DNA of 64,000 nt, from NCBI RefSeq assembly GCF_001750105.1, contig NZ_CP014143.1:1471001-1535000 (forward strand), read 5' to 3'. The stretch comes from Microbulbifer aggregans. Its GTDB lineage: Bacteria > Pseudomonadota > Gammaproteobacteria > Pseudomonadales > Cellvibrionaceae. Positions 1 through 64,000 of this stretch are shown here, piece by piece. The stretch's first letter is position 1. Each line of letters begins with the position of its first letter. Below the pieces are notes generated by a model. It worked only from the letters and a program-made list of their open reading frames with translations. It searched no databases and had not been told where the DNA came from. The position numbers and the translations under genes were made by a program.

Positions 1-1150
1 CCTGGCCGAGACCGTCACTGCCTGGTCTGCGGGTGCCGGCGTGGAAGAGGTTTTCGGTATCGGTGTTTTCCCTGGCCGGGTTGATGAAGCTCAGCCCACT
101 GCCGCTCGTGTGAATCTTCAGTGCGGGCCCGGCGGCATGGCGAATGGCATTGTCCAGCAGGATATCCAGCAGCAGTCCGGTCAGGCGAGGGTTGCCATTG
201 ACCGGCAGCTTTTCCGGCAGTGCCAGATCCAGTTGGAAATTCTCTCCTGCTGCGATCTCGCGCCGGGCCAGCAGCCTCTCTTCCAGTAGGGGGCGCAGGT
301 CGAAAGCGGAGCGCTCGATCGATTCGGCCCGCGCCAGTGCGAGCAGTGTGGTGACGGTCCTCTCCATGGCTGTCAGTGTCGACCAGAGTTCTTTTTTTTC
401 ACTGTCCTGTAGTTCGCGTTGCCGGGAGAGGGCAATGGTGTTGGTCGCTATGGCGAGGCCTGTGCGCAGCTCATGGCTGACATCGCGCGTAAACTCGGCT
501 TCCCGCTGTTGGGCCTGTTGCAGCTGGTTGAGGCTGCGCTCTAGCGTTCGCGCCAGGAAGCCGATCTCGTCCTGGTTACCGGTGGCGGAAAGTAGGACTG
601 GCTGTCGGTCATTGTGTTGCTGTTCCACTTCCCGGGCGAGGCCCAGTAGTGGGCGGATGGTGCGGGTGGCCAGTCGGTGTGCTAGCCACAGGGCCAGAGC
701 AGTGGTGGTGAGCAGTACCGCCAGTAACAACCATACGAGACGGCCGGACTGGCGCGATACCGTTAACAGGTTGCCCACGTCCGCAGCGAGTACCGGCCAA
801 CCGTCGAGTTCCAGCCGCCGCAGGTGGTAATGCTGTTCCCCGCTAACAAACAGCTCGGCGCTTTTCCGGCCGTCTGCCAGGGCAACCTGGAAGTTGTCTG
901 GAGCATCGTCGGTCGAGGCGTACAGGGAAAAATTGGGCAGTCGTGGTGCCGGCAGGGTGCCGCGGGTATGGAATTGTTGCTCGATATACCGGGCTTCGTC
1001 CGATATCAGGTTGTCGAGCAGCTGGTCCTCGATGACGTAAGCCGCCAGGATCCCGATACCGGTATAAACCAGGCAGAGCGCCAGGGTTAAGCTGCCGAAG
1101 ACCGTGAACACCCGTCGTTGCAGGCTCCGCTGCGGTTGTTCAGTCTTCAC
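1..1150 (-). CDS. Sensor histidine kinase of a two-component system (3' end outside the window)
   Basis: A membrane kinase that should phosphorylate the response regulator encoded just upstream of it. Reading the minus strand from a GTG at 1150, the protein has an N-terminal membrane segment, a periplasmic stretch, a second membrane segment (near 700-740), a HAMP-like linker and the H-box FTRDVSHELRT around 490-460, whose His is the phospho-acceptor. An N-box-like LLDILLDNAIRH follows near 140-180. The ATPase domain runs off the left edge, so the G boxes are missing. The gene overlaps the end of the regulator gene by 11 bases, the usual coupling for such pairs. The signal sensed cannot be told from sequence. 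The GTG start is inferred from the overlap and the hydrophobic N-terminus. Confidence 0.85.
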   Translation of the reverse strand, partial: MKTEQPQRSLQRRVFTVFGSLTLALCLVYTGIGILAAYVIEDQLLDNLISDEARYIEQQFHTRGTLPAPRLPNFSLYASTDDAPDNFQVALADGRKSAELFVSGEQHYHLRRLELDGWPVLAADVGNLLTVSRQSGRLVWLLLAVLLTTTALALWLAHRLATRTIRPLLGLAREVEQQHNDRQPVLLSATGNQDEIGFLARTLERSLNQLQQAQQREAEFTRDVSHELRTGLAIATNTIALSRQRELQDSEKKELWSTLTAMERTVTTLLALARAESIERSAFDLRPLLEERLLARREIAAGENFQLDLALPEKLPVNGNPRLTGLLLDILLDNAIRHAAGPALKIHTSGSGLSFINPARENTDTENLFHAGTRRPGSDGLGQ

Positions 1151-1862
1151 CGGGCTGCTCCAGCCGGTAGCCGATGTTGCTGATGGTGCGCAGCATGGGA
1201 TCCGGGAATGGCCGGTCCAACTGGCGCCGCAAGCTGTAAATATGGGATTTCAATGCGTCGCTGTCCGGCGGGTTGTCACCCCAGATGCGATGGCTGAGTT
1301 CCGCGCGGCTCAGTGGGTCGGGATAGGCGCAGGCCAGTTCCCAGAGGATGCTGGATGTAATGGCGGTGAGCCTGAGAGGCTGGCCATCGCGTTCCGCCTC
1401 GCGCCCGCGCCCGCGGACCTGCAGTGTGCCGATGCGGATCTCGTCCTTGCGGTGCAGCTCCCGGCGCCGTACCAGGGCTCTGCAGCGCAGTGCCAGCTCG
1501 CGCGGGTCGAAGGGCTTGCAGAGATAGTCGTCGGCGCCCGAATGGAAGCCCCGGGCCTTGTCATCGAAGGCATCGCGGGCGGTGAGCATCAATACCGGAG
1601 CGGTGACAGTGGCGCGCTTGCGGAACTCACGACACAGCTCCACACCGTCCATGTCCGGCAGGTTGAGGTCCAGCAGGATCAGATCGTAAATCTCTTCAAG
1701 CGCCAGTTGCAGGCCCAGTCGCCCGTTACCGGCAAAATCCACATTCCAGCCGTGCCCCTCGAGGAATTCGCCGGTCTGGCGGGCAAGGGTGGGATTGTCT
1801 TCGACCAGGAGTATCTTGAGGTTGTTCACCGGGGCTGTCCGATTGGCGAGATGGAAAGGCAT
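1140..1862 (-). CDS. OmpR-family response regulator
   Basis: DNA-binding regulator with an N-terminal receiver domain (about residues 14-130) and a C-terminal winged-helix domain (about 140-235). The receiver has the acidic pair in LLVEDN, the phospho-acceptor Asp in LILLDLNLPDMDG, the Thr in LMLTARDA and the Lys in DDYLCKPF, so it should be phosphorylated normally. The output domain ends in the typical TISNIGYRL. The first residues before KILLVEDN are longer than usual; a GTG at 1829 giving VNNLKILLVED is an equally good start, and neither has a clear Shine-Dalgarno site. It leads the two-gene operon with the kinase. A 14-bp tandem repeat lies just upstream. Target genes are unknown. Confidence 0.9.
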   Translation of the reverse strand: MPFHLANRTAPVNNLKILLVEDNPTLARQTGEFLEGHGWNVDFAGNGRLGLQLALEEIYDLILLDLNLPDMDGVELCREFRKRATVTAPVLMLTARDAFDDKARGFHSGADDYLCKPFDPRELALRCRALVRRRELHRKDEIRIGTLQVRGRGREAERDGQPLRLTAITSSILWELACAYPDPLSRAELSHRIWGDNPPDSDALKSHIYSLRRQLDRPFPDPMLRTISNIGYRLEQPGED

Positions 1863-1898
1863 TGTCGCAACATGCCGGTGAAATTGCAGTGAAAGACG

Positions 1899-1954
1899 GT
1901 CGGGCCGCGCAGGTCGGGCCGCGCAGGTCGGGCCGCGTAGGTCGGGCCGCGCAG
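1899..1954. repeat. Four tandem copies of a 14-bp GC-rich repeat
   Basis: The unit GTCGGGCCGCGCAG occurs four times head to tail at 1899-1912, 1913-1926, 1927-1940 (one C to T change) and 1941-1954, with a fifth partial GTCAGG after it. It fills the gap between the end of the SDR gene and the start of the response regulator gene, so it sits in the regulator's 5' region. It could be a slippage-prone minisatellite or a set of direct binding sites. Confidence 0.9.
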
Positions 1955-1980
1955 GTCAGGATGCCCTCGGCCTGGTCAAA

Positions 1981-2709
1981 TCAGATATTCAGGCTGCGCC
2001 CGCCATCCACGGCAATCACCTGTCCGCTAATATAAGACGGCTCGCTGATCAGGAAGCGCACCGTCCTGGCGATATCTGTTTCGCTGCCGGTACGGCCCAG
2101 CGGAATACGCGACAGCGTCCGTGCCTTGGCTTCTTCGTCCACGTCTTCTTGTTCCGGCCACAGGATAGCGCCGGGCGCCACGCCGTTGACCCGTACCTTC
2201 GGGGCCAGCTCCAGTGCCAGACTCTTGGTTAGCATGACCAGTCCTGCCTTGGCGGCACAGTAAATGGTGTGTTGGGGCATCGGCCGTTCGGCGTGGATGT
2301 CGATCATGTTGATGATCGAACCGCTGTTTTCAGTCAGGCTTGGTGTGAGTGCCTGGCTTAGGAAGAAAGGCGCCTTGAGGTTGCTGCCTACCAATTGGTC
2401 CCAGTCCCGCTCGTCGGCCTTGCCTACAGGCGTCGGATAAAAGGATGAGGCGTTGTTGACCAGCACGTCGACTCCACCCCAGAGTTCACACGCATGCTGA
2501 GCCAGCTGCTCGCAGCCGGCGGCGCTGTCCAGGTCGCTCTGCAGGGCAGCGGCGGAGTCCGGTCGCTGTTCATTCAATTCACGTACCAGCCGCTGGGCGG
2601 CGGAGGCGGAGCGCCGGTAATGAATGATGATGCGGTGATCGCGATGCAGCTCACGGGCGATAGCCCGGCCAAGTCGCGCGGCGGCGCCGGTGATCAGGAC
2701 ATTACGCAT
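1981..2709 (-). CDS. Pteridine reductase-like short-chain dehydrogenase
   Basis: NAD(P)H-dependent reductase of the SDR family, 242 residues. The Rossmann motif [10 protein letters not shown] is at residues 7-16, the NNAS segment near 85, and the catalytic YCAAK near 150. The residue that is Ser in most SDRs is replaced in an [10 protein letters not shown] segment carrying Asp, as in pteridine reductases such as PTR1 and FolM. That suggests reduction of dihydrobiopterin or dihydrofolate-type substrates in the cytoplasm. It overlaps the end of cca by 8 bases, so the two are co-translated. In Pseudomonas this neighbourhood also has folate genes (folB), which supports a pterin role, though folB is not in this window. 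Substrate is inferred, not shown. Confidence 0.85.
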
Positions 2710-3922
2710 GATATTCCTCCTTGACCCTGGCGATAGCTTCTATGCGGGCACGGTCCAGCGCCTTGCCCAGTTCTGCGCCCTCGAAGCCCTGCTCGATCAG
2801 GGGTTGCGGTGACACCTCGGCCGCGGCACTCCGTGCTGTGCGCAGGAAATCCACCTGCGGATACTCCCGGTCTTCCAGCCCCTCCCGTCCGCGAGCGTCC
2901 GCTTCGCAGGCCTGCAGGAAGTCGTCAAATCGGTGCGGACGGCGCAGGGCGTCCAGTGCGCGGAACATTTTCATGATGGTCTGCGGACGCAGTTCGAAGG
3001 CGCGGTGCGTGTGCAGGTGGTACTCACACACCCCCGCCGCCAATGCCGCGAGTTCCTTGGGGACGCGCCAGCGGCGACAGACATCCCTCACCAGTGGAAG
3101 GCCGGCCTTTTCGTGGCCGCGGTGGCTCGGCAGAACCTCTTCTGGGGTAATGCCCTTACCCAGGTCATGCAGCAGAACCGCGAAGCGCACCGGTAATTCA
3201 GCAGGGGCAGCCTTCAGAGCCAGCAGCAGGTGCTTGCCGGTGTCGATCTCGGGGTGATGCAGAGGCGGTTGCGGGACCCCAAACAGGCGGTCCACCTCCG
3301 GGAGCAGTATCTTTAGTGCGCCGCATTCGCGTAGCACCAGTATGAATACATCCGGATCCGGCTCCGTCAGTGCGCGACTGATCTCTTTCCATACCCTTTC
3401 CGCCACCAGGTGTTCGACTTCCCCGGCTGCCACCATCTGGCGCATCAGTGCCATTGTGTCTTCCGAGACAGTGAAGCCCAGGTGGTGGTAGCGGGCGGCA
3501 AAGCGGGCGACCCGCAGAATGCGGAGTGGATCTTCGGCAAACGCGGGCGAGACATGGCGCAGTTGGCGAGCCTCAAGATCGGCGCGGCCGCCATAGGGGT
3601 CGATCAGTTCTCCGCTTTCACTTTCCGCCATCGCATTGATGGTGAGGTCGCGGCGCAACAGGTCCTGCTCCAGTGTCACGTCCGGCGCCGCGTGCACACT
3701 GAAGCCGCCGTAACCATGCCCGCTCTTGCGCTCAGTACGCGCCAGCGCGTACTCCTCGCTGGTCTCGGGGTGGAGAAAAACCGGGAAGTCTTTGCCGACC
3801 GGGGTGTAGCCCAGCGCCTTCATGCGGGATTCGTCAGCGCCGACAACGACCCAGTCGCGTTCGTGTATTGGGCGGCCGAGTAGTTTGTCGCGGACGGCAC
3901 CGCCTACCAGGTAGGTTTTCAT
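2702..3922 (-). CDS. cca: Multifunctional CCA-adding tRNA nucleotidyltransferase
   Basis: Adds or repairs the CCA end of tRNAs from CTP and ATP without a template. The 406-residue protein starts [15 protein letters not shown], the class II nucleotidyltransferase head with the GGxVRD motif, followed by the [10 protein letters not shown] motif near residue 110. An HD domain follows, with [10 protein letters not shown] and HDLGKG near 225-260; in E. coli this part adds phosphatase and phosphodiesterase activity. Length matches E. coli Cca (412). The reading frame continues upstream of 3922 but that part has no family similarity, so the ATG at 3922 is chosen. It is first in a two-gene operon with the SDR gene. 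The leader upstream contains a candidate small RNA and terminator. Confidence 0.96.
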
Positions 3923-4045
3923 GCTAGGGGCCCCGCTGGCGGGGAGAAGAGGGGCCGGTGGGTACCGAGTACAGCCATAAATCCATCTATGCCGGCTTTG
4001 ACCGCGGACAGCGGTATGAAAAGGAGTGCGGGATTTTGGCAAGAT

Positions 4046-4077
4046 AAAAAAAAGGCCCCGAAAAAACAAGGGGGCCC
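4046..4077 (-). terminator. Intrinsic terminator upstream of cca
   Basis: On the minus strand GGCCCC (4076-4071) pairs with GGGGCC (4059-4054) around an 11-nt loop and is followed directly by eight T residues (4053-4046). It stops leftward transcription 124 bases before the cca start codon. No leftward protein gene lies immediately to its right, so it must end a short transcript or attenuate the cca leader. Confidence 0.8.
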
Positions 4078-4197
4078 AGGGTCTTAGGGTATTCGTGTTG
4101 GGAGGGGTGTTTGCCATTCCTGTCGGCGGCCAAATGGCGGCGCCTGACGGAAAAGTAAACATGCAATCCGGGACTAAGACCTGCGTCGCCGGAAGTT
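4046..4197 (-). ncRNA. Candidate small RNA (about 150 nt) or cca leader RNA
   Basis: A short transcription unit is bounded by a promoter (4204-4231) and an intrinsic terminator (4046-4077). The predicted RNA can close on itself: GGTCTTAG at its 5' side (minus-strand bases 4181-4174) is perfectly complementary to CTAAGACC (4087-4080) just before the terminator stem. The enclosed part is GC-rich with further stem possibilities. A 72-codon frame from 4205 crosses the region, but its ATG lies in the -10 element and it resembles nothing known, so a non-coding RNA is preferred. It might instead be a terminator-containing cca leader. The family is not recognised. Confidence 0.4.
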
Positions 4198-4203
4198 GTG
4201 ACC

Positions 4204-4231
4204 ATTTTATTTAACCTGTCTTACCTGTCAA
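4204..4231 (-). promoter_or_regulatory. Sigma70 promoter of the candidate small RNA/cca leader
   Basis: On the minus strand TTGACA (4231-4226) is followed after 16 bases by TAAAAT (4209-4204), close to consensus. The spacer and -35 carry a direct repeat, plus-strand ACCTGTC at 4214-4220 and 4223-4229, that could be an operator. Confidence 0.6.
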
Positions 4232-4309
4232 CTGTACCTTAGCGTTTTTTATTGAGGGGTTGCCGATCTGCTTCGTCAATACTCTATAAAGCCGAGTTTC
4301 AGCCTGGTT

Positions 4310-4338
4310 TTGCAGGTTTCGGCAGCATAATTTATAAG
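4310..4338 (+). promoter_or_regulatory. Probable promoter of the HTH-receiver gene
   Basis: TTGCAG (4310-4315), 17-base spacer, TATAAG (4333-4338). It would give a leader of about 110 bases before the ATG at 4457 and is divergent from the small RNA promoter. The rest of the gap 3923-4456 shows no credible protein gene. Confidence 0.45.
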
Positions 4339-4456
4339 GGTGCCCGGTGTTGGCAGGATAAATTCGCGCTAGGCTGCTTGTTTGCGTCGATAGTTGCGGT
4401 GGTTTTTATCCGGGGTACCTGTCAGTGTTTGCAGGATGTTTGGGGGAATTCTAAAA

Positions 4457-5023
4457 ATGAACGAACTGCATGTGCTCACAACCGGCGAAGCAGCACGCTA
4501 CTGCGGGGTCAATTTCCGCACCGTGATTCGCTGGATTGAGCGGGGGCAGCTCAAAGCCTACAAATTGCCGGGTCGTGGAGACCACCGGATCTGCGTCGAG
4601 GATTTCGTGGGGTTCCTGCGGGATAACGCCATGCCGGTGCCAAGCGAACTGGCGGTCGCCAGTCGTAAGGTGCTCCTGCTGACCGCAGATCCGGAGATTG
4701 CTGGAACCGGCCGCCAGGGTCTGCAGCAGGCGGGATGTGAAGTGGAAGTGGCCGGGGATAGCTTTGTAGCCGGTACTATGATGGCGGCCTGCAAGCCGGC
4801 GCTACTGGTACTGGATGCCAACCTGAGCCAGCTGAACGGTTTCCAGATCCTCGATCACCTGCGATCCCGCAGTGAATTCGCCAATATGCATGCGGTAGTC
4901 GTGGCGCCTGCCAATGACCACAATCAGCAGCGCTGGCTCGATGCTGGTGCCGATGCAGTGGTGACCACCCCTGTTGATCGCAACGAGCTAGTGGCCAAGG
5001 TCAAATTGCTGCTGGAAATCTGA
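4457..5023 (+). CDS. Excisionase/MerR-type DNA-binding domain fused to a degenerate receiver domain
   Basis: A 188-residue regulator. Residues 5-55 (LTTGEAARYCGVNFRTVIRWIERGQLKAYKLPG in two parts, ending DHRI) match the small helix-turn-helix used by excisionases and BldC-like proteins. Residues 70-188 form a CheY-like fold. The phospho-acceptor is Asp120 in VLDAN, but the acidic pair is reduced to TADPE and the conserved Lys is Thr171 (VVTTPV), and the usual Thr/Ser is Ala (VVVAPAND). Phosphorylation is therefore doubtful, and the receiver may act by dimerisation or protein contact. The ATG at 4457 has GGGGGA nine bases upstream; an ATG at 4433 lacks one. No kinase gene is adjacent. Target genes are unknown. 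Confidence 0.85.
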   Translation: MNELHVLTTGEAARYCGVNFRTVIRWIERGQLKAYKLPGRGDHRICVEDFVGFLRDNAMPVPSELAVASRKVLLLTADPEIAGTGRQGLQQAGCEVEVAGDSFVAGTMMAACKPALLVLDANLSQLNGFQILDHLRSRSEFANMHAVVVAPANDHNQQRWLDAGADAVVTTPVDRNELVAKVKLLLEI

Positions 5024-5110
5024 TTTCCAGCTTTCGCCGGGGCGGCCGCTCGTGCCGCGCCTGCTGTCTTCCTGGTGTACTCCGACGCCAGAAGCCTTTG
5101 CTGCCGCCGA

Positions 5111-6691
5111 TCAGATCGGTTTTGGGATCAGCATCGGCTCATCTTCACTGTCCATACGGTCACGTCCCTTTTCTGGGCAGTGATAACTGGCTGTGACTTC
5201 ATCATCATGCAAACTGTGCAGGTGCACATCGAAGCCCCACAGGCGGTGTAGGTGTCGCATGACCTCGGGCGAATCCTTTCCCAGTGGGCGGCGACGGTAC
5301 TGGGTGTGGTGCAACGTCAGCGAGCGATCGCCGCGGGTATCCACGGAGTAGACCTGGATATTGGGCTCCCGGTTACCCAGGTTGTACTGGCCTGCCAGGT
5401 CCGCCCTCAGTTGCCGGTAGCCATCTTCGTCGTGGATGGCGCTGACGACAATCTCATTCTCCCGATCGTTGTCACTGATGCAGAACAGTTTCATGTCCCG
5501 CATCACTTTCGGTGACAGAAACTGCAGGATGAAGCTTTCATCTTTGAAGTCGCGCATGGCGAACTGCAGTGTTTCCTTCCAGTTACTACCTGCGATGTCC
5601 GGGAACCACGCCCGGTCTTCGTCCGTTGGCTCCTCACAGATGCGGCGCAGATCGCTGAAGATGCTGAACCCGAGGGTATAGGGGTTGATGCCATTGAAAT
5701 AGGGGCTGTCGAATGGCGGCTGGTAGATCACATTGGTGTGACTCTGCAGGAACTCCATCATGAAGCCCTCGGTCACACGCCCACGGCGATACAGCTCGGA
5801 CAGCAATGTATAGTGCCAGAAGGTGGCCCAGCCTTCGTTCATCACCTGGGTCTGGCGCTGTGGATAGAAATACTGCGCCAGTTTTCGCACGATGCGGACC
5901 AGTTCCCGCTGCCAGTTCTCCAGCAGGGGTGCATTTTTTTCGATGAAATAGAGCAGGTTTTCCTGCGGCTCTTCCGGAAAGCGGTGATCGGGTACCGTTT
6001 CAGGCCCGTTGCCCATCTTGGGAATCGTGCGCCATAGATCGTTCAGTTGGCGCTGGCGGTACTCTTCACGCTCTTTCTGCCGACGCTCCTCTTCCACCGC
6101 CGAAATAGGGTAGGGACGCTTGTAGCGGTCGACGCCATAGTTCATCAATGCGTGACAGGAGTCGAGGATCGCTTCCACCTCCTCCACGCCGTGGCGCTCC
6201 TCGCATCTGGCGATATAGTTTTTGGCAAACAGCAGGTAGTCGATGATGCTGCTGGCATCTGTCCAGCTGCGGAACAGGTAGTTGCCCTTGAAAAAGGAAT
6301 TGTGACCGTAGCTGGCGTGTGCGATCACCAGTGCCTGCATCGTCATGGTGTTTTCTTCCATGAGGTAGGCGATGCAGGGGTTGGAGTTGATGACGATCTC
6401 GTAGGCGAGCCCCATCAGGCCGCGCTGGTAATTGTTTTCGACACTGATGAACTGCTTGCCGAAGGACCAGTGGTTATAGCCCACGGGCATACCGACGGAA
6501 GAGTAGGCATCCATCATCTGTTCTGAGCTGATGATCTCGATCTGGTTAGGATAGGTGTCGAGGCCGAACTCTTCCGCCAGCTGGGCGATGGCACGGTCAT
6601 ACTCCTGAATCAGCTCAAAGGTCCACTCGGAGCTGGTGGAGATCGGCCCTTCCGATTTGGCATCCGGGGCTGTAGGAAACTTATCGAGCAT
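5111..6691 (-). CDS. SpoVR family protein (YcgB-like)
   Basis: Cytoplasmic protein of the SpoVR/YcgB family, 526 residues, close to the usual length of about 510. The family was named for a Bacillus spore cortex gene, but in proteobacteria it forms a stress-response module with a PrkA-type kinase and YeaH. Recognisable conserved stretches are GYNHWSFGKQF near residue 70, INSNPCIAYLMEEN near 105 and NEGWATFWHY near 270. The start ATG at 6691 overlaps the stop of the upstream yeaH-like gene by one base (TAATG), so the two are coupled. The frame extends further upstream inside yeaH without family similarity. Biochemical activity is not established. Confidence 0.93.
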   Translation of the reverse strand: MLDKFPTAPDAKSEGPISTSSEWTFELIQEYDRAIAQLAEEFGLDTYPNQIEIISSEQMMDAYSSVGMPVGYNHWSFGKQFISVENNYQRGLMGLAYEIVINSNPCIAYLMEENTMTMQALVIAHASYGHNSFFKGNYLFRSWTDASSIIDYLLFAKNYIARCEERHGVEEVEAILDSCHALMNYGVDRYKRPYPISAVEEERRQKEREEYRQRQLNDLWRTIPKMGNGPETVPDHRFPEEPQENLLYFIEKNAPLLENWQRELVRIVRKLAQYFYPQRQTQVMNEGWATFWHYTLLSELYRRGRVTEGFMMEFLQSHTNVIYQPPFDSPYFNGINPYTLGFSIFSDLRRICEEPTDEDRAWFPDIAGSNWKETLQFAMRDFKDESFILQFLSPKVMRDMKLFCISDNDRENEIVVSAIHDEDGYRQLRADLAGQYNLGNREPNIQVYSVDTRGDRSLTLHHTQYRRRPLGKDSPEVMRHLHRLWGFDVHLHSLHDDEVTASYHCPEKGRDRMDSEDEPMLIPKPI

Positions 6692-7968
6692 TACGCGGCC
6701 ACCTTCTGGCTGAACAGTTGGCGGAACACCGGGTAGATGTCCTTGAGGTCGACTATCTGCTCCATGGCAAAGTGTTCCGGGAAGATAGCGCGCACGCTTT
6801 CGTACTCCTCCCATAGGGCCTGGTGGTCACGGGGGGTAATCTCCACGTAGGAGAAGTACTGCACGTGAGGCATGATGTCGTCGATCAGGATCTTGTGGCA
6901 GGTACTGGAATCGTCGTTCCAGTTGTCGCCATCAGAAGCCTGGGCGCCGTAGATGTTCCATTCGCTGGCGGGATACCGCTCCTGCATGATGCGGCGCATC
7001 AGTTTCAGTGCACTGGACACAATGGTGCCGCCGGTTTCGCGGGAGTAGAAGAACTCCTCTTCATCCACTTCCTTGGCGCTCGTATGGTGTCTGATAAATA
7101 CCACTTCCGTGTATTCGTAACTCCTTTGCAGAAACAGGTAGAGAAGCAGGAAGAAGCGCTTGGCCATGTCCTTGGTGGCCTGGTTCATGGAACCGGAGAC
7201 ATCCATCAGGCAGAACATGACCGCCTTCGAACGCGGTTTTGGTTGCTTGACCAGCAGGTTGTATTTCAGGTCAAAATCATCGAGGAAAGGCACCTTGTCG
7301 ATACGGGCGCGCAATTCAGCAATACGTTTGCCCAGCGCATCCAGCTTACGCTGGTCCCGTAGGGCGGTTTCTTTGTGCTCCTCGCGCTCGAACTCTTCTT
7401 CCAGTTCACGCAGGTTGCGGCGTTTGCTGCTGGTGAGCGCTATGCGGCGGGCGTTTGCAGCGCGCAGTGAACGCACAACGTTGAGTCGCCCCGGGGTTCC
7501 CTCGTTGCTGAAACCGGCGCGGACCATCTTGAAGGACTCGTTGCCCGCCAGCCGACGTTTGATCATGTTGGGTAGTTGTAATCCCTCGAACATGAAGTCG
7601 AGGAACTCTTCCTGGGAGATCTGGAAGACAAAGTCATCCACCCCCTCGCCACTGTCGCTGGCACCGCCACCTCCGCCGCCACCACCCTGCTGGCCCTGGC
7701 GGGGGATTCGGTCACCGGAGATAAACTCCCGGTTGCCGGGCAGGACGCGCTCTACATGTCCTCCAGGCCCATGATTGAACACCGGTTCGCTGATATCTCT
7801 AGTGGGAATACTGATTCGCTCGCCTTTATCCATATCGGTAATGGAGCGATTGGTCATGGCCTCACCGACGGCCTTTTTGATGTGGGCTTTGTAGCGCCGG
7901 AGGAAACGCTGCCGGTTGACGGTGCTTTTTTTCTTGCCATTCAACCGGCGGTCGATGATGTAGCTCAT
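6691..7968 (-). CDS. yeaH: YeaH/YhbH family protein (DUF444)
   Basis: 425 residues, matching E. coli YeaH (427). The start is [15 protein letters not shown] at 7968. A Gly-rich linker with eight consecutive glycines lies near residues 95-102. The C-terminal half carries a von Willebrand A-like metal site, with DVSGSM near residue 250 and GGTIVSSAL near 310, suggesting a divalent-metal-dependent protein interaction domain. It is the middle gene of the yeaG-yeaH-spoVR operon. In E. coli and Pseudomonas these genes are induced under starvation and stress and act together with the kinase. The exact partner or substrate is unknown. Confidence 0.93.
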
Positions 7969-8030
7969 GTTACTGCCTCTGACCAGTGCGTGGCAGCGGT
8001 GGGTTTGAGGAGGCAGTCGGCGCAGATGGG

Positions 8031-8053
8031 TTCCCACCTGACACTGGTGGGAA
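8031..8053. other. Stem-loop between the kinase and yeaH genes
   Basis: TTCCCACC (8031-8038) and GGTGGGAA (8046-8053) form a perfect 8-bp stem with a 7-base loop in the 161-base gap inside the operon. There is no T-run, so it is more likely an mRNA stability or processing element than a terminator. Confidence 0.5.
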
Positions 8054-8129
8054 ACGCAAATGCTCTGGCTGACTCCTGTCGCCACCGCCGGGCGTGCCTA
8101 AAAGGCGACGCCCCGCGAGTACTGCCGGG

Positions 8130-10052
8130 TTACTGCGACTTGCGGACCCGCAGATACCATTCCGAGAGCAGCCGCACCTGCTTCTCGGTATAGCCCCGCT
8201 CGACCATCCGCGCGACAAAGTCGGCGTGTTTCTTCTGGTCTTCGGCGGAGGCTTTGGTATTGAAGGAAATAACCGGGAGCAGATCCTCGGTATTGGAGAA
8301 CATCTTCTTCTCGATGACGGCGCGCAGTTTTTCGTAGGAGCGCCAGTCCGGGTTTTTGCCCTGATTGTTGGCGCGTGCGCGTAGGACAAAGTTGACGATC
8401 TCGTTGCGGAAATCCTTCGGATTGGAGATGCCGGCAGGCTTCTCGGTTTTTTCCAGTTCCTCGTTGAGTGCGCCACGATCGAGGATCTCGCCGGTCTCCG
8501 GGTCGCGGTATTCCTGGTCCTGGATCCAGAAATCGGCATAAGTCACATAGCGGTCGAAGAGATTCTGGCCGTACTCGGCATAGGATTCGAGATAGGCCGT
8601 CTGAATTTCCTTACCGATGAACTCCACATAGCGTGGAGCCAAATACTCCTTGATGAAGCCGAGGTAGCGCTCCTGCTGTTCCGGTGGGAACTGTTCCTGT
8701 TCAATCTGCTGCTCCAGCACATAAAGCAGGTGGACCGGGTTGGCCGCCACTTCGGTGGCATCGAAGTTGAAGACCTTGGAAAGAATCTTGAACGCGAAAC
8801 GGGTGGAAAGCCCGTTCATGCCCTCATCAACACCGGCGTTGTCGCGATACTCTTGAATCGTCTTTGCTTTGGGGTCGGTATCCTTCAGGTTCTCGCCGTC
8901 ATAAATCCGCATTTTGGAGAACAGGCTGGAATTCTCCGGATCCTTGACTCGTGAAAGCACGGAAAACTGTGCCAGCATGCGCAAAGTGTCTGGGGCGCAA
9001 GGCGCCTTCGACAGCGAGCTGTGCTCCAGTAACTTCTTGTAGATTTTGATCTCCTCCTGCACGCGCACGCAGTAAGGCACCTTGACGATATAGATCCGGT
9101 CGAGGAACGCCTCGTTATTGCGGTTGTTGCGGAAGGACTGCCATTCCGACTCGTTGGAATGGGCGAGAATAATGCCATTGAATGGAATCGAGCCAAGACC
9201 TTCGGTGCTGTTGTAGTTGCCCTCCTGGGTCGCGGTAAGCAGAGGGTGCAGCACCTTGATCGGCGCTTTGAACATTTCGACGAATTCCATCAGACCCTGG
9301 TTGGCCCGACAGAGGCTGCCGGAAAAGCTGTAGGCGTCGGGATCGTTCTGCGGGAAGTCTTCCAGTTTGCGGATATCGATTTTGCCTACCAGAGCGGAGA
9401 TGTCCTGGTTGTTCTCATCGCCGGGCTCGGTCTTGGAGATTGCTACCTGGTCCAGAATCGAGGGCCGGATCTTGACCACCCGGAACTGGCTGATGTCACC
9501 GCGGTATTCGTGCAGGCGTTTGACCGCCCAGGGCGACATAATGGTATTCACGTAGCGCCGGGCGATGCCGTAATCCTCCTCCAGAATCTGGCCGTCTTCA
9601 TCGGGTGAGAACAGGCTCAGAGGAGATTCGAATACTGGCGATCCCTTGATGGCGTAGATGGGGATCTTCTCCATCAATGCTTTCAGTCGCTCCGCCAGCG
9701 ACGACTTGCCACCGCCGACCGGGCCGAGCAGGTAGAGGATCTGCTTCTTCTCCTCCAGGCCCTGGGCGGCATGGCGGAAGAAGGAGACAATCTGCTCGAT
9801 CGCCTCTTCCATGCCATAAAATTCACTGAAGGCGGCGTACCGCTTGATTACCTTATTGGAGAAGATGCGCGACAGGCGTGGATCGCGGGAAGTGTCCACC
9901 AGCTCGGGCTCACCGATGGCCATGAGCATGCGCTCTGCCGGCGAGGCATAAGCACTGCGGTCCTTCTTGCACAGCTCCAGGTACTCCTGGATGCTGAGCT
10001 CTTCATCCTGGATGGCTTCATACCGTTCCAGGTAGTGATTGAAAATCGTCAT
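8130..10052 (-). CDS. yeaG: PrkA-type serine protein kinase
   Basis: AAA-like serine kinase of the PrkA/YeaG family, 640 residues (E. coli YeaG is 644). The N-terminal part is an AAA+ ATPase-type domain with Walker A GPVGGGKSSLAER at about residues 108-120, and the C-terminal part is the PrkA kinase domain. It should autophosphorylate and act in the cytoplasm in nutrient and stress responses. The start MTIFNHYLERYEA at 10052 has AGGGAG upstream with good spacing, so the longer frame is not used. It leads the operon with yeaH and spoVR, 161 bases downstream. In E. coli the operon is RpoS-dependent; I could not identify a convincing sigma S promoter here. Confidence 0.95.
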   Translation of the reverse strand: MTIFNHYLERYEAIQDEELSIQEYLELCKKDRSAYASPAERMLMAIGEPELVDTSRDPRLSRIFSNKVIKRYAAFSEFYGMEEAIEQIVSFFRHAAQGLEEKKQILYLLGPVGGGKSSLAERLKALMEKIPIYAIKGSPVFESPLSLFSPDEDGQILEEDYGIARRYVNTIMSPWAVKRLHEYRGDISQFRVVKIRPSILDQVAISKTEPGDENNQDISALVGKIDIRKLEDFPQNDPDAYSFSGSLCRANQGLMEFVEMFKAPIKVLHPLLTATQEGNYNSTEGLGSIPFNGIILAHSNESEWQSFRNNRNNEAFLDRIYIVKVPYCVRVQEEIKIYKKLLEHSSLSKAPCAPDTLRMLAQFSVLSRVKDPENSSLFSKMRIYDGENLKDTDPKAKTIQEYRDNAGVDEGMNGLSTRFAFKILSKVFNFDATEVAANPVHLLYVLEQQIEQEQFPPEQQERYLGFIKEYLAPRYVEFIGKEIQTAYLESYAEYGQNLFDRYVTYADFWIQDQEYRDPETGEILDRGALNEELEKTEKPAGISNPKDFRNEIVNFVLRARANNQGKNPDWRSYEKLRAVIEKKMFSNTEDLLPVISFNTKASAEDQKKHADFVARMVERGYTEKQVRLLSEWYLRVRKSQ

Positions 10053-10422
10053 CGTGCACAACTCCCTGTGGCGTGTCGGACAGCTCTTCCAGCCAGTCGC
10101 ACCAATATCGTGCATGCTGGGTATCGCAGAGGCTCTCGCCTGTGTGAACAACTGACCCGTGCGGCTGACGATGCGGGCGCGACCTGCTCGGCAGGTTTCG
10201 CGGTAACTGAAAGGCGCTTTAGCGCTGAACTCTATCTTTATTCCCTATGCGACATATCTTCTGTCGCCAATCGCGAAACTGTAAAAATTTATCTCGCATA
10301 ATCAGGATAGCTTTCCCTCCGCTATGCGGGAGGCGCAGCCGCCAACATAGGTTGAATTAGGTGGCAGTTTTACGCTCTACTAGGCGCCCATTTTGAACAG
10401 CAAGAAGTTGGAGATTCGCGCC
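10053..10422. other. Divergent intergenic region between yeaG and galE
   Basis: This 370-base gap must hold the promoters of the yeaG operon (leftward) and galE (rightward). It contains short imperfect dyads, such as CCTCC/GGAGG around 10315-10332 and GCGC-TTTA-GCGC around 10214-10225. I see no credible small gene and no near-consensus promoter. Confidence 0.5.
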
Positions 10423-11448
10423 ATGGCGATCCTGGTAACCGGCGGAGCCGGCTATATCGGCAGTCACACCTGTTTGGAGCTGCTTGCGGCGGGCTGGGAA
10501 CCGGTGGTGGTGGACAACCTCTGTAACAGCAGTGCCGAGGCTCTGCGGCGGGTCGAAGCCATCAGCGGCAAGTCAGTGCCGCTCTACACCGCCGATATTC
10601 GGGATGCCGGCGCGCTAAGGGAGATTTTTTCCCATCATGAAGTCGAATCTGTGGTGCATTTTGCTGGCCTAAAGGCTGTTGGTGAGTCAGTTGCACAGCC
10701 ATTGCGGTATTACCAGAATAATGTTGCTGGCACTTTGACGCTCTGCGAGGTGATGGAGGAGTTTGGTGTTCGCCAGTTCGTATTCAGCTCTTCCGCGACC
10801 GTATACGGTGATCCGGCGATAGTGCCGGTTCCTGAGCAGTGCCCGACAGCCCCTGAAAGCCCTTATGGGACCAGTAAGCTGATGGTGGAAAACATTCTGC
10901 AGGATGTTTGTGCCGCGCCGGACAGCCAGTGGAAAGTAAGCCTGTTGCGTTACTTCAACCCGATTGGTGCTCACGAGAGTGGCCGTATCGGTGAAGATCC
11001 CCGCGGTATTCCCAACAATCTCCTGCCCTACGTTGCCCAGGTTGCCGTGGGTCGCCTGCCGCATTTGCAGGTGTTCGGCGATGATTACGACACCGTGGAT
11101 GGCACTGGCGTGCGTGACTACATCCACGTGGTGGATCTCGCCCGTGGACACCTGGCCGCTCTGGAAAAGCTGGGTCGCGCGGAGACCACAGCCGGTTGTT
11201 ACACCTATAACCTGGGCACAGGAAAGGGCAGCTCGGTCCTCGAGGTGGTCCGGGCGTTCGAGCAGGCCAGCGGGAAAGACATCCCGATCAAGGTGGTGCC
11301 GCGCCGTCCCGGTGATGTGGCCGAATACTTTGCAGCTCCGGCACTGGCTGAGCAGGAACTTGGTTGGACGGCAGAGTATGATCTTCTCAGGATGGCGGAG
11401 GACACCTGGCGTTGGCAGTCACAAAACCCCAACGGCTATAGCAGTTGA
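10423..11448 (+). CDS. galE: UDP-glucose 4-epimerase
   Basis: Interconverts UDP-glucose and UDP-galactose with bound NAD, supplying sugars for LPS or exopolysaccharide. The 341-residue protein is an extended [14 protein letters not shown] at residues 6-16 binds [11 protein letters not shown] near 125 carries the catalytic Ser, and YGTSK near 150 the Tyr and Lys. [13 protein letters not shown] near 235 is typical of GalE. The ATG at 10423 has GGAG ten bases upstream and gives the standard [13 protein letters not shown] start. It is transcribed alone and converges on the CapA-like gene 16 bases downstream. Epimerisation of the N-acetyl sugars (Gne) is possible and not excluded. Confidence 0.95.
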
Positions 11449-11464
11449 AGTTCCTTTGAACGAG

Positions 11465-12586
11465 CTATCCGGTTGGAGGTGGCCAGCTCAGCACCAGTGC
11501 TGAGCCGGTATCCTCCACCATCATCCCCAGTGATCGGTACTCTCGCTGCAAGGTCTTCTGTAGCCAGGTCCTATCTTCTGCATCCGCCCGGCACAGCCTT
11601 AACTTTTGTGACTTGAAAGGGATGAGCTCCAGGTTAAGGAGTGCCCCTGTTTCTGGATCGAGATCGACAGAATAGAGAATCCGCAGCTCGGGGCGATAAG
11701 CTTCATGCCCGGAAATTCCTTCGTAATCATTAATCAGGTCGCCACAGCCATATAGGATTGCGCGGTCTCGATAGATCTCGACCCCTTTGGGATGGTGGGA
11801 AGAATGTCCGCAGACGACATCCACACCAGCGTCTACCAATAGGTGGGCAAAGCCCTGCTGTTCTTCCGGGATGCGATAACCCCAGTTGCCGCCCCAATGG
11901 ATCGACACCATCACCAGGTCTTCCGGTTTACTGTATTTTTGGATGAACCGAATCAGTTTCCCGGCACTTCCTGACCTCAGGTCCGGTAGAAGGTGAACGC
12001 CGGGTAGCTCTGGCCCCGCAGACCATTCCGGTGGTACGCCACTACTGCCGTGAGCGCAGGCAAAAATCAGAAGCCTCTTTCCATCAAGCTGGATCTCGGC
12101 TGGGGCGCTCGCCTCCAGATCGTTGGCTCCGGCCCCCGCCAGTGTCAGGCCCGCATTGCGCAGGGTTCGCAAAGTCTCCGAGAGTCCCCCGTAGCCCCAG
12201 TCGAGGACATGGTTGTTAGCCAGGGTGCACACATCGATATTGGCGTCGGTCAGGCAGGGCAGGTTGTCCGGGTGCATACGATAGTTGATGCCCTTGCCGT
12301 GCCAGTAGTCATCGCAACGAGTCACCGCAGTTTCCAGATTGATGACGCGGAGTGCAGGTGAGCGTTTATTCATTTCGACAAGAGCATCACCCCACGGATA
12401 AGCGAAGTAAGCTTCTTTGAGGGCTGAGCCACTTTGCATCTCAGCAAGCCGGACATAATCAATGGCAGAGTGCAGATAGCTCTCGTGGATCTGTGGGCTT
12501 CCGGGATGGGGAAGGATCTGGTCGATGCCTCGTCCAGTCATCACATCGCCAGCAAGCAATAGGCGAACTGAGGTTGCAGGGTGCAT
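11465..12586 (-). CDS. CapA/PgsA-like metallophosphatase family protein
   Basis: 373 residues with the CapA (poly-gamma-glutamate biosynthesis) fold of the calcineurin-like superfamily. Metal-binding motifs are visible in order: LLLAGDVMTGRG near residue 12, NLETAVT near 85, ANNHVLDWG near 120, HWGGNWG near 230 and CGHSSHHPKG near 260. No signal peptide is apparent, which differs from secreted CapA lipoproteins. Bacterial homologues are mostly uncharacterised. No capB/capC genes accompany it, so polyglutamate synthesis is not implied. It precedes nothing in an obvious operon; apaH lies 63 bases upstream on the same strand and could be co-transcribed. Confidence 0.85.
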   Translation of the reverse strand: MHPATSVRLLLAGDVMTGRGIDQILPHPGSPQIHESYLHSAIDYVRLAEMQSGSALKEAYFAYPWGDALVEMNKRSPALRVINLETAVTRCDDYWHGKGINYRMHPDNLPCLTDANIDVCTLANNHVLDWGYGGLSETLRTLRNAGLTLAGAGANDLEASAPAEIQLDGKRLLIFACAHGSSGVPPEWSAGPELPGVHLLPDLRSGSAGKLIRFIQKYSKPEDLVMVSIHWGGNWGYRIPEEQQGFAHLLVDAGVDVVCGHSSHHPKGVEIYRDRAILYGCGDLINDYEGISGHEAYRPELRILYSVDLDPETGALLNLELIPFKSQKLRLCRADAEDRTWLQKTLQREYRSLGMMVEDTGSALVLSWPPPTG

Positions 12587-12649
12587 GGGTAACGTGTGCC
12601 TCCATCCCCAAGCTTAGCTTCGCGCACAGAAGCCAGGAGTTAGGAGAGA

Positions 12650-13462
12650 TCAAACTCCGCAATCAGCACAGAAAAATTTCTCATCGCTGAGGCGCATCGC
12701 TGTCAGGTAACCGCCCCAGACACAACCGGTATCCAGCGCGAAGACATTGGGGGTGTCGGCGCGTCCCTCGAGAGCGGCCCAGTGGCCGAAAATGATCTTG
12801 TCGTTGCGGGTTTTGCGCTCGGGATGGCTGAACCAGGGGAGGTAGCCATTGTGTTCGGCTTCCGGACCGCGCTTGGTCACCAGATCCAGCGTGCCGTCAG
12901 CCCTACAGAAGCGCATGCGGGTGAAATAGTTGGTGATGGAGCGCAAGCGCTCGATGCCGAGCAGGTGATCGCTCCAGCAGTGTGGCTCGTTGCCGTACAT
13001 GCCATAGAAGTAGGCTTTGGCCATGGCATCGTCAGCCAGCGCCCGATGTACCTCGCGGGAGAGTTCTACTGCTTTGGTGATGCTCCATATGGGTGGGATA
13101 CCCGCATGGACCATGGTAAAGCCCTTCTTGTGTACCACCAGCGGCAGGCTCTGCAGCCATTCCAGCAGTGTATCTGCGTCCTTGGCACGCAGGATTTTCG
13201 CCAGGTCGTGCTCTTTGTCGGTAAGACGCTTGGCGCCGTGGGCTAGTGCTAACAGGTGCAGATCATGGTTGCCAAGGACCGCGGTCACCTGGGCGCGGTG
13301 CTCGTACAGGAAGCGCAGGGTACTGAGACTGTCGTGCCCGCGGTGCACCATGTCACCTGCCAGCCAGAGTTTGTCACGGTCCGGCCGGAAGTGGACCTTA
13401 TCCAACAGTCGCATGAAGGGCTCGAAGCAGCCTTGAATGTCCCCGATGGCATAAGTGGCCAA
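12650..13462 (-). CDS. apaH: Symmetrical bis(5'-nucleosyl)-tetraphosphatase
   Basis: Hydrolyses Ap4A to two ADP and also removes Np4 caps from RNA. The 270-residue protein has the phosphoprotein phosphatase metal motifs GDIQGCF at residues 7-13, GDMVHRG near 36, GNHD near 65 and HAGIPP near 120. Length is close to E. coli ApaH (280). It is the last gene of the lptD-surA-pdxA-ksgA-apaH run. In most gammaproteobacteria apaG lies between ksgA and apaH, but here only 33 bases separate the two, so apaG has been lost or moved. Confidence 0.96.
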   Translation of the reverse strand: MATYAIGDIQGCFEPFMRLLDKVHFRPDRDKLWLAGDMVHRGHDSLSTLRFLYEHRAQVTAVLGNHDLHLLALAHGAKRLTDKEHDLAKILRAKDADTLLEWLQSLPLVVHKKGFTMVHAGIPPIWSITKAVELSREVHRALADDAMAKAYFYGMYGNEPHCWSDHLLGIERLRSITNYFTRMRFCRADGTLDLVTKRGPEAEHNGYLPWFSHPERKTRNDKIIFGHWAALEGRADTPNVFALDTGCVWGGYLTAMRLSDEKFFCADCGV

Positions 13463-13495
13463 AAGTCTTCCCCTGCTTTCTTTTTCCTGAAGGCG

Positions 13496-14293
13496 CTATT
13501 GATCCAATTTGGATAGGTGATTGGCGAGCTCGACAAATTCCTTGACGCTCAGAGTTTCCGGCCGGCGACTCGCATCGATAGAAAGCTCGGAGACATCGAG
13601 GTCAGGGTACAGTGGTTTGATGGCATTGCGCAGGGTCTTTCTGCGCTGCTGGAAAGCGACGTTGACGAGACGTTCCAGCAAGTCTTCGTCATCTGCAGGG
13701 TAGGGAGGGTTGGCGTGGGGCACCAGTCGCACAATTGCCGAATCCACTTTTGGTGCAGGGCGGAAAGATTGTGGAGGCACCGGGAACAGGCCCTGTACCC
13801 GGCAGTGATACTGAACCATGACGCTGAGTCGGCCATAGGACTTGTTGCCCGGCACTGCGCTCAATCGATCCACCACTTCTTTTTGCAGCATAAAGTGCAT
13901 GTCGCGGATCTTGCCGCGGAAGCCCAGCAGGTGGAACAGCAACGGCGTGGAGATGTTGTAGGGCAGGTTGCCAACGATGCGGAGCTGGTCGTCGCCTGCA
14001 AGGCTGCCAAAGTCGAACTTCAGGGCATCCTGTTCAATGATGCTGAAATCAGGGTAATCACGAAATTTGAATTTCAGCAGTGGGATCAGATCCCGATCCA
14101 GCTCCACCGCAGTCAGGGAAGGGCAGCGCTTCAGTAGCAGTTCAGTAATCGCGCCCTGACCGGGGCCGATTTCCACCAGCCGGTCTTCTTCTTTAGGGGC
14201 AATGGCCCGGACAATCCGCTCGATAATGTTTTCGTCGACCAGAAAGTTTTGGCCGAAGCGCTTGCGCGCCTTGTGTTCGAAAAAGTGATCCAT
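13496..14293 (-). CDS. rsmA: 16S rRNA (adenine1518-N6/adenine1519-N6)-dimethyltransferase
   Basis: Dimethylates two adjacent adenines in the loop of helix 45 of 16S rRNA during late 30S assembly, using S-adenosylmethionine. The 265-residue protein has the N-terminal KRFGQNFL motif, the SAM-binding EIGPGQGAIT near residue 42 and the catalytic GNLPYNIS near 108. Also called ksgA; loss gives kasugamycin resistance in other bacteria. It sits between pdxA (37 bases upstream) and apaH, as in E. coli apart from the missing apaG. Confidence 0.97.
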   Translation of the reverse strand: MDHFFEHKARKRFGQNFLVDENIIERIVRAIAPKEEDRLVEIGPGQGAITELLLKRCPSLTAVELDRDLIPLLKFKFRDYPDFSIIEQDALKFDFGSLAGDDQLRIVGNLPYNISTPLLFHLLGFRGKIRDMHFMLQKEVVDRLSAVPGNKSYGRLSVMVQYHCRVQGLFPVPPQSFRPAPKVDSAIVRLVPHANPPYPADDEDLLERLVNVAFQQRRKTLRNAIKPLYPDLDVSELSIDASRRPETLSVKEFVELANHLSKLDQ

Positions 14294-14330
14294 AGGGAAT
14301 GAATTCTGTCAGTCGTCTACGCAGTGTTTC

Positions 14331-15332
14331 TTAGAGAGCACGCAGCTCTGCCAGCTGTACTGCCTGAGCCAGGGCGGCGCGGAGGCTGCCACAGTCGGCC
14401 TCGTTCTGCCCGGCGATGTTGAGAGCGGTGCCATGATCCACTGAGGTGCGAATAAACGGCAGTCCCAGGGTGATATTCACGGCGTGGCCAAATCCTTTGA
14501 ATTTTAACACCGGCAAGCCCTGGTCATGGTACATGGCCAGCACCGCATCACAGCGAGCCAGTTGTGGCGGGGTAAACAGGGTGTCAGCGGGAAGTGGGCC
14601 GAGCAGGTGGAGGCCCAGGGCACGCAATTTATCCAGGGCCGGTTCGATGACTTCGATCTCTTCCCGCCCCAGGTGCCCGCCCTCACCGGCGTGCGGGTTC
14701 AGGCCGCAGACGCCGATTCTCGGTTCGCTGAGTCGAAACTGGTCACGCAGGCTGCGATGAAGAACCAGGATCGTCTGCTCCAGTCGCTCGGAAGTGATGG
14801 CTGCGCTGACGTCCTTGAGGGGCAGGTGCGTGGTCACCAGCGCCACGCGCAGTTCTTCGGCAGCCAGCATCATGACCACCCGCTCTACGCCGGCAACTTC
14901 CGCGAACAGCTCGGTGTGGCCACTGAAAGGAATGCCGGCCTCATTGATGACACCCTTGTGTACGGGGCCGGTTACCAGCGCATCGAAGCGGCGTTGCAGG
15001 CAGCCGCGGGCGGCAGTGCGCAGGGTATCCACAACATAGGGGGCGTTGGCGGGATTGAGCCTGCCGGGGGTGGCGGGCTCAGCCAGGGTGATCGGCTGCA
15101 CATACAGGGAGCCGTCGGGTGTATCCGCGGGTGCGGAATCGGGATCAAAAGGGATCAGCTTGAGGGGCAGGCTCATCCGCTCAGCGGCCTCCGCGAGGAG
15201 ATCCGGATCGCTCAGGGCGACAATCTGTACCGGGCCACGATGGCCGTTGGCCCGGCTGCTGGCGAGTCTGACCGCCAGCTCCGGGCCGATACCGGCGGGT
15301 TCGCCGGGGGTGAAGGCGATACGGGGGATCAT
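14331..15332 (-). CDS. pdxA: 4-hydroxythreonine-4-phosphate dehydrogenase
   Basis: Oxidises 4-phosphohydroxy-L-threonine in de novo pyridoxal phosphate synthesis; the product then decarboxylates and is used by PdxJ. The 333-residue protein has the expected N-terminus ITFTPGEPAGIGPE-like (RIAFTPGEPAGIGPEL), the divalent metal ligands in TGPVHK and SGHTE near residues 135-150, and AMYHDQGLPVLK near 275. Length agrees with E. coli PdxA (329). Its start codon overlaps the surA stop by four bases (ATGA), so it is translationally coupled to surA. Confidence 0.96.
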   Translation of the reverse strand: MIPRIAFTPGEPAGIGPELAVRLASSRANGHRGPVQIVALSDPDLLAEAAERMSLPLKLIPFDPDSAPADTPDGSLYVQPITLAEPATPGRLNPANAPYVVDTLRTAARGCLQRRFDALVTGPVHKGVINEAGIPFSGHTELFAEVAGVERVVMMLAAEELRVALVTTHLPLKDVSAAITSERLEQTILVLHRSLRDQFRLSEPRIGVCGLNPHAGEGGHLGREEIEVIEPALDKLRALGLHLLGPLPADTLFTPPQLARCDAVLAMYHDQGLPVLKFKGFGHAVNITLGLPFIRTSVDHGTALNIAGQNEADCGSLRAALAQAVQLAELRAL

Positions 15333-16678
15333 TGCTCGGCGCTGTCGGCGCTCTCCCCTTCCTCTTTGAGATTCGGCAGCTTGATATCCACGTAGGCCTG
15401 GTCGCGGATTTCACGGCGCCAGTTCTGCAGCTCTTCCTCATAGCGTCGATTGCGCAGCAAATTGGCCGCCTGATTACGAATGTACTGCTCGGTCATGTCC
15501 TGGTTGCGGCGGCCGTCCACCCGCAGGATGTGCCAGCCGAACTGGGACTTGAACGGCATGCTGATTTCGCCCACCGGCGTATTGTTCATGGCCTGGGTAA
15601 ATTCCGGCACAAACTGCCCGGGCATGGACCAGCCGAGGTCACCGCCGGCAAGCATGGTGCCGATATCTTCTGAGTGCTCGCGAGCCAGCTCATCGAAAGA
15701 GGCGCCACCCTCGATCTGCTTGCGCAGGTCGATCAGCAGGTTGTAAGCGGCGTCGTCATCGCGGATGGCGGAGGTCTTGACCAGGATATGGCGCACCTTG
15801 GTCTGCTCCACGACCTGTTCATTGGAGCCGCGCTGGGCGTGGATCTTGAGCAGGTGGAAGCCCGCATCACTGCGGAACGGGTCGGTGACATCGTTGACGC
15901 CAAGACCCTGGAGGGCATTGGAGAACAGGGTGGGCAGCTCGACAGTCTTGCGCCAGCCCAGGTCACCACCGGAGAGCGCGTTCTGGCCGGCCGAATTGGC
16001 AATAGCCAGTTGCCGGAAATCGGCGCCATCGCGTACCTGCTGTGCCAGCTGTTCAGCCTTTTCCCGCGCCTTGGTGACTTCGTCTCCCGGAGCGCTGGAG
16101 CTTACCGGAATCAGGATATGGCCCAGTTCATATTGGGGCGATTTCCAGAACTCGCCCTCCTTGGAGCGCAGGAAGTTGTCGATGTCCTGGTCGGTAATCT
16201 GGATACGGCGGTTGACGCTGCCCTGCTCGACGCGGCGGATCAGCAATTCGTTGCGGATCTGCTGGCGGAAAGTTTTCATCGACAGTCCGTCGGCGGCCAG
16301 GCGCTCGCGGAACTGCTCGGGGCTGGCGCCGGTATTCTGCATGACGCGGGCAATGGCCTGGTCCAGTTCGGCGTCGGAGACAGTGACCCCTGCGCGGGAA
16401 GCCATCTGCAGCTGCAGGCGCTCGATGATCAACTGTTCCAGTACCTGGCGACGTAGCACGTCGATTGGCGGAGCCTCGACGTTCTGTGCCTTGATCTGGG
16501 CCGTGATGGTGTTCAGGCGCTGTTGCAGCTCGCTGGCCATGACGACGTCGTCATCCACGACGGCGACAACGCGGTCGAGTTTCTGCACCTGGGCCATTGC
16601 CGGCGCGGCCACGACGGCACAGAGTGCCAGGGCGGGCAGCAGGGCCCGCTTGAGAGCGAATGCGGTCATTATTCTCAT
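15329..16678 (-). CDS. surA: Periplasmic peptidyl-prolyl isomerase and outer-membrane protein chaperone
   Basis: Holds unfolded beta-barrel proteins, including LptD, on the way to the outer membrane. The 449-residue protein has a signal peptide (LLPALALCAVVAAPAMAQ), a SurA N-terminal domain (about residues 30-150) and two parvulin domains near 175-275 and 290-385, both with the GGDLGW signature. Starts at 16678, 16681 (GTG) and 16669 are all possible; 16678 makes a one-base overlap with the lptD stop (TGATG) and is preferred. The lptD-surA-pdxA order is the classical one and couples the chaperone to its client. Confidence 0.96.
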   Translation of the reverse strand: MRIMTAFALKRALLPALALCAVVAAPAMAQVQKLDRVVAVVDDDVVMASELQQRLNTITAQIKAQNVEAPPIDVLRRQVLEQLIIERLQLQMASRAGVTVSDAELDQAIARVMQNTGASPEQFRERLAADGLSMKTFRQQIRNELLIRRVEQGSVNRRIQITDQDIDNFLRSKEGEFWKSPQYELGHILIPVSSSAPGDEVTKAREKAEQLAQQVRDGADFRQLAIANSAGQNALSGGDLGWRKTVELPTLFSNALQGLGVNDVTDPFRSDAGFHLLKIHAQRGSNEQVVEQTKVRHILVKTSAIRDDDAAYNLLIDLRKQIEGGASFDELAREHSEDIGTMLAGGDLGWSMPGQFVPEFTQAMNNTPVGEISMPFKSQFGWHILRVDGRRNQDMTEQYIRNQAANLLRNRRYEEELQNWRREIRDQAYVDIKLPNLKEEGESADSAEQ

Positions 16679-19299
16679 CACTGTTTCAGTTGTTCTCTCT
16701 GTTCGAAGTTGGGGATGCCCTGACTGAGCATCCGGGTCACCGTTGTGCCCAGGCTGGCGAGCCCCTTGAGCTGGAACTCTATGTAAACACCCTCGTCGAA
16801 CTCAAGCTCCTCGGGGGCTACGACGTCGGCCAGGTCGTTGTCCAGGGTGCGGCGCCAGGCGAGACGCACCATATAACAGCAGCTGTCATATTCGACGCCC
16901 GCGACGTATTCCAGTTCCCGGTCGAAGGTCAGGTCGTAATTGGCCCGTGCCAGCAGCGCGGTAGTGGGCGACACCGGCAGTACCAAAGAGGCGTCTATCT
17001 GATCGATGGAGCCACTGATTAGCTGGCCATTGAGGTCCACCACTTCGGGCCGGCGCAGATAGCGATAGCCCACATTAAACAGGCGGAAGTCCTTGTCCAG
17101 GTAGCGCAGGGTGACGTTGCCCCGGTTCAGCTCGCCCTCGTCGTCATCGTAGATGAGTTCGCTGCTGATGCGCATGGACTGTATCGGGCGACTCTCCAGG
17201 CGGGCGGCAAACTCTGACCGGGGTGCGTCCTCGACGATGCCGCGAAGGGTTGTCTCGCGGTCCTCCAGGTAGAAGATCTGGCCGCCGCTCAGCGCGAACA
17301 GGTCGCGGCCGCTGACGGGATCAATAATACGGCTGGTCAGGCCCACGGCGACACGGTCCGCATCGTCGATACGGTCGTTGCCGGTAAAACGGCTGTCGCG
17401 GAACAGCTGGTCGTAGCTGAAAGTAAAGAGCGAGGTATCGAACAGCAGGTCATTGCCGCCGTCCCCGGGGCTGGTGCTGACGTCGATAAAGTCGCTCTGA
17501 TCCGCTTTCGAGCTCACCAGGGTAAAGAAGCGCGGCTCGAGCGTCTGCACCAGGTCAAAGCCAAACACGCTGGCATCGCGTTCAAAAAAGAGCCCGCTGT
17601 CCAGGGTGAACTGTCCGGCGGAAGCCTCGGGTGAGTCGCTGGCCTCCGGATTGAGGAACTGGTCATCGATCTGATAGCCGAGATAGCGTGCGGCGATTCC
17701 TGGAGTGAAGTAACCCCACAGCCATTGCTTGTCCCACTCCAGCTCGTAGTCCAGGCGCAGGCGATCGGCATTGACAAAATTGCGAGTGCGTTCGGTGACG
17801 CTGTCCGGGTCACCCACGTCGGCAATAAAACGGATGGTTTGCTCTTCTTCGTGATCCCAGGCGGTGACCTCGTGATCCAGGCTCAGGCCCCAGTCGCCCC
17901 AGCGGTAGTCACCGTCGATATCCAGCCGCGGCAGCTGCCGGTAGGTATCGAAGCGGTCCTTGACCAGCTGCTGGTAATCCTGGGCGCGCAGGGTTGCTGT
18001 CCAGTTCTCGTTGAACAGGCTCGCTTCCGCGCGCTGGTTGAGGCTGGTTTCGGCGGAAACACTGAGGTTGGCGGTATCCAGGTCGCGAAAATAGTCGGGG
18101 TCGCTGACCTTGGCATAGTCGATGTTGGTGCGCCAGAAGGTGCTCGCGGTGCCCTGTTGCTCGAAGTTGACCAGCCAGCGGTCTTCGCCCTTGGCTGGCA
18201 GCACCAGATCCTCGGGGAACCCCTGGCGGATCAGGTCCTCGGCATCCTCGTCGTCGCCGCCTTTGTCATCGGGCAGGCCGGCAGCGCGCAGCTCGGAGTT
18301 GAACAGCTGGCTCAGGTGGCGCACCTCGACCTCGGCGCCGGTGCCTCGGTACTGGATGTAACGCGGCACGATGGTGGCGTCCATCTGGGGTGCGATGTTC
18401 CAGTAATAGGGAATGGCGATGTCCCAGCCGTTTTCATCGCTGTTACTGATGCTTGGAAACAGCAGGCCGGATAGCCGTTCGCTGCCCACCGGGAAACGCA
18501 GGTAAGGAAAATAGAACAGCGGCACATCGAGGATCTCGAGGCGCACATTACGCGCTGTTCCCTGGCGCTCCACATTGTCGATGTGAATTTCGCCGCCGCG
18601 CATCTGCCATACCACGTTGCCTGGCTCGCAGCGGGTGTAGTTGCCATCGGTCAGGATCAGCTCACCACTGGCCTCGCGGGAGGCAAAGCTGGCGCTGCCG
18701 TGCACGAATTGGTTGTGAATGACGTAGGTGGCGTCCTCGATCTCCGCCGCCTGGCTGTCGGTCTGTATCTCGGCGGCGCGACCCCGCACCAGCAGATTCG
18801 GCTCGCGGATTTCAATAGCTCCGCGCAGTGTGGCGGTGCTTTCGTTGCGGTTGACGTCTACCTGGTCCGCAAACAGTTGTCGGTAGCCTTGGGTGACATG
18901 CACATTGCCCCGCAGGCGCGCGGTGCCGTCGTCCAGCCACTCCGAGGAATCGGCAGTGGCGCGCAGTGGCGCTTCCTCTGGTGCCAGGTTTGCATCGGTA
19001 TAGTCCCGCGGCGGCGCCACAAAGGCGCCGCTACATGCGCTTGGTTGGGCGGGCTGCATCCCCGGGGGCAGCTGCCAGGCGGGCAACCAGTCGAGATAGA
19101 GGTAGGGGTTGTAATCGACAGCCGCCTCCTCTGACTGCTCCAGCGGCGTCAGCGCACTGCCGGAGTCGGCGGTTTCCGCCCACAGGGGGCCCGCAACGGC
19201 AAGGCCGGCCACTCCGAGGGCGCCAAGTCCCATCGTGCGCGGGCGGGAAATCTGTGCAATCGCCATAGCAAGGCGCTGCCAGCGGGAGGGTTCCAGCAT
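16678..19299 (-). CDS. lptD: LPS-assembly outer membrane protein
   Basis: Beta-barrel that inserts LPS into the outer leaflet together with the lipoprotein LptE. The 873-residue protein has a long basic N-terminus with a hydrophobic stretch ending in AGPLWA, then the periplasmic beta-jellyroll with repeats such as TARLRGNVHV and STATLRGAIEI, then a large barrel. All four conserved cysteines are visible: one in QPSACS, one in YTRCEPGN and the adjacent pair in YDSCCYM; in E. coli they form the interlocked disulfides needed for function, which links this gene to dsbD in the window. The ATG at 19299 is chosen because upstream sequence in frame has no signal-peptide character, but it lacks a clear Shine-Dalgarno site. 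Confidence 0.95.
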   Translation of the reverse strand: MLEPSRWQRLAMAIAQISRPRTMGLGALGVAGLAVAGPLWAETADSGSALTPLEQSEEAAVDYNPYLYLDWLPAWQLPPGMQPAQPSACSGAFVAPPRDYTDANLAPEEAPLRATADSSEWLDDGTARLRGNVHVTQGYRQLFADQVDVNRNESTATLRGAIEIREPNLLVRGRAAEIQTDSQAAEIEDATYVIHNQFVHGSASFASREASGELILTDGNYTRCEPGNVVWQMRGGEIHIDNVERQGTARNVRLEILDVPLFYFPYLRFPVGSERLSGLLFPSISNSDENGWDIAIPYYWNIAPQMDATIVPRYIQYRGTGAEVEVRHLSQLFNSELRAAGLPDDKGGDDEDAEDLIRQGFPEDLVLPAKGEDRWLVNFEQQGTASTFWRTNIDYAKVSDPDYFRDLDTANLSVSAETSLNQRAEASLFNENWTATLRAQDYQQLVKDRFDTYRQLPRLDIDGDYRWGDWGLSLDHEVTAWDHEEEQTIRFIADVGDPDSVTERTRNFVNADRLRLDYELEWDKQWLWGYFTPGIAARYLGYQIDDQFLNPEASDSPEASAGQFTLDSGLFFERDASVFGFDLVQTLEPRFFTLVSSKADQSDFIDVSTSPGDGGNDLLFDTSLFTFSYDQLFRDSRFTGNDRIDDADRVAVGLTSRIIDPVSGRDLFALSGGQIFYLEDRETTLRGIVEDAPRSEFAARLESRPIQSMRISSELIYDDDEGELNRGNVTLRYLDKDFRLFNVGYRYLRRPEVVDLNGQLISGSIDQIDASLVLPVSPTTALLARANYDLTFDRELEYVAGVEYDSCCYMVRLAWRRTLDNDLADVVAPEELEFDEGVYIEFQLKGLASLGTTVTRMLSQGIPNFEQREQLKQ

Positions 19300-19668
19300 C
19301 GGGTGTTTGGTTCCGACTGTCGTTAGTGTTTCTTCCTGGGGGGAGCGCGCGCAGTCACGCGCCAAAAAATCAGCCCGCAATTCTACTTGAATGTAGACAC
19401 CGTTAACACTACGAGCCGAAGACTGGGAGGCAGACCGTCGTTTGCAGTGATAGCGGCTAAACTGAAAGGCCGGCCGCCTGTGGACGGACGGCCTGGATTT
19501 GGGTGCGTTTGGCGCGATTGGCGTCATGTGCAACTTCCGTCGATGCCCGGTGGTCCAATACTGCAGTGGACGCACCGGCCCCGGATATGGCGAAATGGGG
19601 GCTTTTGCTGGACGGGGAGTCCCGCCCCGTTACAATGCGGCCCGTGATATTTGGAGTAGCAGTGGCTC
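19300..19668. other. Divergent promoter region between lptD and amgK
   Basis: This 369-base gap separates two diverging envelope operons. A TACAAT box at 19631-19636 could be the -10 of the amgK promoter, though no good -35 is at 16-18 bases. On the lptD side TAGAAT lies 17 bases after TGTTAA, weak for sigma 70. An imperfect inverted repeat AGGCCG/CGGCCT occurs around 19467-19494. I see no small gene. Confidence 0.4.
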
Positions 19669-20748
19669 ATGAGTGAGCGTTCGACAGATGCAGTGGATCA
19701 GCGGCGCGAGGCGTTGCGCGGCTGGGCCGGGCGCGCTCTGGAAGCCGGCGATAGCCTGACGCTGCAGCCTCTGGCGGGAGATGCGGGTTTTCGTCGCTAT
19801 TTCCGCACCCTCACCGTGCCTAGCCTGATTGCGGTGGACTCACCGCCTGCCCGTACCAATCCCGCACGCTTCGTCGCGGTGGCGGATTATCTCCGCCGCC
19901 ACGGTATTCACACGCCGATGGTTACACAGGCAGATGTGGAGCACGGCTTTATGCTGCTTGAGGATCTGGGTGATTGTCAGCTGCTCAGTATTTTGGATGA
20001 GGGCAGTGTTGAGGGCCTTTACGGGGAGGTACTGAACGAACTCCTCTGCCTGCAGCAGATCCCTCCCTGCGGAGACCTTTTTCCACAGTACAACCGGGAG
20101 TTGCTCCTGACCGAGATGCGTATCCTGCCCGAGTGGCTGGCGGGGCAGTTGCTCGGTTATTCCCTCAGCGAGGAGGAGTCTGCACTTCTGGAGCGGACCT
20201 TCGGCCTGTTGCTGGACTCCGCCGTCGAGCAGCCTCAGGTGCTGGTGCACCGCGATTACCACAGTCGTAACCTGATGGTCCGCGACGGTGAGCGGCCTGG
20301 CGTTGTGGATTTCCAGGACGCCGTGTGGGGGCCGGTCACCTATGATCTGGTGTCCCTGTTGCGGGACTGCTACATCCGCTGGCCGCGGGAGCGGGTGGAG
20401 CGCTGGGCGCTCTGCTATGCCGCCACTGCAGAATCTGCCGGCATCCTGTCGTCGGTGGATCAAGAGACGTTCCTGCGCTGGTTCGACTGGATGGGCCTGC
20501 AACGGCATATCAAGGTGCTGGGGCTGTTCCCGCGCCTCTGGCTCAGAGACGGTAAACCGGGATATCTGCCGGATCTGCCTCTCGTCATCCGCTATACCCT
20601 GGAGGTGGCCGCGCGCTACCCGGAGATGGCGCCCTTCGCCGACTGGTTCCAGCAGGCCCTGTTGCCGTTGATTGAGCGCCAGAGCTGGTACCGAGACTAC
20701 CGGACTGCCGGCGAACCGGGTGCTTCATTGCAAAGAATTCCTCAATGA
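19669..20748 (+). CDS. amgK: Anomeric N-acetylmuramate/N-acetylglucosamine kinase
   Basis: Phosphorylates the anomeric hydroxyl of MurNAc and GlcNAc recovered from cell-wall turnover, giving MurNAc-1-phosphate. The 359-residue protein is an aminoglycoside phosphotransferase-type kinase: HRDYHSRNLM near residue 197 is the catalytic loop, DFQDA near 218 the metal-binding loop, and LLEDLGDC near 95 the hinge. It overlaps murU by four bases, the next enzyme of the recycling pathway described in Pseudomonas putida. That route bypasses de novo synthesis and can lower fosfomycin sensitivity. The identity rests on the pair with murU. Confidence 0.93.
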   Translation: MSERSTDAVDQRREALRGWAGRALEAGDSLTLQPLAGDAGFRRYFRTLTVPSLIAVDSPPARTNPARFVAVADYLRRHGIHTPMVTQADVEHGFMLLEDLGDCQLLSILDEGSVEGLYGEVLNELLCLQQIPPCGDLFPQYNRELLLTEMRILPEWLAGQLLGYSLSEEESALLERTFGLLLDSAVEQPQVLVHRDYHSRNLMVRDGERPGVVDFQDAVWGPVTYDLVSLLRDCYIRWPRERVERWALCYAATAESAGILSSVDQETFLRWFDWMGLQRHIKVLGLFPRLWLRDGKPGYLPDLPLVIRYTLEVAARYPEMAPFADWFQQALLPLIERQSWYRDYRTAGEPGASLQRIPQ

Positions 20749-21449
20749 CCGCAAGAGAACAGACAGAGATCCCAACGGCGATGCTGCTGGCCGCCGGTTA
20801 CGGCAAGCGCATGCGCCCGCTCACCGACCAGACCCCAAAGCCGCTGCTGCAGGTGGCGGGCAAGCCCTTGATCGAGCATGCCCTGGAGCGACTCGCCGCC
20901 ATCGGAGTGCGTCGGGTGGTGATCAACCTCGGCCACTTGGGCGAGAAGATCCGGGCGCGCCTGGGGAGTGGTGAACGCTGGGGGCTGGATATCCGCTATT
21001 CCGTCGAAGTGGAGCCGCTGGAGACTGCCGGTGGCATCATCAAGGCGCTGCCGTTGCTGGGCGAGGCTCCCTTCCTGGTGGTCAACGGCGATGTCTGGTG
21101 TGATTTTGACCTGTCCGGCTGGCTGGCGGAGCCGCTTCCGGAAGGTTGCCCCGGGCGCCTGCTGATGGTGCCCAACCCGCCTCACAATCCCGAAGGCGAT
21201 TTCGGTATCGACCATGGCCTGCTTTCCGGCACAGCCAAGCCCCGCTATACGTTTTCCGGCATTAGCTGGCTGCGCCCGGAGATGCTGACGGGCTACCCCA
21301 AAATGCGTCCCTGCTTCGGGCTCGGCGAAATCTTTGTGCATAACGAGGGGCGCCTGCAGGCGGAGCTCTTTAGGGGCGACTGGTGCGATGTAGGCACTCC
21401 GGAGCGTCTGCAACGACTGGATGCCCGCCTGCGAGGCAGTGTGGCCTGA
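20745..21449 (+). CDS. murU: N-acetylmuramate alpha-1-phosphate uridylyltransferase
   Basis: Converts MurNAc-1-phosphate and UTP to UDP-MurNAc in the peptidoglycan recycling shortcut. The 234-residue nucleotidyltransferase has LLAAGYGKRMRPLT near residues 14-27 (the G-x-G-x-R-x-R-P-L-T signature), TPKPLL shortly after and NGDVWCDFDL near 108 with a metal-binding Asp. Its ATG overlaps the amgK stop as ATGA. Short length without a C-terminal left-handed helix domain fits MurU rather than GlmU or RmlA. Confidence 0.93.
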   Translation: MTAREQTEIPTAMLLAAGYGKRMRPLTDQTPKPLLQVAGKPLIEHALERLAAIGVRRVVINLGHLGEKIRARLGSGERWGLDIRYSVEVEPLETAGGIIKALPLLGEAPFLVVNGDVWCDFDLSGWLAEPLPEGCPGRLLMVPNPPHNPEGDFGIDHGLLSGTAKPRYTFSGISWLRPEMLTGYPKMRPCFGLGEIFVHNEGRLQAELFRGDWCDVGTPERLQRLDARLRGSVA

Positions 21450-21524
21450 AGTCTGTGCCGGATTTCCGGTACACTCCCGCCTCCACGCCCCACTCGCGGG
21501 CCTAATGCACTGGGAAGACTGCAC

Positions 21525-22190
21525 ATGACGGATTTCAAGATTGCCCCCTCGATTCTCTCCGCCAACTTCGCCCGCTTGGGGGAGGAAGTAGACGCGGTGC
21601 TGGAAGCCGGCGCGGACTGGGTGCACTTCGACGTGATGGACAACCATTACGTCCCCAATCTGACCATTGGGCCCATGGTCTGTCAGGCCCTGCGCAAGCA
21701 TGGCGTCAAGGCGCCGATCGACGTGCACCTGATGGTTGAACCGGTGGACGACATGATCCGCATGTTCGCCGATGCCGGGGCCACCTACATTACGTTTCAC
21801 CCGGAAGCCTCACGCCATGTTGACCGCTCGCTGCAGCTCATCCGCAGTCTCGGCTGCAAGGCCGGGCTGGTGCTGAATCCGGCCACCGGCCTGGACTCGA
21901 TCCGCTATGTGATGGACAAGCTGGATATGCTGCTGCTGATGTCCGTGAACCCCGGATTTGGCGGTCAGAAGTTCATTCCCGCAACCCTGTGCAAGCTGGG
22001 TGAGGCGAGAAAGCTGATTGATGATTCCGGCCTCGACATCCGTCTCGAGATTGATGGTGGCGTGACCCGGGACAATATCGCGGAAATCGCCGCTGCCGGC
22101 GCAGATACCTTTGTGGCCGGCTCCGCGATCTTCAATGCGGAAGATTACGAGGAAGTGATTTCAGCGATGCGCGCGGCGCTGGAAAGTTAG
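21525..22190 (+). CDS. rpe: Ribulose-phosphate 3-epimerase
   Basis: Interconverts ribulose-5-phosphate and xylulose-5-phosphate in the pentose phosphate pathway. The 221-residue TIM barrel begins [15 protein letters not shown] and has the metal-binding [12 protein letters not shown] near residue 35, HLMVEP near 68, the [10 protein letters not shown] loop near 140 and EIDGGV near 178. In many relatives gph (phosphoglycolate phosphatase) lies between rpe and trpE; here it is absent and a leader region follows. Confidence 0.97.
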
Positions 22191-22213
22191 TTTCCTGTCC
22201 TAGGCTCCCCGGT

Positions 22214-22237
22214 TGGCGGGCCAGTGCTTGTCCGCCA
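22214..22237 (+). other. Stem-loop downstream of rpe
   Basis: TGGCGG (22214-22219) pairs with CCGCCA (22232-22237) around a 12-base loop, 24 bases after the rpe stop. There is no T-run. It overlaps the proposed trp -35 element, so it may matter for either rpe mRNA stability or nothing at all. Confidence 0.3.
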
Positions 22238-22256
22238 GCGGCTGGATTTGTAAACT
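22228..22256 (+). promoter_or_regulatory. Probable trp operon promoter
   Basis: TTGTCC (22228-22233), a 17-base spacer and TAAACT (22251-22256). Transcription would start near 22263, about 20 bases before the leader peptide start, the same layout as the E. coli trp leader. A short perfect dyad, CTCGT-ACA-ACGAG (22263-22275), covers the likely start site and the leader Shine-Dalgarno. Confidence 0.55.
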
Positions 22257-22283
22257 TGTCGGCTCGTACAACGAGGCAGTCCC

Positions 22284-22331
22284 GTGAACCCACTCGTCCC
22301 CCACATCTCCAGCTGGCGATGGCGCCGCTGA
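22284..22331 (+). CDS. trpL: trp operon leader peptide with two Trp codons
   Basis: A 15-codon frame starting at GTG with GAGG seven bases upstream encodes MNPLVPHISSWRWRR and stops at TGA. Two of the four residues at positions 11-14 are Trp (codons TGG at 22314 and 22320), a high local density for the rarest amino acid. It lies between a promoter and trpE and is followed by alternative hairpins, as expected for ribosome-mediated attenuation: when charged tRNA-Trp is scarce the ribosome stalls at the Trp codons and changes the RNA fold. The assignment is from position and composition; such leaders share little sequence. Confidence 0.7.
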   Translation: MNPLVPHISSWRWRR

Positions 22332-22340
22332 CCCGCTGAG

Positions 22341-22397
22341 GCCCGCAGTATTGATGCGAGCCCCTTTCCTGCGGGCGGAGTCTGTCTGAACCGCCCG
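22341..22397 (+). promoter_or_regulatory. Mutually exclusive hairpins of the trp attenuator
   Basis: GCCCGCAG (22341-22348) can pair with CTGCGGGC (22369-22376). The alternative CGGGCGG (22372-22378) can pair with CCGCCCG (22391-22397). The two share bases 22372-22376, so only one can form at a time, like the 2:3 and 3:4 stems of a trp attenuator. The second stem is not followed by a T-run, so termination may be Rho-dependent or the control may act on trpE translation, whose start is 57 bases further on. Confidence 0.5.
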
Positions 22398-22454
22398 AGT
22401 TGCCGATACCCCAGGTAATTACTTCGGTAAAAGACCAGAGCACCCGGAGTCGCC

Positions 22455-23966
22455 ATGACACCCAGCGAATACAGCCAACTTGCGTCCGCGGGATACAACC
22501 GTATTCCCCTGGTTCGGCGCGTCTTGGCCGATATTGAGACGCCACTGTCCACCTATTTGAAACTGGCCGCCGGCCGCCACAGCTACCTGTTTGAATCCGT
22601 GCAGGGGGGCGAGAAGTGGGGGCGCTATTCCATTATTGGCCTGCCGGCTCGCACTCTGCTGACGGTCCGCGGGCACGAGGTGACCGTCGAGACCGATGGT
22701 GAGGTCACCGAGCGCCTGCAAAGTGCCGACCCGCTCGCCTTTGTGGAGGAATTCCAGCAGCGCTACCGGGTGCCGGAGCTTCCGGGGCTGCCCCGCTTCA
22801 ACGGCGGGCTGGTCGGGTATTTCGGCTACGATTGCGTGCGCTATATCGAGCCGCGCCTTGCCGATTCGGCACCCCCGGATACCCTGGGTAATCCGGATAT
22901 CCTGTTGATGGTCAGTGACGAGCTGGTGGTGTTCGACAACCTGGCCGGCGCAGTGATTTTTATCGTGCATGCGGATCCTAGCCGGGAGGGAGACTACCAG
23001 CGGGCGCAGCAGCGCCTCGACGGGCTGGTGGAGAAGCTTTCCCAGCCACTGCCGGACACAGTACCCCTGGACCTCGACGGTGCCGGTCTTGATGAAAGCG
23101 CCTTCCGTTCGCACTTCGGTGAGGAGGCCTTCAAGCGCGGCGTCGACAAGGTCAAGGAGTACATCCTCGCCGGCGACGTGATGCAGGTAGTGCCATCGCA
23201 GCGGCTGTCGGCACCGTTCGATGCGCCGCCGCTGAACCTGTACCGGGCGCTGCGCAGTCTCAATCCCTCTCCCTATATGTACTTCCTCGACCTGGGCGAT
23301 CACCAGGTGGTGGGGTCTAGCCCGGAAATCCTCGTGCACCTGGAAGAGGGCGACATGACTGTGCGTCCGTTGGCCGGCACCCGCCGCCGAGGTGCCACTG
23401 AGGCCGAGGACGAGGCACTCGAGCGGGAACTGCTCGCTGACCCGAAGGAAATTGCCGAGCACTTGATGCTGATCGACCTGGGGCGCAACGACGTGGGCCG
23501 GGTGGCCGAGACCGGCAGCGTGAAGGTCACCGAGCAGATGGTGGTGGAACGCTATTCCCACGTCATGCATATCACCTCCAACGTCACCGGGCGCCTGAAA
23601 CAGGGGCTCACGGGCATCGATGCGCTGCGCGCGGCGTTGCCGGCCGGGACGCTCTCCGGTGCCCCCAAGATCCGGGCCATGGAGATCATTGACGAACTGG
23701 AGCCCGAGAAACGGGGCATTTATGGCGGGGCGGTGGGTTACCTGGCCTGGAACGGCAATATGGACACGGCCATCGCCATCCGCACTGCAGTCATCAAGGA
23801 CGGCCAGGTCTTTATCCAGGCCGGAGCCGGTCTGGTGGCTGATTCGGAGCCCCAGGCAGAATGGGACGAGACAATGAACAAGGCCCGGGCGCTATTCCGG
23901 GCCACGGCCATGGCCACCGCTGACAGCGCGCGGCGGGGGCAAGTTGAGGTAGAGCATAATGAGTGA
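22455..23966 (+). CDS. trpE: Anthranilate synthase component I
   Basis: Converts chorismate with ammonia from TrpG to anthranilate, the first step of tryptophan synthesis. The 503-residue protein has an N-terminal regulatory part with HSYLFESV near residue 48 (the LLES-type feedback site) and the chorismate-binding domain, with [10 protein letters not shown] near 300, [18 protein letters not shown] near 330 in two pieces, and [15 protein letters not shown] near 395. The ATG at 22455 has CCGGAG upstream. Its end overlaps the start of an ion channel gene by 8 bases, so the channel is coupled to it. Confidence 0.97.
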
Positions 23967-24831
23967 ATTGTCGGCGCGGCCGGTGTTACCGCTGGCGGAA
24001 ATATGCCAGCGGATAGTCGCAGCCCCCCTGTTCAACCAGGTGATTATCGGTCTGATTCTTCTGAACGGCGTTGCCGTGGGTATGGAGACTTCCACCTGGG
24101 TCACCGAGCGCTTCGGTGATTTCCTGCACGGCATCAATGAGCTGATCCTCGCCGCCTTTGTGGTGGAGGCGCTGGTGAAGATGGCTGCCCACGGCAACCG
24201 ACCATGGCGCTACTTCGCCAGCGGCTGGAACTGTTTCGATTTCACCATCATCGCCCTCAGCCTGATCCCCGCTGCAGGGCCTCTGGCCACCCTGGCGCGC
24301 CTAGTGCGGGTGTTGCGGGTACTGCGCCTGGTTTCTGCATTTCCGGAGCTGCGCCTGCTGGTGGATACCCTGCTGCGCAGCCTGCCGAGCATGTTCCACA
24401 TTGCGCTGTTGATGGGGATCATCTTTTATATATACGGTGTCGCCGGTTATTTTCTTTTTCACGAAATTGACCCGACACACTGGCGGAGCCTGCCGATTGC
24501 ACTGCTGAGCCTGTTTCGTATCGTCACCTTCGAGGACTGGACCGACATCATGTACACCGCCATGGAGGCGATGCCCTGGGCATGGGTGTACTTCGTGAGC
24601 TTTGTGGTCATGGGTGCGTTCGTGATGATCAACCTGTTTATCGGTGTGGTGCTGAACAATCTCGAGGAGGCCAAGTTGCGCCGCCTGGACGAGCTGCAAC
24701 TGCCTCCCAGCCAAACCGAGATATTGCGCGAGCTGCGCGCTACACAAGAAGCCTTGGCCCGTTTGCAGAAGCGTATGCAGGATATACCGCTCGAGCCGGC
24801 AGAGAAGACACCCGGAGGATCTGCGCGATGA
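23959..24831 (+). CDS. Single-domain voltage-gated cation channel (NaChBac-like) inside the trp operon
   Basis: A 290-residue ion transport protein with six membrane segments, expected to work as a tetramer in the inner membrane. The S4 sensor has Arg114, Arg117, Arg120 and Arg123 at three-residue spacing. The pore loop reads T190-F-E-D-W-T-D196. S6 ends [12 protein letters not shown], and a heptad-like coiled coil (about residues 248-275) follows, as in bacterial sodium channels. The sodium channel NavAb has TLESWSM in this position; here Asp stands at positions 193 and 196, the places where acidic substitutions turn NavAb into a calcium channel. Calcium permeability is therefore inferred. 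The gene overlaps trpE by 8 bases and trpG by 4, so it is part of the operon. Confidence 0.9.
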
Positions 24832-25406
24832 TTTTGATGATCGATAACTACGACTCCTTTACCTGGAACGTAGTGCAGTACATGGCGGAGCTGGGTGCGG
24901 ACGTGGTGGTCAAGCGCAACGACGAGATCGCCGTGGCTGATATCGAGGAAATGGCACCGGAGAAAATTGTGATTTCCCCCGGTCCGTGTACGCCCAATGA
25001 GGCGGGTATCTCCCTCGACACCATCCGTCGTTTCGCCGGGCGTACCCCCATTCTGGGGATCTGTTTGGGGCACCAGAGTATCGGCCAGGTGTTTGGCGGG
25101 CGTGTGGTGCGCGCCGGCAAGGTGATGCACGGTAAGACATCTCCCATCGTGCACAACAACCTGGGGGTGTTCCACAACCTGTCGAACCCGTTCGAGGCCA
25201 CCCGCTACCATTCGCTGGTGGTAGAAAAAGGCAGCCTGCCGGATTGCCTGGAGGTCACCGCCTGGACCGAGACCGAGGACGGGGAGATCGATGAGATCAT
25301 GGGGCTGCGTCACCGCGAGCTGGCGGTGGAAGGGGTGCAATTCCATCCCGAGTCGATCCTCACTCAGCACGGCCACGATATGCTGCGCAACTTCCTCGAG
25401 TCCTGA
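24828..25406 (+). CDS. trpG: Anthranilate synthase component II (glutamine amidotransferase)
   Basis: Hydrolyses glutamine and passes ammonia to TrpE. The 192-residue class I amidotransferase has [11 protein letters not shown] at the N-terminus, the nucleophile Cys in [11 protein letters not shown] near residue 80 and the His-Glu pair in GVQFHPESI near 170. Its ATG overlaps the channel gene stop as ATGA and has GGAGGA upstream. In many bacteria TrpG also serves p-aminobenzoate synthesis (PabA); no other copy is in the window to test this. Confidence 0.97.
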
Positions 25407-25447
25407 AGCGACCCGAGTCACTCAACGAAAACAACAAGGGGAGGGGT

Positions 25448-26497
25448 ATGCTGATTCAGGAAGCCATCGCCAAGCTGGTGAATAACGAGCACCTCAGTCG
25501 CGCGGAGATGCGCGAAGTCATGGGACAGATTATGCGCGGCGAGGCCGACGAAGGGCAGATCGCCGGGCTGCTGGTCGCGCTGCGGATCCGTGGCGAAACT
25601 GTCGATGAAATTACCGGCGCCGTGGAGACCATGCGCGAGCTGGCCATCAAGGTCCCCCTGCAGCATGAAAACGCGGTGGATATCGTCGGTACCGGTGGTG
25701 ATGGAGCCAACCTGTTCAATGTCTCCAGTGCCGCCAGCTTCGTAGCGGCTGCCGCTGGTGCCCATGTCGCCAAGCACGGCAACCGCTCTGTCTCTTCCAG
25801 TAGTGGTGCTGCCGATCTGCTGGAGCGGGCCGGTATTTACCTGGAGCTAGACGCCCAACAAGTGGCGCGCTGCATCGATACGATTGGCGTGGGCTTTATG
25901 TTTGCTCCCACTTTTCACCGTGCGGTGCGTCATGCGGTGGGGCCGCGCCGTGCGCTCGGCATGCGCACGATTTTCAATTTGCTCGGCCCGCTGACCAATC
26001 CGGCCGGGGTCAAGCGTCAGGTTATCGGTGTCTACGACCGAGCCTACTGCCGCATGCTGGCAGAGGTACTGCAAACCCTGGGCTCTGAACACGTGCTGGT
26101 CATCCACAGTGATGACGGCCTCGACGAGATGAGTCTCGCTGCCGATACCTATGCCGTCGAACTGAAGGGCGGTGAACTGCTCGAGCGCACATTGCGCCCG
26201 GAGGACTTCGGCATTGAGCGCCGTAGTCTGGAAGGCCTCTGTGTCGATGGTGCGGCGCAGTCACTGGCATTGATTCAGGACGCGCTGGGCAAGCGCCAGT
26301 CCGAAGTTGCAGACAAAGCCGCCGATCTGATTGCACTGAATGCAGGTCTGGCGATCTATGTCAGCGGTTTGGCCGACTCGGCCGAGCAGGGCGTGGCCAT
26401 GGCTCAGGATGCCATTGCCAGTGGTCTGGCGGCAGAAAAGATCAATGATCTCGCTGCTTTCACCAGTGCCTTCCGGCCCGAGGAGGTAGGCCAGTGA
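25448..26497 (+). CDS. trpD: Anthranilate phosphoribosyltransferase
   Basis: Transfers phosphoribose from PRPP to anthranilate, the second committed step of tryptophan synthesis. The 349-residue protein has the PRPP-binding [14 protein letters not shown] near residue 80 and [18 protein letters not shown] near 110, plus LGPLTNPA near 180. It follows trpG after 41 bases and has AAGGGGAGG upstream of its ATG. Its last codon overlaps trpC as GTGA. Confidence 0.97.
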
Positions 26498-27288
26498 GTA
26501 CCCCGACCATCCTGAAGACCATTGTCGAGCGCAAGTGGCAAGAGGTTGACGAGCGCAGCCGAGTGCTTCCATTGGCCGACGTGCGGGAACGCGCACTGGC
26601 GCAGTCACCGGCGCGGGGATTTGTCACTGCCATCGAGCAAAAGATTGCTGCCGGTGAGGCTGCAGTCATCGCGGAAATCAAAAAGGCCTCGCCAAGCAAG
26701 GGCGTGATCCGGGAGGATTTTATTCCCGCGGAGATCGCCACCAGCTATGAGAAGGGCGGCGCAGCCTGTCTGTCAGTGCTCACCGATGTGGATTTTTTCC
26801 AGGGCGCTGATGCCTATCTGCAGCAGGCCCGCAGTGCAGTGCGGCTGCCGGTACTGCGCAAGGACTTTACCGTTGATCCTTACCAGGTCTATGAAGCCCG
26901 TGCCCTTGGTGCCGACTGCATCCTGCTGATCGCTGCCTGCCTCGAAGATGGGCAGATGCGCGATCTCAACGGCCTGGCCCAGGAGGTCGGCCTGGATGTA
27001 TTGGTGGAAGTGCACGATGGTGAAGAGCTGGAGCGGGCTCTGGCGCTGCCCAACCGCCTGATCGGTATCAACAACCGCAACCTGCACACCTTCGATGTGC
27101 AGCTGGAAACGACTTTTCAGCTGCTGGATCGTATCCCGGACGACCGCATTGTGGTGACCGAGAGCGGCATCCATACCACAGACGATGTAGCGGCCATGCG
27201 CGGTCACGATGTACACGCGTTCCTGGTCGGTGAGGCCTTTATGCGGGACAAGGAACCCGGGCGCCGCCTGCTGGAGATGTTCAACTGA
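26494..27288 (+). CDS. trpC: Indole-3-glycerol phosphate synthase
   Basis: Closes the ring of carboxyphenylamino-deoxyribulose phosphate to indole-glycerol phosphate. This 264-residue form lacks the fused TrpF domain seen in E. coli, so TrpF must be encoded elsewhere. [11 protein letters not shown] near residue 60, the catalytic Lys in [11 protein letters not shown] near 125, IGINNRNL near 190 and TESGI near 220 are visible. The GTG start overlaps the trpD stop and has AGGAGG upstream. It is the last gene before a strong terminator; trpF, trpB and trpA are not in this operon. Confidence 0.97.
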
Positions 27289-27313
27289 CGGTTGGCAGGC
27301 CGGAGAAGAAAAC

Positions 27314-27343
27314 AAAAAGGGCGACCTCGGGTCGCCCTTTTTT
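27314..27343. terminator. Bidirectional terminator between trpC and crp
   Basis: GGGCGACC (27319-27326), loop TCG, GGTCGCCC (27330-27337), flanked by five A on the left and six T on the right, so it works for the trp operon (+) and for crp (-), which converge here. Confidence 0.92.
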
Positions 27344-27388
27344 GTGCTGAACACAGAGTATCGTGCTAGTGCCCATACACTGGGCACA

Positions 27389-28024
27389 TCAGCGTGTGCC
27401 GTAAACCACCATGGTCTTGCCCTTCACCGACACCAGCCCCTGTTCTTCCAGTGTCTTCAGTACACGGCCGACCATCTCGCGGGAGCAGCCGACGATACGG
27501 CCGATTTCCTGGCGGGTGATCTTGATCTGCATACCTTCCGGGTGGGTCATGGCATCAGGCTCGTTACACAGGTCGAGCAGGGTGCGTGCGACTCGGCCGG
27601 TGACGTCAAGGAATGCCAGGTCGCCCACCTTGCGGGTGGTGTTACGCAGTCGGCCGGCCATCTGGGTGGCCAGGGCGAACAGGAATTCCGGATGTTGACG
27701 GCTCAGTTCCTGGAACTTGGAGTAGGAGATTTCCGCTACTTCACATTCCGTCTTGGTGCGGACCCAGGCGCTGCGGGTGTCCTGATCGAACAGGCCCATC
27801 TCGCCGAAGAAGTCGCCGTCGTTCAGGTAGGCGACGATCATCTCGCGGCCCTCGTCGTCCTCGATCAATACGGTGACCGAGCCACGCATGATGAAATAGA
27901 GGGATTCGCATCGGTCACCAGCGTAGATGATGGTGCTCTTGGCCGGGTAACGGCGGCGATGGCAATGGGCGAGGAAGTCCTCGATATTACCGGTGGATAG
28001 GGGTTCTTCGGTAGCAACCGTCAC
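27389..28024 (-). CDS. crp: CRP/Vfr family cyclic AMP receptor protein
   Basis: Global transcription factor that binds cAMP and DNA, 211 residues (E. coli CRP 210). The cAMP pocket shows GEMGLFD near residue 75 and the [11 protein letters not shown] strand near 90, with Arg at the phosphate contact. The C-terminal helix-turn-helix [20 protein letters not shown] near 172-191 has the recognition Arg and Glu of CRP. The start is GTG at 28024 with AAGGAG seven bases upstream. It diverges from the OsmC-like gene, the same pairing as crp-yhfA in E. coli, and lies next to coq7 and trpC as vfr does in Pseudomonas. Confidence 0.95.
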
Positions 28025-28349
28025 GGATCTACTCCTTATTGTTCACTCTTATGTCCGACCCAGACCTGAAAGCATTCGCTATGCGGATTATGACGTGAAA
28101 AACCCGCCCCCAACAGGGGTCTTGGTCGGTAAAGCGCCGCAGTGTGACCTGTTACGCCCTGGCACTGCCAATTGACCTCCCGTTCGGAGGAAAGTTCAAA
28201 CACGCGCCATGAGCTTGGCCTTTGGTGACGCGATTGAGCCACTATACCGGAAATCCGTTGCCGGGAGGTTGCTGTGGGCTTCTGTGCTAAGCTTCGCCGC
28301 CTGCATTGGGCAGGTGAAATGAGCAACTGCAATGGTGAGGAGAGGAAGT
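28025..28349. other. Divergent intergenic region between crp and the OsmC-like gene
   Basis: This 325-base gap holds the promoters of crp (leftward) and the osmC-like gene (rightward). A TGTGACC half-site near 28142 resembles one arm of a CRP site but its partner is poor. I see no small gene, terminator or convincing promoter. Confidence 0.4.
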
Positions 28350-28757
28350 ATGCAGGGGAAAGTGACCTGGGTGGACGGTCTCATGTTTGTGGGCGAGGCC
28401 GGTAGTGGCAATTCCGTGGTGATGGAAGGCGGCGAGAAGGATAACGGTATCCGCCCGATGGAAATGATCCTGCTGGGTGTTGGAGGTTGTGCTTCCTACG
28501 ATGTGGTCTCCATCCTCAAGAAAGCCCGTCAGGACGTGATTTCCTGTCACTGCGAGCTGGAGGGCGTTCGCCCGGACGCGGTGCCAGCACCGTTCGAGCG
28601 CATCGAAATGGAATTCGTAGTCCGCGGTCGTGGCATCAAAGAGGCTCAGGTGGCTCGCGCAGTAGAACTGTCAGCGGAAAAATACTGCTCTGCCTCTATC
28701 ATGCTGCGCAATGCCGGTGTGGAAATTGTGCACCGTTTCCGCATTGAGGAAATCTGA
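28350..28757 (+). CDS. OsmC/YhfA family protein
   Basis: Small cytoplasmic OsmC-fold protein of 135 residues. Two conserved cysteines of the family are present, in LLGVGGCASYD near residue 48 and in SAEKYCSASIML near 115; in OsmC and Ohr these reduce organic peroxides, but YhfA-type members have no proven activity. The ATG at 28350 is preceded by a GGAGAGGAAG purine tract. It diverges from crp as in E. coli, a conserved neighbourhood that suggests CRP-linked control. Confidence 0.9.
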   Translation: MQGKVTWVDGLMFVGEAGSGNSVVMEGGEKDNGIRPMEMILLGVGGCASYDVVSILKKARQDVISCHCELEGVRPDAVPAPFERIEMEFVVRGRGIKEAQVARAVELSAEKYCSASIMLRNAGVEIVHRFRIEEI

Positions 28758-28770
28758 CAGTATCAGAGGT

Positions 28771-28800
28771 GGGGCGCTGGTCGACTCTGCCAAGCGCCCC
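28771..28800. terminator. Stem-loop between convergent osmC-like gene and coq7
   Basis: GGGGCGCT (28771-28778) and AGCGCCCC (28793-28800) form an 8-bp stem between two converging genes. T-runs are weak on both sides, so termination is likely but not certain. Confidence 0.5.
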
Positions 28801-28810
28801 TCGAGGACCT

Positions 28811-29455
28811 TTAGATTCGATAAGTGATACTGGTCATGATCTTGGAGACCAGTGTCATCAGGCCTTTCATTGGTGCCGGGAAGCGGGTTCCTCCGGCATC
28901 CAGAGCGGCGTGGCCGTGCTCTTCTTCGTCGATCCGCATCTGTTCGACCACTGCGCGACTTTTCGCGTCCTGCTCCGGCAGGCGCTGCAGGTGGCTCTCC
29001 AGGTGTTTGCATACCTGCTCTTCCGTGGCGGCAACAAAACCGAGGCTGATACGGTCGCTGATTTTTCCGGCTGCCGCACCGAGGCCAAAGGAAAGTCCGT
29101 ACCAGAGGGGGTTCAGGAGGCTGGGTCGACTGTCCAGTTCGCGTAAACGCTGGTCGCACCAGGCGAGATGGTCGATTTCCTCGTCCGCAGCGCGTTCCAT
29201 TTCTCCCCGGACTTCCGGTAGCTTGGCGGTCAGGGCCTGCCCCTGGTAGAGCGCCTGAGCGCAGACTTCGCCACTGTGATTGACGCGCATCAGACCCGCC
29301 GCGTGGCGGCGCTCGGCATCGCTCAATTCTGTCTCGGCCTCACTGCGGGCCGGGGACGGGCGGCCATGGCTGGGGGTGCCAGGGCTCAGTGTCCGCAACG
29401 CGCGATCCGCCTGAATTAACATCCGGTCAAAACCGGTCAGTCTGCGCTCACTCAT
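28811..29455 (-). CDS. coq7: 2-polyprenyl-3-methyl-6-methoxy-1,4-benzoquinone monooxygenase
   Basis: Carries out the last hydroxylation in ubiquinone synthesis, using a di-iron centre. The 214-residue protein belongs to the Coq7 (UbiF-alternative) family. Di-iron ligands are visible in [11 protein letters not shown] near residue 58, EEIDHLAWC near 92, [11 protein letters not shown] near 140 and DEEEHGHAA near 175. Presence of coq7 beside the crp gene matches Pseudomonas. It likely associates with the inner membrane through its helices. Confidence 0.95.
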
Positions 29456-29491
29456 GGTTCAATACTCACTGCTCGTGATCTTTCGATTTGC

Positions 29492-29510
29492 GGGCGGCGG
29501 GGAGCCGCCC
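29492..29510. other. Stem-loop between purD and coq7
   Basis: GGGCGGC (29492-29498) and GCCGCCC (29504-29510) form a perfect 7-bp stem with a 5-base loop, 12 bases after the purD stop. A following T-run is missing, so it may be a weak terminator or mRNA end structure. Confidence 0.45.
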
Positions 29511-29521
29511 ACACAACCGGA

Positions 29522-30808
29522 TCAGGATTGCTCCCGCTCCACTGCACGATAACCAATATCCTTGCGGTAGAACACACCGTCCCAGTGAATGGCCTTGGCG
29601 CACTGGTAGGCGTTGGCCTGCGCATCGGCGACAGTGTCGCCAAGCGCGGTGGCGCAGAGCACGCGGCCGCCACTGGTGACTACGCGCTCACCGTCCAGCG
29701 CCGTGCCGGCGTGGAAGATTTTGGCATTCTCGCTGTCGGCGCGATCCAGGCCGGAAATGGCGTCACCCTTGCGGTAGCTGCCGGGGTAGCCGTTGGCGGC
29801 CAGCACTACACCCAGGGCCGGACGTGAATCCCACTCTGCGGTGATCTGATCCAGCTTCTTGTCCAGTGCAGCCTGACACAGTTTCACCAGGTCGGACTTG
29901 AGCCGCATCATGATCGGCTGGGTTTCCGGGTCGCCAAAGCGGCAGTTGTATTCGATCACTCGTGGCTCGCCATCGTTGTCGATCATCAGGCCGGCATAGA
30001 GAAACCCGGTATACGGCATACCTTCGGACGCGAGTCCATTCACGGTTGGCTCGATTACCTTGGTCATGATGCGTTCGTAGACGTCCGGTGTGACCACCGG
30101 CGCGGGGGAATAGGCACCCATGCCACCGGTATTCGGCCCGGTATCGCCGTCACCAACTCTTTTGTGGTCCTGGCTGGTGGCCATGGGCAGAATGTGCTCG
30201 CCATCCACCATGACGATAAAACTGGCTTCCTCGCCGGTCAGAAACTCTTCGATCACCACGCGGCAGCCAGCGTCGCCGAAAGCATTGCCGGACAGCATGT
30301 CGCGCACGGCCAGCTCCGCCTGTTCCTCGGTCTCGGCAACGATCACGCCCTTGCCTGCGGCCAGACCGTCGGCCTTGACCACGATGGGGGCACCTTTCTC
30401 GCGGATGAACTCGAGCGCCGGCTCGATCTCGGTGAAATTGCCGTAATCGGCGGTGGGGATCTTGTGGCGCTGCAGGAAATCCTTGGTAAAGGCCTTGGAT
30501 CCCTCCAGCTGTGAGGCGGCCTTGCTGGGTCCGAAGATGGCCAGGCTGCGGCCATTAAAGAAGTCGACAATACCGTCCACCAACGGAGCTTCCGGCCCGA
30601 CGATGGTCAGCTCGACATTATTGGCTTCGGCGAAATCCGCCAGGGCAGAGAAGTTGTCCACACCGATGGCGACGTTCTGCAGCTTGGGCTCGCGGGCAGT
30701 GCCTGCGTTACCCGGAGCGACGAACACGGCCTTTACTGCCGGGTTCTGCGCCACTTTCCAGGCTAAAGCGTGCTCGCGGCCGCCGGCGCCAATAACCAGT
30801 ATGTTCAT
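29522..30808 (-). CDS. purD: Phosphoribosylamine-glycine ligase
   Basis: ATP-dependent synthesis of glycinamide ribonucleotide in purine synthesis. The 428-residue ATP-grasp protein starts [17 protein letters not shown], with [14 protein letters not shown] near residue 118, the ATP-binding [11 protein letters not shown] near 143 and [12 protein letters not shown] near 282. Length matches E. coli PurD (429). It follows purH on the same strand but an intrinsic terminator separates them, so it probably has its own promoter in the 113-base gap. Confidence 0.97.
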
Positions 30809-30881
30809 TCCGGGATCCCCCTCTTGAAGGCATTGAAAATCAAAAGATGCGCTATTCTAGCCCGGAAACCGGGCGGGCAAG

Positions 30882-30907
30882 AAAAAGCCGGCCCGAGGGG
30901 CCGGCTT
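30882..30907 (-). terminator. Intrinsic terminator after purH
   Basis: On the minus strand a perfect 10-bp stem, AAGCCGGCCC (30907-30898) with GGGCCGGCTT (30894-30885), closes a 3-base loop and runs into five T. It ends purH transcription 15 bases past its stop codon. Confidence 0.88.
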
Positions 30908-30921
30908 GCGAGAAGTGCCGG

Positions 30922-32493
30922 TCAGTGGCGGAAATGCCGCATGCCGGTGAAGACCATGGCCATGTCGTGCTCGTCGGCCGCGGCGATGACTTCCTCGTCG
31001 CGGATGGAGCCGCCGGGCTGGATCACGCAGCTGATACCCACGGCAGCGGCGTTGTCGATGCCGTCACGGAAAGGGAAAAAGGCGTCGGAAGCCATCACGG
31101 AACCCTTCACCTCGAGGCCGGCGTGTTCGGCTTTGATGGCCGCGATACGGGCTGAGTTCACGCGGCTCATCTGGCCCGCGCCCACGCCGATGGTGCGACC
31201 GTCCTTGCCGTAGACGATGGCGTTCGATTTCACGAACTTGGCCACTTTCCAGGTGAACAGCAGATCGCGGATTTCTTCCTCGGTCGGCTGGCGCTTGCTC
31301 ACGACCTTCAGATCTGAGGCGGTGATGATGCCGTCATCGCGATCCTGCACCAGCAGGCCGCCGTTGACGCGCTTGTAGTCCAGGGCCGGTTGGCGCTCAT
31401 CGCTCCACTGGCCGCAGACCAGCAGGCGTACATTTTTCTTCTCAGCGACGGCAGCGCGGGCCTCATCGGATACCGAAGGGGCGATGATCACCTCGACGAA
31501 CTGGCGATCGACGATGGTCTTGGCAGTCTCGCCGTCCAGCTCGCGGTTGAAGGCAATGATGCCGCCAAAAGCGGATTCGGTATCGGTGGCGAAGGCCAGG
31601 TCGTAGGCCTTACCGATCGTATCGGCGATGGCCACACCACAGGGGTTGGCGTGCTTCACGATCACACACGCTGGATCGCTGAAGGCCTTGACGCACTCCA
31701 GCGCCGCATCGGTGTCGGCGATGTTGTTGTAGGAGAGTTCCTTGCCTTGGATTTGCTCGGCGGTGGCGATGCTGGCTTCGGCGGGATTGGCCTCGACGTA
31801 GAAGGCGGACTTCTGGTGCGGGTTCTCGCCGTAGCGCAGATCCAGTTTCTTGATGAACTGGCTGTTGAAGGTGCGCGGGAATGCTTCCTTCTCACCGTCC
31901 TTGATCGCACCCAGGTAATTGGCGATGGCGCCGTCGTAGCCGGCGGTGTGCTCGAAGGCTTTTACCGCCAGGTCGAAGCGGCTGGCCTGGCTCAGGGCGC
32001 CATCACTGGTTTTCATCTCGTCGATGATACCGGTGTAGTCAGACGCATTAACGACGATGGCGACGTCCTTATGGTTCTTCGCCGCGGCACGGACCATGGT
32101 CGGGCCGCCGATATCGATGTTCTCAATGGCGTCGGGCAGGGTGCAGTCCGGCTTGGCCACAGTCTGGGCGAAGGGGTAGAGGTTCACCACTACCATGTCG
32201 ATGGGGGTAATGCCGTGCTCTGACATGACCGTGTCATCAGTGCCGCGGCGACCGAGGATGCCGCCGTGAACCTTGGGGTGCAGGGTTTTTACACGCCCGT
32301 CCATCATCTCGGGGAAACCGGTGTAGTCGGAGACTTCCACGACCGGAATGCCGGCTTCCTTGAGCTGGCGGTGCGTGCCGCCGGTGGAGAGGATTTCCAC
32401 GCCCATGGCGGAGAGCTCCCGGGCGAATTCCACGATTCCGTTTTTATCCGAAACGCTGATCAGCGCGCGGCGAATCGCAACCTTGTCAGTCAT
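30922..32493 (-). CDS. purH: Bifunctional AICAR transformylase/IMP cyclohydrolase
   Basis: Last two steps of IMP synthesis. The 523-residue protein has the N-terminal IMP cyclohydrolase (about residues 1-200), beginning [17 protein letters not shown] with [12 protein letters not shown] near 38, and the C-terminal AICAR transformylase (about 200-523) with [15 protein letters not shown] near 222, the catalytic KHANPCGVA near 278 and [12 protein letters not shown] near 448. Length is close to E. coli PurH (529). It has its own terminator and is read towards purD. Confidence 0.97.
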
Positions 32494-32652
32494 AGCACTT
32501 GGTCCATTTGGGTTTCTGAAAAGGGTAGCTTTCTCTGATGCAGTGCAGAGAGAAGAGGTGCTGCTGGGTTCTAAAGCCGCATGCCCGGGACTTGCATCAC
32601 AGGGCTTGGCCGGCAGCGGCTGGCGGCAAAATTCCTGTCGCCAGCAAATAGC

Positions 32653-32682
32653 GAGGGGGGATGAGTAACCTCATCCCCCCTC
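32653..32682. terminator. Long perfect stem-loop after fis
   Basis: A 13-bp perfect stem, GAGGGGGGATGAG (32653-32665) with CTCATCCCCCCTC (32670-32682), closes a TAAC tetraloop 31 bases past the fis stop. The following T content on the minus strand is low, so it acts as a strong barrier or 3' end structure more than a textbook terminator. Confidence 0.7.
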
Positions 32683-32712
32683 ATGGTGTTCGGCGGTAAG
32701 TGCCGCGTGCGC

Positions 32713-33021
32713 TTACAGCAGCCCGTAGCGCTTCAGCTTCTTGCGCAGGGTGCCGCGGTTCAGACCGAGCAGCTGCGCAGCGCGCGTCTGGTTGTGGCGG
32801 GTGTATTTCATCACCACTTCCAGCATGGGCGCTTCGATTTCAGACAGAACCATGTCGTAAACATCAGTCACCATCTGGCCATCCAGGTGGCGAAAGTAAT
32901 TTTCCATCGCCTGCTCAACCGCATCGCGCAGCGACTGCTGCTGAGGCTGTGCCAGTTGAGTCTGTCCCCCGGTAGACGCCTCTTCGCTGTTGGCGTCCGG
33001 AATCAGTGCTTCGTTATTCAT
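32713..33021 (-). CDS. fis: Factor for inversion stimulation, nucleoid protein
   Basis: Small DNA-bending protein that shapes the nucleoid and activates rRNA promoters in growing cells. The 102-residue protein has an acidic, Gln-rich N-terminus, a dimerisation region near residues 30-70 and the helix-turn-helix [20 protein letters not shown] near 78-97. Its ATG overlaps the dusB stop by four bases, the classical dusB-fis operon, in which fis expression follows growth rate. Confidence 0.96.
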
Positions 33022-34016
33022 GCCGCTTTTGCCCCTCTATTTATTCGGCGTTCAAACCAGGTATGAACGCTGGCATGTTGTGCTTCTGCGCAATCCAATT
33101 GGAGAAAGGTCTTGCGAAAGGACTCGCTCCCCGCGAGTGTCTTCAGGTACCACCCGACGTGCTTCCGGGCGATACGGACCCCCATCACTTCACCGTAGAA
33201 ACGGTGCAATTCGCCCAAGTGGGCGAGCAAAATATCCCTGACTTCTTCCAGTGAGGGTTCGGGCAGCCGCTCGCCGGTGGCGAGGTAGTGGGCTATCTCC
33301 CGAAAGATCCATGGCCGTCCCTGTGCTGCACGGCCGATCATGACTGCAGCGGCACCGGTATAGTCGAGCACTTCTCGCGCCCGTTCTGGTCCGGTGATGT
33401 CACCATTGGCGAAAACTGGAATCTTCACCCTGGATACGATGTCGGCAATGGTATCGAATTCAGCCTGACCGTGGTAGCCACAGGCCCGTGTGCGCCCGTG
33501 TACCGCCAGTGCTGAGATTCCGATGTCCTCCGCCATTCTGGCCACCGTGACGCCGTTTTTGCTTTCCGGACACCAGCCGGTGCGGATTTTCAGCGTCACT
33601 GGTACTGAGACGGATTGGACCACGGCTTCCAGAATATCCGCGACCAATTTTTCGTCCCGCAGCAGGGCCGAGCCCGCCGCTTTCTTGCAAACCTTCTTTG
33701 CCGGGCAGCCCATGTTGATGTCGATAATCTGGGCGCCGCGGCGCACGTTTTCCTGCGCTGCGTTTGCCATCATCTCCGGGTCGCCACCGGCGATCTGCAC
33801 CGAAATGGGCGCAGTTTCTCCGCTGTGGTCCAGTCGAAACCGAGACTTGCGGCTGTTCCACAGGCGGGTATCCGAAGTCACCATCTCCGACACCACCAGC
33901 CCGGCGCCAAGTTTCCGGCACAGCTGCCGAAAGGGGCGGTCTGTAACGCCGGCCATGGGGGCCAGGATTACCGGGTTGCCGATAGCATAGGGGCCGATGG
34001 CAATGTTGCTGGACAC
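33018..34016 (-). CDS. dusB: tRNA-dihydrouridine synthase B
   Basis: FMN and NADPH-dependent reduction of uridine in the D-loop of tRNA. The 332-residue TIM barrel has [13 protein letters not shown] near residue 18, the catalytic Cys in [13 protein letters not shown] near 100, KIRTGW near 140, HGRTR near 170 and ANGDI near 198. It leads the dusB-fis operon, coupled by overlap. A terminator lies between it and the upstream zinc-ribbon gene, so the operon has its own promoter. Confidence 0.97.
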
Positions 34017-34119
34017 GACTCGCTCCGCGGATTTGACGCCAAAGGAGCCGCACTCCCGCAGGGGATGGCTCGAACAAAGAGCGGCCTATGATAGCGGCTG
34101 CTCTGCGAATGGAAAAGCG

Positions 34120-34151
34120 AAAAAGCGCGCAATCTGGTTGCCTGTTGCGCG
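34120..34151 (-). terminator. Intrinsic terminator after the zinc-ribbon gene
   Basis: On the minus strand CGCGCAA (34151-34145) pairs with TTGCGCG (34132-34126) around a 12-base loop, followed by C and five T, then a second T-rich patch. It separates the DUF3426 gene from dusB. Confidence 0.7.
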
Positions 34152-34207
34152 TTTAGAGCGAGTATTGCGCAGCTTTTGTTGAAAAATGCGCCGAAGCTGC
34201 GTGCTTT

Positions 34208-35371
34208 TCACTGTTCCGACGGCGCAATCTGCAGCTGGTAGTTGACTGCTTCCGGGCCCGGATCCACGATCTCCAGCCCGATATGGACGGGGCTTCCAGT
34301 CGGCATCTGCTTGCGACCGGCCAGTTCTCCCTGGAGGTAATCTCGCGGGCTGAATATGCGGCTCGCCACGGGGCGGTCCTTGAGGTCGCTGAATGTGAGT
34401 AGCAGGGCCGGGAAGGGCTGGTCGAAATCCGCGGTGTTGAGAAGTACGGCATCCACCACCAGCGCACCCTCGAGCTCAGAATGGCTGCGGACCACCAGGT
34501 TGGATGTGCGGATTGCCCCGGTATCCACCAGTTCGGGAAGCTCGCAGCCGAGTTGCGGGCACAGCTGGCTGTAAAGCGCCCGCCAGGGCTCCCGCTTGCT
34601 CAGGGTATCGAAGCGGAAGAAGGCCAGCTGGGCCAGCAGCGTGGCAGCCAACAGCAGGGCCAGCAGCCACCAGAGCCAGCTCGGGACGCGGCGGTCCCGC
34701 TCCGGCTGCCAGCGCACCTCCAGGGGTGCCGGCTCAATGGAGGAAATCAGTTGTTCCCGCTGCGGTCTCGCGTGAATGGCTTCAGATTCGCTCTCCGATC
34801 CACGCGCAGTGGCCTCGGCATGGGATTCGATCTCGTGCAGGCGCTCCGAGAAAGGATCTCGCTCCGCAGGCTTGTGATGGGGGCCGCGAGCCTGCCGGGT
34901 GCGCGGTAAATCATCGAGGGGCTCGCCCCAGGGGTCGTCCCTCTCATCATCATCGGACAACAGGAAGCCCGGGTCATCGTCCTCACTGTCCTCGGTTTTC
35001 TGCCGATCGTCCGCGGGCGCGTGGGAGAACTCCCGCCAATGGGCGTCACCGAAGGCGTCGGCGATCAGTGGTCCGTCGTTCTCCTCTGTTTCGCCGGGTT
35101 CTGGCTCGGTGGGCATGGTGGGGGGCGTTGGCTCGTCGTCCTCACCGTCCAGTTCGATGTCGTCGTGGATCAGGAAGTCGTCGTCCTCGAGCAGTGCCTC
35201 CAGGTCCTTCTGGGCTCCGGGGCTGCTCTCGCTGAAAACGATATTTTCATCCGCGCGGAATACCTGCAGGCAGGAGCCGCAGCGAACGGCGCCGCGGGCT
35301 GCACGCAGCTGTTCTTCATTGACGTGAAAAGAGGTGCTGCAGTGGGGGCAGCGGGTAACCAGTTGCGACAT
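34208..35371 (-). CDS. Zinc-ribbon and DUF3426 membrane protein
   Basis: 387 residues. The N-terminus is an MJ0042-type zinc ribbon with two CxxC pairs, CPHC at residues 8-11 and CGSC near 32. The middle (about 60-200) is very rich in Asp and Glu and looks disordered. A single membrane helix (WLWWLLALLLAATLLAQLAF) lies near 230-252, followed by the DUF3426 domain to the end, probably periplasmic. The layout resembles membrane-anchored regulators or assembly factors, but no function is established for the family. It lies downstream of prmA, which is its usual neighbour in gammaproteobacteria, with dusB-fis beyond. Confidence 0.85.
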   Translation of the reverse strand: MSQLVTRCPHCSTSFHVNEEQLRAARGAVRCGSCLQVFRADENIVFSESSPGAQKDLEALLEDDDFLIHDDIELDGEDDEPTPPTMPTEPEPGETEENDGPLIADAFGDAHWREFSHAPADDRQKTEDSEDDDPGFLLSDDDERDDPWGEPLDDLPRTRQARGPHHKPAERDPFSERLHEIESHAEATARGSESESEAIHARPQREQLISSIEPAPLEVRWQPERDRRVPSWLWWLLALLLAATLLAQLAFFRFDTLSKREPWRALYSQLCPQLGCELPELVDTGAIRTSNLVVRSHSELEGALVVDAVLLNTADFDQPFPALLLTFSDLKDRPVASRIFSPRDYLQGELAGRKQMPTGSPVHIGLEIVDPGPEAVNYQLQIAPSEQ

Positions 35372-35437
35372 GAAAGTTTGACGACCTTTGGGCGATGGCC
35401 AAGTTTATCAGTCCGTTACCCGGCGATGTAAGTGCGT

Positions 35438-35459
35438 GTGAGCGCGTGTAAGCGCTCAC
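35438..35459. other. Stem-loop between prmA and the zinc-ribbon gene
   Basis: GTGAGCGC (35438-35445) and GCGCTCAC (35452-35459) form a perfect 8-bp stem with a 6-base loop just after the prmA stop. No T-run follows. Confidence 0.45.
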
Positions 35460-35469
35460 CATGCTGCGG

Positions 35470-36351
35470 CTAGCGCACCCGGGTACCGGACAGGCAGACC
35501 CAGTCATCTTTGCAGGCAACCGGATCAAACTCTACCTGCTTTTCATAGGCTGCCCGCACCTGATCTGCCTGGGAGGCCAGAACACCGGACAGACAGAGGC
35601 GTCCGCCGACCCGGGTAAGGGCCAACAGGTGTGGCGCCAGTTCAACCAGTGGGCCGGCGAGAATGTTTGCCAGCATGATGTCCGCGGGCTCGTCGGGCAT
35701 CTGTTCCGGCAGGTAGACCGGGAAGCGCTCCGGAGCGACGCCGTTACGGGCGGCATTTTCGCGGCTTGCCAGCAGCGCCTGGGGGTCGATATCCGTTCCT
35801 CGCGCCGCGCTGGCTCCGAGCAGCAGGGCGGCAATACCGAGGATGCCCGAGCCGCAGCCGAAGTCGATCGCGCTCTTGCCCTCAACGGGCTCCCGGGAGA
35901 GCCACTGCAGGCAGAGGAACGTCGTCGGGTGGGTGCCGGTGCCAAAGGCCAGTCCGGGGTCCAGCATCAGGTTCACCGCGTCCGGTTGCGGCGGTTCGCA
36001 CCAGCTGGGGCAGATCCACAGCTGCTCCCCGCACTGGATCGGCTTGTAGTGGGACATCCACTCCCGCTCCCAGTCCTTATCCTCCAGTTGCTCCCAGCGC
36101 GCATTGGGCAGCAGTTCGCACAGGAAGGACGCGGCCTTGGCTTCGGTGACGGCGGTATCTACTTCGGCATCGAACAGCCCCGTGACCCGGGTCTGGTCCC
36201 ACAGCGGTACTTCACCGAGCCCGGGTTCCAGAATGGGCTGGTCGGCATTGTCCTGTAGGGTGACAGACACGGCGCCGGCAAAGAGCAGGGCATCTTCGAT
36301 GCGTTCCGCCTGTTCGCGGTCGGTGTCTACACGCAGTTGCAACCAGGGCAT
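35470..36351 (-). CDS. prmA: Ribosomal protein L11 methyltransferase
   Basis: Trimethylates ribosomal protein L11 at Lys and the N-terminus with S-adenosylmethionine. The 293-residue protein is the exact length of E. coli Prm[17 protein letters not shown] at 36351 is the conserved start; a longer frame from 36387 is not supported. The substrate-binding domain occupies the first 60 residues, and the SAM fold carries [13 protein letters not shown] near residue 117 and [15 protein letters not shown] near 148, with [10 protein letters not shown] near 215. Neighbours are accC upstream and the zinc-ribbon gene downstream. Confidence 0.96.
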
Positions 36352-36464
36352 GGGTACTTCTCCACTATGGGGTAGGGCTGGGGTCAACGACCGCCGGGTG
36401 CGGGCTGGCGCCTGGCGGGTAGGACGCAGGCTGCAAAGGTAAGGCGTGTGGGGGTTGGGAGCAA

Positions 36465-36484
36465 GGGCGCCGTTGCCGGCGCCC
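36465..36484. terminator. Stem-loop after accC
   Basis: GGGCGCCG (36465-36472), loop TTGC, CGGCGCCC (36477-36484), 10 bases after the accC stop. The T-tail on the minus strand is weak (CTTGCTCCC), so termination of the aroQ-accB-accC operon here is probable rather than certain. Confidence 0.55.
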
Positions 36485-36493
36485 GCGGGCCGG

Positions 36494-37834
36494 TTACAGG
36501 CCCAGTTTTTTCTCGAGATAGTGAATGTTCACTCCGCCCTGGGCGAAGGCAGCGTCGTTGACCAGATCCACCTGCAGGGGGATGTTGGTCTTGATGCCGT
36601 CGACGATCAGTTCCGACAGGGCGACGCGCATGCGCGCCAGTGCCGCTTCACGAGTCTGCGCGTGAGTGATCACCTTGGCGATCATGGAGTCGTAATTGGG
36701 TGGCACCGAGTAGCCGGAGTACAGATGGGAGTCCACCCGCACACCGAGCCCACCGGGGGCGTGGAAGTTATTCACCTTGCCCGGACTGGGGAAGAAGGTC
36801 TTCGGGTCCTCGGCATTAATACGGCACTCGAAGGAGTGGCCGCGGATGACGATGTCTTCCTGCTTGAGGGATAGCTTCTCGCCCGCACAGACACGAATCT
36901 GTTCCTTGATCAGGTCCACTCCGGTCACCATCTCACTGACGGGGTGCTCCACCTGGATGCGGGTATTCATCTCGATGAAGTAGAAGCGCTCATCCTCGTA
37001 CAGGAACTCGAAGGTGCCAGCGCCCCGGTAGCCGATCTCGATACAGGCCTGGACACAGGCTTCATAGACATCCTGGCGCACCTTGTCCGGAATGCCCGGG
37101 GCTGGCGCCTCCTCCAGAACCTTCTGGTGACGGCGCTGCAAAGAGCAGTCGCGGTCGCCCAGATGAATGGCGTTGCCCTGGCCATCAGACATCACCTGGA
37201 TTTCCACATGGCGCGGGTTCTGCAGGAATTTCTCCATGTAGACCGTATCATCGCCAAAGGCGGCCTTGGCTTCGGACTTGGTCACGGAGATGGCGTTCAG
37301 CAGCGCCGCCTCGGTGTGGACTACACGCATGCCGCGGCCACCGCCACCGGCTGCGGCCTTGATGATCACCGGGTAGCCGACCTTGCGGCCGATTTCCAGG
37401 CAGCGCTCGCCGTTCGCGGGCAGTGGGCCATCGGAGCCCGGCACGGTGGGTACGCCGGCTTTTTTCATGGCGGCGATGGCGGACACCTTGTCACCCATCA
37501 GGCGGATCACATCCGCATCAGGCCCGATAAAGGTGAAACCGCTCTTCTGCACCTGCTCTGCGAAGTCCGCATTTTCCGCCAGGAAGCCATAGCCCGGGTG
37601 GACGGCAACCGAGTCGGTGATCTCCATCGCGGAGATGATGGCGGGAATGTTCAGGTAGCTCTGCGGCGACGGGTTGGGGCCGATGCACACGGCCTCGTCG
37701 GCGAGACGCACATGTTTCAGGTCCCGGTCCACCTGAGAGTGGACGGCGACCGTGGCGATACCCATCTCTTTACAAGCGCGGAGTACGCGCAGGGCGATTT
37801 CGCCGCGATTGGCGATCAGTACTTTATCAAACAT
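36494..37834 (-). CDS. accC: Acetyl-CoA carboxylase, biotin carboxylase subunit
   Basis: ATP-dependent carboxylation of biotin on AccB, the first half of malonyl-CoA formation. The 446-residue ATP-grasp protein begins [19 protein letters not shown], with [12 protein letters not shown] near residue 159 (glycine-rich lid), [13 protein letters not shown] near 296 and [13 protein letters not shown], whose Glu and Arg are catalytic. Length matches E. coli AccC (449). It lies 15 bases after accB, its partner, in the conserved aroQ-accB-accC order. Confidence 0.97.
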
Positions 37835-37849
37835 GCCGATTCACCCCGC

Positions 37850-38317
37850 TCAGACGATGGTCACGAGCGGCTGGTCAAACTCCACCGGCTGTCCGTCTTC
37901 CACCAGGATGCTCTCGATAGTACCGGCCTTGTCGGCCTCGATCTGGTTCATCATCTTCATGGCCTCGACGATACAGATCACATCGCCCACTTTGACCTGC
38001 TGGCCCACTTTGACGAAGGGCTCGGCGCCGGGACTGGAAGCGGCATAGAAAGTGCCAACCATGGGGGACTTGACTGCATGTCCGGTGAGCGCGGGAACTG
38101 ATTCCTCCGCCTGGGCAGCCGGCGCTGCGGGGGCCGGTGCTGCTGGTGCCGGCGCTGCGGCGGGTGCCGGCATCGGTGCCATCGCGGCCGCAGCCTGAAC
38201 CGCACCGCTCACACCGCGACTGATACGGACGGACTCTTCGCCCTCCTTGATCTCCAGTTCGCCGATGTCGGACTCTTCAAGCAGTTCAATCAGTTTTTTG
38301 ATCTTGCGGATATCCAT
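37850..38317 (-). CDS. accB: Acetyl-CoA carboxylase, biotin carboxyl carrier protein
   Basis: Carries biotin between AccC and the carboxyltransferase. The 155-residue protein has an N-terminal helical region, an Ala-Pro-rich flexible linker (about residues 40-70) and the C-terminal biotinyl domain, with the target Lys in [10 protein letters not shown] about 35 residues from the end. The linker is typical and moves the biotin between sites. It is co-transcribed with aroQ (28 bases upstream) and accC. Confidence 0.97.
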
Positions 38318-38345
38318 AGGTCTTCACTCGTAGTGTTTTTTCACG

Positions 38346-38801
38346 TCAGGATTGATCCGGCGTCGATGCCAGCTGATGCATGGCCGCCTGCAACGCCAGG
38401 GTATAACTGTGTGCGCCGAACCCGCAGATGACACCGCGGGCAAGGTCTGAAAGATATGAGCGGTGTCGGAATGCCTCCCGCGCGTGCGGGTTCGACAGGT
38501 GCAGCTCGATAAAGGGAATCGCTACCGCCGCCAGCGCATCGCGCAGGGCCACACTGGTGTGGGTGTAGGCGGCGGGGTTGATCACGATGAAATCAATGCC
38601 CTCCTTGCCGGCCGCCTGAATGCGGTCGACCAGGGCGCCCTCGCTGTTGCTCTGAAACGCGTCCAGCTGGTGGCCGGCGTTCTCGCACAGGCCGCGGGCC
38701 TCCCGGTCGATCTCCGCCAGGGTGGTTGCGCCATAGATCTCCGGCTCGCGTGTGCCGAGCATGTTGAGATTCGGGCCGTGCAACAGCAGAAGTTTCGCCA
38801 T
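38346..38801 (-). CDS. aroQ: Type II 3-dehydroquinate dehydratase
   Basis: Dehydrates 3-dehydroquinate to 3-dehydroshikimate in the shikimate pathway, feeding chorismate to trpE. The 151-residue dodecameric enzyme starts [21 protein letters not shown]; the catalytic Tyr is in that last segment, Arg in the same loop, and His in [15 protein letters not shown] near residue 100. [16 protein letters not shown] near 75 binds substrate. It leads the accB-accC operon, an arrangement seen in Pseudomonas. Confidence 0.97.
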
Positions 38802-39058
38802 GAATAGCTCTGAAGGAAAAGCGTGATTCAGTCACAAAATGGTGGGGAATGTCGGCAATCTTGCGGACAAAGTCACACATTAGACCAACTTGCCCCGAAA
38901 TTCTGGCGAGTGTGCCGGAAAAGTGACCTTGTGTCCATGGCCGATCAGTCAAGAAGCGACGTTAGGCGCAGTTGCCCCGCTTTTCTTCGCTTTTTGAGGC
39001 AAGAAAGCCCTTGGGGTTGTCTTTTTTGCCCGAATCCATGGTCAGCTGGGTTTGGTCG
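38802..39058. other. Intergenic region between dsbD and aroQ
   Basis: Both flanking genes read leftward, so this 257-base gap holds the dsbD 3' end and the aroQ promoter. Near 38988-39030 an imperfect inverted repeat GGCAAGAAAG/CTTTTTTGCC with T-rich flanks could end dsbD transcription. No gene is seen. Confidence 0.4.
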
Positions 39059-40864
39059 TCAGCGGGACGCCTCGGCGGCGATGGCGGCCCCTGCCTCGGG
39101 GGCGGCAGCCGCTTGCAGTTCAGTGATCAGGCCGTCACGGGTGAGCACCTGGGGAAGGATGCGGGCTTCGCCACCGTCAGCAGGATAGACCAGGTAGAGG
39201 GGGACGCTGGTGCGGCCGTAGCGGGCGAGCAACTCAGTAATCCGCGGATCCTGGTTGGTCCAGTCGCCCTTCAGGGCCACAACCTCGAGAGAGGAGACCG
39301 CCTCTGCGACCGAGTCACTGGAAAGTACGACCTTTTCATTGGCCAGGCAGGTGATGCACCAGGCAGCGGTCATATTGATCAACACCGGTCTGCCTTCATT
39401 GCGGGCTTCGGCCAGGCGCTCGGGAGAGTATGGCTGCCAGTAGTCGGATGCGGCTGCGGCGCTGCTTGCGCCTGGCGTCGTCTCGAGTCGCGGCAGCAGC
39501 AACAGGGCGCCGGCGAAGGCGATCAGTGCCAGGCTGCCGCTGCCCCATCGCCACTGCGGGCGCGGCCACAGCCACAGGGCAAAGGCGATGGCGACCGCAC
39601 CTGCCAGTACCAGGGCAACACCATCACTGCCACTCTGCCGCCCCAGCACCCAAAGCAACCATACAGCGGTCAGGTACATGGGGAACGCCAGCAATTGTTT
39701 GAGGCGATCCATCCACGGCCCCGGGCGGGGCAACCGGTCGATCAGTCCGGGGGCGTAGGTCAGCAGCAAGAAGGGGGCTGCCATACCGGCGCCCAATGCG
39801 GCAAATACGAGCAGAGCGATAGCCGCAGGCTGGGTGACGGCAAAGCCCAACGCAGAACCCATCAGCGGTGCGGTGCAGGGGCTGGCGACCAGGGTTGCAA
39901 GGGCACCGGTGGCGAGCGAGCCGCGCAGCTGGCGTGGGTTGCCGATGCCCTGGCCGAGCCCCATCAGGCGGCCGCCGATCTCGGTGAGGCCGGAAAGGCT
40001 GAGCCCCATGATAAAGAATAGGTACGCGAGGCCGGCCACCATTGCCGGTGACTGCAGCTGGAAGCCCCAGCCCACCGCTTCGCCACCGGCTCGCAGCATG
40101 AGCATTACAGCAGCGATAGCGACAAAGCTGGCGATCACTCCCGCGCTATAGGCCCAGCCGTGCCAGTGACGCTCGTGGCTGTGCTGGTTGGCCTGGGTAA
40201 TGGACAGCAGTTTGATGGACAGTACCGGGAACACACAGGGCATGAAGTTCAGGACCATGCCGCCGAGAAATGCCAGCAGTATCGCCAGTGGGAGTCCAAG
40301 GGTGGCGCTCTCGCTCGCGCTGGCCGTGGGGGTGGCCGAGTTCAGCGGCGTCGGGGCTGCGGGCGCGATCGGTGTGGCCACGCCTTGGGCCAGGTCCAGG
40401 TCGAATTGGCGAATCTGTGGCGGGTAGCAGAGCCCTGCATCGGCGCAGCCCTGGTAGTGTACCTCCAGCTTCATCCGCTCCTGGCCGGAAGTCGCGAGAG
40501 GGATTTCCAGTTGCAGCCGGTAGACCTCGGTCTCTTTCTCGAAATAATCATCCCAGATGACCTCGCCTTCGGGGATCTCCAGCGGCAGCGGGGTCTTGCT
40601 GTCGCCATCCACCTGGAAGAGTGCGAGCTTGTCGCGATACAGATAGTACTCAGGCGCTATCTGGAATATGACGCTGGTTCCGCTTTCGAGAAACAGGAAG
40701 TCCTGCTGGTAGGCATCATCCACCGGCAGGAACTCAGTGTCCTGTGCGGCCCCAAGGGGATCACTGCCGAAAGGCGACTGAGCCGAGGCGGGATGAGTGG
40801 CCAGGGCCAGGACGGCTGCCAGGATCAGGAAAATTTTGCGGAAACTGTCGCTTGTCACAGCCAT
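39059..40864 (-). CDS. dsbD: Thiol:disulfide interchange protein DsbD
   Basis: Moves electrons from cytoplasmic thioredoxin to periplasmic DsbC, DsbG and CcmG. The 601-residue protein has a signal peptide (to about residue 28), an N-terminal periplasmic domain with Cys pair in GCADAGLCYPP near 130, eight membrane segments with the Cys pair in NFMPCVFP and ASPCTAPLMG, and a C-terminal thioredoxin-like domain with WCITC near 500. All three redox pairs are intact. It should keep the LptD disulfide isomerase pathway and cytochrome c maturation working. It diverges from a small lipoprotein gene. Confidence 0.95.
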   Translation of the reverse strand: MAVTSDSFRKIFLILAAVLALATHPASAQSPFGSDPLGAAQDTEFLPVDDAYQQDFLFLESGTSVIFQIAPEYYLYRDKLALFQVDGDSKTPLPLEIPEGEVIWDDYFEKETEVYRLQLEIPLATSGQERMKLEVHYQGCADAGLCYPPQIRQFDLDLAQGVATPIAPAAPTPLNSATPTASASESATLGLPLAILLAFLGGMVLNFMPCVFPVLSIKLLSITQANQHSHERHWHGWAYSAGVIASFVAIAAVMLMLRAGGEAVGWGFQLQSPAMVAGLAYLFFIMGLSLSGLTEIGGRLMGLGQGIGNPRQLRGSLATGALATLVASPCTAPLMGSALGFAVTQPAAIALLVFAALGAGMAAPFLLLTYAPGLIDRLPRPGPWMDRLKQLLAFPMYLTAVWLLWVLGRQSGSDGVALVLAGAVAIAFALWLWPRPQWRWGSGSLALIAFAGALLLLPRLETTPGASSAAAASDYWQPYSPERLAEARNEGRPVLINMTAAWCITCLANEKVVLSSDSVAEAVSSLEVVALKGDWTNQDPRITELLARYGRTSVPLYLVYPADGGEARILPQVLTRDGLITELQAAAAPEAGAAIAAEASR

Positions 40865-41016
40865 CGGGGTATAAATTCTTTATATTCGGGTCAAATAGTC
40901 TGGTAACCGGGGCCACCAAGTCATTCAGACTGCATGGTGGACGGTCAGTTCACTGTCGTGCGAGCACGGCAGTATAGTGGTCATAGCGGGTGGGAAAAAC
41001 AACAGTGGAGTCGACG

Positions 41017-41748
41017 GTGTTTTCAGAACTGCTCTCCTGTCGCAGGATCGGGTTGGTGCTGGCCGCCTTGCTGCTGGCTGGCTGTGTTACCACTCCGCCA
41101 GTGCCGGCCCCGAGAGCGGTGCCGCTGCCAGAGAAGGTTGAACCTCCCCGCCCGTCGCCGGAAGAGATCCGCCAGCGCAATGTCGCTTACTTTCTGCAGC
41201 GTGCCGAAGCTGCACAGCGTGAGGGGTTCCTGACCCAGCCTGCCGGTGCCAGCGCTTACGACTACTACCTGCGTGTGCGCCAGCTGGATCCCGATAATAC
41301 GCAGGCTGCCACGGGCATTCAGACCATCATCATCGAGTTCGTGGAGCGCGCCCGGGAGGCTTTGCGGCGCCGTTCATTTGCGGAAGTAAACAGTTTTCTG
41401 AACCGTGCGGATGAGCTGGCACCGGGTAATCCCCTGGTCGCCGAGGTGCGCACACAGCTGGCGCAGGAGCGCAGTCGCGCGAGCGCGGATCTCCCTGAGG
41501 GGGAGAATATTTCTCTCCCGGAGGCTTCGCTTTCCTCCCGTAATGCAGCGGTCACGGCGCTGCTAAAAGAGGTTGCAGAGCGGATTCGTCGGGAGGATCT
41601 GCGGGTACTCATTGTTGCGCGAAATGACGCGGAGGGACGCTGGATCTACCAGCAGTTACGGGAAGCTGTCATGGGCTATCGCGTGCGCGGGGACATCAAA
41701 CTCGGCGCGTCCCCGCGACTGATCCTGATGAAAACGGACGGGACCTGA
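41017..41748 (+). CDS. Lipoprotein of unknown function
   Basis: A 243-residue lipoprotein: the signal ends LLLAGC, so the Cys becomes lipidated. Three GTG codons (40990, 41005, 41017) could start it; 41017 is chosen because GGAG stands six bases upstream. After a Pro-rich linker (about residues 28-50) come Ala/Glu/Arg-rich helices resembling short repeats (SAYDYYLRVRQLDPDN, then EVNSFLNRADELAPGN), suggesting a TPR-like fold. The C-terminal 60 residues (VLIVARNDAEGRW...) form a separate alpha/beta part. It is followed four bases later by the PCuAC-like gene, so the two are co-transcribed. I do not recognise a named family. Confidence 0.75.
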   Translation: MFSELLSCRRIGLVLAALLLAGCVTTPPVPAPRAVPLPEKVEPPRPSPEEIRQRNVAYFLQRAEAAQREGFLTQPAGASAYDYYLRVRQLDPDNTQAATGIQTIIIEFVERAREALRRRSFAEVNSFLNRADELAPGNPLVAEVRTQLAQERSRASADLPEGENISLPEASLSSRNAAVTALLKEVAERIRREDLRVLIVARNDAEGRWIYQQLREAVMGYRVRGDIKLGASPRLILMKTDGT

Positions 41749-41752
41749 CAAT

Positions 41753-42229
41753 ATGAAAACTGTGGTCAATAAAGGGCTGATAGCGGCGGCCTTGTTACTC
41801 GCCACTGCGGGTGTCACTTTTGCCCAGGGGACTGCCCTGGAGATCGGTGGGTTTGTTCGTGAAACCCTGCCCGGGCTGTCGACCAGCGCAGCCTATCTGG
41901 AACTGAAAAACCACGCCCGGGAGGGGCGTAGTCTGACCGGAGTCGAAATCGCCCAATCGGCGCAGGCTCTGGCGAGTCTGCACACTACCGTGGAGCGGGA
42001 TGGTATCAGTCGTATGCGTCCCGTGGAGGCGCTGGCCATCCCCGCCGGCCAATCAGTAAAGATGGCGCCGGGCGGCCTGCACGTAATGCTGGAAGGCGTG
42101 AAACTGCGAGCCGGTGACAATTTGTCACTGCGTCTGCTTTTTGCCAATGGTGAGATCCGCGAGGTGGTCCTGCCGGTGCGGGGCTTGCAGGCGGATAGCG
42201 AGCACCATCATCATCACCAGCACGGATAA
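41753..42229 (+). CDS. PCuAC-type periplasmic copper-binding protein
   Basis: 158 residues with a signal peptide ending VTFAQ. The fold and spacing match PCuAC copper chaperones, which deliver Cu(I) to cytochrome oxidase: SLHTTVERDGISRMRPV near residues 76-92 supplies His and Met, and GGLHVMLEGV near 110 supplies the second His-x-Met pair. An unusual C-terminal tail of HHHHHQHG could buffer further metal. It is co-transcribed with the unknown lipoprotein upstream. Copper binding is inferred from the ligand pattern; the partner oxidase is not in the window. Confidence 0.85.
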   Translation: MKTVVNKGLIAAALLLATAGVTFAQGTALEIGGFVRETLPGLSTSAAYLELKNHAREGRSLTGVEIAQSAQALASLHTTVERDGISRMRPVEALAIPAGQSVKMAPGGLHVMLEGVKLRAGDNLSLRLLFANGEIREVVLPVRGLQADSEHHHHHQHG

Positions 42230-42307
42230 ACCAGTTCGACTGAACTTTTGTGGTTCGCAAGCAACGAACCTGCTCTCAGCTATGGAAATAACACAACGGA
42301 GGATACC

Positions 42308-42886
42308 GTGAAGAAGTTGTTCATGATTTTGGGCCTCTGCACCCTGGTCGCCTGTGCACACAGCCCGATTCAGATTCAGGTGCGACCGCAAGTGGAAGTG
42401 GCTCCCAGTGTGATTGGCAGCGGCTATACGCTCAGTGTGCGCGGAGGCAATAAGCTGCCCGGCGGCGGACTCGGTTCCCTCGGCGGGATTTATGCCGATA
42501 GCTCCAATGTCCGGCTCGCCAATAATGTCGAGGATGCACTCGCCGAGACCCTGGCCGAGGGCTTTGCCGAGTGGGGTTTCCGCACGGTCCCTGCTGCAGA
42601 TCCTTCAGCGCGGGTGCAGGTGGTCGCAAACCTGACTGGGCTGAAATACGACAGTCCCAATAAGCTCTACACCAGCAAGGTGGACAGTGAGGCACAGATC
42701 CAGCTGGAGGTCAGGATTGGCGGCGCCACTTACTTTGGCACCTACCGTTCCAGCGGCAAAGATCGCAACCTGATCAAACCCAGCAAGGAAGAAGTGGAAG
42801 CCCGCTTGAACCAGTTGCTCAGCGCCACGCTGCAGCGTGCGTTTGAGGATGAAAAGCTGAAGATGTTCCTGCAAGCCAATCTCTGA
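42308..42886 (+). CDS. YajG family lipoprotein
   Basis: 192-residue lipoprotein of the YajG family (DUF in E. coli, function unknown). The GTG start at 42308 has GGAGG five bases upstream and gives VKKLFMILGLCTLVAC, a signal with lipobox LVAC; a longer frame from 42248 would bury it. Conserved stretches are ANNVEDALAETLAEGFAEWGF near residue 78 and YDSPNKLYTSKVD near 118. Most likely anchored to the outer membrane and facing the periplasm. Its neighbours are the PCuAC-like gene and a GGDEF-EAL gene in the same direction. Confidence 0.85.
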   Translation: MKKLFMILGLCTLVACAHSPIQIQVRPQVEVAPSVIGSGYTLSVRGGNKLPGGGLGSLGGIYADSSNVRLANNVEDALAETLAEGFAEWGFRTVPAADPSARVQVVANLTGLKYDSPNKLYTSKVDSEAQIQLEVRIGGATYFGTYRSSGKDRNLIKPSKEEVEARLNQLLSATLQRAFEDEKLKMFLQANL

Positions 42887-42926
42887 TGCTTTGGCAGAAG
42901 TCGGACAGTAAACGGAATGCGTCGTC

Positions 42927-44699
42927 GTGACTGAATTCGATCCCGAGTCGACAGAGCCCCTGGGGGCACTGTCAGAGCTTTCCGCTGGATCGGAGCGGAT
43001 ACCGCACCTGCTGCCGGGTGCGGCCGAGGTGGCTCTGGCGGAGGTGGCTGACGGCGTGATCGTCACCGACGCCGCCGGCAGGGTGACTTACTGTAATCCC
43101 CTGGCCGGTGAGTTGATCGGCGGCGCCCTGGCCCTGAAGCCGGGGCGCTTTCTCGACGACGGCCTGAAGCTGGCTGACACCGAGGGCAAACCGCTGCCAC
43201 CGTTGCTCGCCGGCAGCGGTGACCGCGAGGGGGGAGCCCTCGCCGACGGGCGGGAATTCATCGCCGCCATCCCACGCACCGATGACCTCGGTGAGGTATT
43301 GCTCGAGGTGTCGGTGCAGGTGCAGACGGTACGCGCCGAAGGTGAGGTCACCGGGTTTGTGGTGGTGATGCGCGAAGTCTCCGAAGAGCGCCGCCTGTTT
43401 TCCCGTATCAGCTGGCAATCCAGCCACGACAGCCTCACCCACCTCCCCAACCGCCAGTACTTTGAGAGCGAACTCCAGCGTGCGCTCGCAAACTGTAAGG
43501 ACCGGCGGCAGCACCATGTGCTGCTGTATCTCGATATCTACCAGTTCAAGGTCGTGAATGACACGCTGGGTTACGCCGCGGGTGATCAGCTGATTCGCCA
43601 GCTGGCGGATCAGCTGCGCCAGAGCCTGTCCCCTGAAGATGTGTTTGCCCGGGTAGGCAGCGATGAATTCGCGGTCCTGTTGCGCGACTGCACCATCGAG
43701 GAAGCCCGGCGCGTGGTGGTACGACTGCGGGAGGCAGTGCAGGGCTTTGTCTTTACCTGGGACGGCCGTGAAAGCCGCGTCGCCATCTCCATCGGTGCCG
43801 TGGCCGTCGATCGCGCCTCGCCTCCTGCCGGTCAGCTGCTGGCCTCTGCCAACGACGCCTGCTGTGCGGCTCGGGAGCAGGGGCGCAACCGGGTCAAACT
43901 GTTCAGCGATTCGCGCCGGGTGCTGGAAAAGCGCCGGCAGAGTACCTGGGTGGCCGAGATTCACGCGGCGTTACGTGAGGAGCGACTGTTGCTGTATCGG
44001 CAGCCGGTGGTGGCTTTGCAGCATGAAGACCGGCTGCACCACTATGAGGTGCTGGTGCGGATGCGCGGGCGCGATGGCGATGTGATTTCTCCGGGGGATT
44101 TTCTGCCCGCGGCAGAGCGCTATGGACTGATCGAAGAGGTGGATCGCTGGGTGATCCGCCGGATTTTCGACTACATGGCAGTGGAGCAGCGCCACGGTCT
44201 GACCGGGCACAGCTACGCCATCAATATCTCCGGCCTGAGTCTCGGCGACGAGTTCTTTGCCGACTTTGTGCTGGAAGCGCTCACAGAGGCCGGGGTGCCT
44301 CCCTCCCGAGTGCAGTTCGAGATTACCGAGACCAGTGCCATCAACAATCTGGAGCGGGCGCTGGTATTCATTCACAAGTTGCGTGCGGCGGGATGTACCT
44401 TTGCACTGGATGACTTCGGGCGTGGTGCGTCGTCGCTCGCCTACCTGCGCCAGCTCCCGGTGGATTTCCTCAAGATCGATGGCAGCTTCGTGCGCAACAT
44501 GCTCGACGACGAAATCGACAGCGCTATTGTCAGTACCGTCAATCACCTGGCGAAGTCCATGGGTATCAGCACGATCGCCGAGTACGCCGAGACCCCGGAA
44601 TTGATCGGGCAGCTTCGGCTACTCGGGGTGGATTTCGCCCAGGGGTTTGGTATCGCCGCGGCGACCGACCTTCCCATGCTGGAGGGAGAGGGCGCCTGA
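42927..44699 (+). CDS. PAS-GGDEF-EAL cyclic di-GMP signalling protein with altered motifs
   Basis: 590 residues without membrane segments: PAS-like domain (about 25-145), GGDEF domain (about 165-320) and EAL domain (about 335-580). The GGDEF active site reads GSDEF, and the EAL motif reads EVL in HYEVLVRM. Other EAL metal and catalytic residues look intact: the Asn in INISG, Glu in FEITET, the Asp pair in ALDDFG and the Lys in LKIDGSF. Hydrolysis of c-di-GMP is therefore plausible and synthesis doubtful. The end differs from the usual QGYLFSKP (here QGFGIAAATD). Start GTG at 42927 has a weak ribosome-binding site. Confidence 0.9.
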   Translation: MTEFDPESTEPLGALSELSAGSERIPHLLPGAAEVALAEVADGVIVTDAAGRVTYCNPLAGELIGGALALKPGRFLDDGLKLADTEGKPLPPLLAGSGDREGGALADGREFIAAIPRTDDLGEVLLEVSVQVQTVRAEGEVTGFVVVMREVSEERRLFSRISWQSSHDSLTHLPNRQYFESELQRALANCKDRRQHHVLLYLDIYQFKVVNDTLGYAAGDQLIRQLADQLRQSLSPEDVFARVGSDEFAVLLRDCTIEEARRVVVRLREAVQGFVFTWDGRESRVAISIGAVAVDRASPPAGQLLASANDACCAAREQGRNRVKLFSDSRRVLEKRRQSTWVAEIHAALREERLLLYRQPVVALQHEDRLHHYEVLVRMRGRDGDVISPGDFLPAAERYGLIEEVDRWVIRRIFDYMAVEQRHGLTGHSYAINISGLSLGDEFFADFVLEALTEAGVPPSRVQFEITETSAINNLERALVFIHKLRAAGCTFALDDFGRGASSLAYLRQLPVDFLKIDGSFVRNMLDDEIDSAIVSTVNHLAKSMGISTIAEYAETPELIGQLRLLGVDFAQGFGIAAATDLPMLEGEGA

Positions 44700-44742
44700 G
44701 GCGCCCGAATCGAAAGCTGGGTTTACGGAGAACAGTTACCTG

Positions 44743-45759
44743 CTACTCGGCGTCGCGGGCTTCCACTTCTGCCGTGAGCAGTTCGCCGTGCTGGTCCGGG
44801 CGCAGTCGCGGCCCATACTGGCTGACCACCTGGCCGGCGGCCCGGCAGGCCAGTTCGCCGGCCTCCTCGAACGACATCCCCCGATTGATGCCATACAGGA
44901 AGGCGCCGGCAAACATGTCCCCGGCGCCGTTGGTGTCGATGGCGTGTACCTTGGGGGCCGCGACACGGTATTCGCGTTCACCGTCCCAAAGCAGTGCGCC
45001 CTCTGCTCCCAGGGTGATGGCAAAGCTGCGGCAGTGTGCTTTCAGGCCCTCGGCAGCGGCTGCAATGCTGTCCGTGCCGCTAAAGCCCAGTGCCTCGTCC
45101 CGGTTGCAGAACAACAGGTCCACTCCATCACCGATCATTTCCCGCAGGCCGTCGTGGAACAGATGCACCATCGCGGGGTCGGAGAGGCTGAGTGACGTTT
45201 TGACGCCAGCGCGCTCAGCTGCCTGGCGAAGCTCGATGGCGGCGGCCTTGCCGGTAGGGGAGGAGACCAGGTAGCCCTCGATATAGGCCCAGCGGGACGC
45301 CGACAGGGCTTCAATGTCCAGCTCTGCTGTGGACAGTCCCGCACTGATACCGAGGAAGGTATTCATGCTGCGTTCGGCGTCCGGTGTGATCAGCACCAGG
45401 CATTTCCCGGTCACCCCGGGTTCTGCTTCGCTCAGGGTGCCCGGGTAGGCGACTCCCGCGTCGGCGAGATCGGCGCGATAGAAATCGCCATTTTCGTCGG
45501 CTGCTACCTTGCAGGAATAGAAGGTGCTAAGGCCGAAATAGCTGGCGGCGATCACGGTGTTGGCGCCGGAGCCACCGCAGGCGCGCTTGGCTGTCACCAG
45601 GTGGTCGCTGAGAGCGCTGACCAGCTGGTGTTGCCGGTGGTCGTCCACCAGGGTCATCACGCCCTTGTCGACGCCGAGGCTCTGGAGGTCGTCATCGCTG
45701 ACTTCAATTTCGGTATCCAGCAGTGCGGCGCCGATGCCGTAGAGGTCGTATTGGTGCAT
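44743..45759 (-). CDS. PfkB family sugar or nucleoside kinase
   Basis: 338-residue ribokinase-type kinase. The N-terminal GGSGANTVIAASYFG near residue 60 and the C-terminal DTNGAGDMFAGAFLYG near 280 with the catalytic Asp are the family signatures. In Pseudomonas and relatives this type is annotated as adenosine kinase, but ribose or other nucleosides cannot be excluded. MHQYDLYGIGAALLD at 45759 is the conserved start; a longer frame exists. It converges on the GGDEF-EAL gene and diverges from mrcB. Confidence 0.88.
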   Translation of the reverse strand: MHQYDLYGIGAALLDTEIEVSDDDLQSLGVDKGVMTLVDDHRQHQLVSALSDHLVTAKRACGGSGANTVIAASYFGLSTFYSCKVAADENGDFYRADLADAGVAYPGTLSEAEPGVTGKCLVLITPDAERSMNTFLGISAGLSTAELDIEALSASRWAYIEGYLVSSPTGKAAAIELRQAAERAGVKTSLSLSDPAMVHLFHDGLREMIGDGVDLLFCNRDEALGFSGTDSIAAAAEGLKAHCRSFAITLGAEGALLWDGEREYRVAAPKVHAIDTNGAGDMFAGAFLYGINRGMSFEEAGELACRAAGQVVSQYGPRLRPDQHGELLTAEVEARDAE

Positions 45760-45869
45760 GGTGTTCCTTGGTCGTCGATGGCGGGAAAGTGCGCGGTCGG
45801 ACATCTGGGCCCGTACGCGACTACCGGCCGCATTATGGCTGCCCGCCGGGCAAGTGCAAGGCGGCGGGT

Positions 45870-45897
45870 TTGACTTGTGGCCCCAAGACCTTATAAA
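45870..45897 (+). promoter_or_regulatory. Promoter of mrcB
   Basis: TTGACT (45870-45875), a 16-base spacer and TATAAA (45892-45897), followed by a leader of about 75 bases that begins with GC-rich dyads. No other gene lies between it and the start at 45979. Confidence 0.6.
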
Positions 45898-45978
45898 ACC
45901 CCGGCGCAGTGCGGCGCGACGGTCGTCGACGCTGCAGTCACACCCTATCTATAGTTGTTTAAAACGCTTGGCATCAAT

Positions 45979-48612
45979 ATGGCATCGACAAAGCGCAGAC
46001 GCTCCCGGGCGTCCAGACCAGGAAGACTGCACCGCTGGATGGTGAGGCTCGGCCTCCTGGCCCTGGTGGGCGCGCTGGCGCTTGTCGCTTATATGGTTTA
46101 TCTCGACGTCCAGCTGCGGGAGCGTCTCGATAGCCGCCAGTATCAGTTGCCGGCCCGCGTGTTCGCGCGTCCCTTGGTGCTGCGCGAGGGCATGGTGATG
46201 CGCCCCGATGAGCTCGCGGCCGAATTTGCCGCCTTGAACTACCGCGAGAAGCAGACCCTGACCGAGCCCGGCCAGTGGACTCGTGCGGGGATGGATTATC
46301 GTGTCTGGCGCCGGGACTTTGTGCATGCGGATGGCCGCGAGCCCGCCGAGGTGGTCAGCTTCCGCTTGCGCAACGACGAACTGAGCGGTCTACAGGGCGA
46401 AAGCGGTCAAAAGCTGCGGGAATTCCGACTGGATGCCGCGACGATTGGTACCTTGCTCGGTGGTGGCGACGACCGCAACCCGGTGCGCTTTGCCGACATC
46501 CCGCCGCTGCTCGCCAACACGCTGATCGCGGTTGAGGATCAGGATTTCCTTCATCACTTTGGTGTTTCCCCGCGCGGTATCGCGCGCGCCATGGTTGCCA
46601 ACCTGCGCGCCGGTGGGGTGGTGCAGGGGGGCTCCACCATTACTCAGCAGCTGGTGAAGAACATCTTCTTCGACCACAAGCCGAGCCTCTGGCGCAAGTT
46701 CAATGAGGCACTGATGGCAGTGCTGATGGAGCTGCACTACGACAAGCCCTATATCCTGCAGGAGTACATCAATGAGGTATGGCTCGGGCAGCAGGGCAGC
46801 CGCGCGATTTATGGTTTCGGGCTGGCGTCCGAGTTCTATTTCCAGAAACCGCTGGATACGCTCGAACCACATGAGATGGCGCTGCTGGTCGGGCTGGCGA
46901 AAGGTGCCTCCTACTACAACCCGTGGCGCAATCCGGAGCGGGCGCTGGAGCGACGCAATACCGTGCTGGAAGTGATGCAGAAGCATGAACTGATCAGTGC
47001 GGATGAACTCGACCGCTACCGGGCCCTGCCTCTCGGCGTCGCCAGTGTGGCCGGTGCGGCACAGAATCCCTACCCGGCATTTACCGAGCGGCTGCTGCAG
47101 GAACTCCGTCCCTTCTATTCCTACGAGGAGCTCCGCACTGCAGGGCTGCGTGTCTACACCAGCCTGGCGCCTTCGGTGCAGAAACTGGTTGAGGACGCGG
47201 TGAGCAGTCGTGCCGAGCAACTGGAAAAAGACCGCGGAATCCAGGCGGACTCCCTGCAGGCGGCCACCGTCGTCGTCGACAACGAGACCGGCAATGTGCT
47301 GGCCATGGTCGGTGACCGGCGCCCCAGTTACCCCGGTTTCAACCGTGCGCTCGAGGCGCGGCGACAGGTGGGTTCCCTGATCAAGCCGGCGGTATTCCTG
47401 ACGGCGCTGGAGAGACCACACCAGTACAACCTGGCCACATTGATCGAGGACGCCCCGATTCGGGTCGAGGCGCCGGATGGGCAGGTGTGGATGCCGTCCA
47501 ACTTCGGCAACCAGAGTCACGGTCCCACGCCGCTGTATCTCGCCCTGGCCAAGTCCTACAACCAGGCCACAGCGAGGCTCGGTCTCGATCTGGGCATCGA
47601 GAATGTGCGCCAGACCATCCGTCGTCTCGGGGTACAGGCTGACCTGCCGCGGGTGCCGTCACTGTTCCTCGGTGCAGTGGAGCTGACCCCCTTTGAAGTG
47701 GCGGGTATGTACCAGACCTTCGCTAATGGCGGTGAGAATGTGGAACTGCGTACCCTGCTGGCAGTGTCGGACGCGCAGGGTGAGCAGGTGCAGAAATTCC
47801 GTCGCAAGGCCGATCGCAACGTGGATGCGGTGCCGGCGTTTCTGCTCCGTTACAGCCTCGAGCAGGTGATGCGCGAGGGAACCGGCAAGAGCGCCATGCG
47901 CAGTCTGCCGGGTAGTGTGGCCTTCGCCGGCAAGACCGGTACCACCAACGACTACCGCGACAGCTGGTTCGCAGGCTTCTCGCCGGATGTGACGGCCGTA
48001 GTCTGGCTGGGTCGGGACGACAATGAGCGCACCAGCCTCACGGGGGCGACCGGCGCCCTGACCGTCTGGACCGAGATCATGCGCAAGCTGCCCCACCGGC
48101 ACGGGCGGGTGGGGGCTCCGCGTGGGGTTGAATACAAGACGGTCAACGACCGGGGCCAGTTTATGGATCCCCGCTACTGTGAGGGTGGCCGCAACATGCC
48201 CTTCTCCTTTGAGACCCGGCTGGAACCCGCCCCCGAATGCGCTGGCCGCGACCGTTTCCGCTGGTTCCGGGATTTCTTTGGTGATGACCGCGGGGAAACA
48301 GACGAGACTGCACCGGTCGAGGAAATGACACCCGGCTGGGGTGTGGATCCGCGCGAGCAGCAGCGAGAGCAGGAGCGTGAGCGACAGCTGCAGGAGCAGC
48401 TGCGCCGTGATGACGAGACGCAGCAGCCTGGGGAATTTGAGCAGGCACCGCTGTTCGAGGAGGAGCCTCAGCAATTCGAAGAGGAGCCTTTGCAATTGCC
48501 CCGCGGAGAGGAAGAGGAGTTGCGGGAGCAGCAGGAGATCCGCAGCCAGGATGACACGGGAGTGCCGGTGGAGGAGGCTCAGCCCTGGTCGGACGAGGAT
48601 CAGTGGCCATAA
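45979..48612 (+). CDS. mrcB: Penicillin-binding protein 1B, bifunctional transglycosylase-transpeptidase
   Basis: Polymerises and cross-links peptidoglycan at the inner membrane. The 877-residue protein has a basic cytoplasmic tail, one membrane helix (about residues 20-45), a UB2H-like region (about 70-150), a transglycosylase domain with catalytic Glu186 in EDQDF and GGSTITQQLVKN, and a transpeptidase domain with SxxK at Ser466 (GSLIKP), SxN at Ser526 and KTG at Lys652. After about residue 775 comes a tail very rich in Glu and Gln, which is longer and more acidic than in E. coli. LpoB-type activators would bind the UB2H region. A terminator follows the gene. Confidence 0.95.
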   Translation: MASTKRRRSRASRPGRLHRWMVRLGLLALVGALALVAYMVYLDVQLRERLDSRQYQLPARVFARPLVLREGMVMRPDELAAEFAALNYREKQTLTEPGQWTRAGMDYRVWRRDFVHADGREPAEVVSFRLRNDELSGLQGESGQKLREFRLDAATIGTLLGGGDDRNPVRFADIPPLLANTLIAVEDQDFLHHFGVSPRGIARAMVANLRAGGVVQGGSTITQQLVKNIFFDHKPSLWRKFNEALMAVLMELHYDKPYILQEYINEVWLGQQGSRAIYGFGLASEFYFQKPLDTLEPHEMALLVGLAKGASYYNPWRNPERALERRNTVLEVMQKHELISADELDRYRALPLGVASVAGAAQNPYPAFTERLLQELRPFYSYEELRTAGLRVYTSLAPSVQKLVEDAVSSRAEQLEKDRGIQADSLQAATVVVDNETGNVLAMVGDRRPSYPGFNRALEARRQVGSLIKPAVFLTALERPHQYNLATLIEDAPIRVEAPDGQVWMPSNFGNQSHGPTPLYLALAKSYNQATARLGLDLGIENVRQTIRRLGVQADLPRVPSLFLGAVELTPFEVAGMYQTFANGGENVELRTLLAVSDAQGEQVQKFRRKADRNVDAVPAFLLRYSLEQVMREGTGKSAMRSLPGSVAFAGKTGTTNDYRDSWFAGFSPDVTAVVWLGRDDNERTSLTGATGALTVWTEIMRKLPHRHGRVGAPRGVEYKTVNDRGQFMDPRYCEGGRNMPFSFETRLEPAPECAGRDRFRWFRDFFGDDRGETDETAPVEEMTPGWGVDPREQQREQERERQLQEQLRRDDETQQPGEFEQAPLFEEEPQQFEEEPLQLPRGEEEELREQQEIRSQDDTGVPVEEAQPWSDEDQWP

Positions 48613-48622
48613 CCTGAAATCT

Positions 48623-48662
48623 GCGTGGACAGCTGCTCGCTGTCCACGCTTTATCTTTTCTC
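48623..48662 (+). terminator. Intrinsic terminator after mrcB
   Basis: An 11-bp perfect stem, GCGTGGACAGC (48623-48633) with GCTGTCCACGC (48639-48649), closes a 5-base loop and leads into TTTATCTTTTC. Confidence 0.88.
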
Positions 48663-48828
48663 TTTACCCCTACTCTTTATCTCCACTCTGCAGCGAGTTG
48701 ATACCTCGCTGCTACGCTGCTATTAGTGCTAGTGCCGCTGTAATCGATCGTAATGACCTGGGCTGGGGGTGTGAATTACTTCCTGCTACTATCAGTCATC
48801 GATAAAAATAAAAACGCTGGCGCTGCTT

Positions 48829-49422
48829 TTGCAAGATTTCCCGCTTTCCGCTTCCACAGTATTGCTCATAGTCTGCACGGCCGTGAGCTTCGCAGCCCTG
48901 TTTCTGTCTCCCCGATTGTTGGAGCAGTGTGCTTTTCAACCTTACGAAGTGTGGCGTGGACGCAAGCGCGATTCGCTTTACCTTGCCGGCTTCGTCCATG
49001 CCGACCTGCTGCATCTCGGCGTGAATATGTGGTGTCTCTGGCTCTTTGGGCAGCCACTGGAGATGCGGATCGGGGGTATACCCTTCACGGTACTCTTTGT
49101 GCTCGCTCTGGTGGGTAGTCATCTGCCAACTTTGTACAAGGAGCGTAATAACCCACGGTATGCGAGTGTTGGTGCGTCGGGTGCGATCTCCGGCGTTATT
49201 TTTGCCTATATCGTTTATTACCCGCAGTCAGAATTCTTCCTGTTGTTTTTCCCCGTTCCCATTAAAGCCTGGTTGTTCGGGGTGCTCTATCTGGCCTACA
49301 GCGCGTATGCCGGAAGGGACAGGAGCAGTCGTATCAATCACGATGCGCATTTCTGGGGCGCGCTGATCGGGCTGGTATTTGTGCTGTTTACCGATCCCGC
49401 GGCCTGGGCTCGGCTTTTGTGA
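48829..49422 (+). CDS. Rhomboid family intramembrane serine protease
   Basis: 197 residues, six membrane segments. Catalytic features are present: HADLLHLGVNMWCLWLFG near residue 57 holds the His and Asn of the oxyanion region, the nucleophile Ser is in SVGASGAISG near 110, and the general base His is in INHDAHFWGALIG near 170. It should cleave membrane proteins inside or near the inner membrane; substrates are unknown. It lacks the extra N-terminal domain of GlpG. The start is a TTG with no clear ribosome-binding site, so the true start may be further in. It lies 166 bases after the mrcB terminator. Confidence 0.87.
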   Translation: MQDFPLSASTVLLIVCTAVSFAALFLSPRLLEQCAFQPYEVWRGRKRDSLYLAGFVHADLLHLGVNMWCLWLFGQPLEMRIGGIPFTVLFVLALVGSHLPTLYKERNNPRYASVGASGAISGVIFAYIVYYPQSEFFLLFFPVPIKAWLFGVLYLAYSAYAGRDRSSRINHDAHFWGALIGLVFVLFTDPAAWARLL

Positions 49423-49452
49423 GCATTTGATAAAAAACAACAGGAGGGGGTA

Positions 49453-50370
49453 ATGGGTATCACTCGAATTTTTGTGCTGTTTGCTGTGTTGGCGGTTTCA
49501 CCTGTGAAAAGTGCGATCGCTCAGCCATTGGTCGAAGACACTGAAGTCTCTGCTGCGGCTGAGATGACCGACGAGGAACGTTATCTGGCGTGGGCACAGC
49601 AGACATGGGACGGAATGGAAAGAAAGGGCGGTGTCATCGATTTGCCTGGCAGCGTGGCCAGTATCGATGTGCCGGAAGACTTTTATTACCTGGCTCCGGA
49701 GGACACCAAGATAGTGCTCGAACAGATCTGGGGCAATCCGGAAAGCGAGCACCTGACCCTCGGCATGCTGTTTCCTGCCCACACCACCCCCTTTGATCCG
49801 GATTCCTGGGGCGTCACCATCGATTACAGCGAGGAAGGTTATATTCGCGATGATGACGCCAGTGAAATCGATTACGGCGATCTGTTACAGGATATGCAGG
49901 CATCCACCCGCGAGGAGAGCCGGCAGCGTGAGGAGATGGGCTATGAGGCTATCGAGTTGGTTGGTTGGGCGGAAGCGCCGTTTTATGACGCTGAGGAAAA
50001 GAAGCTTTACTGGGCCCAGGAGATTGCTTTCGGCGGCATGGATACCAATACCCTGAATTACAACATCCGGGTGCTGGGACGCAAAGGCGTGCTGGTGTTG
50101 AACTTCATTGCCGGAATGTCCCAGTTGGAGGAGATAAACCAAAACCGTGAAGCGGTGTTGTCCATGGCGAGCTTCAACCCGGGCTATCGCTACGATGAAT
50201 TTGACCCGGACGTTGATACGGTAGCGGCCTACGGCCTGGGTGGGCTGGTTGCCGGCAAGGTGCTTGCGAAGACGGGCTTTTTTGCCGCGGCACTGGTGTT
50301 ACTGAAAAAGTTTTGGGTGCTGATCCCGCTGGCGATCGGCGGTCTTTTCCGGGCCTTCCGGCGCAAGTGA
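49453..50370 (+). CDS. DUF2167 membrane protein
   Basis: 305 residues with a signal peptide (to about residue 23), a large periplasmic domain matching DUF2167 and a membrane segment near the C-terminus (about 265-300, with an RAFRRK end). GGVIDLPGSVASIDVPEDFYYL near 58-80 (in two pieces), FDPDSWGVTIDY near 115 and the membrane-proximal VAGKVLAKTGFFAAALVLLKK are typical of the family. Function is unknown; homologues are often near stress and envelope genes. The ATG has AGGAGGGGG upstream. It converges with the HxlR regulator. Confidence 0.8.
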   Translation: MGITRIFVLFAVLAVSPVKSAIAQPLVEDTEVSAAAEMTDEERYLAWAQQTWDGMERKGGVIDLPGSVASIDVPEDFYYLAPEDTKIVLEQIWGNPESEHLTLGMLFPAHTTPFDPDSWGVTIDYSEEGYIRDDDASEIDYGDLLQDMQASTREESRQREEMGYEAIELVGWAEAPFYDAEEKKLYWAQEIAFGGMDTNTLNYNIRVLGRKGVLVLNFIAGMSQLEEINQNREAVLSMASFNPGYRYDEFDPDVDTVAAYGLGGLVAGKVLAKTGFFAAALVLLKKFWVLIPLAIGGLFRAFRRK

Positions 50371-50382
50371 ACCTGATGGTGT

Positions 50383-50403
50383 GGCCGGAGCGGCTCTCCG
50401 GCC
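50383..50403. terminator. Stem-loop between convergent DUF2167 gene and hxlR-type gene
   Basis: GGCCGGAG (50383-50390), loop CGGCT, CTCCGGCC (50396-50403), 12 bases past the DUF2167 stop. T-tails are poor on both strands, so it is a likely but imperfect terminator. Confidence 0.55.
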
Positions 50404-50436
50404 CTGCCTGTCTTGAGCATGGCGGAAGTATCGCGC

Positions 50437-50790
50437 CTACAACTGATGTTGCTCCGCCCAGGCTCTCAGTTGATCCAAGACTGCCAATGAGGAACGGCCG
50501 AACTCGGTGATCTCATAGGCCACTGCGATCGGCCGCGTGCTCAGCACGTGGCGACTTACCAGTCCCTGTTGTTCCATCTCTTTCAGCCGTTGATCGACCA
50601 TCTTCTTGCTGGCGCCACCCAGTTGTCGCGTCAGCTCGTTAAAGCGCATTGGCCCGTCCTGCAGGTGCCAGAGGATCGAGCCCTTCCATTTGCCGCCAAT
50701 AATCCGCATGCCCCGCTCGATCGGGCAGGGCGTCAGGCAGGCCTCCTCACGTTCCCGTGCCGCTTTGACCTTGGTTTCGGCTACCGTCAT
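50437..50790 (-). CDS. HxlR family transcriptional regulator
   Basis: Winged-helix regulator of 117 residues. IIGGKWKGSILWHL near residue 28-41 is the HxlR signature, followed by MRFNELTRQLGGASKKMVDQRLKEME-type helices and the wing region with VAYEITEFG. The Cys in EACLTPCPIERG could sense quinones or electrophiles, as YodB does. The ATG at 50790 has GGAG eight bases upstream. It diverges from mdaB across an operator-like inverted repeat and most likely represses that gene. Confidence 0.9.
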   Translation of the reverse strand: MTVAETKVKAAREREEACLTPCPIERGMRIIGGKWKGSILWHLQDGPMRFNELTRQLGGASKKMVDQRLKEMEQQGLVSRHVLSTRPIAVAYEITEFGRSSLAVLDQLRAWAEQHQL

Positions 50791-50810
50791 AGAGGGTACT
50801 CCAGTCACAG

Positions 50811-50849
50811 TAGGTTACAAAAAGTATACTGGTTGACGTTGGTAACCTA
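50811..50849. promoter_or_regulatory. Inverted repeat operator between hxlR-type gene and mdaB
   Basis: TAGGTTAC (50811-50818) and GTAACCTA (50842-50849) are a perfect 8-bp inverted repeat with a 23-base spacer. The centre holds AGTATACT and TTGACG, which are parts of the divergent promoters. This fits binding by an HxlR dimer that shuts off mdaB and itself. Confidence 0.6.
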
Positions 50850-50900
50850 GGGTAGCAGTATCTCGTCCGCTGATCCAACAACGCTGTAGCGGAGAATCCA

Positions 50901-51494
50901 GTGAACCTATTCATCATCAATACCCACCATTACTACCCCTTCTCCGAAGGCAAACTGAATGCGGCCCTGGTCGATATCGCCCGTGAAGAGGCCGAGTCAG
51001 CGGGTCACCAGGTCCAGATCACGACGATGCAGGACAGCTACGACGTCGAAGCGGAGATCGCCAAGCACGAGTGGGCCGATGTGGTCCTGCTGCAGATCCC
51101 GGTTAACTGGATGGGGGTGCCCTGGTCATTCAAAAAATACATGGACGAAGTCTACACGGCGGGTATGTCCGGTCGACTTTGCGACGGCGATGGCCGGCAT
51201 CGCGATCAGCCAGAGAAGCAGTATGGCTCTGGCGGCGTATTGGGGGACAAGCGCTACATGCTCTCCCTCACCTTCAATGCTCCGCAAGCGGCGTTCGGTG
51301 ATCCAGCACAGTTCCTGTTTCAGGGGCGCAGTGTGGATGACCTGTTCTTCCCCACACACATGAATTTCCGCTTTTTTGACATGAAAGCGCTGGAAACCTT
51401 TGTCTGTTATGACGTGATGAAAAACCCGGATACGGAAAACGACAAGTTGCGTTTCCGTCACCATCTGCGTGAGCAACTCGGCTTGAACGCCTGA
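50901..51494 (+). CDS. mdaB: NADPH-dependent quinone reductase (modulator of drug activity B family)
   Basis: Flavodoxin-fold two-electron quinone reductase that limits redox cycling and oxidative stress. The 197-residue protein (E. coli MdaB 193) has the flavin-binding start [19 protein letters not shown] and [23 protein letters not shown] near residues 63-86 (in two parts), [11 protein letters not shown] near 92 and [12 protein letters not shown] near 120. It is divergent from an HxlR-family regulator, a common arrangement for quinone-inducible detoxification genes. Confidence 0.93.
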
Positions 51495-51531
51495 TAGGCA
51501 CCCGTAGTAATTCGAATCAGGGAGAACTGAC

Positions 51532-52071
51532 ATGGCGATGCAATCAAAGCTGGCAGCAGGGGCGTCCTTTCCTCAGGTCACCGTGCCACTGTTCGGTGGT
51601 GGCTCCGCGGAACTTGGTCGGCCGGGCTGCGAGGAAGCGGATTGGCGGCTGGTCGTTGTGTATCGGGGGCAGCACTGCCCACTGTGTAGCAAATATCTGA
51701 ACGAGCTGGAAAAGTACTGGGACCGGCTCTGCGCGAACCGGATAGATTTGATCGCGGTGTCCGCAGATTCGGAAGAGCAGGTGAAGGGCCACCTGGAAAA
51801 GCTGCAGGTTTCCTTCCCGGTTGCCTACGGGCTGACGGAAGCGCAGATGAAGGCGCTGGGGCTTTATATTTCTCTGCCTCGTTCAGCAGAGGAAGCCGAC
51901 CACAATTTCTCCGAGCCGGGTCTCTTTGTGGTGAACCAGGAGGGCAAGCTGCACGTGGTGGATATTTCCAACAACCCCTTTGTGCGGCCTGACCTGGAAC
52001 GGTTGGTTTCCGGGCTGGAGTGGATCAAAAGCCCCGACAATCATTATCCGATTCGCGGGACCTTTTCTTAG
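51532..52071 (+). CDS. Redoxin/peroxiredoxin-like protein
   Basis: 179-residue thioredoxin-fold protein of the AhpC/TSA type. The CxxC motif HCPLCSKYLNELE lies near residue 48, after the strand WRLVVVYRGQ, and replaces the single peroxidatic Cys of classical peroxiredoxins. It could reduce hydroperoxides or act as a thiol oxidoreductase in the cytoplasm. GGGAGAA stands upstream of the ATG. It follows mdaB by 37 bases and is probably co-transcribed with it, so both would respond to the HxlR regulator. Confidence 0.83.
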   Translation: MAMQSKLAAGASFPQVTVPLFGGGSAELGRPGCEEADWRLVVVYRGQHCPLCSKYLNELEKYWDRLCANRIDLIAVSADSEEQVKGHLEKLQVSFPVAYGLTEAQMKALGLYISLPRSAEEADHNFSEPGLFVVNQEGKLHVVDISNNPFVRPDLERLVSGLEWIKSPDNHYPIRGTFS

Positions 52072-52136
52072 GCGCTGATCAGCAGAGAGCAGTACTGGCG
52101 GATAGCCCCGCAGGCTGAAGTACGGGGCGATTGTCG

Positions 52137-53237
<1,101 letters not shown>

Positions 53238-53239
53238 TC

Positions 53240-53635
53240 ATGACCGTAGCTTTCTGGTGCCTACTGGCCGCGGCCATTATGCCTTACGTATTTACGTTGA
53301 TCGCCAAATTTGGCGGTGAGGGCCGCTACAACAATCGTGCCCCCAGAGCCTATCTGGACTCGCAGAAGGGACTGGCGCAGCGGGCCGACTGGGCCCAGCG
53401 CAACAGTTTTGAGGCGCTGCCCATCTTTGTTGCCGCAGTACTGGCCGGCGCCGTTGCCGGAGTGGCGGACCAGTGGATGGCGATCCTGGGGTTGGGCTTT
53501 ATCGCCTTTCGCGTGCTCTACGGGTTTTGTTACCTGAGAGACTGGGCCAGCACCCGCTCCATTGTGTGGAGCGGGGGCTATCTGTGCTGCCTGGCCCTGC
53601 TGGTGCTGGCAGCACTGGCGGCACCCTCGGGCTGA
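53240..53635 (+). CDS. MAPEG family membrane protein
   Basis: 131 residues with four membrane segments and the MAPEG (membrane-associated proteins in eicosanoid and glutathione metabolism) pattern, including NRAPRAYLDSQKGLAQRADWAQRNSFEALP-type residues near 30-60 (in parts) and FRVLYGFCYLRDWASTRS near 92. Eukaryotic members conjugate glutathione; bacterial members are mostly uncharacterised. It is divergent from hemB and ends 4 bases before hemL, which converges. Confidence 0.85.
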   Translation: MTVAFWCLLAAAIMPYVFTLIAKFGGEGRYNNRAPRAYLDSQKGLAQRADWAQRNSFEALPIFVAAVLAGAVAGVADQWMAILGLGFIAFRVLYGFCYLRDWASTRSIVWSGGYLCCLALLVLAALAAPSG

Positions 53636-53639
53636 GCGC

Positions 53640-54923
53640 TCAGCCCAGCTGGGCGAACACCTTTTTCGCAGCGGCGATGGTAGCGTCGATGTCCTCATCG
53701 GTATGAGCGGCGGACATAAAGCCGGCTTCGTAGGAGGCCGGTGCCAGGTAGACGCCCTCGTCGAGCATGCCGTGGAAAAAGCGGTTGAAGCGCTCGGTAT
53801 TGCAGGCCATGACCTGCTGGTAGTTGGTGACCTTCGGCTCGTCGGTAAAAAAGAAGCCGAACATGCTGCCAGCGCTATTCGCCGTCAGTGGTACGCCGGC
53901 CTCTCTGGCCGCGGACAGAATACCTTGTACCAGTTTCTCGGTCTTTTCGGTCAGACGGTCATAGAAGCCGGGTTCCTGTACCAGTCGCAGTGTTTCCAGT
54001 CCCGCCACCATGCCGACCGGGTTACCGGATAGTGTGCCGGCCTGATAAATCGGGCCGGTGGGTGCAATCTGTTCCATGTACTTGCGTTTACCACCGAAAG
54101 CGCCAACCGGCATACCGCCGCCGATCACCTTGCCCAGTGTGGTGATATCCGCCTCAATGCCGTAATGGCCCTGGGCGCCAGTCAGGCTCACGCGGAAACC
54201 GGACATGACCTCGTCGAGGATCAGCAGGGCACCGTGGGCATCGCAGACCTCGCGCAGGGTTTCCAGGAAACCGGGCACCGGCGGGATGCAGTTCATGTTG
54301 CCGGCTACGGGCTCGACGATGATGCAGGCAATTTGATCCCCCATCTTGTCAAAGCACTCGCGCACGGACTCGGCGTCGTTATAGGCGAGGGTGATGGTGT
54401 GGTCTGCGAGGGAGGCGGGAACACCCGGCGATGACGGCACGCCCATCGTCAGGGCGCCGGAGCCCGCCTTGACCAGCAGGGAGTCGGAGTGCCCGTGGTA
54501 GCAGCCCTCGAACTTGACGATCTTGTCGCGGCCGGTGGCACCGCGGGCCAGGCGAATCGCGCTCATGGTGGCCTCGGTGCCGGAGTTGACGAAGCGCACC
54601 AGGTCCATGTTGGGCCAGATGCGACAGAGTTCCTCAGCCAGTTCGGTTTCCAGTTCCGTGGGGGCGCCGAAGCTCAGGCCAGATTGGGCCTGTTCCACCA
54701 CCGCGTCGATCACGTCCGGGTGGGCATGGCCGAGCACCATAGGGCCCCAGGATTGCACATAATCGATGTAGCGATTGCCGTCAGCGTCGAAGAGATAGGC
54801 GCCCTCGGCGCGATCGATGAACAGCGGTGTGCCGCCTACGGCGCGAAAGGCACGTACCGGTGAATTGACGCCACCGGGAATGTACTGCTGGGCGTCGGAA
54901 AAAAGTTGCTCGGATTTGCTCAT
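53640..54923 (-). CDS. hemL: Glutamate-1-semialdehyde 2,1-aminomutase
   Basis: PLP-dependent transfer of the amino group within glutamate-1-semialdehyde to give 5-aminolevulinate, the start of haem synthesis in the C5 pathway. The 427-residue protein has [16 protein letters not shown] near residue 120, [11 protein letters not shown] near 146 and the PLP Lys in [16 protein letters not shown] near 267. Length equals E. coli HemL (426). thiE, often between hemL and thiD in Pseudomonas, is absent here. Confidence 0.97.
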
Positions 54924-55007
54924 AGACTTGGGAAGTGCTTGGGAATTTGGCCGGCTATTATCCAGTTCGCCCGCGCCCGGGACAATGGGACCGATGCGGG
55001 AGAGCGA

Positions 55008-55793
55008 TCAGCTGCGTGCCCAGAATAGCCGATTGGGGATTGGCCGCCCCATTCCGAGCCGGCGGCTGTCGGCAATGGCGCTCCAGGTGAACTGCTGGCT
55101 GCGAGCCACCGCCTCAATGACGGTCAGGCCGTGGGCGATATGGCAGGCAATGGCGGTAGCCAGAGTGCCGCAGACGCCATAGGCCGCAGGTTGCAGGCGT
55201 TGCCAGTGAAATTGTCGGATCAGTCCGCGTTCGTCATAAAGGCGGTTTTCCAGTTGCTGCTCGCAGGGTACGCCGGTCAGGAGCAGATAGCGGCAGCCGC
55301 TCTCCAGCAGTTCCTGCGCCTGGGCGTCGAGCACATCCGCCTCCACGGCCATCGCACGGGCTTCGCGGCGGTTTGGGCAGGCCATGGTGGCGTAGGGGAG
55401 CAACAGGGAGCTCATTGCCTCCCAGAGTGGTGGAGCCAGCATACTCTGCTTGTCGGCGAGCGTGGCATCCGGGTCGATGATCACTGGAATGTCGGGGTAG
55501 TCCCGCAGGACACTGTGCAGCGCGCGGACATTTTCCACCGAGCCCAGGTAACCCACCTTGATCGCGGCGACCGGCATATCCTCGAGAACCGCCCGGGCCT
55601 GCTCCACCAGCAGGGAGTCATCCACCGGTGCCACGCCCATCAGTTCACCGGTGTCGCCGACACTGATAGCAGAGACGACCGAAGTGCAGTGACAGCCGAG
55701 ACTGACGGCGGTTTCCGTATCTGCGGTGATCCCGGCGCTACCACTGGGGTCGTGATGCGTGATAGTGAGGACAATCGGTTGGCGTGTATCCAT
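55008..55793 (-). CDS. thiD: ThiD-like hydroxymethylpyrimidine kinase
   Basis: 261-residue ribokinase-fold kinase close to ThiD, which phosphorylates the pyrimidine precursor of thiamine. DPSGSAGITADTETA near residue 16, KVGYLGS near 80 and CPNRREARA near 143 are typical. The C-terminal anion-hole motif, usually GTGCTLA, reads GVCGTLATA here, moving the Cys by one place. It may still be ThiD or a relative with different substrate handling. It lies just upstream of hemL on the same strand. Confidence 0.82.
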   Translation of the reverse strand: MDTRQPIVLTITHHDPSGSAGITADTETAVSLGCHCTSVVSAISVGDTGELMGVAPVDDSLLVEQARAVLEDMPVAAIKVGYLGSVENVRALHSVLRDYPDIPVIIDPDATLADKQSMLAPPLWEAMSSLLLPYATMACPNRREARAMAVEADVLDAQAQELLESGCRYLLLTGVPCEQQLENRLYDERGLIRQFHWQRLQPAAYGVCGTLATAIACHIAHGLTVIEAVARSQQFTWSAIADSRRLGMGRPIPNRLFWARS

Positions 55794-55906
55794 GGGCGAA
55801 TTGCACGGTCGCGAGCTGCAGTTCAGGGGCCCCTACATTCTAGTTGCGCCGGGCAGCCGCTCCGAGACTTCTCGCGCCTCTTTGTGCTGCCGGCGCCCGG
55901 ATGGGG

Positions 55907-56329
55907 TCAGAAGGGCTTCACCACCGCCAGGATTATGATGGCTACCAGGGCTAGTACCGGCAGCTCATTAAAGATGCGAAAGAAACGCGAGCTGCGGGTA
56001 ACGGTGCCCGCGGCAAATTTGCGTACGTAGGCGCCACAGACGTGATGGTAACCGATCAGCAGCAATACGAATGTCAGCTTGGCATGCATCCAGCCGGCGG
56101 TGTGGTAATAGGACGGGTTGTAGGTGAAGAGCCACACGCCGAAAACGATCACCGCGATCATCGACGGGAGAGCGATGCCTCGGTAGAGGCGGCGCTCCAT
56201 GGTGCAAAAACGGTCGCGACTGATCTGGTCGGTGGCCTCCACGTGGTAGACGAACAGGCGCGGCAGATAGAACAGGGCGGCAAACCAGGTAACGATTGCC
56301 ATCAGATGAAACGCTTTGACCCAGAGCAT
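55907..56329 (-). CDS. hemJ: HemJ family protoporphyrinogen oxidase
   Basis: 140 residues with four membrane segments; oxidises protoporphyrinogen IX to protoporphyrin IX with a membrane-bound electron acceptor. The conserved His in KAFHLMAIVTWFAALFYLPRL near residue 7, the Arg in MERRLYRGIALPS near 50 and the segment GWMHAKLTFVLLLIGYHH near 90-107 fit HemJ. MLWVKAFHL at 56329 is preceded by a strong GGGAGGGAG site; the longer frame is not used. Its closeness to hemB and hemL supports the role. Confidence 0.88.
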   Translation of the reverse strand: MLWVKAFHLMAIVTWFAALFYLPRLFVYHVEATDQISRDRFCTMERRLYRGIALPSMIAVIVFGVWLFTYNPSYYHTAGWMHAKLTFVLLLIGYHHVCGAYVRKFAAGTVTRSSRFFRIFNELPVLALVAIIILAVVKPF

Positions 56330-56375
56330 GGGGCTCCCTCCCGTTAAAAATGGACGTTCAAGTCGGTGATGATTG

Positions 56376-58184
56376 TTATTGGCGATAAAAATTATCGATA
56401 TGCTGGGGCAGGATAATACCGGCGACATTCTTGTCCAGTGCCGGCGACAATCCCCGGTGCACATAAAGCCCCCCGGCGCCGCTTTTTTCCAGCTTTGCCT
56501 GAGCTTCCAGCAGGGTGGCGCGCCAGTTGAGTGCCGCGAGCTGGAGGCGTTCGCCGGGTAGTTTCAGCAGGTCGATGGGTTCATCTGCCCCTGCGTCCTT
56601 GTCCTCGCGGTTTTCTTTGCGAGCCTCCTCCAGGCGCTGGAGAAAGCTCGCCAGGTCCGCGGCGCGCAGTACTTGGGGTGCGGGTTCTTCCGGTAAGTCG
56701 ATCACAATCCAGAGCGGGCTCGGCGCGATCAGCCGCGCAGCCTCCGCTTCACTGATTCGCTGCGGGGCAATGGAGAAACGCCGCTCCATCACACTGGCCA
56801 CGCCCACGCGGCTCAACATCTGCTGTCGCCAGCTGGGCGTACCGCTTTTGTTTAGTGAGCGCAGTGTCTCCTGGAAAATGCCCTCGGTGCGGAAGAAGTG
56901 CCGGCTGACCAGGCACGCGACCACGATCATCAGCATGCCAGGGAAAAGTACATTGGGGTTGTAGGTGAGCTCGAGGATGGCGAGCAGTGCTGCCAGCGGT
57001 GCATTCAGGAGCGCAGCCATCATCGCCGCCATGCCGACCATGGCGTAAAAGCCGGGGCTGGCTGTGCCCTCACCGAGCCAGATATTGGTCAGGGCGCCGG
57101 CAATCCCACCCAGACAGGCCCCCAGAAAGAGACTGGGGCCGATAACGCCGCCGGGAATCCCCAGGCTGCTGGCGAGGAGTGTCGTGGCGAACTTTGCCAC
57201 CACGATGATCGCCAGAACAGTGAGTGCCAGTTCGCCGAGGATGGCCTTTTCCAGCGTGTCATAGCCGGCCCCCAGCACTTCCGGCACCCAGATGGCGATA
57301 ATGCCTGTGACCACCCCGGCGGTGAGGAAGCGCACCGCTGGTGATTTACGCTGAACCGGTGCCAGTCGTCGCTGGATGTGAATGAAAGCCCCGGCGAGAC
57401 AGCCGATTACGATGGCAAAGAAAAACAGGACCGGCATCTCCGCCAGGGAATTCAGCTGAATGGCCGGTACTGTGAACGCCGGCTCGCTGCCGAATACCAG
57501 CTGGGTGACCGCGCTGCCGATCACGGCGGCAAGAATCACCGGCAGGAAACCCACGACCGAGTACTCCAGCATCACCACTTCCATGGCAAACACCACGCCG
57601 GCCAGGGGTGTATTGAAAGACGCCGCGATGGCGGCGGCGACACCGCATCCCAGGAGGCTGCGCACCGAGTTGTTGGGCAGTTTGAGCTGGCGGGCCAGCA
57701 GACTGCCGCTGGCAGCGCCCAGGTGCACCGCGGGCCCCTCACGGCCCACTGACTGACCACTCAGCAGTGCGACAGACCCGGCCAGGAACTGCAGGACGGC
57801 GTTCCAGGCGGGCATCTGCGCCTGGTGATTGTGCAGTCGGTCCAGCACGTGCACGATCCCGGTGTGCCGCCGGCTGGGTCTCAGCAAATGGTACATGGCT
57901 GCCAGGACCAGGGCGCCGAGGACTGGCAGCGCAAACCGCCAGACCAGTGGCAGCGCCTCGAACTGATCGGGCATCGGCAGGTAGAGCCTGGATGGGGATT
58001 CACTCAGCAAGCGGAAGCTGACTGTTACCAGCCCCGCGGCAATGCCGGTGAGCAGCGCCATGGCCAGCAGGGGTGCCAGGGCATCCTGGGCGGAGAGCTG
58101 TAGCCGCAATTTTTCCAGCCCGCGCTCGCGGCGCAGCCATCGGGAGGCCGGTTTCTTGTCACGGGATTCTGGGTCTGGCTTCAA
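56376..58184 (-). CDS. ClC-type chloride channel or proton/chloride antiporter with C-terminal domain
   Basis: 602 residues with about 10-12 membrane segments of the ClC family. The gating Glu is in GREGPAVHLGAA near residue 153, and GIPGGVIGPSLFLGACLGG near 345 matches the later selectivity region (usual GGxFxP is GGVIGP). The gating Glu suggests an antiporter or a slowly gated channel. The C-terminal 140 residues (after about 450) resemble a cytoplasmic CBS-type domain with a Glu/Arg-rich stretch. It is separated from hemJ by 46 bases on the same strand and diverges from argC. Confidence 0.9.
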   Translation of the reverse strand: MKPDPESRDKKPASRWLRRERGLEKLRLQLSAQDALAPLLAMALLTGIAAGLVTVSFRLLSESPSRLYLPMPDQFEALPLVWRFALPVLGALVLAAMYHLLRPSRRHTGIVHVLDRLHNHQAQMPAWNAVLQFLAGSVALLSGQSVGREGPAVHLGAASGSLLARQLKLPNNSVRSLLGCGVAAAIAASFNTPLAGVVFAMEVVMLEYSVVGFLPVILAAVIGSAVTQLVFGSEPAFTVPAIQLNSLAEMPVLFFFAIVIGCLAGAFIHIQRRLAPVQRKSPAVRFLTAGVVTGIIAIWVPEVLGAGYDTLEKAILGELALTVLAIIVVAKFATTLLASSLGIPGGVIGPSLFLGACLGGIAGALTNIWLGEGTASPGFYAMVGMAAMMAALLNAPLAALLAILELTYNPNVLFPGMLMIVVACLVSRHFFRTEGIFQETLRSLNKSGTPSWRQQMLSRVGVASVMERRFSIAPQRISEAEAARLIAPSPLWIVIDLPEEPAPQVLRAADLASFLQRLEEARKENREDKDAGADEPIDLLKLPGERLQLAALNWRATLLEAQAKLEKSGAGGLYVHRGLSPALDKNVAGIILPQHIDNFYRQ

Positions 58185-58274
58185 CGCTCGTCCTGTTTAG
58201 TGGCTGGCTTGTGGTAGAGTGCTGCGCATATTTTATCCGGATGGCGCCCTGAGAGAGCCCGTCCGGCGGGTTCA

Positions 58275-59345
58275 ATGAGCACAGGAGTGACCGTCAGGGT
58301 GATCAAAGTAGCAATTGTAGGGGGCACCGGCTACACGGGTGTGGAACTGTTGCGGCTGCTCTGTGGGCATCCGCAGGTTGAGATCGCTGCTATTACATCG
58401 CGAACCCTGGCCGGTACACCGGTGGCGGAATTGTTCCCGAGCCTGCGCGGTCACAGTGAACTCGTTTTCAGCGAGCCGGATGTAGAGCTTCTCGCCAAGG
58501 CGGATCTGGTGTTCTTTGCCACACCCCACGGAGTTGCCCAGGCGCAGGTGCCGGAGCTGATCCGCCGGGGTGTGCGTGTGATCGACCTGTCGGCGGACTT
58601 TCGCCTCAAAGATATTCCTGCGTGGGAGCGCTGGTACGGCCAGTTACACGCCGCGCCCGTGCTCGCGGCAGAATCCGTATACGGACTGCCCGAGGTACAC
58701 CGGCAAGAAATCGCCGGCGCGCAGCTGGTTGCTTGCCCAGGTTGTTATCCGACGGCGATTCAGCTGGGCTGGATTCCACTGCTCGAGGCCGATGCCATCG
58801 AGCCCATCGGACTGATCGCCAATGCTGCCAGTGGTGCCAGCGGGGCGGGCCGCCAGGGCAAGACCGAGTTGTTGTTTGCAGAAAACAGTGACAACTTCCG
58901 CGCTTATGCAGCTGGAGGTCACCGCCACCTGCCTGAGATCGAGCAGGGCCTGCGCAATGTACAGCCGCAGGGTAGTGATCCCGCGAGTCTCACCTTTGTG
59001 CCGCACCTTCTACCGATGGTGCGCGGCATTCACGCCACGCTCTATGCGCGCCTGAAGCCGGGACAGACGCTGGAGTCTGCGCAGGCGCTGTTCGAGGAGC
59101 GCTACCGCGATGAGCCTTTCGTCGACGTGATGCCTCCGGAGAGTCACCCGCAGACCCGCAGTGTGCGCGGCACCAATCTGTGCCGCATTTCGCTGCACCG
59201 GCCGCAGGACGGCGATACATTGGTGGTCTTGTCGGTTATCGACAATTTGGCCAAGGGCGCCTCAGCCCAGGCCTTGCAGAATATGAACATCATGTTTGGC
59301 TGGGATGAGACCCTGGGGCTGGAGAGCCCGGCCCTGCTGCCTTAG
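58275..59345 (+). CDS. argC: N-acetyl-gamma-glutamyl-phosphate reductase
   Basis: NADPH-dependent reduction of N-acetylglutamyl phosphate in arginine synthesis. The Rossmann motif [18 protein letters not shown] is near residue 11, the catalytic Cys in [13 protein letters not shown] near 155 and the substrate loop [11 protein letters not shown] near 215. Of 356 residues, the first eight (MSTGVTVR) are extra to the usual start; a GTG at 58299 gives the standard [14 protein letters not shown] and cannot be ruled out. It starts the conserved argC-DUF6776-bactofilin-erpA run. Confidence 0.95.
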
Positions 59346-59400
59346 AATCGGCAGCTTAATCCACACAAGTTATCAGTTTAATCACGGCAAAACGGATTTC

Positions 59401-60144
59401 ATGGCGCGCAAAGTCAAAGGCAGTAAGCAGTACCGCATGAAAGTGGTGCCCCACCGCCCATTCTCCGGGGCTCTCTCGGTGGTGGGGGTGGCACTCCTCG
59501 TGCTCGCGACTTCCGCAGCAGCCTATTACGCCGGGCAGTACCACCTGCGCAGCAATCTTGATCGCAAGACCCTTGCGCACGAGCGCGCTCTGGAAGAGCT
59601 TGAGCGTTTGCAGCAGGAGAACGAGACGCTGAGGTTGCGCGCCACTACTGCGGAGCAGTCCCTCGCCATTGGCGAGCAGGCGAGCGACAAGGTGCGCACT
59701 GAGCTGGTGGACAAAGAGAACCGCATCGCGGAGCTCAAGCAGGAAATTTCCTTTTACCGGGGGCTGATGGCCCCGGCCGATGGCAGTGAAGGCGTCTCGA
59801 TCGGCCGTTTCAGCATCTCGGAAACGGGCGATGCCCGCCGCTACCAGTACAAGTTGCTGGTGCAGCAGTCGGCGACACGGCACAACCTGGTGACTGGTCA
59901 GGCGACCTTCACCGTGGTGGGCAGTCAGGATGGACAGCCAAAACGCTATCCCCTGAGTGCACTCTCGCCCCAGGTGGACAGTGAGAAGATCCCTCTGCGC
60001 TTCAAATACTTTCAAAATATTGAAGGCGAGCTACAGTTGCCCGAGGGTTTCGAGCCCGAGGGTGTGGAGTTGTCGCTGCAGTCCAGCGGCCGCAGGGGTT
60101 TCAATATCGAGCAGCGTTACGGCTGGCTGGTTCAGAAGAGCTAG
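59401..60144 (+). CDS. DUF6776 family membrane protein
   Basis: 247 residues. A basic N-terminus leads to one membrane segment (about residues 22-45), a coiled coil (about 50-110, with ALEELERLQQENETLRLRA-like heptads, and a second run to 125) and a beta-rich C-terminal domain in the periplasm (about 130-247, with SIGRFSISETGDARRYQYKLLV). The layout resembles divisome or envelope scaffold proteins, but no function is known. It is followed 35 bases later by a bactofilin gene, a conserved pair, so the two probably act together. Confidence 0.8.
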   Translation: MARKVKGSKQYRMKVVPHRPFSGALSVVGVALLVLATSAAAYYAGQYHLRSNLDRKTLAHERALEELERLQQENETLRLRATTAEQSLAIGEQASDKVRTELVDKENRIAELKQEISFYRGLMAPADGSEGVSIGRFSISETGDARRYQYKLLVQQSATRHNLVTGQATFTVVGSQDGQPKRYPLSALSPQVDSEKIPLRFKYFQNIEGELQLPEGFEPEGVELSLQSSGRRGFNIEQRYGWLVQKS

Positions 60145-60179
60145 TCACCTGAGGCTGATAAACGAGGTTTGAAAGACTT

Positions 60180-60620
60180 ATGTTGAGAAAGAAAGAGAAG
60201 GCTACAGCTATGGCGAGCTCCGGAAGCAACCACACAACACTGATCGCCCGCCAGACTGAGGTGACCGGTGACCTGCATTTTCGCGGCAACCTGGTGATCG
60301 AGGGTAAAGTGAAGGGTAACGTCAGTGCCCACAGCGACAGCGATGCGCGTCTGCAAATCGTCGATGGCGGCGAGGTAGAGGGCGAGATCCGCGTACCGCA
60401 CGTGGTCATCAATGGCACAGTGAAAGGCGACGTATACGCCGCCCGCCACCTGGAGCTGTCCTCCAAGGCGATGGTGGAAGGCAATGTGCACTACAAGCTG
60501 ATCGAAATGGTGAAGGGTGCCCAGGTCAACGGTTCCCTGGTCTCCAATATCGACATCGATGCCACCAGTGAGACCCGCCTGCTGGAGCATGCCGAAGAGG
60601 CGGTCGCCGAAGTCGACTGA
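60180..60620 (+). CDS. Bactofilin family polymer-forming protein
   Basis: 146 residues with a right-handed beta-helix core of bactofilins (about residues 20-115), seen as repeated short beta turns such as GDLHFRGNLVIEGKVKGNVSA and GEVEGEIRVPHVVINGTVKGDVYA (in shorter parts). Bactofilins form stable filaments without nucleotides and often sit at the membrane, shaping the wall. The ATG at 60180 has GAGG upstream. Together with the coiled-coil DUF6776 gene it may form a membrane-linked cytoskeletal element. Confidence 0.9.
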   Translation: MLRKKEKATAMASSGSNHTTLIARQTEVTGDLHFRGNLVIEGKVKGNVSAHSDSDARLQIVDGGEVEGEIRVPHVVINGTVKGDVYAARHLELSSKAMVEGNVHYKLIEMVKGAQVNGSLVSNIDIDATSETRLLEHAEEAVAEVD

Positions 60621-60630
60621 CCCCCTCCTG

Positions 60631-60655
60631 TCAGGGCCGCGCCCGCCGGCCCTGA
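60631..60655 (+). terminator. Stem-loop after the bactofilin gene
   Basis: TCAGGGCCG (60631-60639), 7-base loop, CGGCCCTGA (60647-60655). The T-run is short (ATACTTGACT), so it is a probable weak terminator ahead of the erpA promoter. Confidence 0.5.
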
Positions 60656-60659
60656 ATAC

Positions 60660-60688
60660 TTGACTGCTCTAGTCGGTTTTAGCAAGAT
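60660..60688 (+). promoter_or_regulatory. Probable erpA promoter
   Basis: TTGACT (60660-60665), 17-base spacer, CAAGAT (60683-60688). A perfect stem GGCGGCC-CTGA-GGCCGCC (60689-60706) would lie at the very 5' end of the transcript, 52 bases before the erpA ATG, and could affect RNA stability or start. Confidence 0.4.
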
Positions 60689-60758
60689 GGCGGCCCTGAG
60701 GCCGCCCTCGATATACTGTCGGAAAGGGTGACGCCTGCCCAAATACCGAGAGAAACCT

Positions 60759-61112
60759 ATGTCAGAAGCTGTATCCTTTTCTCCTGAACCGATCGTGGTG
60801 ACCGAGCGCGCCGTGGCCAAGGTCAAGAACCTGCTGGAGGATGAGGGCAATCCGGAACTGAAGTTGCGAGTGTTCGTCACTGGCGGAGGCTGCTCCGGTT
60901 TTCAGTACGGTTTTACCTTCGATGAGCTGGTGGCAGAGGATGATGCAATCGTCGAGAAAGACGGAATTGAGGTGCTTGTCGACGCCATGAGCTATCCCTA
61001 CCTGGTTGGCGCCAGTGTGGATTACGAGGAGGGCCTGAGCGGCTCCCGCTTTGTGGTACAAAACCCCAACGCCTCCTCTACCTGCGGCTGCGGGTCTTCC
61101 TTCTCGATCTGA
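60759..61112 (+). CDS. erpA: Iron-sulfur cluster insertion protein ErpA
   Basis: A-type carrier that gives Fe-S clusters to enzymes of isoprenoid synthesis and respiration. The 117-residue protein has the three cluster-binding cysteines: GGGCSGFQY near residue 44 and TCGCGSSFS at the end. Length matches E. coli ErpA (114). Its position between the bactofilin gene and anmK matches Pseudomonas PA0665. ErpA rather than IscA is favoured because no isc genes are nearby. Confidence 0.96.
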
Positions 61113-61187
61113 GACCGCCGGTCACATTGAGTCGGGGCGGCAGTCTTTCTCCTTCACTGCGGCCCCTCCCCTTCCGAATACCCTTTT

Positions 61188-62297
61188 TCAAGCGGGATAG
61201 ATGCCGCCAAGGACCGTATCGCGGCTCGCCCCGGTAACGCCCGGGCAGTTGCCTGGTAGTCCATGTAGTGTCTGGTGGGCCAGCCAGGCAAACCCCACCG
61301 CCTCCAGCCAGTCGGCATCGATACCGTATTTTCCCGTATCGGCGATGGACCAGGTGGGTAGTCTCCGTTGCAGGCGCTCCAGTAAATCCAGGTTCCTGGC
61401 GCCGCCACCGCAAATCAAAAGCTCCCCGCCATTGGCGAAAGCGCTGACCGCATCTGCGACACTGGCCGCCGTGACTTCTGAGAGGGTGGCCTGGACGTCG
61501 GCTGGTGACAGCTGCAGCCCGACGCTGGCGCGTTCGAGCCAGCTGGGATTGAAAGTCTCGCGGCCGGTGCTCTTGGGGGGTGCGGCGGCAAAGTAGGGAT
61601 CAGCCATCAGCCGCTCCAGGAGTTCCGGGTGTACCCGGCCGCTGGCGGCCCAGGCGCCGTCGCGGTCAAATGGCTGGCCCTGATGCAGCTCGACCCAGTA
61701 ATCGAGGAGCGCATTGCCGGGCCCGGTATCGTAGCCGCGAATACTGCCGCCGGCGGCGAGTTCAGTGATGTTGGCCATGCCGCCGATATTGACCACTGCC
61801 CGGTCTGTGCCGGTGGCAAACGCTGCGTGGTGAAATGCGGGCATCAGCGGAGCGCCCTGTCCCCCGAGTACCATATCCCGCCGCCGAAAGTCCGCGACGG
61901 TGGTGATGCCCGTGAGGGTGGCAATGGTGTTGGGGTCGCCGAGCTGCATGGAAAAGGGCACGGCAACGCTTCCCGGCGGACGATGGCGCACAGTCTGGCC
62001 GTGGCTGCCGATGGCTTTCACTTCCCGGGGGCCGATCGAGGTTCGCTCGAGTAAGGTGGTAACCGCGTCGGCGAAGGCTTCGCCCAGTTGGCGATCCAGC
62101 TGACCGGCGCGATCCAGCTCCGAAGGGCCCGGTGCGCAGAGTGCCAGAATGGCTTCACGCATCGAGGGGCTGATGGGGTGACCCACGGCTTCCAGTATTC
62201 GGGTTCTGAGTGGGGAAGTGCCTTCGAATTCGACCAGCACGGCATCGATGGAATCGACGCTGGTGCCGGACATCAGGCCGATATAGAGCTCAGACAT
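61188..62297 (-). CDS. anmK: Anhydro-N-acetylmuramic acid kinase
   Basis: Opens and phosphorylates 1,6-anhydroMurNAc released from the wall by lytic transglycosylases. The 369-residue protein starts with MSGTSVDSIDAVLVEF near residue 8 and has SHGQTVRHRPPG near 95 and NIGGMANITELA near 170, with GPGNALLDYWV near 190. The product enters the MurQ route or, after further steps, feeds the amgK-murU pathway elsewhere in this window. It is convergent with erpA and next to the M23 peptidase, both in wall turnover. Confidence 0.95.
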   Translation of the reverse strand: MSELYIGLMSGTSVDSIDAVLVEFEGTSPLRTRILEAVGHPISPSMREAILALCAPGPSELDRAGQLDRQLGEAFADAVTTLLERTSIGPREVKAIGSHGQTVRHRPPGSVAVPFSMQLGDPNTIATLTGITTVADFRRRDMVLGGQGAPLMPAFHHAAFATGTDRAVVNIGGMANITELAAGGSIRGYDTGPGNALLDYWVELHQGQPFDRDGAWAASGRVHPELLERLMADPYFAAAPPKSTGRETFNPSWLERASVGLQLSPADVQATLSEVTAASVADAVSAFANGGELLICGGGARNLDLLERLQRRLPTWSIADTGKYGIDADWLEAVGFAWLAHQTLHGLPGNCPGVTGASRDTVLGGIYPA

Positions 62298-62389
62298 TCA
62301 TGCTCCCTCAAGGTGTGAGCTATCAGTGCTCGGCTTTTTGTTGTTGTGGCTGCCCGCCGTGGCGATGAGTGCGGGCTGGGGGAGGCGAG

Positions 62390-62410
62390 GCGCCCACCGG
62401 TGGTGGGCGC
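62390..62410. other. Stem-loop between anmK and the M23 peptidase gene
   Basis: GCGCCCACC (62390-62398), loop GGT, GGTGGGCGC (62402-62410), 13 bases after the peptidase stop. A perfect 9-bp stem but no T-run on the minus strand. Confidence 0.5.
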
Positions 62411-62422
62411 ACGCGGAGAGGT

Positions 62423-63826
62423 TCAGTTCACTCCCTGGCTGTCCTCGGGCTCGTTGCGCTGAGCCAGGGCCGGTTGCTCGTAGCTCTCGAGCTTGGCCAG
62501 GAGCGGCTGTGTTTGTGTGCGGAATCGATCCATCTCTGCGCTCGGGATCGATTTCGCTTTCGGCAGCTTGCGTACGATGGTGGCCGGGTTGCGGTGGCTG
62601 CCATCCACGAGGAACTCATAGTGCAGGTGTGGGCCGGTGGCGTAACCGGTTGCACCTACGGTGCCGATCACCTGACGCTGCTTCACCCGCTGGCCGCGCT
62701 TGACCTTGCGCTTGTGCAGGTGGAGGTAGCGGGTCACGTAGCGCTCGCCATGCTTGATGAAGACGTAATTGCCGTTGGCCTTGCTGTAACCGGCCTTGAT
62801 GACTCGGCCATCACCGGCCGAGTAAACCGGAGTGCCGGTTGGTGCGGCATAGTCGGTGCCATTATGCGGGCGCCGGGTCTTGAATATCGGGTGCAGCCGG
62901 CGGGGATTGAAGTGTGAGCTGATGCGACCGATATCCACCGGTGTGCGGATAAAGGCCTTGCGCATGCTCTTGCCGTCTGGGGTGTAGTAGTTTGCATCGC
63001 CATTGCTGTCGACATAGCGCACGGCACTGAAAGTTTTGCCCTGGTTGACGAAGGTCACGGCCTGAATGGGGCCGTTGCCGATCTTCTCACCGTCGAGGAA
63101 TTTTTCCTCGAACATTACGCTGAAGCGGTCACCCTTGCGGATATCCAGAGCGAAATCGATATCGGAGCTGAAGACCTGCGCCATCTCCATGATCAGGTCG
63201 TGGCTCAGTCCAGCCTCGCTACCCGCCATAAAGAGAGAGCTGTCGATCTGTGCTTCCCGGAAAGCGCTGTAGCTGTCCGCCTGGCGCTGGTGGGATGCGT
63301 ATCTGAAGGTTCCGCTGTCTTCCCGGGTAAATGCCTCCAGATTAAGGCGGTCCCGGTGCAGTTCCAGGCTTGCCAGCGAGCCGTCGCTGTTGACGTGGAA
63401 GGTAAGCTTTTCCCCGGGGGTCAGTCGGGCCAGGCCGCGAGCTTCCTCTCCACTGGAGAGAAGCTTGTACATTTCGGTCGCATCGACCCCGGCGCGCTTG
63501 AAAAGATCGGACAGGGTGTCGCCATTGCGAACCTCCAGGTCCTTCTTATCAAGGGTTACCGGCGGCTCACTGACGTCGGCCTCCGCGTCGCTCGCAGTCA
63601 CGGCTTCTTCAGCAGGCCGAGCGACGAGATCGGTGGCCGTCTCTTCAGGTGCTGACAGATTCACGGGCAATGGGAGTCGCTTGGCCTCCACCTCGGGAGT
63701 GGGGACGAACATGGCGAGCACCAGCGCGAAACTGGCGGCCCCTGCCGCGAGGGCATGAGTGCGCGGGAAATGCTGGCGCAGGGCGCCGAACAGGCGCCTG
63801 GGCTTCGGTGTGCGTGGATTTTCCAT
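62423..63826 (-). CDS. M23 family peptidoglycan DD-endopeptidase with OapA-like domain
   Basis: 467 residues. A membrane anchor (about residues 25-45) is followed by an OapA/LysM-like region with KKDLEVRNGDTLSDLFKRAG-type residues near 95-112, and a C-terminal M23 metallopeptidase. Zn ligands are visible: HNGTDYAAP near 320 and HLHYEF near 405. The layout matches MepM, which cuts cross-links so that new wall can be inserted. In Pseudomonas the homologue lies next to tyrS, divergently; the window ends before such a gene can be read. The promoter in 63827-64000 was not identified. Confidence 0.92.
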   Translation of the reverse strand: MENPRTPKPRRLFGALRQHFPRTHALAAGAASFALVLAMFVPTPEVEAKRLPLPVNLSAPEETATDLVARPAEEAVTASDAEADVSEPPVTLDKKDLEVRNGDTLSDLFKRAGVDATEMYKLLSSGEEARGLARLTPGEKLTFHVNSDGSLASLELHRDRLNLEAFTREDSGTFRYASHQRQADSYSAFREAQIDSSLFMAGSEAGLSHDLIMEMAQVFSSDIDFALDIRKGDRFSVMFEEKFLDGEKIGNGPIQAVTFVNQGKTFSAVRYVDSNGDANYYTPDGKSMRKAFIRTPVDIGRISSHFNPRRLHPIFKTRRPHNGTDYAAPTGTPVYSAGDGRVIKAGYSKANGNYVFIKHGERYVTRYLHLHKRKVKRGQRVKQRQVIGTVGATGYATGPHLHYEFLVDGSHRNPATIVRKLPKAKSIPSAEMDRFRTQTQPLLAKLESYEQPALAQRNEPEDSQGVN

Positions 63827-64000
63827 GGTCTTAATAGGTGGTGCTGGTATTACTTTTTATCGGTGTGTGGCATCTGCTGTGCCTAAAAAACGAACACCGA
63901 GACGGCTTTATAACAAAATTTCTGCCGGCGTTCACGGGATAATTGACCTGCACTTCCATGGTTCAGTTCCTCTGTACCTGCTCCTTGGCTCGCCTGGCTT
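63827..64000. other. Upstream region of the M23 peptidase, right edge of the window
   Basis: No gene can be read in these 174 bases. They should carry the leftward promoter of the M23 gene and, if the Pseudomonas order holds, the promoter of a rightward tyrS outside the window. Confidence 0.4.

Follow-up and report, generated by a model that had tools for sequence, protein, structure and literature searches.

Why should a voltage-gated cation channel be encoded inside an operon for tryptophan biosynthesis, and does such a position tie the channel to tryptophan itself or only to the expression of its neighbours? The question is raised by a locus of Microbulbifer aggregans, analysed here within a window of 64,000 nucleotides (the whole stretch of DNA considered), in which the channel gene stands between trpE and trpG. 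A literature search of open-access papers, with most subscription papers outside its scope, returned no paper on a channel in the trp operon. To our knowledge, the role that voltage-gated channels play in bacterial life is still largely an open question. The channel considered here keeps its place in an operon of which the regulation is known from other bacteria, and its expression is therefore probably tunable by tryptophan supply; such tunable expression, together with natural channel-less relatives in the genus (4 of 48 genomes), makes its physiology directly testable. The locus also shows that a textbook biosynthetic operon can stably harbour a membrane channel among its internal cistrons. 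From our analysis it seems rather probable that the channel is an old, selected passenger of the trp operon, co-expressed with it, for which no tie to tryptophan is required.

Arrangement of the trp operon

The channel gene (positions 23959-24831, plus strand) is an intact open reading frame of 290 amino acids with an ATG start, which shares 8 bases with trpE and 4 with trpG. On the same strand, trpE, anthranilate synthase component I (22455-23966), matches TIGR00564 with 580.8 bits (cut-off 517.7) and possesses the Pfam domains Anth_synt_I_N and Chorismate_bind, and trpG, the glutamine amidotransferase component (24828-25406), matches TIGR00566 with 285.7 bits (cut-off 121.05) and the Pfam GATase domain. 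Two further plus-strand open reading frames, 25448-26497 and 26494-27288, we take to be trpD and trpC from the general order of trp genes. The original prediction of a complete single-domain channel gene between trpE and trpG, overlapping both, is borne out by the reading frame and by the Pfam and TIGR matches. Viewed from rpe upstream to trpD and trpC downstream, the channel gene is contiguous with the trp genes, lies on their strand and keeps this place in relatives, as would be expected of a cistron of the trp operon.

Among 27 Microbulbifer loci the channel stop overlaps the trpG start by 4 bases (ATGA) in 24; in the remaining three the overlap is 1 base (two loci) or the genes stand 12 bases apart (one). 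Because the channel stop overlaps the trpG start, and this ATGA is conserved, translation of trpG is probably coupled to that of the channel. The overlap with trpE is found in 14 of the 27 loci, with 1-72 bases between the genes in the rest, the start codons being of our choice. A scan that covers the sigma-70 consensus only detected no sigma-70-like site in 22190-25460, where shuffled sequences gave 1.0 on average, and an internal promoter inside trpE is, within that scope, possible. On its observed position and conservation, the channel gene may be regarded as an integral cistron of trpE-channel-trpG-trpD-trpC, whose transcription would come from the trp promoter, downstream of a leader peptide with Trp codons. 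Co-expression of the channel with trpE and trpG is likely on these grounds, and the channel level should follow expression of the trp operon.

The channel protein and its selectivity filter

Pfam recognises Ion_trans (PF00520) at residues 23-241 with an E value of 6.5e-51; NCBIfam assigned the protein to no family, while it named trpE and trpG above their cut-offs. The protein shows the features of the PF00520/BacNav superfamily, namely six transmembrane helices, S4 arginines and an acidic filter in the pore loop. The S4 voltage-sensor segment was located by alignments at residues 112-125 (24292-24333, plus strand), and its residue 114 and arginines R117, R120 and R123 are invariant in 18 aligned sequences (the window channel and 17 relatives); in a wider alignment the first S4 arginine is missing from two loci (L089 and L090), the S4 arginines being otherwise conserved. 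An AlphaFold2 model built from the 18 sequences has a mean pLDDT of 79 and a pTM of 0.56, and its best PDB matches by Foldseek are NavMs, CavAb, NavAb, NaChBac and NavCt. The fold is shared with NavAb, NavMs and the engineered CavAb at 30-34% identity, and the Bacillus-type BacNavs NaChBac and NavCt reach 40-41% identity in the fold match. By sequence, the nearest bacterial solved structures are NavCt (4bgn, E 4.9e-56) and NaChBac (6vwx, E 9.3e-51), and the channel also matches repeats in calcium and sodium channels of eukaryotes, the T-type calcium channels ranking first. The filters of NaChBac and NavCt are of the TLESW kind, with fewer acidic residues.

According to alignments and to a comparison with PMC7041947, the selectivity filter of the window channel is TFEDWTD (residues 190-196; 24526-24546, plus strand), which differs from the TLESW-type filter of canonical NavAb-like BacNavs and from the TLESWS filters of three NavAb-like rows in our control set. 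The AnclNav group was defined around the TLESW motif with additional acidic residues (Shimomura et al. 2020, PMC7041947), and TFEDWTD has this form. According to the same paper, NavPp of Plesiocystis pacifica, with the filter TLEDWTD, is permeable to Na+ and blocked by Ca2+, CavMr of Meiothermus ruber, with TLEGWVD, is Ca2+ selective, and Ca2+-selective NavAb mutants were obtained where acidic residues were added to the filter; AnclNavs of H. elongata and T. turnerae, whose filters are similar to that of NavPp, gave undetectable currents in Sf9 cells (PMC7041947). Like NavPp and CavMr, the window channel is single-domain with six helices. Its filter is one position apart from that of NavPp: almost every Microbulbifer row has F at position 2, where NavPp has L, and D stands at position 4 as in NavPp, not G as in CavMr, so that a Na+ channel blocked by Ca2+ is no less plausible than a Ca2+-selective one. 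Since NavPp, CavMr and the two current-less AnclNavs behave differently, the permeating ion is not nameable from sequence alone. What sets the window channel apart from these AnclNavs is its place in the trp operon; the words "operon" and "gene cluster" are absent from the main text of PMC7041947.

The filter TFEDWTD occurs in 57 of 58 Microbulbifer rows (repeats included), the other being TLEDWTD, and each of the 46 rows that come neither from Microbulbifer nor from the control set has TLEDWTD. As many as 17 of 20 control channels share TFEDWTD (the other 3 are of the TLESWS type), so the filter alone does not mark out the clade of the window channel. A use of these controls as "canonical" channels was rejected, their filters revealing other AnclNav-like and NavAb-like clades. 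In the channel tree, which comprises no Bacillus, NavPp or CavMr rows and carries a long-branch warning, the window clade stands apart from the three NavAb-like rows.

Taking together the reading frame, Pfam, alignments and fold, we annotate the gene product as a putative single-domain voltage-gated cation channel with an AnclNav-like filter, a predicted subunit of a channel that would be homotetrameric by analogy with its family. It would belong to the ancestor-like BacNav kind of voltage-gated channels of Na+/Ca2+ type, its selectivity and voltage dependence being predictions only. The second Ion_trans gene in this genome (L002:1353-2208) reads by eye as a K+-channel type with a TVGYG filter.

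Conservation within Microbulbifer

Of 48 genomes of the genus, 46 have some channel match and 44 have one at 81% identity or above; in these 44, judged by coordinates, the channel is flanked by trpE and trpG. The order trpE-channel-trpG was confirmed by tblastn on DNA in all 30 fetched genus loci and in all 26 loci of named Microbulbifer. The channel is therefore anything but absent from close relatives; its absence from all of them would have told against the lasting co-expression that was originally proposed. This proposal gains support from the 44 of 48 genomes, from the ATGA junction in 24 of 27 loci and from the same gene order in other gammaproteobacteria.

Four genomes (G033, G034, G036 and G044) have trpE and trpG without the channel. 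In G034 the space between them holds a mini-ORF with a channel-like N-terminal start and C-terminal end that runs by ATGA into trpG, and its DNA aligns to that of an intact locus (L037) over 114 bases at 84%, of which about 75 belong to the channel end and the rest to trpG. Judging from this deletion scar, the channel was lost secondarily from at least one of these genomes. In G044 the N-terminus has left a fainter trace, visible in protein letters only, and a clear channel trace was not found in the trpE-trpG space of G033 and G036. As a separate observation, the trpE gene of G034 (L111:3172-4673) consists of two overlapping pieces that are out of frame with each other, through a frameshift or an assembly error.

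Occurrence outside the genus

A first collection of 48 related loci comprised 26 from Microbulbifer at 80% identity or above and 22 from outside the genus at 51-61%. The survey was extended to samples of the taxonomic order (390 genomes) and class (369 genomes), where the best candidates, six at most per genome, were scored. Channels of the clade score at E 1e-108 or better, with the exception of a contig-end fragment (G154), as against 1e-60 to 1e-78 for other channels; two genomes, G704 and G808 (loci L108 and L109), score between, at 1e-96 to 1e-98, and as these loci fall with the controls in the channel tree, they were left out of both clade and control counts. Trp-linked clade channels were seen in 18 of the 390 genomes sampled for the order, 10 of which are Microbulbifer, and, with the window's own genome set aside, in 4 of the 369 sampled for the class; the trpE-channel arrangement is thus uncommon overall.

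The fetched sets of 22 and 29 loci, minus four duplicates and L108 and L109, leave 45 distinct clade loci outside Microbulbifer. In 20 of them the channel is the next gene after trpE and shares its strand (L059, L060, L065, L069, L070, L072, L073, L074, L076, L077, L080, L083, L085, L086, L089, L090, L092, L099, L100 and L101), and these are partly dependent, L069, L072 and L073 being near-copies, as are L100 and L101. They are mostly metagenome-assembled and include two Parendozoicomonas loci, a Litoricola MAG and family f41. Since the neighbourhood recurs in some distant gammaproteobacteria, it appears to be an old and maintained arrangement. The next gene is not always trpG: in five loci (L083, L089, L090, L072 and L073) the order is trpE-channel-amidohydrolase-like, with a protein of 1080-1140 amino acids replacing trpG (in L089, at 4996-9083, it has WD40-like propeller and amidohydrolase domains and a start/stop overlap with the channel), and L070 has trpE-channel-glyoxalase-like-trpG.

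The other 25 loci, all five acidobacterial ones among them, have no adjoining trpE or trpG within the available sequence, which is short in some. One such channel relative abuts purL (L098:5038-9717), another stands 45 bases behind phosphoenolpyruvate carboxylase, ppc (L106:4900-8586), and in L107 and L075 an ORF of equal length and near-identical start precedes the channel by 50 and 34 bases, resembling the arrangement in L106; the channel of L095 overlaps a downstream mlaA, and other unlinked channels stand apart. In view of the purL and ppc placements, the clade may favour sites behind large housekeeping genes. Among 15 trpE loci from genomes with unlinked channels (those of L108 and L109 included), trpG follows trpE in 11 and was unseen in the available sequence after trpE in the other four, one of which is short.

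In 20 loci of other channel clades, chosen by us from the match lists and not at random, neither trpE nor trpG was found within about 5 kb. A phylum sample of 299 genomes contained 26 with matches at E 1e-126 or below from family f240, which belongs to another class and is absent from the tree; in its 18 fetched loci (L178-L195) no trp genes were seen within up to 1.5 kb. Two side observations may be added. In G808 a more distant AnclNav-like channel (L109:4355-5862) lies divergently beside trpG, at about 125-140 bases, with the trpE match on another contig, and in G393 and G462 (L087 and L088; 95-96% completeness) a channel is kept with no trpE candidate.

It is on channel relatives behind purL, behind ppc or with neither neighbour that the passenger reading is based. 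Most likely, the operon would provide a membrane channel with steady expression linked to growth, and the channel's own job, presumably Na+/Ca2+ influx on depolarisation in the service of ion or pH homeostasis, motility or electrical signalling, would need no chemistry in common with tryptophan.

Descent and selection

Trees were built for the channel (78 rows, by a quick method with a long-branch warning) and for trpE (75 rows, with 31 of 72 inner branches weak). The trpE tree groups mostly the same lineages as the channel tree, in which linked and unlinked members intermingle; by parsimony the linked state changes 8 times. Patristic distances of channel and trpE correlate with rho 0.71 over 29 linked rows and 0.56 over 19 linked rows with one Microbulbifer, and with rho 0.49 over 34 clade genomes and 0.74 over the 32 that remain without L108 and L109; 0 of 2000 permutations reached the observed rho in each set. 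The broad agreement of the two trees argues for long inheritance, not recent insertion, and favours a long common descent of trpE and channel. According to this view, the pair would be old and inherited with trpE through several gammaproteobacterial lineages, with losses. The linkage may be ancestral or may have arisen several times; whole-block transfer is compatible with the trees as well, and an older block transfer is possible.

The median dN/dS over 10 relatives is 0.076 for the channel, next to 0.070 for trpE, 0.054 for trpG, 0.096 for trpD and 0.077 for trpC; these values are rough, as dS is high and, in four of the five genes, one saturated pair was counted as zero. The channel frame is therefore not a chance one, and purifying selection acts on it.

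Could the arrangement reflect nothing else than inertia of gene order, the channel having settled behind trpE by chance and stayed there because rearrangement is rare, with its expression incidental? The trees fit common descent, and the same conservatism is seen upstream: of the 46 loci where 500 bases or more ahead of trpE were available, channel or not, 43 have rpe and/or gph, unrelated to tryptophan, within about 2 kb (the exceptions are L059, L100 and L101), and these genes are more faithful neighbours of trpE than the channel is. Against pure inertia, the tight overlaps with both neighbours and the ATGA kept even in the deletion scar suggest that expression coupling matters, and the linked loci recur across the tree with the 8 changes of state mentioned. 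We consider inertia by itself unlikely, though worth keeping in mind. The scattered occurrence of linked loci in the clade might also reflect selection acting time and again for this position, something not required if the channel is only a passenger.

Leader peptide and the question of a tryptophan signal

It was originally suggested that the channel shares the attenuator of the tryptophan genes. Upstream of trpE we find a candidate trp leader peptide, MNPLVPHISSWRWRR, with a GTG start (22284-22331, plus strand), recognised by its W-R-W codons and by alignment and ending in SWRWRR; among 31 Microbulbifer loci, 30 share such a leader with W-R-W close to the end, the four channel-less ones included, and in L051 the first Trp codon is altered. 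The tandem or near-tandem Trp codons that distinguish a leader ORF of a trp attenuator are hence present in the genus, as ahead of trpE in known leader-attenuated operons. Outside the genus a leader ORF with at least two Trp codons was seen in 6 of 12 linked loci (L059, L070, L086, L090, L100 and L101; W-R-W in L059, L090, L100 and L101), and a Trp-rich leader ORF was not found in the other six (L083, L084, L085, L089, L092 and L099). The putative Trp leader is thus well founded within the genus and uncertain where trpE and channel are linked elsewhere.

The leader part of the suggestion stands within the genus, and the attenuator itself is less clear. Two mutually exclusive inverted repeats, noted by eye at 22341-22397 on the plus strand (pairs 22341-22348/22369-22376 and 22372-22378/22391-22397), are possible attenuator arms with no U-run after them; a scan for terminator-like sites gave no intrinsic terminator with a U-run on the plus strand of the leader, and no Rfam trp leader matched it. 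In these two respects, and by the membrane channel cistron inside it, the window operon differs from known leader-attenuated trp operons. Since the scan picked out no intrinsic terminator, it is possible that the leader does not attenuate, and we regard attenuation of the window operon as no more than plausible. The Trp_repressor Pfam family of TrpR had no match in the genome (the control was positive in E. coli and B. subtilis), nor did tryptophanase (indole).

If the leader does attenuate, one may imagine a functional coupling in which loss of charged tRNA-Trp raises channel density and so gives rise to excitability or to a Na+/Ca2+ signal of starvation; starvation-triggered electrical signalling in Bacillus biofilms offers an analogy. 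Consistent with such a coupling are the Trp leader in the genus and Trp-rich leader ORFs in half of the other linked loci examined, linkage in lineages of the window's own order and of other orders of the class, and the trpE-channel order kept in the six loci where trpG does not adjoin, for which reason we leave the idea open at a low probability. It is weakened by the 25 of 45 clade loci outside the genus that are not trp-linked, some being behind purL or ppc, by the six linked loci with no Trp-rich leader ORF found, and by the four channel-less genomes of the genus; we regard it as improbable. We give still less credence to a purposeful wiring of the trp operon to the channel in Microbulbifer, and maybe in further gammaproteobacteria, where falling charged tRNA-Trp would release the leader, raise channel density and alter excitability or influx, though if it were true, a metabolic attenuator would set the electrical behaviour of a bacterium. 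Because of the relatives behind purL and ppc, the losses and the more faithful rpe and gph, we do not claim a tryptophan function for the channel and prefer to see it as a co-expressed passenger.

The trpE-trpG gap as a possible insertion site

The gap between trpE and trpG had also been proposed to be a place that accepts insertions, and the family gives this some substance. In a sample of 144 family genomes (trpG found in 140 and trpE in 121 at the thresholds used), six genera (L115-L120) have trpE and trpG 6-9 kb apart, and the gaps of three (L116, L117 and L119) hold other genes, which differ in content or orientation; no known RNA genes were detected at the gathering threshold in the gaps of the six. 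Among the matches listed, viewed by eye, none of 96 family genomes of other genera has a channel between trpE and trpG, and their best channels there are 35-42% identical and located elsewhere. A recent horizontal insertion into a permissive gap in Microbulbifer alone, which these gaps and absences might recommend, is very improbable and was rejected as largely refuted by the distant occurrences (f41, Parendozoicomonas, the Litoricola MAG and others), the broad agreement of channel and trpE trees, purifying selection and a channel GC of 0.586 and GC3 of 0.745 near those of neighbouring genes. The gap may be permissive in the family, and the trees favour long inheritance of this particular occupant. 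In P. aeruginosa the same gap carries the R/F pyocin genes; foreign genes are found there too, but as a phage-like cluster, as against one overlapping cistron kept across a genus.
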